From: a virus
Direction: 5' to 3' (one strand)
Length of the DNA stretch: 37,279 nucleotides
IMG/VR virus record: IMGVR_UViG_3300030098_002146
Span: 1 to 37,279 of that record
The notes beneath the pieces are model-generated. The model was not told the origin of the DNA. It did no database searches and saw nothing but the letters and a program-made list of their open reading frames with translations. The position numbers and the translations under genes are program-made. Shown in pieces: positions 1 through 37,279 of this stretch (the first letter of the stretch is position 1; each line of letters opens with the position of its first letter).

Positions 1-25
1 TAACCCTATATATAGGTTTACCCAT
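1..25 (-). CDS. 5' fragment of the 79-aa hypothetical gene (cut by window edge)
   Basis: The first eight codons (MGKPIYRV) of the gene that is complete at 36392-36631 are present here. The reading frame runs off the window at base 1. Its start overlaps the end of the upstream 74-aa gene by 8 bp, exactly as in the right-hand copy. It is therefore the same gene seen twice across the contig joint, not a degraded paralog. Confidence 0.8.
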
Positions 26-242
26 TTCGTTTTTCTTTTTCTATCTCTAATACCTCTATCAACTCTTCTTTAGTGTGAAGCTTTCTTGCTTTATTGCCAT
101 AAATTTTAGCGTTTTCCCTGCTATACTCATCAGGATTATAAACAAGCTTAACTTCCCTAACAAAATCTTTTGAGTCGTATTTAACTATCCATCTAGAATC
201 GCTACAATGCTTATGTCTTTTTAAATGATGTAAGTAGCTCAT
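18..242 (-). CDS. Hypothetical protein, 74 aa (left copy)
   Basis: A small, charged, soluble-looking protein that I do not recognise. The N-terminus is His- and Lys-rich (MSYLHHLKRHKH), followed by an acidic/basic helical C-terminal half with a Glu/Lys-rich end. There is no membrane segment or Cys pair. It follows the DUF3310 gene by 1 bp and overlaps the next gene by 8 bp, so it sits in the middle of the early-type operon. The right-end copy (36624-36848) differs by 10 nucleotides in the coding region and only three residues (K11N, D15N, D26E), which shows that the protein is under selection and real. Function unknown. Confidence 0.75.
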   Translation of the reverse strand: MSYLHHLKRHKHCSDSRWIVKYDSKDFVREVKLVYNPDEYSRENAKIYGNKARKLHTKEELIEVLEIEKEKRNG

Positions 243-243
243 T

Positions 244-465
244 TTATTTTTGTTTTATTTCTTCTATTTTCTCTAGCTCAAACTCCAAATGTGCTATTGC
301 TTTTTTGATACACTCTATTGGTTTTGCGTGCTTCTTTTCTGCTCTCAAAAGATAGGTAACAGCGGTTCCTATATTATAGTTTAAGTCAAATCCTGAAACT
401 ACTTTTCTAGCTTCATAACCATTGTTGCCCATGTAGTAATGAGGAACTCTATTATCTCTACTCAT
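244..465 (-). CDS. DUF3310-like protein, 73 aa (left copy)
   Basis: The fold signature matches the DUF3310 family of small phage proteins. It has an early PHYY segment, then GFDLNYNIGTAVTYLLRAEKK (roughly residues 26-46; family pattern GxAxxYxxRxxxK), then a helix with a C-terminal KKAIAHLEFELEK. The family is often called nucleotide-kinase-associated, but its biochemical role is not established. It overlaps the upstream 87-aa gene by 8 bp and precedes the 74-aa gene by 1 bp. The right-end copy encodes an identical protein despite 12 nucleotide differences, a strong sign of purifying selection. I am fairly sure of the family, not of any activity. Confidence 0.8.
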   Translation of the reverse strand: MSRDNRVPHYYMGNNGYEARKVVSGFDLNYNIGTAVTYLLRAEKKHAKPIECIKKAIAHLEFELEKIEEIKQK

Positions 466-721
466 TTGTATCTGTTTTAGTGTAGTATTTTCTTCTTAAT
501 CCTATTTTCATTTCCCTCTCAATAATTTTTTTAGAAAGGCCGCCCTCCTCTTCAGATGCTTTTAAATAGTAATCTGCTATAACAAAAAATACATTCAGGT
601 TAAAATCTAAAGCCCTTCTCAAGGTTTTTATTTTTTCTTTATAATTCAAAGATAGATAATAATTTTTAGTAAGCTTCGTATCCATCATCTTCATATCCGT
701 TATAATGCTTTTCGTATTCAC
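458..721 (-). CDS. Hypothetical protein, up to 87 aa (left copy)
   Basis: An unrecognised basic protein whose core is LSLNYKEKIKTLRRALDF followed by a hydrophobic NVFFVIADYYLKA stretch and a Lys/Arg-rich C-terminus. Several in-frame ATGs lie close together at the start (721, 694, 688, 685), so the true start is uncertain. The longest version overlaps the end of the upstream membrane-protein gene by 56 bp; a start at 694-685 cuts that to 20-29 bp. It overlaps DUF3310 by 8 bp downstream. The right-end copy (37064-37279, cut by the window) shows one residue change (Glu to Asp). Function unknown. Confidence 0.65.
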   Translation of the reverse strand: MNTKSIITDMKMMDTKLTKNYYLSLNYKEKIKTLRRALDFNLNVFFVIADYYLKASEEEGGLSKKIIEREMKIGLRRKYYTKTDTNE

Positions 722-905
722 AATCTTTTAGTTTAGCTTTTTTAAGCTCATAAAAATAAAGCCTTCTAAATTTATCCAGCTCTTTTAGAGTGGCTTTACT
801 TTCTTGTGCTACAGTATAAAGAGTGCAAATAGCTCCAATAATAAACCCTAAAGCTAGGCACAAAGATATACAAAGCAAAGGCTCAAATATATTAGTGTAT
901 GACAT
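666..905 (-). CDS. Small membrane protein with cytoplasmic-type acidic tail, 79 aa
   Basis: One clear hydrophobic segment lies near the N-terminus (about residues 7-32, LLCISLCLALGFIIGAICTL), followed by a Lys-rich amphipathic helix and an acidic, Tyr/Asp/Glu-rich end. This suggests a single-pass inner-membrane protein with the bulk of the chain on one side. The start is 4 bp after the stop of the preceding 68-aa gene. There is no lipobox or Cys pair outside the membrane. It could be an exclusion or host-takeover factor, but nothing in the sequence decides this. Confidence 0.65.
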   Translation of the reverse strand: MSYTNIFEPLLCISLCLALGFIIGAICTLYTVAQESKATLKELDKFRRLYFYELKKAKLKDCEYEKHYNGYEDDGYEAY

Positions 906-909
906 CTTT

Positions 910-1116
910 TTAAAGTTCTTTTGTTAATAATTCTATTCTTTTTTCTCTCTCCTCAAAGCTTAATCCTTCCCAATCTTCAGGCTTTATTATACCATGTGTA
1001 GAGAAAATAATAAGCTCTTTATACGCCAGCTTTTCTTTTCTAGTTTGATTGGTTAGCTCTCCCATATAGAGCCACATTTTCATTAGATTTATTGGGTCTG
1101 TTTTGTGTTTTTCCAT
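910..1116 (-). CDS. Hypothetical protein, 68 aa
   Basis: A small helical protein with no motif that I recognise. The centre is basic (TRKEKLAYKELI) and the C-terminal half acidic/basic (EDWEGLSFEEREKRIELLTKEL). The start is supported by the box TTAACTTA placed 11 nt before the ATG (bases 1128-1135), a pattern seen before several other starts in this genome. It begins 10 bp after the 119-aa gene and ends 4 bp before the membrane-protein gene. Confidence 0.65.
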   Translation of the reverse strand: MEKHKTDPINLMKMWLYMGELTNQTRKEKLAYKELIIFSTHGIIKPEDWEGLSFEEREKRIELLTKEL

Positions 1117-1126
1117 TTTTATACAA

Positions 1127-1486
1127 TTAAGTTAATAGTTTAGGTTCAGGTCGGTATCCTATAACATCAGAAGGTTTAGCTCCCTCGTTTTCAACCTTGT
1201 TTCTAGCTTCCCATATTACAGCTCTCCATTTTTTTATCCAAACATAATATGTCTTTACATTAAGCACAAACAAATCTGTATCTCTAACACCTTTTCTGAA
1301 AGCCATTTGAATGTCCTCAAACATTAAATTCTTAAAGTCAGCGTACAAATCTTCACAAAGAGATTGAGCTAGGATAACTATATCCTGCTCGCTCTTTGAT
1401 TGACCTAATTCTACAAAAGTCTTGCTAACTAAATCAACACACTTTAATGTTAGTTCTTTTTTGTTTTCTTGTTTTATGTATTTCAT
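1127..1486 (-). CDS. Hypothetical protein next to the replication initiator, 119 aa
   Basis: A mostly helical protein. Its middle (about residues 38-85: ILAQSLCEDLYADF, then DIQMAFRKGVRDTDLF and LNVKTYYVWIKKWR) resembles small phage proteins that sit beside DnaD/replisome-organiser genes, where a helix-rich domain counts as a loader or partner. I cannot assign a family with confidence. Its first base pair overlaps the end of the 220-aa initiator-like gene, so the two are translationally coupled, which favours a shared role in replication start. Confidence 0.65.
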   Translation of the reverse strand: MKYIKQENKKELTLKCVDLVSKTFVELGQSKSEQDIVILAQSLCEDLYADFKNLMFEDIQMAFRKGVRDTDLFVLNVKTYYVWIKKWRAVIWEARNKVENEGAKPSDVIGYRPEPKLLT

Positions 1487-2148
1487 TATTGATTCTGTAT
1501 TATATCTCTAGCTTTCTGCCACGAATTTAGTTGAGACTCAACCTTACTGCCTTTATTATTCGGTCTAGCAGTTTCATAGGTATTTTTCTCCCAATTTCTA
1601 ATTGCCGCCTTCCAATCTTTCATAGGATTTTTCCCAACTTTCCATCCGTTGCTTTCGTAAAAGTCAAAGAACTTTTGTATATCAACTTTGTTTTGTCTTT
1701 CTACGCAATAAATCTCTAGTTCGTCTAGTGAAGGCTTTTTAAACCTTTTTAGTTTAACTGGATTCTTTATCTCTCCATCAAATCCAGCAACATCAACAGG
1801 GCTTATACCTTCTATATTATACACATCGTGCTTGTCTAAAAGCTTAATTACAGCTTGATGAGGTCTTGAGTTTTCGTTAAGTGTTCCGTACTGAAAGTCT
1901 ATGAACTTTGGTATAAACCATTTATTACCATCATCAAATATTTTTATTTGACTTTCAAAAACTTTAGCCGCTTCTGTAGGGTTTATTTTGCTTCCTATCC
2001 TTATAGAAGCGACTTCAAAGTCAGTATCCCATATTCCTGCGTGGTTGCAATCATCTAATATGTATAGCCATAATAGTTTAAACTTTGCAGGCAGGTTTCT
2101 AATAAAACCTTTTTTCCATTTGTCTGTATCTGTAAATCTCTTTGCCAT
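1486..2148 (-). CDS. Replication initiator / DnaD-like replisome organiser, 220 aa
   Basis: The N-terminal 75 or so residues (MAKRFTDTDKW, then FIRNLPAKFKLLWLYILDDC, then AGIWDTDF) match the winged-helix start of phage replisome-organiser proteins common in Bacteroidetes phages. The C-terminus (around residues 155-190) has the pattern FFDFYESNGWKVGKNPMKDWKAAIRNWEK in pieces, typical of DnaD/DnaT-type helicase-loader tails with the GWKVGKNPMKDW core. The likely role is binding phage origin DNA and bringing in the host helicase. No phage helicase or polymerase is visible, so it would act on the host replisome. It lies between the M20 peptidase gene (2 bp away) and the 119-aa gene (1-bp overlap). 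Confidence 0.7.
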   Translation of the reverse strand: MAKRFTDTDKWKKGFIRNLPAKFKLLWLYILDDCNHAGIWDTDFEVASIRIGSKINPTEAAKVFESQIKIFDDGNKWFIPKFIDFQYGTLNENSRPHQAVIKLLDKHDVYNIEGISPVDVAGFDGEIKNPVKLKRFKKPSLDELEIYCVERQNKVDIQKFFDFYESNGWKVGKNPMKDWKAAIRNWEKNTYETARPNNKGSKVESQLNSWQKARDIIQNQ

Positions 2149-2150
2149 AT

Positions 2151-3239
2151 CTATTTATTTTTTTGATAGTTAATTAAATATTGGTTGACTATTTGCTTGT
2201 GCTTGATTGAGCCATCATAGTTGTCAGATATATCTTCATAATCTATTTCCATTTGATTAGGGTCTTTTAGCTCTTCTGTTGTTGTTAACTGAATATCGCT
2301 GCAACAATCAGGACAAAATCTCCAATCTTCTTTATCTGTACTCCATTTACTTGGTTTTAAGTTTTTACACCCGCAATAATAACAACACTCAACCCCATCC
2401 TCATCGTGAATTACTTCTGAATCTCCGTACCAATAATCTCTATTGGCTCCATAAAAATCTCCATACTCGTAATCTGCATATCCAAAAATAAATTTATTTT
2501 CGTATTTATTACAATCTAATTCTTTAACTAGGTTAATCATCATATTCAAGCAATTATTAGCGTCATCAAATATAACAACCTCATCGTCTGAATGTGGAGA
2601 GTAGTATCCGCAACTCATATTTGCTACACAAACACCAACACCATTCTCTGCTAATTGCCCTACATCTGTAATGGCTCCTGAAGTTTCTTTATATCCATGA
2701 TGCGCAAGTATAGGAGCTATAGCATTGCTAAATTCATCACTAAAAAGCCTTCCTGATATGTTGTTTACAAAATCAGTATTACCTCTTCTGTCGCCCTGTA
2801 AACAATATCCAACATCCTTAAACCATTCCATGTCTGCATTTCGGCTTCCTATACAACCAATTTCCTCTGAATGAAAAAAGGCACATTTGATTTTATCAAA
2901 CTTCATTAGCATTTGTAATGCTAGCCACACTCCCACTTTATCGTCCCCACCAACACCTACCTGTGTTCCTGTTTCAGAGTTAAAAGCGAACAAACACCCG
3001 TCATCATCAAAAACCTTATAGTGTTTATGTATGTCGTGTACTGTGTCTGTGTGAGCTACTATACATGGATATATTTTAGAGCTACCTTTAGTTATGTATA
3101 TATTGTTTTTGTTTATCACTACTTCTGCATTAGGAACATTAGCTTTGCAAAATTCATAAATATAAGTAATCATATCATATTCATTACCACTTGTGGTTTG
3201 AATTGATAAAGTCTCAATAAGTAATTGTTTTCTATTCAT
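2151..3239 (-). CDS. M20-family (peptidase T-like) zinc metallopeptidase with C-terminal zinc ribbon, 362 aa
   Basis: The M20 dinuclear-zinc motifs are all present and in order: AHTDT (H63, D65), GVGGDDKVG (bridging Asp at 99/100), HSEEIGCIGS (catalytic and ligand E125/E126), QGDRRGN (D150) and SPHSDDE (H216). Family enzymes are exopeptidases or amidohydrolases that cleave small peptides. Beyond residue 240, the usual end of the catalytic core, comes an acidic Tyr-rich linker and then a four-Cys zinc ribbon (C286/C289 and C309/C312). The lid or dimerisation insert of many M20 enzymes seems absent. It is the first gene after promoter 3446-3477 and a structured-looking leader. The substrate is unknown. 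The motif set gives high confidence in the fold; a role in host peptide or peptidoglycan-fragment breakdown is only inference. Confidence 0.85.
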   Translation of the reverse strand: MNRKQLLIETLSIQTTSGNEYDMITYIYEFCKANVPNAEVVINKNNIYITKGSSKIYPCIVAHTDTVHDIHKHYKVFDDDGCLFAFNSETGTQVGVGGDDKVGVWLALQMLMKFDKIKCAFFHSEEIGCIGSRNADMEWFKDVGYCLQGDRRGNTDFVNNISGRLFSDEFSNAIAPILAHHGYKETSGAITDVGQLAENGVGVCVANMSCGYYSPHSDDEVVIFDDANNCLNMMINLVKELDCNKYENKFIFGYADYEYGDFYGANRDYWYGDSEVIHDEDGVECCYYCGCKNLKPSKWSTDKEDWRFCPDCCSDIQLTTTEELKDPNQMEIDYEDISDNYDGSIKHKQIVNQYLINYQKNK

Positions 3240-3441
3240 ACGCGTTTTCTTTTAGTTAGTTAATAGTTAGTTAGAAAAGAAATGGGAGGGCATTTTACCC
3301 TATCCTGCCAAGCATGAGGTTTATTCTCGGGCGAAACTCCTCAATTAAGGGTATTTTTAACCCTACAAGTAGATACCGAACCTCCCAAATCTATATAAGT
3401 GGCTCAAGAATTAACCTGACCTTTGTACTTCCACTTAATTC
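3240..3441 (-). promoter_or_regulatory. Candidate structured RNA leader of the M20 peptidase operon
   Basis: About 200 nt lie between the expected transcription start (near 3440) and the peptidase start, with no open frame of note and visibly more G+C than the flanks. On the minus strand I can pair 3381-3387 with 3283-3289 (UGGGAGG/CCUCCCA), closing a domain with two inner hairpins: 3360-3364 with 3348-3352 and 3339-3343 with 3315-3319. Upstream, 3435-3441 pairs with 3408-3414 (GAAUUAA/UUAAUUC) and 3431-3437 pairs with 3396-3402 (UAAGUGG/CCACUUA). These two overlap, so they are alternatives or a pseudoknot. This suggests a cis-regulatory RNA or a separate small RNA. I know no named family that it fits. 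Confidence 0.5.
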
Positions 3442-3445
3442 TATA

Positions 3446-3477
3446 CAAAGATACGAAATATATTTGAATTGACCAAA
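3446..3477 (-). promoter_or_regulatory. Bacteroidetes-type promoter for the M20 peptidase operon
   Basis: Read on the minus strand, TTTG (3474-3477) is followed after 20 nt by TATCTTTG (3446-3453), a perfect match to the Bacteroidetes housekeeping sigma consensus TTTG-N19..21-TAnnTTTG. The start of transcription should fall near 3440, giving a leader of about 200 nt. Confidence 0.75.
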
Positions 3478-3505
3478 TTATTTAGCACTTTATTTAAAAT
3501 AATTT

Positions 3506-3583
3506 AGAAGAGAGAAGGAAAATAGTAATCTTTCAAAGTATAACTGCTGGTTAATAATTAATGATTACAACCTCCCCTCTCCT
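3506..3583 (-). terminator. Long hairpin after the SSB-like gene, probable terminator or RNA-processing element
   Basis: Starting 8 nt after the SSB-like stop, 3571-3583 pairs with 3506-3518 over 13 bp (three G-U pairs). Inside, GTAATC pairs with GATTAC over 6 bp, and a small TAAC/GTTA hairpin caps it. The 3' flank is A/T-rich but lacks a clean U-run, so intrinsic termination is likely but not certain. It separates the DNA-metabolism operon from promoter 3446-3477. Confidence 0.5.
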
Positions 3584-3591
3584 AAATGTTT

Positions 3592-3849
3592 TTAGAATGG
3601 CAAATCTTCATCCTCTACATTATCAGCTTTAACTTCTTTTGGCGGCTCATAAGTATTTTCGTAAGCGTAATGAGTTGCTCCTTTTTCAGAAGGCTCTCTC
3701 CTTTCTGCTATCGTTATGTTACACCATCCTTTTTTTGCTATTTTTTGCAAGTCATCTACTTTAAAACTTGCGTTAAATAAATCTCCATATTGAGTAGTAA
3801 CTTTTTTTATACTACTTGCTACATAATTTTTTTCTGACATTTTATTCAT
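3592..3849 (-). CDS. Small SSB-like protein with acidic DLPF tail, 85 aa
   Basis: A short protein with a beta-rich core (roughly residues 20-65) ending in an acidic linker and the terminal EDEDLPF, the kind of tip (DDDLPF/DDDIPF) that bacterial SSB proteins use to dock replication and repair partners. The core is too short for a classic OB-fold SSB. The ITIAERREPSEKGATH stretch resembles small phage ssDNA-binding or PUR-type proteins. It is last in an operon with an Erf/SSAP-like gene and a DnaA-like gene and overlaps the DnaA-like gene by 8 bp. A start at M4 (3840) is also possible. I infer ssDNA binding from the tail and the context. Confidence 0.6.
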   Translation of the reverse strand: MNKMSEKNYVASSIKKVTTQYGDLFNASFKVDDLQKIAKKGWCNITIAERREPSEKGATHYAYENTYEPPKEVKADNVEDEDLPF

Positions 3850-4291
3850 TTTTGGTTATTAAATTTTGTGCTTGGTTTTGAACTAAAGAATCTATTTGTT
3901 TTTGTATTTTATTTTTCATTTTTTCCAAATGTTTTAATTCGTCCATAAAATACTCAATACTATTCTTATCTACTAAAGTTTTCTTAATTTTATTGTAATT
4001 ATCATCGTACCCTTTATAAAGCTCGCTATAAGTATTGTGCATCTTTACCGCGTGCATAACAGTAGCGTGATGAGTGTTTGCCATCTTTCCAATAGTTTGT
4101 AAGGGGAGACCGAAAATATTCCTTAATAAAGCGCAGTACACCCTTCTAGCTTCAATAATTTCAATCTTTCTAGATTTAGATGTTACTATATACCACTCTA
4201 AATCATACAATCTCTCTATCTCTCCTTTAATTCTTTTGTTTCTTTCATCGGTAAACGCTAATGACTTAATCCTTATCTTATTCTGTCCCAT
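3842..4291 (-). CDS. Stand-alone DnaA domain IV-like DNA-binding protein, 149 aa
   Basis: Residues 47-85 read as the DnaA C-terminal DNA-binding domain: a helix with EARRVYCALLRNIFGLPL, then the signature TIGKMANTHHATVMHAVKM (66-84), equivalent to the DnaA IGxxFGGRDHTTVxHA motif. There is no AAA+ ATPase part. A basic N-terminal arm and a C-terminal coiled-coil-like Lys/Gln-rich helix (about 113-140) flank it. It probably binds DnaA-box-like sequences and could redirect or block the host initiator, or act as a regulator. It overlaps neighbours on both sides (19 bp and 8 bp) in the DNA-metabolism operon. Confidence 0.75.
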   Translation of the reverse strand: MGQNKIRIKSLAFTDERNKRIKGEIERLYDLEWYIVTSKSRKIEIIEARRVYCALLRNIFGLPLQTIGKMANTHHATVMHAVKMHNTYSELYKGYDDNYNKIKKTLVDKNSIEYFMDELKHLEKMKNKIQKQIDSLVQNQAQNLITKNE

Positions 4292-4575
4292 TGTATTACA
4301 TTTTCTTTATAATCAGTTTCTCCTTCCACTTTAAAATTATCTTTAAGGTCTATTTCTATAATATCAATAACATCTTTAACTTCTACATTTAAAAATTTAG
4401 CTAACCTTAACATATGATAATACCTTATTAGATAAGGGTAGTCTAAATACCTTTCAATAGTAGAGCCTTTAATGTTTAGTATCCTGCCAAACTTTTGTTT
4501 TGATATTCCTTTTATTCTAAGAATAGCCTCCAACTCATTTCTTGAGTTTCTTACTTTTTCATAATCATTTTTCAT
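4273..4575 (-). CDS. Cro/XRE-like helix-turn-helix protein, about 100 aa
   Basis: Residues 10-60 (from the ATG at 4575) contain a helix-turn-helix of the Cro/C1 type: AILRIKGISKQKFGRILNIKGSTIERYLDYP, then a helix with RLAKFLNVEVKDVID. The C-terminal 35 residues are acidic and unassigned. I prefer the start at 4575 over 4599 because it falls 1 bp past the upstream stop and has an AAAATATTATTAAA leader. It is a likely transcription regulator of early genes. No lysogeny partner genes are visible, so a CI-type repressor role is not supported. Confidence 0.7.
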   Translation of the reverse strand: MKNDYEKVRNSRNELEAILRIKGISKQKFGRILNIKGSTIERYLDYPYLIRYYHMLRLAKFLNVEVKDVIDIIEIDLKDNFKVEGETDYKENVIQWDRIR

Positions 4576-4576
4576 T

Positions 4577-4801
4577 TTAATAATATTTTGGTTTAACAAT
4601 AATTTTTCTTAATGAATTAATAGGTACTAAAAATTTCCTCTGCTTGTTATTATAAAACTTTCTTACATCTTTCTCTGTTAGCACACTCATAATATCATCT
4701 TCTACAATCTCTCCTATCATTTGACTAGCATTTGAATTGAAAACAATGTAGGTAAATGGTTTGCTGTGATGTTTATGTATCTCAACTATCAAAGACTCCA
4801 T
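4577..4801 (-). CDS. Hypothetical protein, about 74 aa
   Basis: An unrecognised basic beta/alpha protein (MESLIVEIHKHH at the start, a Lys-rich LVPINSLRKIIVKPKYY end). An in-frame ATG at 4849 would overlap the upstream gene by 68 bp. The ATG at 4801 has a GCGAAAAA leader and a 20-bp overlap, so I choose it. It ends 1 bp before the HTH gene's preferred start. There is no membrane segment or Cys motif. Confidence 0.6.
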   Translation of the reverse strand: MESLIVEIHKHHSKPFTYIVFNSNASQMIGEIVEDDIMSVLTEKDVRKFYNNKQRKFLVPINSLRKIIVKPKYY

Positions 4802-5051
4802 TTTTTCGCATTTGTTCGTATTGGTCTTTCGGGTCTCTTTTGATTTCATTCTCTTTTAAATATTTTAATATTTCTTCTGCTTCTATTTCTGAAAGCTCAT
4901 TTATATTTAACAATATATTTTCTTTGTCTGAGCTAGGTAAAGAAGTGTAGGGAAGGATGCTCTCAATATAATTAAGCTGCCAATGTTCTGCTTCTTTTGG
5001 CTTGCCGTTAACAACATCCTCCATCCACTCTTCATGTTCATTATTAGTCAT
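4782..5051 (-). CDS. Hypothetical acidic protein, 89 aa
   Basis: A Glu/Asn-rich helical protein (MTNNEHEEWMEDVV at the start; LSEIEAEEILKYLKENEIK in the middle). There is no motif that I recognise. Small acidic helical proteins next to recombination genes are often partner or inhibitor proteins, but I have no direct evidence here. It overlaps the Erf/SSAP-like gene by 8 bp upstream and the 74-aa gene by 20 bp downstream, so it is tightly coupled within the operon. Confidence 0.65.
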   Translation of the reverse strand: MTNNEHEEWMEDVVNGKPKEAEHWQLNYIESILPYTSLPSSDKENILLNINELSEIEAEEILKYLKENEIKRDPKDQYEQMRKNGVFDS

Positions 5052-5472
5052 CTACAATCTCATCTTGACCAAATACTCCTTGCTCATAAAAACCAGCAAT
5101 CTTCAACACAACTCTGCTCATAGCTCTCTTTTCTGCCATAGCTACAGGGAACTTTTTACCACCTCCCATTAAATTACTATCAGAAGCTTCTCCAAAACTC
5201 ATCATGTTTCTAACATCTGATTCTCTGTGTCCTGTTTTCATTGTTGCTGTTGCTCTCATAACAACCCAATCAGTTTGCATAACGATAGGTTCGTAAGCTA
5301 CCATAATGTTTTTCTTGCTTACAATCTTATCTATACCTGTTCTAGTTATAATTACAAAGCCACGCTTGTCTTTATAAACATCTTCTTTAACAAGTCCATT
5401 TTCTCTAAATAGTCTTTTTAAAGTTTCTTCTTTTGTTTCTTTTACTTCCGTAGTGTTTTCAACTTTTTTCAT
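5044..5472 (-). CDS. Erf/SSAP-like recombination-associated protein, 142 aa
   Basis: The C-terminal half has the pattern shared by phage single-strand annealing families: TATMKTGHRES, then FGEASDSN, then KKFPVAMAEKRAMSRVVLKIAGFYE (in pieces, residues 86-130), where AEKRAxxRxxL is the diagnostic block. The N-terminus is a short Lys/Glu-rich helix. It probably helps anneal or handle ssDNA in phage recombination, together with the SSB-like protein and perhaps the VRR-NUC nuclease. The family link rests on this motif only. The start is backed by the box TTAACTAA 12 nt upstream (5485-5492). Confidence 0.6.
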   Translation of the reverse strand: MKKVENTTEVKETKEETLKRLFRENGLVKEDVYKDKRGFVIITRTGIDKIVSKKNIMVAYEPIVMQTDWVVMRATATMKTGHRESDVRNMMSFGEASDSNLMGGGKKFPVAMAEKRAMSRVVLKIAGFYEQGVFGQDEIVDD

Positions 5473-5495
5473 TTTAATAAAGTTTTAGTTAATAA

Positions 5496-5786
5496 TTAAT
5501 TAATAAGTGAATCTATAAGATTTTTAAGCCTAGAATCAAAGCTTGTTTTTTTATCTTTGTTAAGCTTATAGTTAACAACTGTTGTTGTTTTTAAACCTCC
5601 ATCCGCCTTTTTATAGCGAGTAGGAACTTCTGTTGGTATAGAAATTATATCATGTCCTTGCTTTCTTAAAGAGTAAATAATTCCTGATAATCTATAAGCT
5701 CCATATTGATTTATAGCTTCTTTTTGTGTTAATCTTCTACCTTCTTTTAAGTGCTGTAGAATATCACTCGTTTGTGTTTTCGCCAT
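5496..5786 (-). CDS. HTH_39-type helix-turn-helix protein, 96 aa
   Basis: Residues 6-48 fit the HTH_39 pattern: SDILQHLKEGRRLTQKEAINQYGAYRLSGIIYSLRKQGHDI (in pieces), with the conserved LTQxEAxxxYGxxRLSxxIxxLRxxG. The rest (49-96) is a basic extension. These small proteins are common in phages and mobile elements of Bacteroidetes and are taken to bind DNA. It has the pre-start box TTAACTAA 11 nt before the ATG. It lies 23 bp before the SSAP-like gene and after the lipoprotein gene. Confidence 0.75.
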   Translation of the reverse strand: MAKTQTSDILQHLKEGRRLTQKEAINQYGAYRLSGIIYSLRKQGHDIISIPTEVPTRYKKADGGLKTTTVVNYKLNKDKKTSFDSRLKNLIDSLIN

Positions 5787-5809
5787 TTTTAAATAGTTTA
5801 GTTAATAAT

Positions 5810-5932
5810 TTATTCGTAAAATTCCACTCCATCCCCTCCCATCCATAAATGTTCTGTGTCATCCACATTTTTAATAGTGCAACATCCTGATAAACATATA
5901 AACAGAATTAGAATCAACACTCTACCAATCAT
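5810..5932 (-). CDS. Tiny predicted lipoprotein, 40 aa
   Basis: A complete short frame with a textbook lipoprotein signal: MIGR, a hydrophobic VLILILFIC core, then the lipobox LSGC (Cys17). The mature part is only 24 residues (CCTIKNVDDTEHLWMGGDGV and a short end). The ATG overlaps the end of the zinc-rich gene by 11 bp, which suggests translational coupling, and the stop lies 24 bp before the HTH_39 start. Candidates are an Rz1-like spanin component, a superinfection-exclusion lipoprotein or an envelope effector. Its place in the early DNA-metabolism operon argues against lysis. It is easy to miss because of its size. Confidence 0.6.
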   Translation of the reverse strand: MIGRVLILILFICLSGCCTIKNVDDTEHLWMGGDGVEFYE

Positions 5933-6236
5933 CCCTCATCATTTCTCTGTAATTCTCTTCTGCTAATGCTTTATATTCGTGTTCTTCTATTATTTCACAT
6001 TCCTCTCCACATTCATTACAGATATCTATATATTCATATCCCTGCTCTATAGCACCGCAATCATCACATACTGTCCACCCCTCATCTCCAGCGCATTTCT
6101 CTCCTATATTGTCAGAGCCGCACTCTGCACAGGTAGGTACTTCTTCCTCGTAGCTAGAGCCACAACAAGAGCTTACCATTCCGTATCCCTGCCCATCATC
6201 TATAGGGTTGCTTAATTTCCAATTATCGTAATTCAT
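5922..6236 (-). CDS. Multi-zinc-ribbon acidic protein, 104 aa
   Basis: There are three sets of Cys pairs: SCCGSS with CAECG (about residues 23-40), CAGDEGWTVCDDCG (48-61) and ICNECGEEC (72-80). This suggests two or three small zinc ribbons on an acidic, Tyr/Glu-rich chain. Such proteins bind nucleic acid or protein partners; no enzyme motif is visible. It is 2 bp after the 115-aa gene and overlaps the lipoprotein start by 11 bp. Its zinc ribbons add to those of the 389-aa, 74-aa and 66-aa proteins and the M20 tail. Confidence 0.7.
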   Translation of the reverse strand: MNYDNWKLSNPIDDGQGYGMVSSCCGSSYEEEVPTCAECGSDNIGEKCAGDEGWTVCDDCGAIEQGYEYIDICNECGEECEIIEEHEYKALAEENYREMMRDDW

Positions 6237-6238
6237 AT

Positions 6239-6586
6239 CTATACAGTATCGTTATTAATTCTAGGAACAAAGAACTCTTCTTTCTTATATAGTCCTAATA
6301 AATCGTGTGCAAGTGTATTTGTAAATTGATTAAGGTAATAGGGTTCTATTTTGTTTTCTAAATCCTCGTTAATACCATTACCATAATAATAGTCCACTAA
6401 ATCTACACAATACTTAGGATTGTCAGATAAAGTAAATACTACCATTTGTCTTTTGTCTTTACATTCATCCATAAAAGGCAGGTGTTTTGTGCAAATCTCT
6501 ATTGCTGTGTCTAAGGCATTATCACTATATTCGCTTACTGATAAATAGTCTAATGTCTCCGTTAAAATTTTCTCTAGTTTTTTCAT
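6239..6586 (-). CDS. Hypothetical protein, 115 aa, first gene of the DNA-metabolism operon
   Basis: An unrecognised mixed alpha/beta acidic protein (MKKLEKILTETLDYLSVSEY start, Tyr-rich centre DLVDYYYGNG). It is the first gene behind promoter 6630-6660, with a leader of about 37 nt that contains the repeated box CTAACTAACTATTAAC just before the ATG. Its position suggests early, strong expression and a role in host takeover or regulation, but nothing in the sequence points to a function. Confidence 0.65.
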   Translation of the reverse strand: MKKLEKILTETLDYLSVSEYSDNALDTAIEICTKHLPFMDECKDKRQMVVFTLSDNPKYCVDLVDYYYGNGINEDLENKIEPYYLNQFTNTLAHDLLGLYKKEEFFVPRINNDTV

Positions 6587-6629
6587 AATTTAGTGTTTTC
6601 GTTAATAGTTAGTTAGTTGAAATTCTGTA

Positions 6630-6660
6630 CAAAGATACAACAATTTTTTAAACTACCAAA
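6630..6660 (-). promoter_or_regulatory. Bacteroidetes-type promoter of the DNA-metabolism operon
   Basis: On the minus strand TTTG (6657-6660), 19 nt, then TATCTTTG (6630-6637). Its -7 box is identical to that of promoter 3446-3477. The start should be near 6624, about 37 nt before the first gene. Confidence 0.75.
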
Positions 6661-6697
6661 CTTTTTTACAAGTTTTTTTTAATTTTATTGTATTATA

Positions 6698-6751
6698 TCT
6701 TTAAATTGATATTTATCTTTATATTTATCTTTAAGAGTATGCTATACCCTT
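6698..6751 (-). repeat. Dispersed intergenic element, copy A
   Basis: On the minus strand this reads AAGGGTATAGCATACTCTTAAA, an A/T-rich middle, then ATAAATATCAATTTAAAGA (here in pieces). It shares these blocks with 32483-32524. It lies about 40 bp upstream of promoter 6630-6660 and just after the metallophosphoesterase stop. Copy A has an extra GATAAATATAAA-type insertion. It could be a binding site for an activator or part of a terminator region. Confidence 0.5.
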
Positions 6752-6760
6752 AGTTAAGGG

Positions 6761-7846
6761 TTAAAAATAATGTGTTAATCTTGCTACCTGACCGCTTTCT
6801 TTATCGTGAATAAAACCTTCACAGGCTTTAGGAACACCTGTAAATCCTTTTCTGTTGTGCCAGCTGTCTGTTCCGCTAGGCGAACGCATATATTCCACAG
6901 TAACACCAATAAAATCTTTTGAGTCTAGCCATTTATGTTTTACTTTATGATGTATATGATGTAAATACCAATACCTATATTTTGTTTGGCTCCACATTTT
7001 AGGACATTCTTGCGCCATTAATAATGGAAGTTTATCCATTTTAGCTCCATCTCCATGCTCTAATCCTATAAGATTATTACCATATTGATAGTATTTTCTA
7101 TGAGAGACGCTTATATCAAACCTTACATCTTCAGCTTTTCTAAACCAAGACTTTAAAGTATGAGCTAAATGAAAGCCACTTTGATAGTCGTGATTTGACA
7201 TTGAGTGTAAAATATCAACAGGAGCAAGCTCTCTTAACATTTCTATAACCTTAACATACAACATTAAAGCAATCTCATAATGCTCCCACCACTTACCATC
7301 AGTATCCTGATGAGTTCCTTTGGTTGTAGTATTATATACATTATCTATATGTAGCACATCATTACCAATACAAAATAAAATTTTATCCAAATCAAATCCT
7401 TTAGATTTGTCTATAATACCCTGCACACCTTCAACCACTCTAGACACAGCAGTTTCACAGTCATATGACTCCCCTGTTTCTAATTCACTAGCATACTTTC
7501 CTATATGTATATCAGCTGGATTAACTACTAATAAGTGAGAGCCTTTTTTTCTTTTAATTTTTTTATAATCAGGAGAATATTTCTCAATAAAATTATTTAC
7601 ATTTTTAAAAATTTTATTCTCGTCTAATCCGCAATCTTCTTTAGTTACTATTGAAAATCTATATTCCCCATTGGCTGATTGCCAATGTTTTACAGAAACA
7701 ACATCTTTTTTGTCTATCCCCCTATCTTCAAGATGTTCGTCTAAAGCTGTATTATTATTTATATTATCTACAACCTTTGCTCTATGTTGATAGATTAAGT
7801 TTTCTTCTTCTTGAGTTAACCTTAATCTTCTTCCATACTTTTTCAT
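6761..7846 (-). CDS. Calcineurin-like (SbcD/Mre11-type) metallophosphoesterase, 361 aa
   Basis: The five metallophosphoesterase motifs are visible: DIHIG (D112, H114), GND (161-163), SNHD (N218, H219, D220), EHGD (H264, D266) and the HHIHH stretch (296-300). The first 90 residues form a Lys/Glu-rich, helix-turn-helix-like N-terminal part with TQEEENLI. The family includes nucleases and phosphodiesterases; phage members are thought to process DNA. It stands alone between the late-operon terminator and the next promoter. A small inverted repeat (ACCCTT/AAGGGT, 6746-6761) overlaps its stop. A TATATTTG box right before its ATG could serve a leaderless message but lacks a -33 element. Confidence 0.85.
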   Translation of the reverse strand: MKKYGRRLRLTQEEENLIYQHRAKVVDNINNNTALDEHLEDRGIDKKDVVSVKHWQSANGEYRFSIVTKEDCGLDENKIFKNVNNFIEKYSPDYKKIKRKKGSHLLVVNPADIHIGKYASELETGESYDCETAVSRVVEGVQGIIDKSKGFDLDKILFCIGNDVLHIDNVYNTTTKGTHQDTDGKWWEHYEIALMLYVKVIEMLRELAPVDILHSMSNHDYQSGFHLAHTLKSWFRKAEDVRFDISVSHRKYYQYGNNLIGLEHGDGAKMDKLPLLMAQECPKMWSQTKYRYWYLHHIHHKVKHKWLDSKDFIGVTVEYMRSPSGTDSWHNRKGFTGVPKACEGFIHDKESGQVARLTHYF

Positions 7847-7875
7847 GTCTCAAATATATAGAAAAAAGACCCTTA

Positions 7876-7914
7876 TAAAAAGAAAGAGTGAGAAGTTATT
7901 AACTCCCCACTCTT
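7876..7914 (-). terminator. Strong intrinsic terminator of the late operon
   Basis: On the minus strand AAGAGTGGGGAGT pairs with ACTTCTCACTCTT (13 bp, two G-U) around a 5-nt TAATA loop (7884-7914), followed at once by TTCTTTTT (7876-7883). It sits downstream of the holin gene and is the clearest terminator in the window. Confidence 0.85.
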
Positions 7915-7987
7915 AACTACTAACTAGACCATCCTAGAAAACACTCATAAGAAGGTCTGCAAATATATGAGTTTTTTTTCAAAAATA

Positions 7988-8191
7988 CTATTTTTTATTT
8001 GACTTACTTATATCAGCGATACCCTGACCAATTATCAAAGCGATAATAGAGTGTAATATTGCTTCTGTTTCTTCAGGATTTAAGCCAAAGGCATCGTGTA
8101 ATAATTGAACTACTACAGCTACAATAGTGTACCAAAATTTCTTTGACTTTAGCATTTGACCGATTAAAAATTTTTCAATTAATTTTTTCAT
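7988..8191 (-). CDS. Holin, two membrane segments, 67 aa
   Basis: A basic start (MKKLIEKFLIGQMLKSKK) is followed by a hydrophobic segment FWYTIVAVVVQLL (20-32), a short turn FGLNPEETEA, a second hydrophobic segment ILHSIIALIIGQGIADI (45-61) and a Lys-rich tail. Size, two-helix layout and position at the end of the late operon, 1 bp after the DUF5675 gene and just before the terminator, fit a class II-type phage holin. It would make the hole in the inner membrane at lysis. Confidence 0.75.
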   Translation of the reverse strand: MKKLIEKFLIGQMLKSKKFWYTIVAVVVQLLHDAFGLNPEETEAILHSIIALIIGQGIADISKSNKK

Positions 8192-8192
8192 T

Positions 8193-8702
8193 TTATTTAT
8201 TTTTTATTGTTAGATTTATATTTTCACTTAAGTTATTATTAAACAAATAATTCATTAGGTAAGTATGAGCTATCTTGCTTTCCAAAATCTTATCAGGAGT
8301 TTGCGCTCTATGGGTTCCTGTTAATATACATCCTCTACTGTCTGAAGGGTAGTTCCCACGATGGAATAAAATATAACTTCTGTCCTTTACATCTTGCACA
8401 AGTAAGTGAACATAATCATAGTTTCCACTCTCATTTCTATACCTTACCCTGCACTTATAATTACCATGCGGGATGCAAGATACACCTTTTTGGTTATCTT
8501 TCCAAGGCAATTCTAAAGTATGTGCCATAAACTCTCCATTGCAATAGAGTTTGCCTAGAACAGATTTAGAAGTAAAAGTATCTCTAATTATAAGTAGATT
8601 AGCTTTACCTACCTTGACCTCTGTATTTTTTCTTATAGCCATTTTGAGATTTTGAAGCATTTTTGCTATGCACCCCTTTTCTTTTTTTTCTTGTGCCTTC
8701 AC
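8193..8702 (-). CDS. DUF5675 protein, probable endolysin or lysis enzyme, 169 aa
   Basis: The core from residue 48 matches DUF5675: LGKLYCNGEFMAHTLELPW, then GVSCIPHGNYKCRVR, then YILFHRGNYPSDSRGCILTG (in pieces). The HxGNxxxDSxGC block is like the His/Cys active-site stretch of L,D-transpeptidase-type enzymes, and the family often sits in phage lysis cassettes. The basic first 30 residues may be a leader or a late-start artefact (ATGs exist further in). It is next to the holin. Cell-wall action is inference from family and context. Confidence 0.7.
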   Translation of the reverse strand: MKAQEKKEKGCIAKMLQNLKMAIRKNTEVKVGKANLLIIRDTFTSKSVLGKLYCNGEFMAHTLELPWKDNQKGVSCIPHGNYKCRVRYRNESGNYDYVHLLVQDVKDRSYILFHRGNYPSDSRGCILTGTHRAQTPDKILESKIAHTYLMNYLFNNNLSENINLTIKNK

Positions 8703-8733
8703 GAAATATAAAGCTTAATTTAGCCATGTTTTA

Positions 8734-9222
8734 TTATTCTCCCTCTTCTATACCTCCTTTAGTTACAGCAACATACTCTATATCTATACTTTCTGTAGTG
8801 CTTGCGCTTGCTCCATTTATTTGCTGAATATCTGCAAAAGTAACAGGGCCTGAAGCTGCTAAATAATCTGTTTCAGGACTCATTAATATAAAGCTTTCTC
8901 CCGCTTCAACATTAAAATAAATATAATCAGCACCATTGTATAACTCTAATATTAGAGCGTTTGAATCATCAGTATTCGTAATTCTAAAATAAGAATAATC
9001 AGCTACTACAACTTGCCCTTTTGCATCTACTGTAGATAAAGCAAGAATAGTTGTTACAGTCATACCTTCTTCTCCTTTCGCAGCAATAGTCATAATCCTT
9101 TGGTCAACCTTACCATTACCAGCAAAAGATTTATTTAAATTGTTTCCGTAAGTAACACCATTTAAAGTTACCGTTTCCGTTATACTAACATCTAATTGAG
9201 CTTTTGTTATTGTTCCTGCCAT
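8734..9222 (-). CDS. Beta-rich structural protein, 162 aa
   Basis: A Thr/Ala/Gly-rich protein with alternating hydrophobic strands (MTVTTILALSTVDAKGQVVV and NALILELYNGADYIYFNVEA in pieces) and an acidic end (GGIEEGE). There are no Cys or catalytic motifs. The composition is typical of head-decoration or fibre-type virion proteins in Bacteroidetes phages. It begins 2 bp after the small holin-like gene and precedes the lysis genes. I infer a virion surface role only from composition and position. Confidence 0.6.
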   Translation of the reverse strand: MAGTITKAQLDVSITETVTLNGVTYGNNLNKSFAGNGKVDQRIMTIAAKGEEGMTVTTILALSTVDAKGQVVVADYSYFRITNTDDSNALILELYNGADYIYFNVEAGESFILMSPETDYLAASGPVTFADIQQINGASASTTESIDIEYVAVTKGGIEEGE

Positions 9223-9224
9223 GT

Positions 9225-9383
9225 CTATTTATTTTTTATTTTTACATACTTATAAATTGTAAACATAATCGCTAGAGAAAGCGATACAAAAGTTAACAAT
9301 TCATTTACTTGAGATAAGGACACCCCTATTCCTGCTGTATTAGCAACCACCACCTGTATTGTATCATTCATTTGTCCTTTCAT
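9225..9383 (-). CDS. Small single-pass membrane protein, holin-like, 52 aa
   Basis: A complete short frame (ATG at 9383, or 9371 for M5). An amphipathic first half, TIQVVVANTAGIGVSLSQVNE, is followed by a hydrophobic segment LLTFVSLSLAIMFTIYKYV (29-47) and a short basic tail VKIKNK. The layout resembles small one-helix holins or holin partners found in Bacteroidetes phages. It ends 2 bp before the next ATG and starts 13 bp after the 169-aa gene, so it fills an otherwise empty gap. It could pair with the two-helix holin at 7988-8191. Confidence 0.65.
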   Translation of the reverse strand: MKGQMNDTIQVVVANTAGIGVSLSQVNELLTFVSLSLAIMFTIYKYVKIKNK

Positions 9384-9396
9384 TTTTTTTATATTA

Positions 9397-9906
9397 TTAT
9401 TTATATTCTTTATGGCCTAATAAATAAACCTTTAAGCCTGTTCCTTCGTTTCCAGCACCACCAATGGTAGTTATGTCTATCGTTATTTTAGAGTTATCTC
9501 CTATTTCTGATGTATCAATAACAGCTGCTGTTGCCGCAGTTACTGATGTGTTTTCGGTAGCATCAATAGTTAGCAAGGTAGAAAGAATACTAACGCCTGC
9601 CTTTTTTATGTCTACTGTTACGGTAGCATCAGCTACTTCAAAAATACTAGCCCTTACCTCTGTTAATCTAAAATCGTAAGGCATATAAATATAGTCAGCA
9701 TCTCCTGTAACCGCTAGCGTAGTTTCTATTGTCCCGTAACTCAATACTAGGCATTTTGTATTTCTTACCCAACCAAGACTACCATCTAAACCATCAGCAG
9801 TAGCGCCATTTCCTTTAGAAAGAAAGCTATTATTTCTAGCAGACTCAAATCCCATAGGGTTATGTCTGTTTACATCTAATAAGTTTTTATGTTCGTTTGC
9901 CGCCAT
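9397..9906 (-). CDS. Beta-rich structural protein, 169 aa
   Basis: The N-terminus is a short linker (MAANEHKNLLDVNRHNPMGF) that may anchor to the virion, followed by a Gly-rich turn and a Thr/Val/Ile beta-rich domain from about residue 55 to the end (DADYIYMPYDFRLTEVRASI, then ATVTVDIKKAG, in pieces). There is no enzyme motif. It is probably a head fibre, decoration or receptor-contact protein. It lies 9 bp after the connector gene. Its fold type looks like that of the 260-aa protein at 19511-20293 (ADCYLKRVYGYL block), though the match is weak. Confidence 0.6.
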   Translation of the reverse strand: MAANEHKNLLDVNRHNPMGFESARNNSFLSKGNGATADGLDGSLGWVRNTKCLVLSYGTIETTLAVTGDADYIYMPYDFRLTEVRASIFEVADATVTVDIKKAGVSILSTLLTIDATENTSVTAATAAVIDTSEIGDNSKITIDITTIGGAGNEGTGLKVYLLGHKEYK

Positions 9907-9915
9907 ATTTATATT

Positions 9916-10524
9916 TTAACAAGTTGTACACCCTTGACATTTACAATACCCATAATAAGAATTACAAGAAGGACAAGCGTCTCCCCCTGTATAATCATAT
10001 ATACTATCATAAAATATCATTCCATGATTTTTATATGTATCACTCATGCTTTTAGGCTTATTATCCTCATAAGTGGTAAACATACCGTCTTGGTCATCTC
10101 CATTTAAATAATCCATCATATCTTCAGCAAAAATTTCAGCCTTTCTATATGTATCTTGCTTAAACATATTATAATCATTGTCGTCTATAACTCTAGAAAA
10201 CTCATCTAGATTATGAACTACACCACTAGAAGTTATGTTATTCATAATATCATTTACAACCTCAAATCTCACAAACCACGCTAAACAATCTTCTAAATAA
10301 TAAGTCATAAAAGTTTGATTATCAGCCGTTAAAGTTCCGTTATTGTGTTGAAGCTTTAATTCTCCATAAAACTTTTCTCCTAATAAAGGTCTAATATGAG
10401 CAAGCTCTGCTAAAACTATTGTGTTGCTAGAGACAAGCACAGGGTCTGTATTTTTATTAGTAAATGTTTTTTCTATTACTTCTCCTGCGGTAACTAAAGG
10501 GTCATATTGTCTATAATTTGCCAT
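9916..10524 (-). CDS. Head-tail connector-like protein with Cys-rich tail, 202 aa
   Basis: The helical body (residues 10-150: LAHIRPLLGEKFYGEL, TYYLEDCLAWFVRFEVVNDI, then DTYRKAEIFAEDMMDYL) has the look of the adaptor proteins that sit under the portal in siphoviruses, and it directly follows the portal gene (3 bp). The last 20 residues carry six Cys (CPSCNSYYGYCKCQGCTTC), a likely metal-binding knob or disulfide cluster, which is unusual for a connector. I am fairly confident of the virion role, less of the exact connector type. Confidence 0.65.
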   Translation of the reverse strand: MANYRQYDPLVTAGEVIEKTFTNKNTDPVLVSSNTIVLAELAHIRPLLGEKFYGELKLQHNNGTLTADNQTFMTYYLEDCLAWFVRFEVVNDIMNNITSSGVVHNLDEFSRVIDDNDYNMFKQDTYRKAEIFAEDMMDYLNGDDQDGMFTTYEDNKPKSMSDTYKNHGMIFYDSIYDYTGGDACPSCNSYYGYCKCQGCTTC

Positions 10525-10527
10525 TTC

Positions 10528-11868
10528 CTATTGTTCTATTGTTACTGATTTTTCATCTTCTATCTCTCCATCTCCATCTTCATCTCTTTGAGTGACTATA
10601 ATCTCTCTATCAGCTACAAACATATCTCCATCGCTCAACATAGGTAAATCCTCATCAATTAAAGCTCTCTGCTCATTAATAGTTAAAACCTCTCTAATAT
10701 CCACATCATTAGCGTAAGAGATTGGCGGCTCATAGTGTATAGTTAAGTCTTTAGGGTCATAGCCCATTTCATTGTATAGAACTGTTCTGATTCCATTTAA
10801 CAGCATTTCAGATGTGTCTTTTATAACTGTTGTCATAACTAAATCATACGCAATTCTAATCTCACTTCCTGTGTTATTCATTTTTCCTGAGCTAACAATA
10901 CCTGAAAGTGATGGCTGCCATCTATTAGCAGTTATTATATTTTGGTCGGTTATCTTTTGTAAATCAATCCAACTTCCTTCTTGGTCGTCTTTAATAACCT
11001 GAACATTTGCTGGAGAAGTATCTCCATTTTTTACTATAAAAAGTATCTTCCCGTTATTACCCTCTCCTACAAATTTCTTTTGAGCTTCTCTTACCATCTC
11101 TTGAGCTTCTTGCTCTCCCATATCTCCGCTAATTTCTACTATTGCAGAAGGTTGGAATCCATTCATAAACTTAGTATGATTCCATTTTCCAATTTCGTAA
11201 TCTACGCATATATGCTCTAAAGCCGCCACATAATCAGGTAGCCCATAAAAATTAAAAGTAGGTTCGTAATCTTTAAAATGTATTACGAATTTGTTGTGCG
11301 CTACCCTAGGGTAAATAGGCAGCCTGTGTATTTTTTCATCTTCATTCCAATATCTACACCAATCAGGATTAACATAAACCTCTTTTTTGGTTTTACTCAT
11401 TCTAACTTTGGTTGCATCTAAATGATAAATATTTACACCCCCCTCATAAATAACACACTCCATGTAAGCATTACCAAAAGTATAATAATCGTCTGCTAGT
11501 TTTTTAAAGACATCTCTTAATGATTCGTGGTCTGCATTAACATCTTTAATGAACCTCTCTAAAGAGTCGTTATTACAAACAAATTTAGCTCCACTCGTAA
11601 AGACAGTTTTTTGAGCTAACACACTTCTATGTGTAGAAGATTTTCTTTTTAATTCCGCTAGATACTGAGGAAACAAGTTATCATCCCCAAAGGGTATCCA
11701 TTTGGAATTTACATTTTTTAAGTTTTTAGGCTCACTAATACTTGGAGGAACCCCTAGGTTAAAAACTCCAAATTCAAAAGTATTATTTTTGCCGCTAGGC
11801 TTTTTAACACTAGCTGTTTTCTTTGCCTGACTTACTTTCTTTCTTTGACTTTTTGACGGTACTTTCAT
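10528..11868 (-). CDS. Portal protein, 446 aa
   Basis: The chain has the layout of phage portals: a Lys/Ser-rich N-terminal arm, then KWIPFGDDNLFPQYLAELK and SSTHRSVLAQKTVF (residues 55-95), a clip/stem region with YHLDATKVRMSK (about 148-160) and MREAQKK-like helices, and a long crown-type helix with INEQRALIDEDLPM (around 402). The acidic C-terminus contains DEDGDGEIEDE, which resembles a partial calcium-binding loop. The portal forms the DNA entry ring of the head. It lies between the small 75-aa gene (59-bp overlap) and the connector. Its place downstream of the major capsid gene is atypical. Confidence 0.8.
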   Translation of the reverse strand: MKVPSKSQRKKVSQAKKTASVKKPSGKNNTFEFGVFNLGVPPSISEPKNLKNVNSKWIPFGDDNLFPQYLAELKRKSSTHRSVLAQKTVFTSGAKFVCNNDSLERFIKDVNADHESLRDVFKKLADDYYTFGNAYMECVIYEGGVNIYHLDATKVRMSKTKKEVYVNPDWCRYWNEDEKIHRLPIYPRVAHNKFVIHFKDYEPTFNFYGLPDYVAALEHICVDYEIGKWNHTKFMNGFQPSAIVEISGDMGEQEAQEMVREAQKKFVGEGNNGKILFIVKNGDTSPANVQVIKDDQEGSWIDLQKITDQNIITANRWQPSLSGIVSSGKMNNTGSEIRIAYDLVMTTVIKDTSEMLLNGIRTVLYNEMGYDPKDLTIHYEPPISYANDVDIREVLTINEQRALIDEDLPMLSDGDMFVADREIIVTQRDEDGDGEIEDEKSVTIEQ

Positions 11869-12037
11869 TATTTGATTTATTGGTTTTGTCAGTTTTTTCT
11901 ACATAGAGATAGCCATTATCAACCTCTTCATACACCCAAGCAAGCTGCTCTTCTGTTGCGGTATTCCAATGAACTCTAACCCCTTTAAAATAAGTGGCTG
12001 TGTCTTTGTATTGTTTTTTAACTTTATAGTTTGCCAT
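11810..12037 (-). CDS. Small basic protein upstream of portal, about 75 aa
   Basis: From the ATG at 12037 it reads MANYKVKKQYKDTATYFKG, then a Trp-containing segment, VYEEVDNGYLYVEK, and a Lys/Ser/Asn-rich tail. An in-frame ATG at 12100 would add 21 residues (MCDCQGNIKV...), but that start lies only 4 nt after the U-run of a terminator-like hairpin, so I prefer 12037. The last 59 bp overlap the portal start, both frames coding Lys/Ser-rich stretches. The role is unknown, probably a head-assembly accessory. Confidence 0.6.
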   Translation of the reverse strand: MANYKVKKQYKDTATYFKGVRVHWNTATEEQLAWVYEEVDNGYLYVEKTDKTNKSNNESTVKKSKKESKSGKENS

Positions 12038-12061
12038 TTCTAAATAAATTTTTGAGTATGA

Positions 12062-12069
12062 CAAATCTA
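12062..12069 (-). promoter_or_regulatory. Possible internal promoter -7 box (TAGATTTG)
   Basis: TAGATTTG fits the TAnnTTTG consensus and stands between a terminator-like hairpin and the ATG at 12037, giving a leader of about 20 nt. No good TTTG or TTG is found 19-21 nt upstream, so this is a weak call. Confidence 0.3.
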
Positions 12070-12103
12070 CAACTTTTATATTGCCTTGACAGTCACACAT
12101 ATT

Positions 12104-12142
12104 AAAAAGATATTAGCAAGGGGTGTTTATAACCCCTCGCTA
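12104..12142 (-). terminator. Terminator-like hairpin inside the late operon
   Basis: On the minus strand TAGCGAGGGGT pairs with ACCCCTTGCTA (11 bp, one G-U) around a 7-nt loop (12114-12142), followed by ATATCTTTTT (12104-12113 side). It sits 14 bp after the tail-tube-like stop and before the portal block. It could terminate part of the messages so that capsid and tube genes are made in excess over portal. Confidence 0.65.
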
Positions 12143-12156
12143 TTATCAAAATCAAA

Positions 12157-12762
12157 TTATGCAGTATCTGCGGTTACATCTCCAGCTAATATTGTAATTG
12201 CTCCTGTATATTCAAGAGGTAATTCAAATTGTCTTGCTGTTAATGTTATTGTCAATCCATTGTCGTCTGCATATGCCGCACCCGTACCACCTTCAATAGT
12301 AGTTAGGTTAGCATAAGTTTGGTTTCTATCCCAAGGAGTTGAACCTTGAGAACCTTGTTGGTAAATATACGACCATCCTACAACTAACATTGTACCATCA
12401 TTCATCTCCACTAATGCTACAGGACAAGCAGCAGCTAATGCTGTGTCTGTCCATCCAGCTAAACTCATTACTTCGTTGAATCTAGCTCCATTCATTTGTG
12501 GCAGATAGAAAGATAACGCACACTCATAAGCTGTACTTCCGCCTTCCTTAGTACCTGAAATAGCTAAAGAAGCTGTTTCATTCTTGAACTCAAATCTAGC
12601 CCAAGGGTTGGTAGTAGTAAGACCTGTAACTGTATGTGTTGCGTTTGATGATGTAGGTGTTACTGTAGCAATATTATCTAAATCTGTAAGAAGAATTGAC
12701 CTAATTCCTCCTACCGCATTAAGATTGCCGCAAGTTACCGTTAATCCTGTATCTATTGCCAT
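12157..12762 (-). CDS. Probable major tail tube protein, 201 aa
   Basis: A Thr/Ala/Gly-rich, beta-rich protein with few Lys and regular strands (LTVTCGNLNAVGGIRSILL, WARFEFKNETASLAISGTKE, LTITLTARQFELPLEYTGA in pieces). Size, composition and position right after the major capsid gene fit a siphovirus tail tube subunit. Its acidic, highly hydrophilic loops are typical of highly expressed virion proteins. A capsid-decoration role is the main alternative. It is 32 bp after the capsid gene and is followed by a terminator-like hairpin, consistent with high output of these two genes. Confidence 0.55.
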   Translation of the reverse strand: MAIDTGLTVTCGNLNAVGGIRSILLTDLDNIATVTPTSSNATHTVTGLTTTNPWARFEFKNETASLAISGTKEGGSTAYECALSFYLPQMNGARFNEVMSLAGWTDTALAAACPVALVEMNDGTMLVVGWSYIYQQGSQGSTPWDRNQTYANLTTIEGGTGAAYADDNGLTITLTARQFELPLEYTGAITILAGDVTADTA

Positions 12763-12794
12763 TTTATTCTATTTTTAAGGTTAATTACTAATTA

Positions 12795-13889
12795 TTAATC
12801 TACTAACATTGAACCGTTCACTAATGAATCCCATCCATATTGGAAGCCCATTGTAAAGTTAGAACGGATATACATATTGTCAGAAACCTCATCGTAGAAC
12901 ATTTTAAGCTGATTATCAGGGTCTGTTACATTTGTACCAATCATTAAATTATCTTTAGCTGCGTATATTACACCATTTGCACATTGGATACCCGCTGTTG
13001 CTGCTGTAAATAATGGTGGTAAGTCAGCTCCTGTCAATGCAGTTAAAGCTGTATCCCACTCATACATAGGTACTAATTCAACACCTCTAAAGAATAATCT
13101 TTGCTTACCTGCTTGCGCTTCTGAATGACCATAGTCAACAGAACCAGCTGAAGCTACTTGAGTTAATGCGCTATACCATGCGTTGTAAATATTAGGAGTA
13201 CAGAAAAGTTTTTTCTCGCTAGCAGGAATTTGTTGTAATGCAGCAGGAGCTGAATTAAACACATCCTCTAATACAAGTACCGCATCTGCCGCTGGTAAAG
13301 CCGCTCCTACAGTAATATACTCAGCTGCTGCCGCACCCAAAGTACCTGTTACTTCTCTCATTTGAGTTCCACCACCAATAGCACTTCCTGTTGATAATTT
13401 TTCCCAAAGACCATCTCCCATTGATTTATAAGAACAGTCAGCTACCGCTGCTCCAGAGTCACCACCCCACATGTTTCTTATCATATCTGTTTTTATTGCA
13501 TTTCTTACTCTGTTAAGAATAACATCTGCAATTTGAGTTCCTGTTAAATCAGGCATACTTAAACCTGCTTTATAAGACTCAGCAATAAATAAGTTTTCAA
13601 ACTCATTCCAACATTGTACTTGTTTAACTGAAACTTGCTCTACTTCTATTGCTTTTTGTTCCATTGTAAACCCAGCTGGGTTACAAGTGTTAGTTGTGTC
13701 ACAACCTGTATTTAAAGCTGTAATACTACTTAAACTTGGAGCCATAGTGATGAAATGCTTGTATTTTACATTTGGATATATACTGTAATTACGCATAATA
13801 TCATCAGAATGAAACATTGGCTCTAATAAATACTTTGACGCGTTAGTTCCCGCAAAAGTCAAAGCTCCTTTTAATGCTACATTTGCCAT
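12795..13889 (-). CDS. Major capsid protein, 364 aa
   Basis: A chain of HK97-type size with an N-terminal stretch (MANVALKGALTFAGTNASKY), a mid-region with VLNRVRNAIKTDMIRNMWGG (about residues 125-143), an Ala-rich helix with ALQQIPASEKKLFCTPNIYN, and a C-terminus NMYIRSNFTMGFQYGWDSLV typical of Bacteroidetes-phage capsid proteins. It follows the ClpP-type protease/scaffold gene, the standard order for HK97-like heads. It contains Cys in CDTTNTCNPAG and at positions near 92 and 150, which might form disulfides. The call is firm from context and composition. Confidence 0.8.
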   Translation of the reverse strand: MANVALKGALTFAGTNASKYLLEPMFHSDDIMRNYSIYPNVKYKHFITMAPSLSSITALNTGCDTTNTCNPAGFTMEQKAIEVEQVSVKQVQCWNEFENLFIAESYKAGLSMPDLTGTQIADVILNRVRNAIKTDMIRNMWGGDSGAAVADCSYKSMGDGLWEKLSTGSAIGGGTQMREVTGTLGAAAAEYITVGAALPAADAVLVLEDVFNSAPAALQQIPASEKKLFCTPNIYNAWYSALTQVASAGSVDYGHSEAQAGKQRLFFRGVELVPMYEWDTALTALTGADLPPLFTAATAGIQCANGVIYAAKDNLMIGTNVTDPDNQLKMFYDEVSDNMYIRSNFTMGFQYGWDSLVNGSMLVD

Positions 13890-13919
13890 TTTTTTTACTT
13901 TTTTTGATTAATTAAATTG

Positions 13920-14303
13920 TTATCTGATATAAGATGTTTTTAATGCATTTGCAATATCATTAAAGAATATCGCATTATCATCTAAAACTTCTTCTTTTGT
14001 AATTACAGCAGGGTCTCCTTCAGTTGACACTTCTGTACCTACAGCTTCTGCTTTATTTAACAAAGCAGTCAATCTACTTACCTCTTCAGTTAGAGTTTCT
14101 TTTTCTCCTTCTAAATCAGTAATAGAATTGTTAAGGTTAGCTATACTAGCTTCAAACTCAGAAAATTTATTTACAATTTCCTCATTGTCAGCAAGTTTAA
14201 CCTCCTTAACTCCCTCATTAGTCTCAACAGTATCGTCTGCTTTTACTTTAGCGATAATATCATCAACTTTAGAGTTAAACCAAGATTTTAATTCTTCTGT
14301 CAT
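13920..14303 (-). other. Possible nested scaffold frame (internal start in the protease gene)
   Basis: The in-frame ATG at 14303 (residue 210, MTEELKSWFNS) is preceded by AAAAGAAAAATCAAA, like the A-rich leaders of other genes here. It would give a 127-aa acidic, coiled-coil scaffold, comparable to the protease/scaffold overlap of lambda (C/Nu3). This is inference. Confidence 0.45.
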
Positions 14304-14930
14304 TTTGATTTTTCTTTTATTGTTAATACTTAATGTTTGTTCCACTTTTTCAAGTGTGATGTTCTTAAATTTAGAAACATCATATTTTGCAGCAACTTTT
14401 ATTGGCTCTGAAATAGAATCTACAAAGCCCATTGCTACTGCTTCTTCTGCCGTCAACCATGTCTCTTCACTCATCATGCGTATAATTTCATCATAAGGAA
14501 TGTTAGTTTGTTTTACATAGATTTCAGCAATTTCATTTGTTATCTTATCAAGAACATCAGCCTGCTTTCTCATGTCAGAAGCATCTCCTTGAGTTCCTCC
14601 CCAAGCATTATGTATCATAAGTAGTGAGTTTTCACTCATTACAACTTCATCAGCTGCTAAAGCTATTACAGAAGCTATACTAGCCGCGATACCTTCAATG
14701 TAAACTGTTGTTTTTGCTTTTCTTCTTTGAATTATAGAATAAATAGCCATACCTTCAAAAACCTCTCCACCCAAACTATTTATATGGATAGCTAGCTCTT
14801 TACCCTCGTACTCTTTTATCTCTTCTACAAATCCTTGCGCCGAAACACCAAAAGTGCCTATATCGTTAAAGATATAAACATCAGTAACATCAGACGCGCT
14901 ATTATTGATTTCATACCATTTTTTATCCAT
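13920..14930 (-). CDS. ClpP-type (S14) prohead protease fused to scaffold, 336 aa
   Basis: Residues 15-175 are a ClpP fold with the catalytic triad in order: EGIAASIAS (Ser84), LLMIHNAW (His107) and GFVDSI (Asp171), plus the INSLGGEVFEG strand near residue 50. From residue 210 on, the chain becomes acidic and coiled-coil (LNNSITDLEGEKETLTEEVS), as expected for a scaffold. Proteases of this type cut the scaffold and capsid arm during head maturation. It lies 30 bp before the major capsid gene. A leader-like A-rich stretch and an ATG at codon 210 (14303) suggest a separately translated scaffold. Confidence 0.85.
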   Translation of the reverse strand: MDKKWYEINNSASDVTDVYIFNDIGTFGVSAQGFVEEIKEYEGKELAIHINSLGGEVFEGMAIYSIIQRRKAKTTVYIEGIAASIASVIALAADEVVMSENSLLMIHNAWGGTQGDASDMRKQADVLDKITNEIAEIYVKQTNIPYDEIIRMMSEETWLTAEEAVAMGFVDSISEPIKVAAKYDVSKFKNITLEKVEQTLSINNKRKIKMTEELKSWFNSKVDDIIAKVKADDTVETNEGVKEVKLADNEEIVNKFSEFEASIANLNNSITDLEGEKETLTEEVSRLTALLNKAEAVGTEVSTEGDPAVITKEEVLDDNAIFFNDIANALKTSYIR

Positions 14931-14985
14931 AAGCGCAAAAATATTTTTAACTTATGAGAATCTTACGCAGTTTTAGGAAAAAACT

Positions 14986-15303
14986 TTAAAATGTGATATT
15001 TGCGGTAGGATTATCTTTTCTTCGTTCTTTATAAACGACACTTTGGGCTTGTCTTTCTGAAATATCATACTTTATAGATAAATCCATAAAGGTATGAGTT
15101 CTGCTTCCTTCGTTGTATTTAAGAAGCGTGTCAAAATCATAAATAATCATATAGTTTCTTAATCTTTTTGGCTCAACAATCCCTTTTTCTATTAAATGCC
15201 TTAACATATCTTGAAGAGTTGGTTCGTGCCATCTTTTAGAGATTTCTTTCTCTGCAATTTTAATATATTCGTAAACTATTTCTTTTTTGTTTTGTCTTCC
15301 CAT
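14986..15303 (-). CDS. Helix-turn-helix protein in the head module, 105 aa
   Basis: The C-terminal third (THTFMDLSIKYDISERQAQSVVYKERR in pieces, residues 70-97) is a helix-turn-helix of the sigma-factor-region-4/resolvase style, with a basic N-terminal half. A DNA-binding regulator between the tape measure and the protease is unusual. It may control late genes or be a packaging accessory. It begins 4 bp after the 98-aa gene. Function unsure. Confidence 0.6.
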   Translation of the reverse strand: MGRQNKKEIVYEYIKIAEKEISKRWHEPTLQDMLRHLIEKGIVEPKRLRNYMIIYDFDTLLKYNEGSRTHTFMDLSIKYDISERQAQSVVYKERRKDNPTANITF

Positions 15304-15307
15304 ATTG

Positions 15308-15604
15308 TTATATTGAAGAGCCAGCGTCTTTAGCTAAAGCTCCTGTTCTAGTTGTTATAGTGTTCTTATCTATATGAGCAACCACATCTTTCCAAAATTT
15401 AGAAACTGTTTTACGACAACTAACACATTCTATATTTTGATTTACTTTAGGAATGTATTCTTTCCATTTTCTAAACAAAAAAGGTAGTGCAGATTTATCA
15501 TACATATTGTCAGCTGCTGCCTTATCGTTACTTTTAACAGCTTGCTTTATTTCTATTTTTTCCTCTTCCGAAAGTTTATTTGCTACCTGTTCTATGAAAG
15601 TCAT
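15308..15604 (-). CDS. Hypothetical protein, 98 aa
   Basis: An amphipathic, Lys/Glu/Ala-rich N-terminal half (VANKLSEEEKIEIKQAVKSND) is followed by a CVSCRK pair around residue 60 and a basic KFWKDVVAHIDK stretch. I do not recognise a family. It lies between two small unknowns (66 aa and 105 aa) in the block between the tape measure and the prohead protease. A lone CxxC may bind metal with partners. Confidence 0.6.
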   Translation of the reverse strand: MTFIEQVANKLSEEEKIEIKQAVKSNDKAAADNMYDKSALPFLFRKWKEYIPKVNQNIECVSCRKTVSKFWKDVVAHIDKNTITTRTGALAKDAGSSI

Positions 15605-15615
15605 ATTATTATTTA

Positions 15616-15816
15616 TTATTTATCCCATTTATCTAAAGGACACTCTCCAAAATATTCTTTCGATAAACTTGCTTTAGCGTCTATAAAACAAGAACACTTT
15701 CCGCATCTTGCTCCTTTTGTCCATTTAGGTTTTTTTAGCATTAAGAAATTTCTGTAAAAATCGCAATTTTTACAAACACTTATTCGCTCCTCTTTTACTT
15801 TTTTACTAACAAACAT
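15616..15816 (-). CDS. Small zinc-binding protein, 66 aa
   Basis: The Cys pattern CKNCDFY (about residues 15-21) with GARCGKCSCF (35-44) and ECPLDKW near the end gives a four- or five-Cys zinc site, followed by a short acidic tail. Such single-domain zinc ribbon proteins are common near tail genes in Bacteroidetes phages. I do not know their role. It is 11 bp before the 98-aa gene and 27 bp after the tape measure. Confidence 0.7.
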   Translation of the reverse strand: MFVSKKVKEERISVCKNCDFYRNFLMLKKPKWTKGARCGKCSCFIDAKASLSKEYFGECPLDKWDK

Positions 15817-15843
15817 ATGTTAATTTTTTTAAATTAAACTTAA

Positions 15844-18800
15844 TTATATGGTAGCTCCCGCTTGAATTACACTAACACTATTTTGAGTGCTAGAGATATC
15901 TGACTCTACTACATAAACCTTTTGCGCTCCTGTTCCTTGATTTGTGTTTCCAAATCGTGCTGTTGTAAATTTAGGCATATTTAATAAACCACCATCTGCA
16001 AACTTTCTACCTCCTCCTGCCTGATTTATGGCAGAAAGCTGGTCTTTATACATAGCTGTACTTCGTTTATTAATTACGGCTTCCCCTCCTTCTAATTCTA
16101 CAACCCTTCCTCCTACAGCAAACTTCTCTCCGCCTTGTGCGTGAGATTTTCCATGAACCATACCTCCTCTTGCAAACTTTTCATCTATTACACCTCCTTT
16201 TTCAAACACACCAAGTATTTTACCTAATATACCTAATGTAGCAATAATAGCAATAATATTCAAAGGCCAAGGTAGTTTTGCTTGACTTGCAGCACCCGAA
16301 GCTACTTTTACAGGAATACTTGATGCTTCTACTGCCATGTTTGTAGTTGTTACTGCTGTATTTACCCCTGTCGCCGCTGTATCTGCTGTCGTTGCTACTG
16401 TATCTACAGTTGTTGCAGCTGTATCTGCTGCGGTTACAGTTGTGTTAGTTACTGTTGCAGCTGTATCTGCTTGTGTAGCCTGCGTTCCTAATAATGTTGC
16501 AAGATTAAGCTCTCCTTTAGCTAATGCTTGAGCGGTTGTTCTTAAAGTCAAAAGAGCTTCTGCTACGGCAGCTGCTCGTGTTATAGCCTCTCCTGCTTGT
16601 CTAATACCGTTTAACTCATCACTATCTCCAGCAATAGTCTGCAAGGCTCCTCCTAGACTAGAATATTCTCTAATAAGCTTTCTAGTTGCCTTTAACTCTT
16701 TATCTATAGCGTTTTCTGTTTTCTTTATATTTTTAGTTTTAAGCTCTATAAGTTTAGCTTCTAATTCTATTCTTTTATGAAGGTTCTCTTCAGTTATTGG
16801 CATAGCCTTTAACTCTGCGTCAAGCCTTTCAATAACCTTATCTCTTAATTCTTTTTCAGCATCAATTAAACTTTTACTACCATCAAGAACTCCTTTCATT
16901 ACAGCTATATAGTCCTTTTGCTTCTGTATTTTCTTTTGGTCTATATCTTCTATTTTTTCCTCTTCTACACCTAAAGATTGTAATCTGCTTATCTCGTTCT
17001 CTATAGCTTTTATTTTTTTGTTTTTAGCCTTTAAAGAAGCTTCATCAGTAGTTACAATCTCCCTAGCCTTCGCTAGTTTTTGTTCCTGTATATAAATTAA
17101 ATCTTTTTCTAATTCTTTTTGTTTTTCTTCTTTATCTATAATTTCATCAAGATTTTTCTTCTCCAATTTAATCCTAAAGTTTAATCTCTTAATTCTTTTT
17201 CTATGAGCTTCTTCTTCTTCTTTTGTTAATTCATTTAATCCTTGTTTGCTAGAATGTAAAATAGAAAGAGTCATGGTTTTTTCTTTCTGTAGCATATCAA
17301 TGTTGTCCTGAGCGGCTTTTTTAGACTGACCAAGTCTTGTTCTCATTAATTTATCCGTATGGTCGTTTATAGCCTGTAATCTTTCAGCTTGTTCTAAAAC
17401 CTTCTCATTTGCTTCTACATAATCATCTGTAGAGTCTTTTGCTAAAAGCCATCTACTAGCTAACTCAGTAGCAGCCACAACTAAAAGCCCTATACCTGTA
17501 GCACCTAAGAGCCTTTGTAGGGCTAGTTTTAATGTTGCTAAAGCACCTGATAGTGTCATAGTAGCAGTTGTTGCAGCCGCAGCCGCACCTCTAAAAGCTA
17601 TTATCCCTGTATTTACTGCTGCCTGAACAGCAGGAATAGCCATGATTGTCACTTTATATATTCCAAGCCACTTAACCAGCTTGGCTACTACACCTATTGT
17701 AGTAGTTATTACTTTGCTGTTTTCCGCTAAAGCATTTAAAAATTTAGCTAGTTTTTCTAATCCGTTTTGCAATCCTGCTGCAAAATCTTTCATTATAGAT
17801 ATAGATAAACCCTGTAGTGCAGAACTAAATTTCAAGAAAGAACCCTGTAATGTGTTCCCTATAATATCAGCCATTCTTTTTGCTTCTCCTCTAGCGTCTT
17901 TAAGCTTGTCTCTAAGCTCTAAAGTAGCGTCAGCTGAAGTTATCATTTGCTCAAAAGCAGCAGCCTGTCTTAAATCAACTACCTCCATAATGCTAGCCAT
18001 ATCTCCTCCTTCTTCAACAAACTTTTTCATAGCTGGAACAAGCTCGTCTAATGAGTGTATTGTGCCGCCAAAAGCTTGAGACAAATCTGATGCAGGGTCT
18101 TGCATTTTTAACAAGATGTTTCTTAAAGATGTACCCGCAATAGAAGCTTCAATACCAGCGTCAGTAAGCTTTGACATAATAGCTGCGGTATCTTCAATAG
18201 AAAAACCTGCTGCTTTTGCAATCGGAGCAACTTTAGTCATAGATGTTTGCCATTTTTCTATATCCATAGCAGAACTACTAAAAGAAACAGCCATCACATC
18301 TACCACTCTGCCTGTTTCACTAGCATCTAAACCAAAACCTCTTACTGCGGCACCTGCTACTGTTGCACTTCTAGCCAAATCACTACCTGTCGCAGTAGCT
18401 AAAGCTAGTGTAGCTTCTTGCGCATCTAATATTTCTGCGGCAGAAAATCCTAATTTAGAATAGTTTAACTGAAGTTCTGCAACTTGTTGTGCAGTAAAGA
18501 ATGTTGTTCTACCAAGCTCTTGAGCTGACTCTGAAAGTGCATTAAATTCATTTGTGGTAGCACCTGAAACAGCTAGAACTTTAGCCATTGTAAATTCAAA
18601 TTCAGTAAACACAGAAACAACACTTGATACAATACGGTTTACAGCCCTAAAAGCACCTACTACAATACCAATAGCAGCAGATGCCTTTAAAAACTGCTTT
18701 GCCATACTGTTATTACTTTTAGTTGCCTTCCCTGTGTCAGCAGTATTTGTTTTAATTGCCTTATTTAAATCTCTAAGTTTTTTTGACTTGTCGCCAATAG

Positions 18801-18975
18801 CTTTGGCATTTTTATCATATTGAGCAGCTGCAAATTTTCCCGCTTTAGTATTTTTAGCGGTATCTTTTTCTAACTCTCGGTTTTGTTTTCTTAACTTTTT
18901 TAACTCTTCCTTTAATTTAGTTACTTTCTCAATATTTTGTATCTCAACCTGAAATGCTATTTTTTTATCTGCCAT
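15844..18975 (-). CDS. Tape measure protein, 1043 aa
   Basis: The longest helix-rich gene of the tail module. The first 100 residues are coiled-coil (IQNIEKVTKLKEELKKLRKQ), then an Ala/Gly/Ser-rich TP901-like core (about 130-380) with FTEFEFTMAKVLAVSGATT and the conserved DAGIEASIAGTSLRN-type stretch. A mid coiled-coil follows (about 560-770), then Thr/Ala repeats of seven residues (836-880), one hydrophobic segment (LNIIAIIATLGILGKIL) and the Gly-rich end FARGGMVHGKSHAQGG. Tape measures set tail length; at 1.5 angstrom per residue this predicts about 150 nm. It is 4 bp after the HK97 gp10-like gene. Confidence 0.85.
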   Translation of the reverse strand: MADKKIAFQVEIQNIEKVTKLKEELKKLRKQNRELEKDTAKNTKAGKFAAAQYDKNAKAIGDKSKKLRDLNKAIKTNTADTGKATKSNNSMAKQFLKASAAIGIVVGAFRAVNRIVSSVVSVFTEFEFTMAKVLAVSGATTNEFNALSESAQELGRTTFFTAQQVAELQLNYSKLGFSAAEILDAQEATLALATATGSDLARSATVAGAAVRGFGLDASETGRVVDVMAVSFSSSAMDIEKWQTSMTKVAPIAKAAGFSIEDTAAIMSKLTDAGIEASIAGTSLRNILLKMQDPASDLSQAFGGTIHSLDELVPAMKKFVEEGGDMASIMEVVDLRQAAAFEQMITSADATLELRDKLKDARGEAKRMADIIGNTLQGSFLKFSSALQGLSISIMKDFAAGLQNGLEKLAKFLNALAENSKVITTTIGVVAKLVKWLGIYKVTIMAIPAVQAAVNTGIIAFRGAAAAATTATMTLSGALATLKLALQRLLGATGIGLLVVAATELASRWLLAKDSTDDYVEANEKVLEQAERLQAINDHTDKLMRTRLGQSKKAAQDNIDMLQKEKTMTLSILHSSKQGLNELTKEEEEAHRKRIKRLNFRIKLEKKNLDEIIDKEEKQKELEKDLIYIQEQKLAKAREIVTTDEASLKAKNKKIKAIENEISRLQSLGVEEEKIEDIDQKKIQKQKDYIAVMKGVLDGSKSLIDAEKELRDKVIERLDAELKAMPITEENLHKRIELEAKLIELKTKNIKKTENAIDKELKATRKLIREYSSLGGALQTIAGDSDELNGIRQAGEAITRAAAVAEALLTLRTTAQALAKGELNLATLLGTQATQADTAATVTNTTVTAADTAATTVDTVATTADTAATGVNTAVTTTNMAVEASSIPVKVASGAASQAKLPWPLNIIAIIATLGILGKILGVFEKGGVIDEKFARGGMVHGKSHAQGGEKFAVGGRVVELEGGEAVINKRSTAMYKDQLSAINQAGGGRKFADGGLLNMPKFTTARFGNTNQGTGAQKVYVVESDISSTQNSVSVIQAGATI

Positions 18976-18979
18976 GTCT

Positions 18980-19504
18980 TTATGCTATATTTATTTTAAC
19001 TACTTTTTCTTTTTTCTTTAGTTCTAAAAAATCTATTATCTGATTATTTATATCATCTTCTATTTTTTTTAATCTTTCCTTTTTAATCTTTTCAATTACT
19101 ATATCAATAAAAAAGTATCTCCTAGGAGCAACCATCTCTCCACCTCTTGTTAGGTATTTTTTTTCTAAATTGTGTTTTACTTTTTGTACAAATCTATTAA
19201 GAGCGTGTTCGCTAGTGAATGATATCTCTCCTCTATCTTGCTTATCCAATGCCCAATCTGATATTGCCTGAAAGGAAGCTCTTACTCCCCCTGAATTACC
19301 GTCATTAACCAACCACATATAAGGAGTATCATTCATAACACTCAAAACAATAGTATTAGTAGTTTCATTTATAGTTGTATAAAAGCTTTTAGCTAGCCTT
19401 CCTGAAGCCATGTGCTTTTGAAACTCTAACTCATCTTTAAGCATTTTTATATAAATAATGCCTTCTTTTTTTAAGCTTTCTTTTATGATATTAAATTTAC
19501 TCAT
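18980..19504 (-). CDS. HK97 gp10-like neck/tail-completion protein, 174 aa
   Basis: The block ASGRLAKSFYTTINETTNTI, then LSVMNDTPYMWLVNDG (residues 33-69, in pieces) is the signature of the HK97 gp10/tail-completion family, followed by a basic C-terminal half with a Lys/Glu helix (MVAPRRYFFIDIVIEKIKKERLKK). These proteins sit at the head-tail joint. It lies between the 260-aa structural protein (6 bp) and the tape measure (4 bp). The C-terminal Lys-rich extension is longer than in many members. Confidence 0.65.
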   Translation of the reverse strand: MSKFNIIKESLKKEGIIYIKMLKDELEFQKHMASGRLAKSFYTTINETTNTIVLSVMNDTPYMWLVNDGNSGGVRASFQAISDWALDKQDRGEISFTSEHALNRFVQKVKHNLEKKYLTRGGEMVAPRRYFFIDIVIEKIKKERLKKIEDDINNQIIDFLELKKKEKVVKINIA

Positions 19505-19510
19505 ATTAAT

Positions 19511-20293
19511 CTATTCCGTATCATTTGAAAAATCAGAGTCTGACTGCTTTATATTCTGTCTATTTGGCTGACTAAGAACATTAGTGTATCTATTCATTCT
19601 GCTTGTTGCTATTGAAGGTAAAATAAAATCAGATGTTGTGATGGTTTGACCATCAATAGTTTCAAAAGTCATCTCAAAATTTATTCTAAAATTACAAGGG
19701 ACGGACTCTGCTCCCGTTTCACACCTAATTGTAGCCATAATACCTTCATTTTGGTTTACTAAATAGCTTGAATCTCCCACCCTAGAATCTGTAGAGCCGT
19801 CAATAGCTTGAGTATAAGCGTTAGCCTTCCCCATTAAATCTCCTATTTCTTGCTGAAAAAGTAATTTTACAGCTGTGTTTGCAGTACCATCTACAGTTAC
19901 AGGCTTGCTCCATATACTTATTACTATTGTAAACGACTCTTCAACACTTGCGCAACTACCCGTATTAAGATATCCATAAACTCGTTTCAGGTAGCAATCT
20001 GCGGGAGCTATCATTTGTGCAGATTTTGGAATCCAACTATTATTATATGAAGTTCCATCTACTAATGTGGTTCCAGCACTAAGCGTAAACTGAGGGCGAT
20101 GATTGTAATTTGACATATAATCTTGACTTACATTTTTGCCACTAGCGAAAGCCATTTCAACATTTTTAGATATCCAATCTTTTGTGTCTGTAACTAAAGT
20201 AAAAGTATTGGGGGTTTCTAACCCTGCAATAGCGGGAAGTCCTGTTGATTTTACAGCTTTACCATTTATTCTTCTATTTCCTATTATTGTCAT
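19511..20293 (-). CDS. Beta-rich tail/virion protein, 260 aa
   Basis: A Thr/Ser/Asn-rich protein with many alternating strands (FTIVISIWSKPVTVDGTANT, GIMATIRCETGAESVPCNF in pieces) and a hydrophilic C-terminal tail (NIKQSDSDFSNDTE). An APADCYLKRVYGYL stretch looks like the beta-sandwich proteins near the connector in this same genome. It is probably an upper-tail or fibre-type component. It lies 10 bp after the large 1118-aa tail protein. The exact role is not visible. Confidence 0.55.
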   Translation of the reverse strand: MTIIGNRRINGKAVKSTGLPAIAGLETPNTFTLVTDTKDWISKNVEMAFASGKNVSQDYMSNYNHRPQFTLSAGTTLVDGTSYNNSWIPKSAQMIAPADCYLKRVYGYLNTGSCASVEESFTIVISIWSKPVTVDGTANTAVKLLFQQEIGDLMGKANAYTQAIDGSTDSRVGDSSYLVNQNEGIMATIRCETGAESVPCNFRINFEMTFETIDGQTITTSDFILPSIATSRMNRYTNVLSQPNRQNIKQSDSDFSNDTE

Positions 20294-20303
20294 ATTTTTA
20301 TTA

Positions 20304-23300
20304 TTAAAAACCTAGGTTCGGATTAGAAGGCTCTTCGCCAGGCCCCCATGTTGTTGTAGTATTTCCTCCACCTATAGATGTTGTATTTATCCATACAGGA
20401 GTCTGTGGTAATCCCGCACCTTTTGCAGGGTTGTATTGATGAAGCTCAACTAGAGTAGTGTTACCTTCAGCTGGCATCCAATCTGAGACTTTAATTAATT
20501 TATAATATATTCCGTCAATGTAAACTAATTTAGAGAAATCTAAAGCCGCAATATCTTTAACAGTTAAATCCACATAACACCTTCTCATTTTGGGTTGTTG
20601 TATTAATCCGTCTATCATTGGCTTGTAATACCTGTGATATAGACCCTCTCCTGTTTGTTCAGCCCCATAATATTGAGATGTTTGCCATGGAGCGCCTGGG
20701 ATTAATGTTCCGTCTTGATAATAATCTTGACAAACATAATTTCCATAGCTCAATCCAAATCTATTTGTGTATTCCTGCCTATTAATAAAAGTACATTGAG
20801 GAACAAAAGCATGATACCAATTAAATCCGAAAGGCTTATAAGGAGGATTGGCTCCGTACCAAGGCGCAGGAGGGAATCCTGTGGAGTAATGACTATCTGT
20901 CCAATCAGACCAAGATATATAAGCGCTATAATTCTTCTTTACATTCATTGTTCCTTCCCACCATTGCGCTTTGAAATTTCTATATATATTTTCGTTTATA
21001 TATCTATCTACTGTATTTGCAGCCTCTTGAGTTCCTAAATCAAGCTTAGTGTAATAAAGAAGTCTAGGTAAAAAGTCATAGCCTTTTTCTATTTGACCGT
21101 CAAAATACTCCCATAAAGCAGCGGCATAAAAATTCTGAGTTCCTGTGACATTAAAAGTATCCACATAGTTTTCGTAAGTTCCAGCAAAAAACGGATTCTC
21201 AAAAATTGTTTCTCCCGTTGGGTATCCATCACTTAAATCTTCCCAATACGGATAGAAGTCGTTGATATTTTCAAAATGATTTACCCCCATATACTTAGAC
21301 ATAACATCTTTATCATCACTTTTATACTTAAATATTAATCTTCTTGTAAAGTTAGACTGTATCCATTCATCTCTAATTTCTTTTGACCTATCTAACTTTC
21401 CTGTCCAATCAATAGCATTTTTTGGAGGTAGATAAAAATCAGTATAAGGCTCTATTGTTACTGTCCTCCTTCTAGTGTCTGTTTGAAACTGCAAATTAAA
21501 ACAATGAGATATCCCTTTCAAAAAGTCTAACTGTTTGTAGTCTTGTGGTATTAAGTCTGTTAAATTGTAATTCTGTTGATATTCCAATCTTGAAGGGTTT
21601 AACATTTCTATATTTATTGTAGCATCAGCATTACCCAATGGGAAAGATAAAACATCAGGAGAAGCGCATACTAAATACATGTATACATTTGAGAGATATG
21701 TTGTGTTTCCTTGAACAGGAGAAGCGCCTTTTAATTTCATTTCAATCCTCCACAACAATCTTATTTTGTCTCCTTCGTTGAAATATCCTTCGTAAGCAAA
21801 ATCTTCCATATCATCCCCTTGCGCACTATTAGCTGAGGGAAAAGGAAAGAAGGGAGCAGAATTCCCCTTAGCAATACTTACAGTATAATCTCCTACATTA
21901 TAATCTAAAGTCTGCCACCCTGAATGTCCAACAGTTTGACATTGAATACCTAATCCTGCTGCAAAAAAGGCTTGACTGCTGTTTTGACCTGTTCCACCAA
22001 ACGCTGTAATTCCCCCAATGTAATAACTAAAATTACTAGCTTCAAACCTGTAATACCCAGCTGTTCCAATAGTAAAGTATGTGTAGTTTGAAGCATCTGT
22101 GGTTGTAATATTACTCTCTTGAAAATTATTAAACAATACATGAGACCCTAATGGCCCTATAGCGGCTGTCTGCCTAGAAGCAAATTTTTCTGCTGGATTA
22201 GGAATGGTAGTCCAAGTAAAATTTTGAGTAAAACTCCAAGTTCGCAAAATAGGAGTTAAATAATCGGTAAGATTTATTTTAAGAAAATTACTTTGATTGA
22301 GATTATTCTGATATCTTTCAGATGAATTTGAATACTCACAGTTTGGAAGCGCAAATAACAACCTTTTAAAATTATCACTTTCTATAAAATTTGAAGAGAT
22401 ACTAAACCCTATATCTTCAAACATTTGTTTAATTATTTTGTAAACCCACATCATAGGTCTCCAATCTACCACAGGCTCAGGCGTTCCATATGTTGTTGTT
22501 CCCGCAGCGCCATAACACCCATTTTGACTTGTGCTGTAGCCCGTACCATTCGTAGCCCAATCATACTCCCAATATTGCCTTAATAATTGAAAAGAGTTAG
22601 ATACTCCTGTTTCATTTGTAGGGCCATAAGTAGCTACAGGATAAATAACGGGAGATGTGTTTGTTGAGGTTGTTCCATCATATTTTGTTATGGTTGCTGC
22701 GTTATCCGCGTTCCAAGTTTCAGTTATAGCTTTGGCGGTTAGTGGTAAATTTGTAGAGTTTGGTATAACCATTTCGTGCAAGTATTTATTTTCAAAAAGA
22801 CTTGCCCATCCCACATTATCTCCGTAGAAAACACAAGAATAAGCTATTGCCGAATTATTAACTCTTATAACATCTTGAATTTGAATTAAACCATATATTG
22901 AGTAAAGATTTCCAAAAGATATCCTGCATGGTATTTTGAATTTCAGCTCCGCTCCTAAATTAGTAGAATTAGGAATATTCATATTTTTAAGCACTTTATT
23001 GTTATGTGCTGTAGCTGGTATTTCAAATGTTTTACTATATGAACCCATTCTGCTTTCAATATCGCTTGTATCGTTTATAGCGAAAGTCATAGCGAAGGAA
23101 AAATCTTCAGGGTTTGGTGCTTCTAATCTTCCAATGACTAGGCTGTCATCCACACCTAGACGCTTAAGAGTAATTTTTGTTATCCTTAATCTTGTTCCTG
23201 AAGAAGCTCCGAACCATATTTTATCATAAACATTACCCCCCTTAATAAAATCTACATCTATCGTCCTATATCCGTTGCCTGTTGTTCCCGCACTATTTGC

Positions 23301-23660
23301 GGTAACTATCGTATTACTCAGAATAGTAACATTTGAGCCTGTTGAACTTGCGCCAACAATAAAAAAATTACCCACTCTATTGTAGTCTGTAAACTCAACG
23401 CTTACCCTATAATTACACCCTTGACAAGTGTCTATGCTTTGAGAGAAATAACTAGCTACTGTTAAGTCATATTTACGAATAGTGTTATTCCAATAATTCC
23501 ATACAGCCGTACCTCCAGCTGTTTGGGTTGTTAAATCCCAATCACTCGCACTTCCTGTAAATCCCGTATTTAAGAGTATATTTCCTCCTATTGCAACTCC
23601 ATTAGGAATGGTTCCCCCATAGTTTCTATCTTGAAGTAATTCTATTTGAATGTTTTTCAT
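20304..23660 (-). CDS. Large tail/baseplate protein with N-terminal carbohydrate-binding-like domain, 1118 aa
   Basis: The first 25 residues (NIQIELLQDRNYGGTIPNGV) lead into a jelly-roll-like domain (about 28-165: NILLNTGFTGSASDWDLTT, SIDTCQGCNYRVSVEF) that resembles a carbohydrate-binding module. The central part has FSFAMTFAINDTSDIESRMG, then YSKTFEIPATAHNN (about 190-225), a pattern of baseplate proteins in Bacteroidetes phages. The rest is Tyr/Trp/Asn-rich beta structure. It should sit at the tail tip and touch host glycans. It lies 3 bp after the 716-aa gene, in one unit with it. Confidence 0.65.
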   Translation of the reverse strand: MKNIQIELLQDRNYGGTIPNGVAIGGNILLNTGFTGSASDWDLTTQTAGGTAVWNYWNNTIRKYDLTVASYFSQSIDTCQGCNYRVSVEFTDYNRVGNFFIVGASSTGSNVTILSNTIVTANSAGTTGNGYRTIDVDFIKGGNVYDKIWFGASSGTRLRITKITLKRLGVDDSLVIGRLEAPNPEDFSFAMTFAINDTSDIESRMGSYSKTFEIPATAHNNKVLKNMNIPNSTNLGAELKFKIPCRISFGNLYSIYGLIQIQDVIRVNNSAIAYSCVFYGDNVGWASLFENKYLHEMVIPNSTNLPLTAKAITETWNADNAATITKYDGTTSTNTSPVIYPVATYGPTNETGVSNSFQLLRQYWEYDWATNGTGYSTSQNGCYGAAGTTTYGTPEPVVDWRPMMWVYKIIKQMFEDIGFSISSNFIESDNFKRLLFALPNCEYSNSSERYQNNLNQSNFLKINLTDYLTPILRTWSFTQNFTWTTIPNPAEKFASRQTAAIGPLGSHVLFNNFQESNITTTDASNYTYFTIGTAGYYRFEASNFSYYIGGITAFGGTGQNSSQAFFAAGLGIQCQTVGHSGWQTLDYNVGDYTVSIAKGNSAPFFPFPSANSAQGDDMEDFAYEGYFNEGDKIRLLWRIEMKLKGASPVQGNTTYLSNVYMYLVCASPDVLSFPLGNADATINIEMLNPSRLEYQQNYNLTDLIPQDYKQLDFLKGISHCFNLQFQTDTRRRTVTIEPYTDFYLPPKNAIDWTGKLDRSKEIRDEWIQSNFTRRLIFKYKSDDKDVMSKYMGVNHFENINDFYPYWEDLSDGYPTGETIFENPFFAGTYENYVDTFNVTGTQNFYAAALWEYFDGQIEKGYDFLPRLLYYTKLDLGTQEAANTVDRYINENIYRNFKAQWWEGTMNVKKNYSAYISWSDWTDSHYSTGFPPAPWYGANPPYKPFGFNWYHAFVPQCTFINRQEYTNRFGLSYGNYVCQDYYQDGTLIPGAPWQTSQYYGAEQTGEGLYHRYYKPMIDGLIQQPKMRRCYVDLTVKDIAALDFSKLVYIDGIYYKLIKVSDWMPAEGNTTLVELHQYNPAKGAGLPQTPVWINTTSIGGGNTTTTWGPGEEPSNPNLGF

Positions 23661-23663
23661 ATG

Positions 23664-25814
23664 TTAGGTAGTTTGAGTTTTAACAGGATGTGAGTGTATA
23701 TAGTCAAAATTTATAGAAACCGCTCCTGTCTCATCTTCTGTTATTACATCTGAATTCGTTATCACTACAGGAACATAAACAAAATTATTAGGAGTCCTTC
23801 CATCCATATTTGCACCTTTTTCTATGTCTGATAAGCTTTTATATGCAATTTTATAAAAAGCATTTTCTCTTTGTAAAGATTTTTGTTGATTTACCTCTAT
23901 CCATACATTTGGAGATGTAGCAATCTCTCTTACCCATTCAGCAACATCAGGAGCTAAAAGCTCTGTACTTGCACTACCTACTCTATCTACTGTTGACCTT
24001 AAAACCTCTCTACCTCCTCTATGGTTATCTTGACCTCTTATTGTGTCTGATTTGTATGGAGTGTTAGGAGAGGTCGTTATGGCATTTTTTTGAGGGTAAG
24101 GATTATTTCCTTGAGACATACCAATACCAAAATTAGTAGGATTTCCTTGATTTTTTAATATAACATCTTTTTCTATTGTAAATCCTTTAGTTCTTGGCCC
24201 CTTACAGGTATAGCTATCAATACCTCCAGCCGTATTTAACCAATAAAACCTTACATAAGGAGATTCGCTTGACCACCAAGAAAGAGCCTTCCCTCCTATA
24301 TGCTTAGCATTAGTAGTGGCATCGGAGCGTAATTCTGTATAATACATACCTCCCCATCTTTCTGTTGATTGTTTAGCATGTGTCCTGCTCATATCTACCC
24401 TGTACCATCTTGCTTCAGAAATATTCTTTATAGTCCCCTGAACATTCGGAGGGCCCACTTGACCATCCTCACAACTAACTATTCTAGTCCTAGTTCTATA
24501 ATAAGAGACTTCGTCATTTATAAATAAAGCATCGGGCCCTCTTGTGGTTCCAACTGTGTCTATTTGATGCCTAGTGTAAAGAGTACCCCCTTTCTCCCAT
24601 ATAGCTTGAATCGTTGAATCTTCCCATATAGCGTTAGCGTTAATAAAAGGAATGGAAACATTTTGAACACATACTCGGTCTTGGCCTCTCTCGTAAACCT
24701 CTGTTTGTCCATTTACTTGTGTTTTTGGCTTCAGATTACTTACCCAATCAAACAATCTACAGCTTCTAAGTTCGGAGCCATCCTTATCATATGCAGTTAC
24801 CTCCATATAAGTATTAGCTGTTAAATCAGAAGTGTTTCCTGACCCATACGCAACCCCCTCAGGATTGGAAGAGGCAGTGTGCCAAATATTATTATTATTA
24901 ATACGGTTTTGTATCCATTGTAAATATTCCCCTGTCTCGCCAGGCCTTACATCTTTATAGCGTCTAGAGCCAGGCCCATACCCCCAAGAATGGTTAAAAG
25001 CATAATTAGGCGCTCTGCTTTGCATTATTCTAGCATAGGTAGATGACGATGACCATCCACCATGAACGAAGGCAGAGTACCACCCATTTCCATCTACTTC
25101 ATTTCCATCTCTATCTAATATACTGTTAATAACCGCAATCTGACGCATTGATGTTTTTGTAGAACCTGACGCTGTAGCTTCCTGTATAAGACCATCTCCA
25201 TCTAAAATCTCTGTTCTTGCTTTTACTCTAACCCACCTGTAAGCTCCATTTTGGGATTGAATGAAATCCGCCTGCCAAACAGGTACAGCTACATTATCTT
25301 GAGGAACAGGAGTGCCATTGAGTCCTCCCCACTTCCAATTAGTCCAAGTTCCCTTTCCTAAAGGCACTAAACTGTAGCTGATTTCATCTTTCATTATTTC
25401 ACTTATATCTATAGTGAATCTATGACCTGTAGCTACCATCGTTCCACCCCCTCCATCTGCATTAGGGCCGTCAATTAAATTTCTCATATCTCTTGACTTT
25501 CGTATAGACGCTGTTAAGGCCCACTCTGTAGTGAAAGGGCTTAAATCTTTATCATTACTTGTGTATATATCAAATATAACATTTACAACATCTCCTTTTT
25601 GTGTGGTTGAATTGTAATTGCTAGCTAAAGGCTCTGTGCCTTCATTTACCGTTGTCCCATTTGTCCATAAAACTGTGTACTCTATAGGCTCGTTAGCACT
25701 AACCCATTGTTGAAATCCATAAGACCATTGTCTTTTTTTATTTAAAGATGTGGAGCTTGTAGAACCTGCTGGCTCTATACTAAATTCCAAACTTCCATTT
25801 ATCCCGTATGCCAT
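23664..25814 (-). CDS. Large tail protein, 716 aa
   Basis: A Trp/Tyr/Asn-rich beta protein with many short strands (FQQWVSANEPIEYTVLWTNG, WGGLNGTPVPQDNVAVPV) and an acidic RDGNEVDGNG turn near residue 235. There is no catalytic motif that I recognise, and few Lys. Its size, composition and position between a LamG tail protein and the 1118-aa tail-tip protein suggest a baseplate hub or central fibre part. It starts 3 bp after the 635-aa gene and ends 3 bp before the next, so all three are probably made together. Confidence 0.6.
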   Translation of the reverse strand: MAYGINGSLEFSIEPAGSTSSTSLNKKRQWSYGFQQWVSANEPIEYTVLWTNGTTVNEGTEPLASNYNSTTQKGDVVNVIFDIYTSNDKDLSPFTTEWALTASIRKSRDMRNLIDGPNADGGGGTMVATGHRFTIDISEIMKDEISYSLVPLGKGTWTNWKWGGLNGTPVPQDNVAVPVWQADFIQSQNGAYRWVRVKARTEILDGDGLIQEATASGSTKTSMRQIAVINSILDRDGNEVDGNGWYSAFVHGGWSSSSTYARIMQSRAPNYAFNHSWGYGPGSRRYKDVRPGETGEYLQWIQNRINNNNIWHTASSNPEGVAYGSGNTSDLTANTYMEVTAYDKDGSELRSCRLFDWVSNLKPKTQVNGQTEVYERGQDRVCVQNVSIPFINANAIWEDSTIQAIWEKGGTLYTRHQIDTVGTTRGPDALFINDEVSYYRTRTRIVSCEDGQVGPPNVQGTIKNISEARWYRVDMSRTHAKQSTERWGGMYYTELRSDATTNAKHIGGKALSWWSSESPYVRFYWLNTAGGIDSYTCKGPRTKGFTIEKDVILKNQGNPTNFGIGMSQGNNPYPQKNAITTSPNTPYKSDTIRGQDNHRGGREVLRSTVDRVGSASTELLAPDVAEWVREIATSPNVWIEVNQQKSLQRENAFYKIAYKSLSDIEKGANMDGRTPNNFVYVPVVITNSDVITEDETGAVSINFDYIHSHPVKTQTT

Positions 25815-25817
25815 ATC

Positions 25818-27725
25818 TTAATATATTTTGTATTTTTTATTCAAATAATCTTTAACTGCTGATAATTCAGATGAGTTTAACGCTCTATTGTAAACTATAA
25901 CTTCTTGTATATTCCCATCTAAAAATCCCAACTGAGTCCCATCTCCAATAACAAAAGAAGCATTATTATATGTTTGAGTGTTATCATAATTGCTCATTAC
26001 TGCTTCCATTATAGTAGAATCATTATATTGTAACTTTAAGTTAGATGTAGAGGAGTCTAAGTGCATAGTTGCAATGTGATAATTAGAAGTATCTCCATCC
26101 CAAACAAATCTTGCGTGCCACTCCCCTGAAGCTTGTGCAGAATCAGCAACCTTACAATACAACCTGCTTGAAGAACTTCCTAATCGTATGTGAGAATTAC
26201 CTGACTCATAAGAAAAATAAGACGACTGTTCAGAAGTTGGCGCCCATGCCCTTATATCAGAAGCATCCATATTTGTCATAGTTGCGTCATTAGGACTCGT
26301 AGACGCTAAACTTAAATCAGGTATAGTTGGGAATGTTGCTCCATCTCCCATTCTCCACCAACCTATTGAATCGTTTTTCACGCTAGAAGTATTTATATCC
26401 GCAGGATTACCACTATTATAAATTTCTGTTACCTCTGCTTGAGATAATTCTTTATTAAACATACTAACTTCATCTAACGAACCATAATATGCGTTTCCAT
26501 TTCCATTTCCTAGCTCTAAATCAGCCGCTGTTTCTGCCATTCCAATATAATTGGTTGTTTGTTGGCTGTCCTGACTTTCTACTCCATCAATATATATCTT
26601 TAATCCTGTCGCAGAATTACTTCCGTCATAAGTGAAAACATAATTATGCCACTCGCCAGGCTCTGATACGCTAGAAACTGTTGCTCTAGTTTGAAGCTGA
26701 CCTCCCACGCAGAATAACCTTACATAAACATACCCATTAGAAGATAAACTATAAAAAGAGTATTCTTTATTAGCTGCCGCATCATTTTTGTCTACCCATC
26801 CTCTAGCTGTTTGAGTAGGGTCAATATTTGACCATACAGAACAACTAAAAGCGCTATCATTACCTGCTCCATCTGTAAATGAGTATATGTTATTTCCTCC
26901 TGCATCTTGCGGATTACCAATAGTTACAACTTCAGGAGCAGCTTGATAGTGCATGGAATAGGTATTTGTAAATGCTGGCGTTACAGGATTAGCCTGCGCT
27001 ACAGTTAATATAGTAAAATCTGTAGTTATAGGGCAGTTAGAACTAGAGGTCATCTTATCTGTCGTTCCATCAAAATTTACTCTTGCCTTGTCAGAAGCTC
27101 CGTCATAAGCATATCTTAAAGGTTGGTCTGCTGAAGTGGATTGAGCGACACTATTAGAATTTCCTGATTGGTCAGCCCAAGCTGATACTTTTTTGGTAGG
27201 GGTGCTGAAAGTTAATCCACTATCTGCCCTTAACCAAACTGCTAAATTAGGTATCTGATTAGGAGAAGTAGATTGAGGTCTAAAACACTTACTAAACACT
27301 CTCCATGTAAATGTCATTTTAAGCTGTATTAGTTGGTCATTAGCTACTTCTTTGTTTCTTTCTATAGTAACACTCTCATCTTCAAGATAAGCTGTTATAG
27401 GAGCTGTGTCTTGATAGTATTTTAAAAAATCATCTAACCATTCTGTTGCTAAATCTTGCAGGTTAGTCCATTTTTGCTGTATCGTTTCATTTGCTTGTTG
27501 CGTTCTATTGTAAAGGTCAGAAAAATACACCTCAAAAGTGTAATTCTCCCAACCATTATTCAGTCCTACTTCAGGGAAAACAGATGTAGGCGGCGTAACC
27601 AACAATGAAGGGTATTGAGTGTTGTGATTATCATTAAATTCCTCTGTATATCCAAAAAACTTATCCCCAAAAGTCCATTTGTCTTTCATTACAGTTACTA
27701 TATCATTAAGTTTTATTATCGCCAT
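25818..27725 (-). CDS. Tail-terminator-like domain fused to nested LamG-type adhesin, 635 aa
   Basis: Residues 1-150 (MAIIKLNDIVTVMKDKW, WENYTFEVYFSDLYNRTQ, EWLDDFLKYY) look like a siphovirus tail-terminator/tail-completion protein. From about 160 a concanavalin-like domain starts (IPNLAVWLRADSGL, KVSAWADQSGN) whose typical end (DGNIQEVIVYNRALNSSELS) appears only at 600-625. Between them lies a second LamG domain (about 265-480: WHNYVFTYDGS, LKIYIDGVES, YGSLDEVSMFNKELSQAEV). A LamG module thus seems inserted into another. It is probably a receptor-binding or adhesion protein of the tail. Confidence 0.65.
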   Translation of the reverse strand: MAIIKLNDIVTVMKDKWTFGDKFFGYTEEFNDNHNTQYPSLLVTPPTSVFPEVGLNNGWENYTFEVYFSDLYNRTQQANETIQQKWTNLQDLATEWLDDFLKYYQDTAPITAYLEDESVTIERNKEVANDQLIQLKMTFTWRVFSKCFRPQSTSPNQIPNLAVWLRADSGLTFSTPTKKVSAWADQSGNSNSVAQSTSADQPLRYAYDGASDKARVNFDGTTDKMTSSSNCPITTDFTILTVAQANPVTPAFTNTYSMHYQAAPEVVTIGNPQDAGGNNIYSFTDGAGNDSAFSCSVWSNIDPTQTARGWVDKNDAAANKEYSFYSLSSNGYVYVRLFCVGGQLQTRATVSSVSEPGEWHNYVFTYDGSNSATGLKIYIDGVESQDSQQTTNYIGMAETAADLELGNGNGNAYYGSLDEVSMFNKELSQAEVTEIYNSGNPADINTSSVKNDSIGWWRMGDGATFPTIPDLSLASTSPNDATMTNMDASDIRAWAPTSEQSSYFSYESGNSHIRLGSSSSRLYCKVADSAQASGEWHARFVWDGDTSNYHIATMHLDSSTSNLKLQYNDSTIMEAVMSNYDNTQTYNNASFVIGDGTQLGFLDGNIQEVIVYNRALNSSELSAVKDYLNKKYKIY

Positions 27726-27731
27726 ATTATA

Positions 27732-27968
27732 TTACTCTATTTTGTTTGGGTTAGACATTTTTTCTGTAACCTTTGATTCATATTCGTTTTTAGCTGAAAT
27801 CCAGCTCAAATAAGTTAAAACCTTATATAAATTCGTGTTTTTTACACTATCTATATGATTTTGTCCGTCTTTTTTAAAAATACCTTTTTCTGCTAAAACA
27901 TATAGGCTGTTTAACCATCCAAAAGGCTCAACATATATTCTAAACAAGCTTTCTGTTTTTACCGCCAT
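27732..27968 (-). CDS. Hypothetical protein, 78 aa
   Basis: A small Lys/Asn/Tyr-rich helical protein (MAVKTESLFRIYVEPFGWLN at the start; YLSWISAKNEYESKVTEKMS near the end). There is no motif that I recognise. The ATG at 27968 shares its last base with the stop of the 231-aa gene, and the next gene starts 6 bp after it. It sits in the spot where siphoviruses often have a second tail chaperone frame, but there is no clear slippery site, so I do not call one. Confidence 0.55.
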   Translation of the reverse strand: MAVKTESLFRIYVEPFGWLNSLYVLAEKGIFKKDGQNHIDSVKNTNLYKVLTYLSWISAKNEYESKVTEKMSNPNKIE

Positions 27969-28663
27969 CATTGATTTTCTTTTTTCTCCAAAAACATACT
28001 GGAAAGTTTCAGTAATTTTTGATTTTGATTGGTCAAAAAAAAAGCGAACTCAAAAACGATGTCCATTGTTAATTGTTTAAATTTTTCTGTTTTTTCGGGT
28101 ATAGCTTCATCATCATACTCTTCTCCTGATTTTCGGCATAATATAGCCATCTGTTCAGGCAAAACATCATACCTTCCGTTTCTCATTGATTCAACTGTCA
28201 TGTCAAGCTGTGTAGCTTCAATAAAATCCCCATAAGTATTTTTCTTTAAAAATTCTGAAGGAAAATAATATGTTTCCCCGTCTAATTCAAAAGAATTAAT
28301 TCCTTTAGGCTCGTATTCTTCTGTAAGTATTCCAATAGCATTTATTACTTGCGTAACCTGCTCCATATTTACACTTTTCATGTCTTGCTTATCTAATCCT
28401 GATAGATAGCAAAATATATCTCTATTTAATTGAGCTTCATTTAAAAATTTAGCATTGTTAAGTATAGTGTTATACTCTTCTTCGCTAACATCTATACTGT
28501 TCGATATAGAATTTCTTTTTAACTCATCAATATTTTGATGCTTTTTAATGATATATGCTAATTCTGACCAATGCTTTAATGTTATATTTTCCCATTCCGT
28601 TGGAACATCAAAAAATATAGCACGACTTCCATCGTTAGGAGTTACTTTAACTGTTACACTCAT
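27968..28663 (-). CDS. Possible tail assembly chaperone-like protein, 231 aa
   Basis: The chain has a beta-rich N-terminus with FFDVPTEWENITLKHWSELAY (residues 18-38), then helices with AQLNRDIFCYLSGLDKQDM, a mid block YYFPSEFLKKNTYGDFIEA (about 132-150) and a hydrophobic helical end (FEFAFFLTNQNQKLLKL). The W-x-x-IT and F-x-x-FIEA features resemble proteins annotated as tail chaperones in Bacteroidetes phages. It overlaps the 138-aa gene by 4 bp. Moderate confidence in the class, none in a precise family. Confidence 0.5.
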   Translation of the reverse strand: MSVTVKVTPNDGSRAIFFDVPTEWENITLKHWSELAYIIKKHQNIDELKRNSISNSIDVSEEEYNTILNNAKFLNEAQLNRDIFCYLSGLDKQDMKSVNMEQVTQVINAIGILTEEYEPKGINSFELDGETYYFPSEFLKKNTYGDFIEATQLDMTVESMRNGRYDVLPEQMAILCRKSGEEYDDEAIPEKTEKFKQLTMDIVFEFAFFLTNQNQKLLKLSSMFLEKKENQ

Positions 28664-29073
28664 TTATCTCTATGTTTTTGAATTATTTTAATATTTTTAG
28701 CTCTTTCTTTTCTTCTATTTATTTCATCTAAAATATCAGTAGTTTCTCCTACAAAATCTACTGTTTTATCAAACAAACGCTCTGTTAAGCTGTTTATCAA
28801 TTTTCTGTTGACCCTGTTTTTAATTCCTGATAAAAACCCCATTGAAGCGTAAAGCATTAAATTCGGCTGCATATATACCCACTCTCTATCATCTTTGCTG
28901 CTTTTTACTATTTTTTGAAATGCGTTAGTGTAATTAATAATATTTGCTAAAATTTCATTAAATTCTTCAAATTTTTTAGCAGGACTATCTTCAGTAGCTT
29001 CATATACTATACCCTGAATATAATTTACATAATCATTAAGCAGTTCAGCGTGTTCTCTATTTACACTCGCCAT
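28660..29073 (-). CDS. Hypothetical protein next to large terminase, about 138 aa
   Basis: A helix-rich, Asn/Lys/Glu-rich protein (ASVNREHAELLNDYVNYIQG start; FLSGIKNRVNRKLINSLTER near the end). I do not recognise a family. I chose the ATG at 29073 over 29079 because the codons before it (MK) match a linker and ATGGCG is a common start in this genome; the difference is two residues. It lies 84 bp after the large terminase and overlaps the 231-aa gene by 4 bp. Confidence 0.6.
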   Translation of the reverse strand: MASVNREHAELLNDYVNYIQGIVYEATEDSPAKKFEEFNEILANIINYTNAFQKIVKSSKDDREWVYMQPNLMLYASMGFLSGIKNRVNRKLINSLTERLFDKTVDFVGETTDILDEINRRKERAKNIKIIQKHRDK

Positions 29074-29157
29074 TTTCATTAATATTTTTCTTATTATTTC
29101 GCAATAATATAATTTTTTTTTCTATTACACTAGAAGTTTTTGGAAAACGGAGTGCTT

Positions 29158-30603
29158 TTAAGAAAAGTAAACTATCTTTGCGTGATTCCACATATTTTTG
29201 TTAATCGCCATTACAAGGCAATCAACCATATCATCATGTTTTGCAGAAGGGAATTTTACGAGTTGCTGTACAAACTCTTCATTCCATTGACCTTTTAGCA
29301 GACTAACCCTTCCTGATTCTAATGTTGCAGATATATCTTGAACTCTTGCTACCTTATCTTTAGAAGGTGGCTTATCTTCTCTTACATTTAGACCTGTTTC
29401 TTTTTGAAGTGTTTGTACTATTGATTTACCTGATGCTTTTGGCTCTACATATACTCTACTTCTATTTGTGTAACCATTTTTTGTTACCCATTGAGGGATA
29501 AACTTTACTAAATCAGGAAATTCTTTATAAACATTAATGCAATCTATTATTTGCCATTTGTTATCTTTAAATGTGTAAGCCAATAAAGCTGAAGGGTCAT
29601 TTTTTTCGTTGGATGTGTATGCGGGGTCTATAACAAAATTTACTGCCGTTGAGTCGTCTATGATTTTGTGTTGGTCAATTCTCAACCATTCCCCTTTAAT
29701 CATTCCTGAGTTTAATGGCGTTGGTGTTTGCATTAATTGACCAGCGTATCCATAACTACCTAACGCCTGTTTGTAATCCTCTAAAATAGTTTTGCTAAAT
29801 CTGTCTGTCCAAAACAAACCATCTTTATCGTAAAATTCTTCTAATTTTTTAGGCTTAACATCTTCGGATATTTCCGCTGGAATACAAATATGTTTATATT
29901 TTAATCGGCTATCGCTACCATATAATAAAAATCCACTTAAATCGTTATCGTGAATTCTTTGCATAATAACTATTCTAACTCCCGTTAATGGATTATTTAA
30001 TCTTGAGTAGAATGTTGTTCTGTACCATTCGTTTGCATTTTCTCTTTCAATTTCTGAAGCAGCGTGTTGAGGAGAAACAGGGTCATCCACTATCAAAAAA
30101 TCTCCCCCTTGCCCTGTAACTGTACCCCCAACAGATGTTGCTCTTCTTACTCCTAAAAAATTATTCTCATATCTTGATTTCAGGTTTTGGTCTTTTTTAA
30201 TATGAAAAATTTCTCCCCACCTCTCTTTAAACCATTCTGAATTTATTATATCCCTACTTCTTGTGGAATGTTCTATTGACAGCTCTGCCGAATAAGAAGC
30301 GGTAATAAATCTAAATTTGGGATTTTTTATCCAACACCATACAGGAAACATAACTGTAACTAATAAAGATTTTGTACTCCTAAAAGGAATATTAATTATT
30401 ATGTCTTTTGTTTTTGGCTTATTATCTATTATTCTTTCTGCTTCTTCTTGTAAAACATCACATAGATATTTATGATGCCAATTAGTAGAAAGCTCAATAC
30501 TAGGTTCAACAATATGCCAAGCTTTTTTGAAAAATTCATAGAATGATAGCTCGCATAGTTTTTTTTCTAGTGCAAATCGTAATGCTTTATCAGTTTGTGT
30601 CAA
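29158..30603 (-). CDS. Terminase large subunit, 481 aa
   Basis: The ATPase has an adenine-side block near residues 40-60, a degenerate Walker A IPFRSTKS (72-79), then Walker B FLIVDD (169-174). The C-terminal RuvC-like nuclease has its acidic residues in VIDPAYTS (D326), VYVEPKASG (E387) and HDDMVD (D457/D458/D461). It is the DNA-packaging motor and headful or cos nuclease. It overlaps the small subunit by 14 bp. The domains and length are normal for a siphovirus terminase, so the call is firm. Confidence 0.9.
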   Translation of the reverse strand: MTQTDKALRFALEKKLCELSFYEFFKKAWHIVEPSIELSTNWHHKYLCDVLQEEAERIIDNKPKTKDIIINIPFRSTKSLLVTVMFPVWCWIKNPKFRFITASYSAELSIEHSTRSRDIINSEWFKERWGEIFHIKKDQNLKSRYENNFLGVRRATSVGGTVTGQGGDFLIVDDPVSPQHAASEIERENANEWYRTTFYSRLNNPLTGVRIVIMQRIHDNDLSGFLLYGSDSRLKYKHICIPAEISEDVKPKKLEEFYDKDGLFWTDRFSKTILEDYKQALGSYGYAGQLMQTPTPLNSGMIKGEWLRIDQHKIIDDSTAVNFVIDPAYTSNEKNDPSALLAYTFKDNKWQIIDCINVYKEFPDLVKFIPQWVTKNGYTNRSRVYVEPKASGKSIVQTLQKETGLNVREDKPPSKDKVARVQDISATLESGRVSLLKGQWNEEFVQQLVKFPSAKHDDMVDCLVMAINKNMWNHAKIVYFS

Positions 30604-30994
30604 TGTCGTTAAGTTTTGCTCTTAAATCTTCAATGCTTACATCATCATTAAGTTCAATCTTAACTTTCTTTGTAGTGTTGTCGTTAATTTCGCTAGAAGA
30701 AAGTTTAGGCACAGTATAGTTAAGAAGTTTTGAAACTGCATTTATATATGCTTCAGGATTTTGGTCAAACAACTTGTCTAGTGCTAATCTAATTTTTGTT
30801 GAATGACCTTCTAAAGCCCATGTTAGTGCATTTCTACTAATTTTAGTGGTAGAAATATTATTCTTTTCTCCTTTCTTTCTTCCTTCAGTATTTATCTTAC
30901 CCCCATTTGGAAAAAATTTTTCAGTTGTTTCCTTATATGGATTTAACCTATTAATATTTTTTTCTTGTAGTCGTTTTCTTTTATCTTCTGACAT
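30590..30994 (-). CDS. Terminase small subunit, 134 aa
   Basis: A Lys/Arg-rich N-terminal tail (KRKRLQEKNINRLNPYKETT) is followed by a helical core with STTKISRNALTWALEGHSTK and LALDKLFDQNPEAYINAVSKLL (residues 47-90) and an acidic end, the usual plan of small terminases in Bacteroidetes phages. It directly precedes the large subunit (14-bp overlap). Its role is recognition of packaging sites. Confidence comes from layout plus context. Confidence 0.75.
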   Translation of the reverse strand: MSEDKRKRLQEKNINRLNPYKETTEKFFPNGGKINTEGRKKGEKNNISTTKISRNALTWALEGHSTKIRLALDKLFDQNPEAYINAVSKLLNYTVPKLSSSEINDNTTKKVKIELNDDVSIEDLRAKLNDIDTN

Positions 30995-31687
30995 TTATAA
31001 TTGTTTTATAGAATTAGTTAATTTATCAATATACTCATCTAATTCCTCATCCAACATAGCTCTAGTTAATTGAGAATATGCTTCTTCTTCATTATCGTAA
31101 GTAAAAAGAATATCCATTTCTTGACCTTCATCTCCTTCAATATGCTTTAGAAGTTTTCCTTCTGTATGTAATATTTCCATTTCTTCTTTTGAGAAATTTA
31201 ATGTATGGTCATATTCTACTTCATTCTTTACTTCTTCTTTGCTTTCTTCTCCATCTATCATTTCAATCAATTTACCTGCTGCTTCAAAAACTTCATCGTA
31301 TCCGAACTGACTAGCTCTTTGTCTAATTGCAGATAAAGCACTTCTATATATTTTACCATCTTTTCCAAATGGAAATTTATATCTATCTTTAGTATCTTCA
31401 CTCGCATCTTCATTTTCAAGTAAAAACCATTTTGCGTAGTTATCCCAATCATCGCCATTTTCTCCAAGCAAAGCATTTCCATCTTCACTTGTGAAATCCC
31501 ATTTTGAATCTTTATCTATCTTGTCATTATTGACTAGAGATTTAGCGTGGTCGTAACCTTTGCTATTTAGCTTTGCAGCTGCATAGTAATCTGCATTAGC
31601 GCTTTCGCATTGTTCTAGGGATTCGTATTGACACTCTCCACTTTCTCCCCATCTCCATTTTCCGTTTTCACATTCTTTGCAAGGCAT
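30995..31687 (-). CDS. Head-associated protein with Cys-rich N-terminus, about 230 aa
   Basis: From the ATG at 31687 it starts MPCKECENGKWRWGESGECQ, a short Cys-rich motif repeated in many phages, then a conserved block (about 40-130: DKDSKWDFTSEDGNALLG, WFLLENEDASEDTKDRYKF, IYRSALSAIRQRASQFGYDE, in pieces) that occurs in phage head proteins of several families. The end is very acidic. An upstream ATG at 31714 would overlap the preceding gene. It is adjacent to the terminase genes. It may belong to head morphogenesis; the precise role is unknown. Confidence 0.65.
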   Translation of the reverse strand: MPCKECENGKWRWGESGECQYESLEQCESANADYYAAAKLNSKGYDHAKSLVNNDKIDKDSKWDFTSEDGNALLGENGDDWDNYAKWFLLENEDASEDTKDRYKFPFGKDGKIYRSALSAIRQRASQFGYDEVFEAAGKLIEMIDGEESKEEVKNEVEYDHTLNFSKEEMEILHTEGKLLKHIEGDEGQEMDILFTYDNEEEAYSQLTRAMLDEELDEYIDKLTNSIKQL

Positions 31688-31698
31688 AACTTTAGTTT

Positions 31699-32049
31699 TT
31701 ATACAAAAGGACAATCTTTATATAATGCAAATAATCCACCTGAAACAGTAACTTCTGTAATCTCTCCCATTACCTCTCCTCCGACAGTAAAAGTGGTATC
31801 AATAAGAGCGTTAGTGCTATCTGTACTAAACCCTGTAATTGTAATAGCACTAATAGTAGAAGAGCTTTGCAGCGCAACCAACTTCCACCCTTTTCTTGTA
31901 GAAGATGCTCCATCATAGGTATCTCCAACTTGCAGTATCTGTGTTTGACTATCAGTTGTTCCGTCATAACATTTTCCTGCCATTTGGAAACTTAGAGCAG
32001 ATGCGTATATTGGCGCTGTTTGTTTTGATATGTTTTTAGGTATTGCCAT
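31699..32049 (-). CDS. Small beta-rich virion-type protein, 116 aa (paralog 2)
   Basis: This is the second of two tandem paralogs. Both start M-A-x-x-I-x-x-N-I-S, share IYxASLxFQxxGxC, a GWKxVxLxx strand and end with LYKDCP. The core here (GEVMGEITEVTVSGGLFALYKDC) is beta-rich with a Cys pair at the ends. Such small proteins may form head spikes or decoration trimers. It lies 6 bp after the first copy at the start of the late operon. Function inferred from composition only. Confidence 0.6.
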   Translation of the reverse strand: MAIPKNISKQTAPIYASALSFQMAGKCYDGTTDSQTQILQVGDTYDGASSTRKGWKLVALQSSSTISAITITGFSTDSTNALIDTTFTVGGEVMGEITEVTVSGGLFALYKDCPFV

Positions 32050-32055
32050 ATATAT

Positions 32056-32391
32056 TTATGATTGAGGACAATCTTTATAAAGTATGTATTTACCCGCTGA
32101 AACCTCTATAGATGTGATAGCACCCATCAGTTCAAATCCAACAGGTATTGTTGTGCCTGTTAATTTAGCGTTATCTCCAGCCGACATATTTGTAGTTTCA
32201 AATCCTGTAAGCTCTCCCGCTTCTAAACACACTATTTTCCATCCTATGTCATTACCACTAGCCGTCCAACTATCTCCCGTTTCTAATACAACTGTATCAT
32301 TTTCACACATACCGCATTGCTGAAACATTAATGAAGCTTCGTATATCTCTGCTGTAGCGCTTGAAATATTGCTTGGTATATCGTTTGCCAT
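32056..32391 (-). CDS. Small beta-rich virion-type protein, 111 aa (paralog 1)
   Basis: This is the first gene of the late operon. MANDIPSNISSATAEIYEAS, then LMFQQCGMCENDTVV and GWKIVCLEAGELTGF, then GFELMGAITSIEVSAGKYIL and the final LYKDCPQS parallel the next gene closely, so the pair comes from a tandem duplication followed by divergence. It has four Cys. It is probably a surface or decoration protein. Its upstream region is the gene-poor stretch 32392-33192, which must hold the late promoter. Confidence 0.6.
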   Translation of the reverse strand: MANDIPSNISSATAEIYEASLMFQQCGMCENDTVVLETGDSWTASGNDIGWKIVCLEAGELTGFETTNMSAGDNAKLTGTTIPVGFELMGAITSIEVSAGKYILYKDCPQS

Positions 32392-33192
32392 TTTTATTAT
32401 CCTTTAATTATTCTTAATATTAAGCTACAAATAAAAGATTTTATTTTATATATCCTACGAAGTTTCTAGAAATTTTACTTTGTCTTTTAATTGATATTTA
32501 TATTTAAGAGTATACAATACCCTTACTATACCCTATCATTATGAAATTGAATTCCATTCCATTTTTATTATATTTTAACTTCCAAAAGTTGCTTAAAAAT
32601 TAATTTTTTTTCATATACCTTTGGATTCTTATAGAATACGCTGTTGCTCATATCGCAACTAGCATATTTGATAACCTTCTTAAAAAAATAATCACAATGT
32701 TCAAGTTTAAATTTGGAAAACTAACTATACAACTATTACCTCCTAAAATTATATGGAATATCTAATTATGAAATTGGATTTAGGTTTAGTGCGTGTATGT
32801 GTATGTGGTTAAGAAATCAATACTTTCAATATTACGGACTTTGCATTTTTTTACCCCTTTTTACTGAAAATATTTCAAAATCAATCTTTTTTTTGTTGGA
32901 TTCAAAGAAAAAAAACTTTTTTAATAACTTTTTGTTCTTTTTCTTGCATAAAAAAAGAAAAAAAACAGATAATAAAAAGCATTTCATAAAAATAATTTTT
33001 ACTATCTGCATTTTTTTTAACACCCCATAATGATTAGAATCAAAGTCAATATTGTTATTGTAAAATCATTAAAAGGAATTTGGTTGAACTTATTAAAACC
33101 TGGCTTTGTATGTCATAAATTTTAATATTTAGTTAGTAGATAAACTTTTTATTTGGGCGTTATCTGTTTGCCTTTTCTTCGTTTTGTGGCTA
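32392..33192. other. AT-rich gene-poor region upstream of the late operon
   Basis: About 800 bp without a convincing gene. It contains the dispersed element copy B (32483-32524), a perfect TTTCTAGAAA palindrome near 32463, a direct repeat ATTATGAAATTG (near 32539 and 32766), a GTTGC/GCAAC hairpin near 32643 and long A/T runs (32880-33010). No TAnnTTTG box with a proper -33 partner is found close to 32391, so the late promoter may use another sigma factor or an activator. A 63-codon minus frame at 32832-33023 is low complexity and doubtful. Confidence 0.7.
32483..32524 (-). repeat. Dispersed intergenic element, copy B
   Basis: On the minus strand: AAGGGTATTGTATACTCTTAAA, then ATAAATATCAATTAAAAGA. 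It matches copy A (6698-6751) in both outer blocks, but lacks the middle insertion. It lies about 90 bp before the first late gene. Two copies in front of operons hint at a regulatory site. Confidence 0.5.
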
Positions 33193-33435
33193 TCAAGTGT
33201 TACTTATATAGTCCTCTAATTCTTCTATTTTGTAATCTTTTAAATATCTTCTTTTGTCTTCTGTCAAATCGTGAAGCATTTCATCTCTTTCTACTGCTTC
33301 TAATTCTTCAATATCATATTCCCAATGAAACCACCCTATATAATCACTCTTTAATTCTTTATCGGATAGTTCTTCTAATTCTTTTACATACTTATCCAAA
33401 TATTCTTCTATTAAAATTTTTCTTTTTTTTCTCAT
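33193..33435 (-). CDS. Hypothetical acidic protein, 80 aa
   Basis: A highly charged helix-rich protein (MRKKRKILIEEYLDKYVKEL, then SDKELKSDYIGWFHWEYDIE, KDYKIEELEDYISNT) with a basic start and acidic middle. There is no family that I know. It is the last gene of the operon driven by promoter 35276-35307, 8 bp after the preceding small gene, and is followed by the gene-poor region. Charged small proteins of this kind are often anti-host factors, but that is not shown here. Confidence 0.6.
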   Translation of the reverse strand: MRKKRKILIEEYLDKYVKELEELSDKELKSDYIGWFHWEYDIEELEAVERDEMLHDLTEDKRRYLKDYKIEELEDYISNT

Positions 33436-33443
33436 AGTTTTAT

Positions 33444-33587
33444 TTATTTGTTTGCTTTTTCTAGTTCATTTTGCAACTTATCAATTAAAGATAATAAAAG
33501 TTTCTTTTGCTTTTTGTTGAAATCTATAAAATATATAATTCTATAAATATCATCTAATTGATTAACAATATTTTTTAATTCTGTCAT
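33444..33587 (-). CDS. Hypothetical protein, 47 aa
   Basis: From the ATG at 33587 it reads MTELKNIVNQLDDIYRIIYF, then a Lys-rich helix with LLLSLIDKLQNELEKANK, a small amphipathic coiled-coil. The start sits 1 bp after the zinc-ribbon stop; a longer form to 33626 would overlap that gene. Too little to assign a role; perhaps a partner of one of its neighbours. Confidence 0.5.
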   Translation of the reverse strand: MTELKNIVNQLDDIYRIIYFIDFNKKQKKLLLSLIDKLQNELEKANK

Positions 33588-33588
33588 G

Positions 33589-33813
33589 TTATATAATTTG
33601 ATTAATATTCTTTTTTTGTACTTCATCGCAATACTTAATGTCTTTTTCGCACCTATGACAATAACCGCGTTGGTCGATGCCTGCTCCGTTTCTGTCTAGC
33701 TCATGCGCTGTACTTGTTGTATCGTTTGGATTCCACCAAATTAAAAATTCTATGTCATCGCTTGCGCAATAAGGACAAACACAAATAATTTTATTTTCTT
33801 CTGTCATGATCAT
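33589..33813 (-). CDS. Zinc-ribbon protein, 74 aa
   Basis: CVCPYCASDD near residue 12-21 and YCHRCEKDIKYC near 51-62 give a four-Cys zinc ribbon around a Trp-rich loop (EFLIWWNPND). The N-terminus has two nearby ATGs (33813 and 33807). Ribbons of this type are found in phage proteins that bind nucleic acid or RNA polymerase. It is the third gene of its operon, 20 bp after the 389-aa gene, whose own tail is also a zinc finger. Confidence 0.65.
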   Translation of the reverse strand: MIMTEENKIICVCPYCASDDIEFLIWWNPNDTTSTAHELDRNGAGIDQRGYCHRCEKDIKYCDEVQKKNINQII

Positions 33814-33833
33814 TTGATTTTATTAATACTCTG

Positions 33834-35003
33834 TTATATGTCTAAATCTCTGCAATAATGATAGTCGCCTGTGTACTCATTATAAACTGCGTTTTCTTGC
33901 CTTACTGATTCTCCGCGCTCTTCAATATATACTCCGCAATCATTACAAAGATATTCCTCTTCTAATTCTGAATAGTAAATATCATCTTCATGGAATCTCT
34001 CCCCGCAACAATCACAAAGAGCATTATCTTCTCCATCTGTAAAATACCCCTCTGTTGAATCTAAAATGAAATCACAATTATTTTCTGTTGCTTCAAATTT
34101 GATATTATTGCTTAAATTCTCCCCCCATCTGAACGAGTCTAAATATGGATACGATTCTAATTCATGGAATGTATCTTGGTTGATTTGTATGCTGAAATCG
34201 GGGTTACAACTATTACTTTTTATCTTTGCTTTTTCTCCATAGCTATCACGTAAAAAGCTATTTACTTTTTGCTTATTAAAGAAATTTAAATTCTCTAATT
34301 TATAAGCTCTTTTTATGTAGCTGAATAACTGCAACTGCAAAGATTCAAAGTTTGAATTTTGAAATTCATTTGATACATAAACCCTATCTAAAAAATATTT
34401 TTTTTCTTTTGTTGCTCCGATTGTCTTTCCTGATTTTTCGCAAATAATATCTTTTGTAATTTCTTTGCTCCAAAATAAACCCCGCGCAACTACTGACATT
34501 CCCATTTTTAAACCTACTATTTGCACTCTGGTGTTTATAAAATTACTGTATATGTCAAAGAACTTTCTAGGCTTTCCGCTCATGCAACTGCCGTTTTTAT
34601 TATAAATGAAATTTTTATTCTCTTCGCTATAAAACCCGCTAACATCATCACAAATAAAGAATTCAATATTTTGTAAATATTCTTTTCTTAATTGGCTATG
34701 TATATCTTCCGAAACTGTATTAAGGCGCTCTACTTCTTTTGCTTTTTCTGCTTTAAACATTTTATTTAATAGCTTGCTAATACTAGTGCTAGTGAAATAT
34801 TTTTTTCTTTGTTCTGTCGTTCCTTTTATTTTTGTGTCTGTATATTCTAACAAAGAATTAATTTTTTCTTGCTTAATATATGCCGTTTGTAATGGATTAT
34901 TTATACACTTTGAAATGTATTTAAATTCATTAAAATTATCATTTTTATCTAAATATATTGTTAGATAATTAATAGCTTTTTGAATGGTGTTTTCTTTTTT
35001 CAT
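33834..35003 (-). CDS. Hypothetical protein with C-terminal double zinc-finger region, 389 aa
   Basis: Most of the chain (1-320) is Lys/Asn-rich, helical, with no motif that I know. The last 60 residues hold ALCDCCGERFHEDDIYYSEL, then EYLCNDCGVYIEERGES and VYNEYTGDYHYCRDLD, a zinc-finger tail found at the end of many phage proteins of unknown role. It is the second gene after promoter 35276-35307 and has a TAACTAAT-like box just before its ATG. It is the largest unassigned gene of the early-type regions and a good candidate for a host-takeover protein. Confidence 0.65.
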   Translation of the reverse strand: MKKENTIQKAINYLTIYLDKNDNFNEFKYISKCINNPLQTAYIKQEKINSLLEYTDTKIKGTTEQRKKYFTSTSISKLLNKMFKAEKAKEVERLNTVSEDIHSQLRKEYLQNIEFFICDDVSGFYSEENKNFIYNKNGSCMSGKPRKFFDIYSNFINTRVQIVGLKMGMSVVARGLFWSKEITKDIICEKSGKTIGATKEKKYFLDRVYVSNEFQNSNFESLQLQLFSYIKRAYKLENLNFFNKQKVNSFLRDSYGEKAKIKSNSCNPDFSIQINQDTFHELESYPYLDSFRWGENLSNNIKFEATENNCDFILDSTEGYFTDGEDNALCDCCGERFHEDDIYYSELEEEYLCNDCGVYIEERGESVRQENAVYNEYTGDYHYCRDLDI

Positions 35004-35030
35004 TTTTAAATAATTAGTTAGTAAAATTGA

Positions 35031-35249
35031 TTAGCTTAATAAGTTATAAATTAATGTAATTACAGCAACTAAAAATGTTGCTATAAATACAAAACTTACT
35101 GCAAAAATAACCGCCTGAATTAATACCTCTTCAAATGGTTGATTGTTGTAAAATATTGTCTTTTGCTCTTGCTTGAATTTTTTAAAATTTGCTTGCTCTT
35201 TTTTTACTAGCTCGCAATCAATCGGATAAAATTTTGTTTCTGTTTTCAT
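35031..35249 (-). CDS. Small membrane protein, 72 aa, first gene after promoter
   Basis: A basic, Lys/Gln-rich first half (FKKFKQEQKTIFYNNQPFEE) is followed by one strong hydrophobic segment (LIQAVIFAVSFVFIATFLVAVITLIYNLL, residues 43-71 in pieces) to the end. Probably anchored by its C-terminus with the N-terminal part in the cytoplasm. It is placed about 27 nt after a consensus promoter, so it is expected to be made early and strongly. Exclusion or membrane-takeover roles are possible but unproven. Confidence 0.65.
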   Translation of the reverse strand: MKTETKFYPIDCELVKKEQANFKKFKQEQKTIFYNNQPFEEVLIQAVIFAVSFVFIATFLVAVITLIYNLLS

Positions 35250-35275
35250 GTCTTAAAATTTAATTAATACTAATG

Positions 35276-35307
35276 CAAATATAAATAAATTTGAATTACT
35301 ATGCAAA
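35276..35307 (-). promoter_or_regulatory. Bacteroidetes-type promoter for the 35249-33193 operon
   Basis: On the minus strand TTTG (35304-35307), 20 nt, TATATTTG (35276-35283), matching TTTG-N19..21-TAnnTTTG. The start is expected around 35270, about 20 nt before the first gene. Confidence 0.75.
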
Positions 35308-35370
35308 TTATTTGTAATATTTATAAACATTATTTTGTTAGTATCTTTTTTTTTAATGGCTTAAAATTTA

Positions 35371-35400
35371 GAGCTGTAAAAATCACAGCTGTGAAAAATA
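35371..35400. promoter_or_regulatory. Palindrome TCACAGCTGTGA with a flanking half-site repeat
   Basis: The perfect 12-bp palindrome TCACAGCTGTGA lies at 35383-35394. A direct repeat AGCTGT(G)AAAAAT is seen twice with a spacing of about 16 bp. It stands about 75 bp upstream of promoter 35276-35307 and looks like a dimer-binding operator. The adjacent HTH protein (35622-35822) is a candidate binder. Confidence 0.5.
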
Positions 35401-35440
35401 GGTAGGTCAAAACGCCCTATTACTATATTAAACAGGCCCA

Positions 35441-35484
35441 GCAGTTTCAACGGCCTGGCAGTTTCAGGGGGTTTAGCAGTTTCA
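35441..35484. repeat. Three direct repeats GCAGTTTCA, iteron-like
   Basis: GCAGTTTCA occurs at 35441-35449, 35458-35466 and 35476-35484, with spacings of 17 and 18 bp. An inverted repeat CAGGCC/GGCCTG brackets the first copy. The G+C content here is clearly above the AT-rich surroundings. Such repeats are typical of replication iterons or operator arrays. Confidence 0.6.
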
Positions 35485-35538
35485 CACAAAAAAAAATTTG
35501 TTTTTTATTTTTTTGAAACAAAATTTAAAAATTTTCGT

Positions 35539-35573
35539 AAAAAAAAATAGCCAACACTTTTAAATGCTGGCTA
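35539..35573 (-). terminator. Intrinsic terminator after the HTH gene
   Basis: On the minus strand TAGCCAGCA pairs with TGTTGGCTA (8 bp plus one mismatch) around an 8-nt TTTAAAAG loop (35548-35573), followed by nine T residues (35539-35547). It ends the operon that carries the VRR-NUC gene. Confidence 0.8.
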
Positions 35574-35621
35574 CTCTTCCTTTTAACTAACTAAACAAGC
35601 GTATTATGAAACGCTCTCTCT

Positions 35622-35822
35622 TTAATCCTTTATATAAGTTTTATATTTAAGGATTTTATTTATAATAGATTGACTTACTTGATAGGATTCTGCTAACTGC
35701 TCTTGGGTATATGCTCCTGTTTCGTACTCCAATCTTATCTTTTGTGCTTCTTCATAGGTAAATTTTCTTTTGGCGTATCCACCTCCTCGCCTATCTTTTC
35801 TTTCATATATGTTTATACTCAT
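35622..35822 (-). CDS. Small helix-turn-helix DNA-binding protein, 66 aa
   Basis: A basic, Arg/Gly-rich start (ERKDRRGGGYAKRKFT) and then a helix-turn-helix (YEEAQKIRLEYETGAYTQEQ, LAESYQVSQSIINKILKYKTY), of the kind often fused to or found beside phage and intron endonucleases. It overlaps the VRR-NUC gene by 4 bp and is the last gene before the terminator. It may regulate the operon downstream by binding the palindrome or iterons that lie only 140-240 bp away. Confidence 0.7.
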   Translation of the reverse strand: MSINIYERKDRRGGGYAKRKFTYEEAQKIRLEYETGAYTQEQLAESYQVSQSIINKILKYKTYIKD

Positions 35823-36193
35823 ATCTTTTTGTTAAAATAGTCATCTATAACTTGAATGGTTTCATCTACTCCTTTTGTTACCCTTGCACAGTATCCCTGA
35901 CTGTTAAGATACTCTATCCATTCCTTCTGTTCTTTTGTTGCGTATCCTTTTTTGTCCTTTTTTATTTCAAGGAAGAGTCCATGGTACACCCCCCCCTCTA
36001 TGTCCCCCCTCTCCATAGGAACGCATATCTGCAAATCAGGAAAGCCTTTAACATATCCTGTTGCTTTAGCTTTTACAGCCTGTTTAAAGCTAGTTCTAAT
36101 ACCTCCTAGGCTGGCACAATACCTAGCTTTAGGATAAGCAAACTGCAAGTATTTAACTACGCTTTTTTGTACTTCTTCTTCTTGGTTTCTCAA
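35819..36193 (-). CDS. VRR-NUC domain nuclease, 124 aa
   Basis: The VRR-NUC (PD-D/ExK) motifs are in order: an N-terminal EEEV helix (5-8), GFPDLQI (Asp53) and LFLEIKKDKKGYATKEQKEW (E76, K78, in pieces), then the end GYCARVTKGVDE. Phage members are structure-specific or Holliday-junction-type nucleases used in recombination and in DNA packaging debris removal. Full-length for a stand-alone VRR-NUC. It overlaps the coiled-coil protein gene by 41 bp upstream and the HTH gene by 4 bp downstream. Confidence 0.9.
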   Translation of the reverse strand: MRNQEEEVQKSVVKYLQFAYPKARYCASLGGIRTSFKQAVKAKATGYVKGFPDLQICVPMERGDIEGGVYHGLFLEIKKDKKGYATKEQKEWIEYLNSQGYCARVTKGVDETIQVIDDYFNKKI

Positions 36194-36380
36194 TTACTTT
36201 AAGTTTTGAAGATTTACATTCTTTAATGCTTTTACTTAACTCAACATAATTCTTTTCAATTATTGTTTCTAATATATCTGTATCAACTTCTAAGTCAGAT
36301 ATATCATCAGCATTTTCTCTAATCCTGAAGTTTAAATAAACACAGTAAAGTAAAATAACTACACATAATAAAGTTTCCAT
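36153..36380 (-). CDS. Small membrane-anchored coiled-coil protein, 75 aa
   Basis: A hydrophobic N-terminus (METLLCVVILLYCVYLNF, residues 1-18) anchors an acidic coiled-coil stretch (RENADDISDLEVDTDILETI) and a very basic tail (KPRRRSTKKRS). The layout resembles spanin-type or lysis-accessory proteins with a single N-terminal anchor, but it sits in an early-type operon, so I do not call it a spanin. It overlaps the VRR-NUC gene by 41 bp. Confidence 0.6.
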   Translation of the reverse strand: METLLCVVILLYCVYLNFRIRENADDISDLEVDTDILETIIEKNYVELSKSIKECKSSKLKVIEKPRRRSTKKRS

Positions 36381-36391
36381 ATCGTTTTGTT

Positions 36392-36631
36392 TTAATAAGA
36401 TGTTTCTCCATATTGACCCTCAATATAGATGTTTTGAAATTTTATATCCAAATCCTTTTTTTTAGCTTTTGTATCTCTTTTAATTCTTGCTATCAGTCCT
36501 TCGTCTTTTTTTATCATTTCCAAATCATTAGTCAGCACAAAGGTATCAATTTTTCCATAACGAAACGCTCTAGCTGAACCTCTGTTGCGGTATCCATAGT
36601 CTATAATAACCCTATATATAGGCTTACCCAT
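36392..36631 (-). CDS. Hypothetical protein, 79 aa
   Basis: A basic beta/alpha protein (MGKPIYRVIIDYGYRNRGSA, then DTFVLTNDLEMIKKDEGLIA and KFQNIYIEGQYGE). I know no family. The ATG overlaps the 74-aa gene by 8 bp. The same eight first codons appear at the left window end, showing that this gene spans the contig joint. Its start region contains a perfect palindrome CCTATATATAGG inside the coding sequence. Confidence 0.65.
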   Translation of the reverse strand: MGKPIYRVIIDYGYRNRGSARAFRYGKIDTFVLTNDLEMIKKDEGLIARIKRDTKAKKKDLDIKFQNIYIEGQYGETSY

Positions 36632-36848
36632 TTCGTTTTTCCTTTTCTATCTCCAACACTTCTATCAACTCTTCTTTAGTGTGAAGCTTTCTTGCCTTAT
36701 TGCCATAAATTTTAGCGTTTTCCCTGCTATACTCATCAGGATTATAAACAAGTTTAACTTCCCTAACAAATTCTTTTGAGTCGTATTTAACTATCCATCT
36801 AGAATTACTACAATGATTATGTCTTTTTAAATGATGTAAGTAGCTCAT
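36624..36848 (-). CDS. Hypothetical protein, 74 aa (right copy)
   Basis: Same gene as at 18-242, with Asn at positions 11 and 15 and Glu at 26 instead of Lys, Asp and Asp. Here it is followed by the complete 79-aa gene, so this copy shows the true downstream order. It is 1 bp after the DUF3310 gene. Function unknown. Confidence 0.75.
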   Translation of the reverse strand: MSYLHHLKRHNHCSNSRWIVKYDSKEFVREVKLVYNPDEYSRENAKIYGNKARKLHTKEELIEVLEIEKEKRNG

Positions 36849-36849
36849 T

Positions 36850-37071
36850 TTATTTTTGCTTTATTTCTTCTATTTTCTCTAACTCAAACTCCAAATGTGC
36901 TATAGCTTTTTTGATGCACTCTATTGGTTTTGCGTGTTTCTTTTCGGCTCTCAAAAGATAGGTAACAGCGGTTCCTATATTATAGTTTAAGTCAAATCCC
37001 GAAACTACTTTTCTAGCCTCATAACCATTGTTACCCATGTAGTAATGCGGTACTCTATTGTCTCTACTCAT
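36850..37071 (-). CDS. DUF3310-like protein, 73 aa (right copy)
   Basis: The protein sequence is identical to that of the left copy (244-465) although 12 bases differ. It carries the DUF3310 pattern GTAVTYLLRAEKK and the KKAIAHLEF helix. It overlaps the partial upstream gene by 8 bp. Confidence 0.8.
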   Translation of the reverse strand: MSRDNRVPHYYMGNNGYEARKVVSGFDLNYNIGTAVTYLLRAEKKHAKPIECIKKAIAHLEFELEKIEEIKQK

Positions 37072-37279
37072 TTGTGTCTGTTTTAGTGTAGTATTTTCTT
37101 CTTAATCCTATTTTCATTTCCCTCTCAATAATTTTTTTAGAAAGACCTCCATCCTCTTCAGATGCTTTTAAATAGTAATCTGCTATAACAAAAAATACAT
37201 TGAGGTTAAAATCTAAAGCCCTTCTCAAGGTTTTTATTTTTTCTTTATAATTCAAAGATAGATAATAATTTTTAGTAAG
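37064..37279 (-). CDS. Partial hypothetical protein (right copy of the 87-aa gene)
   Basis: The frame is open to the window end, so the start is missing; an internal TTG at 37255 is not a convincing start. Its sequence matches the left copy (458-721) from LTKNYYLSLNYKEK on, with one change (Glu to Asp in SEEDGG). Confidence 0.7.
   Translation of the reverse strand, partial: LTKNYYLSLNYKEKIKTLRRALDFNLNVFFVIADYYLKASEEDGGLSKKIIEREMKIGLRRKYYTKTDTNE

Follow-up and report, generated by a model that had tools for sequence, protein, structure and literature searches.

Exchangeable hairpin domains in leader and intergenic RNAs of a group of marine Bacteroidota phages

The window analyzed here comprises one virus record, 37,279 bases long, in which the minus strand carries nearly all long ORFs. 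The encoded terminase is nearest to flavobacterial phage terminases, such as that of Croceibacter phage P2559Y, and no tRNA or tmRNA was found in the window. A direct terminal repeat of 673 bases (1–673 and 36607–37279) is 95.8% identical between its two copies, with 28 mismatches. Because contig L002 spans the terminal-repeat junction, it probably represents a single genome, circular or terminally redundant, whose record was joined from slightly differing copies. For comparison, 80 loci, designated by L numbers, were fetched from IMG/VR by alignment of the peptidase described below.

The region of interest lies between two genes on the minus strand, which also carries the promoter, leader domains and intergenic element described here. 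The downstream gene (2151–3239) encodes a peptidase assigned to PHROG 4191 'peptidase' with a weak Pfam M42 match. The small upstream gene (3592–3849) has no Pfam or PHROG match, and its product may be SSB-like, the sole basis for this likeness being the acidic DEDLPF tip of the C-terminus. Most near relatives have a homologue of this gene ahead of the peptidase, which makes it the upstream landmark of the region. Just upstream of the SSB-like gene, positions 3842–4291 encode a protein with a DnaA C-terminal DNA-binding domain (Pfam Bac_DnaA_C, E 9e-12). In Cellulophaga phage Calle_1 (L007), an annotated tmRNA gene (2382–2741) is located close upstream of the peptidase.

The peptidase gene is preceded by a Bacteroidota-type promoter (3441–3480) with TTTG at 3477–3474 and TATCTTTG at 3453–3446, which is kept in about 50 relatives. 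Its two boxes agree with the -33/-7 consensus of Bacteroidota, TTTG/TANNTTTG, where position -5 is the final G of the -7 box (PMC6847099); this bears out the consensus promoter named in the preliminary description. Applying the Flavobacterium johnsoniae spacing from the same study to the -7 box of the window would place the transcription start at 3441 and give a predicted leader of 202 nt before the peptidase; the average leader in F. johnsoniae is 33 nt (PMC6847099). This stretch of about 200 nt was described earlier as gene-free and richer in G+C than its surroundings, and both points hold: it contains no sense ORF of at least 40 amino acids, and the G+C fraction is 0.40 in 3272–3441 versus 0.25 in either flank. 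The leader ends in an A-rich pre-start segment, CTAACTAACTATTAACTAACTAAAAGAAAACGCGT (3240–3273), which keeps its place beside the start codon whether or not a relative carries structured domains. At a second promoter of the window, at 6637, TATCTTTGTACAGAATTT is directly joined to CAACTAACTAACTATTAAC, giving a domain-free leader in which a pre-start-like segment follows the promoter.

The peptidase leader is composed of two separate tandem domains, A (3396–3437) and B (3278–3392), and not of one domain with alternative folds. Domain A consists of a closing stem, TAAGTGG/CCACTTA (3437–3431 with 3402–3396), around the core AAGTACAAAGGTCAGGTTAATTCTTGAG, which forms an asymmetric internal loop and a small hairpin. 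Domain B has the outer stem AGA-UU-UGGGAGG/CCUCCCA-UU-UCU, an internal loop UUCGG/GGGUAAAAUGC, the stem UAUCU/GGAUA and a variable top of two hairpins (3364–3348 and 3343–3315). The stems drawn previously are present in the sequence, namely the closing stem TGGGAGG/CCTCCCA (3387–3381 with 3289–3283) and both inner hairpins. Two overlapping pairings had been proposed as mutually exclusive or as a pseudoknot. One of these, TAAGTGG/CCACTTA, forms the stem of domain A, which is conserved and covaries, while the other, GAAUUAA/UUAAUUC, is absent from the other A copies, where the 5' half is missing, and a divergent copy (L141) has a different loop. A further proposed contact, UUCGG/CCGAG, is not conserved among the eight B copies: UUCGG occurs in 8/8, but six copies lack the CCGAG hairpin and L028 has an altered one.

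The predicted fold of the whole leader has an energy of -44.5 kcal/mol, no better than that of shuffled sequence (z -0.35; 69/200 shuffles as good), and the domains alone reach z -1.60 (B) and -0.72 (A). Energy by itself would mean rejection of a structured RNA, so the evidence must come from relatives. Copies of domain B outside the window were identified in L023, L028, L108, L109, L111, L112 and L114. A covariance model (R1) constructed from four short B copies, with the window left out, finds the window copy at 3279–3392 (62 bits, E 1e-13) as well as those of L028, L112 and L111. The B stems exhibit 14 double-change cells versus 5.5 in shuffles (0/2000 shuffles as high); UAUC/GAUA in some copies is UGUC/GACA in others, and changes in the two outer arms go together. 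The core of domain A is found with other, compensated stems in L018/L020, L050, L032, L103/L107 and L100, and its arms covary (4 double-change cells versus 1.0 in shuffles). The divergent A copy of L141 combines a compensated inner stem and a changed loop with the same AAGAACAAAGG internal-loop strand. A third domain, C, found in relatives, has 8 double-change cells versus 2.7 in shuffles (0/500 shuffles as high), with CUG/CAG alternating with CUU/AAG and UUG/CAA. A loose C pattern recovered two more true copies (L134 and L136), and in IMG/VR a B pattern with loosened gaps gave only chance matches in coding sequence besides the known copies. In domains A, B and C, the internal-loop sequences are thus retained, and the changes in the stems are compensatory. 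Constant positions make up 10/12 of the unpaired core versus 6/14 of the arms in A, and 12/15 of the unpaired core versus 12/24 of the paired positions in C, an apparent core conservation that is inflated by the gathering of A, B and C copies mostly with fixed core patterns; stem covariation is unaffected by this. Each class comprises about 6–8 distinct copies with mutually related sequences. With compensatory changes above those of shuffles in all three domains and model matches far above chance, the proposal of a new structured phage RNA is upheld.

Searches of Rfam 15 gave 0 matches at the curated threshold in the window or 20 related loci, and permissive Rfam searches gave no match in the leader domains, in agreement with the earlier remark that the leader fits no known class. 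Similarity to cultured phages by blastn was limited to the promoter. Models R1–R3 found none of the domains in 299 Flavobacteriales genomes, a weak negative since only a small number of candidates in each genome were scored. The literature searched, the coverage of which was incomplete, contained no account of exchangeable hairpin domains. Structured leaders in marine phages are already known, including manA, wcaG and PhotoRC-II, which like the present domains are structured RNAs upstream of marine phage genes that were identified by comparative genomics (PMC2864571). Those RNAs are tied to gene type and are in Rfam, whereas A, B and C are gene-agnostic and absent from Rfam 15. A, B and C are now defined well enough for covariance models, and several more domains were found, none of them in Rfam.

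Among the relatives, the promoter and the pre-start segment are fixed in place and the stretch between them varies. This slot holds A, B, C, about six further structured domains, a plain loop, or nothing, the hairpin-less leaders including L024, L030, L031, L033 and others; the remaining leaders bear one or two hairpins. Other leader interiors are D (L022, L027), J (L012, L014), K (L016/L017) and L (L021), with two further ones in L008 and, as a second interior, in L022. The P11–P12 region of RNase P may be resembled by domain D and by the second interior of L022. The same scaffold stems enclose different interiors. In the window, scaffold ATAGATTTGGGAGG...CCTCCCATTTCTTTT contains B, and in L018 and L020 it contains A. 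Scaffold AAGATTTGAGAGG...CATTTCTTTT (with its 3' side also given as ...TTTCATTTCTTTT) contains B in L023 and A in L050, and in L025 and L051 it has a plain loop. Scaffold GAATTTAAGG...CCTTAAATTC encloses C, D, J and others. The change-over point between scaffold and domain is the top of the stem, commonly at a GG/CC step.

A second slot of the same system directly follows the SSB-like gene, where element G (3509–3583) forms a hairpin with a conserved interior (z -3.81; 0/200 shuffles as good) that is found with other stems in L008, L009, L010, L015, L024, L030 and L031. The scaffold of this slot, AGGTTGGGGG...CCCCCTTCCTTTTTT, contains G (L015, L030), B (L028, L112) or C (L075, L134, L136). In a second phage group, L036 (at 2836) and relatives L032–L048 have another conserved hairpin interior, GGCACGACGCC...TATTAAATGTTTT, in the post-SSB slot. 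Domain B also follows an exonuclease gene in L111, lies near a contig end in L108, and occurs in the leaders of a homologue of the window ORF 5044–5472 (L109) and of another ORF (L114). Domain A lies between a gene and a terminator in L100 and the L031 contig. In L103/L107 it is nested in the top of C, between ACAGAGG and CCTCTCAGACG, where L134 has ACAGAGTAAGACTCTCAGACG, and model R2 spans the nested A as a single C element (65 bits).

Closely related phages differ in these domains. L018 and L020 are 97–98% identical on both sides of the slot, L018 carrying C and A and L020 only A; in the pairs L022/L023, L015/L023 and L027/L030 the peptidase genes are 92–93% identical, yet the domains differ. 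Domain turnover therefore outpaces change in the surrounding genes. It is well supported that a group of marine Bacteroidota phages has these domains as a modular set, with constant scaffold stems at inferred transcript 5' ends and after genes, and an apical domain swapped between phages and between slots. Mosaicism of phage genomes is familiar at the level of genes; here the mosaic unit is an RNA domain of 30–100 nt inside a hairpin. Close relatives with different domains also constitute a natural domain-swap series for direct tests of function.

The movement between slots, the nesting of A in C and the presence or absence of a domain between near-identical phages would also follow if the apical domains were selfish or hitch-hiking cassettes that recombination carries from hairpin to hairpin and from which the phage gains little. 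This is rather improbable, as compensatory changes fit the stems to each scaffold, the loops are conserved where the stems vary, and all copies are on the sense strand in UTR-like positions, with no target duplications or encoded protein seen.

The distribution of the domains also bears on the preliminary description, in which mutually exclusive stems were the basis for a riboswitch or attenuator of the peptidase. Conserved internal loops around covarying stems do give the domains an aptamer-like appearance. A gene-specific riboswitch or attenuator is nevertheless not supported, and a classical ligand-sensing riboswitch of the peptidase gene is very improbable: the same domains occur in the leaders of other genes and after other genes, the peptidase leaders of close relatives hold other domains or none, and the exclusive pairing is not conserved across homologues. 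The earlier reading was thus right about a previously undescribed structured RNA and wrong about its plan, which is two plug-in modular domains and not one switch.

The explanation we favor, with a probability of roughly 0.4 and from sequence comparison, is that hairpins at the transcript ends control RNA decay in cis while presenting interchangeable motifs. Hairpins would pair the 5' end and cap the 3' end of their own transcript, and RNA decay would thereby be slowed or directed. Since both transcript ends appear to be hairpinned, control of RNA decay is the simplest role they could share. In leaders of at least 75 nt, the first six inferred bases are paired at 0.63 versus 0.37 in shuffled sequence (Wilcoxon p 3e-4, an optimistic value as the leaders are mutually related); the corresponding values are 0.18 versus 0.20 in short leaders. 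The window leader is an exception with a 5' pairing of 0.14, and its extreme 5' end fits the decay reading poorly. At the other end, the post-SSB architecture finishes in a U run and resembles a decorated terminator. Stabilization of mRNAs by 5' hairpins is established in E. coli and B. subtilis, and the stem-loops of ompA, papA and aprE likewise lie at or near the mRNA 5' end before a weakly structured start region (reviewed in PMC3997798). Those stem-loops are gene-specific and simple, whereas here constant stems carry interchangeable, conserved apical domains.

Protection could be given by plain hairpins, which leaves the conserved internal loops unexplained; these demand a further, specific role. 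The apical domain may add a specific contact, the candidates being a ribonuclease, an RNA-binding protein or RNA polymerase, and domains could be exchanged through recombination in the short GC-rich stems. It is a tentative suggestion that the phages practice a combinatorial display of RNA domains, in which standard hairpin sockets at transcript ends accept interchangeable modules that are exchanged fast between close relatives. If so, an arms race in which host RNases or RNA-sensing defence are the opponents would perhaps drive the exchange. Other hairpins that recur between phage genes are the intergenic UUCG hairpins of T4 and the RNase III sites of T7, which terminate, cut or stabilize transcripts. 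In these systems one motif is repeated in each genome, whereas in the present phages many motifs replace one another in a given slot.

Contact with RNA polymerase would instead suit control of transcription in cis, in which the nascent hairpins act on the polymerase as put-like antiterminators or as attenuating terminators. The put RNAs of phage HK022 are leaders of about 70 nt directly after the promoter, with two stem-loops and pairing near the 5' end, and the two tandem stem-loops directly after the window promoter are like putL (PMC9378689). This likeness is at the level of anatomy: put elements share sequence with one another and act on E. coli RNA polymerase, whereas the elements of the window type are not alike in sequence among themselves and their folds differ by phage. 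In L056/L057 the leader has a long stem and then a run of seven T just before the peptidase, a good intrinsic-terminator shape, and the hairpins of the SSB slot are followed by TTCCTTTTTT. However, no U run follows the GAATTTAAGG-type scaffold, the UUUCUUUU next to domain B on its 3' side is readable as the partner of AGA at the stem base, and several relatives (L024, L030, L031) have no element. A search of the window for intrinsic terminators returned one weak match inside B (3301–3287; 0.2 expected). Transcription control is considered unlikely.

If the domains were processed and then acted in trans, as decoys or anti-defence RNAs for instance, this would explain why unrelated folds turn over so rapidly in one slot. 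It would also agree with the lack of dependence on the neighboring gene and with the B copy of L111, which is outside any obvious leader. We consider action in trans quite doubtful, as there is no target, mostly no free promoter–terminator unit, and no above-threshold match to known families of defence or CRISPR RNAs.

Two smaller features were observed in connection with the domain-bearing loci. In L100, a short leader hairpin (2487–2526) contains only the 3' strand of domain B (GGATAGGGTAAAATTATCC) and scores 25 bits with R1; it is either a reduced B or a chance likeness. In the window, a 15-nt repeat of the GGCCCAGCAGTTTCA type occurs three times at 35435–35484 with a spacing of 17–18, and similar GAAACTGC repeats follow the gene bearing domain A in L100 and L141; these 15-nt repeats are possibly iterons of a replication origin.
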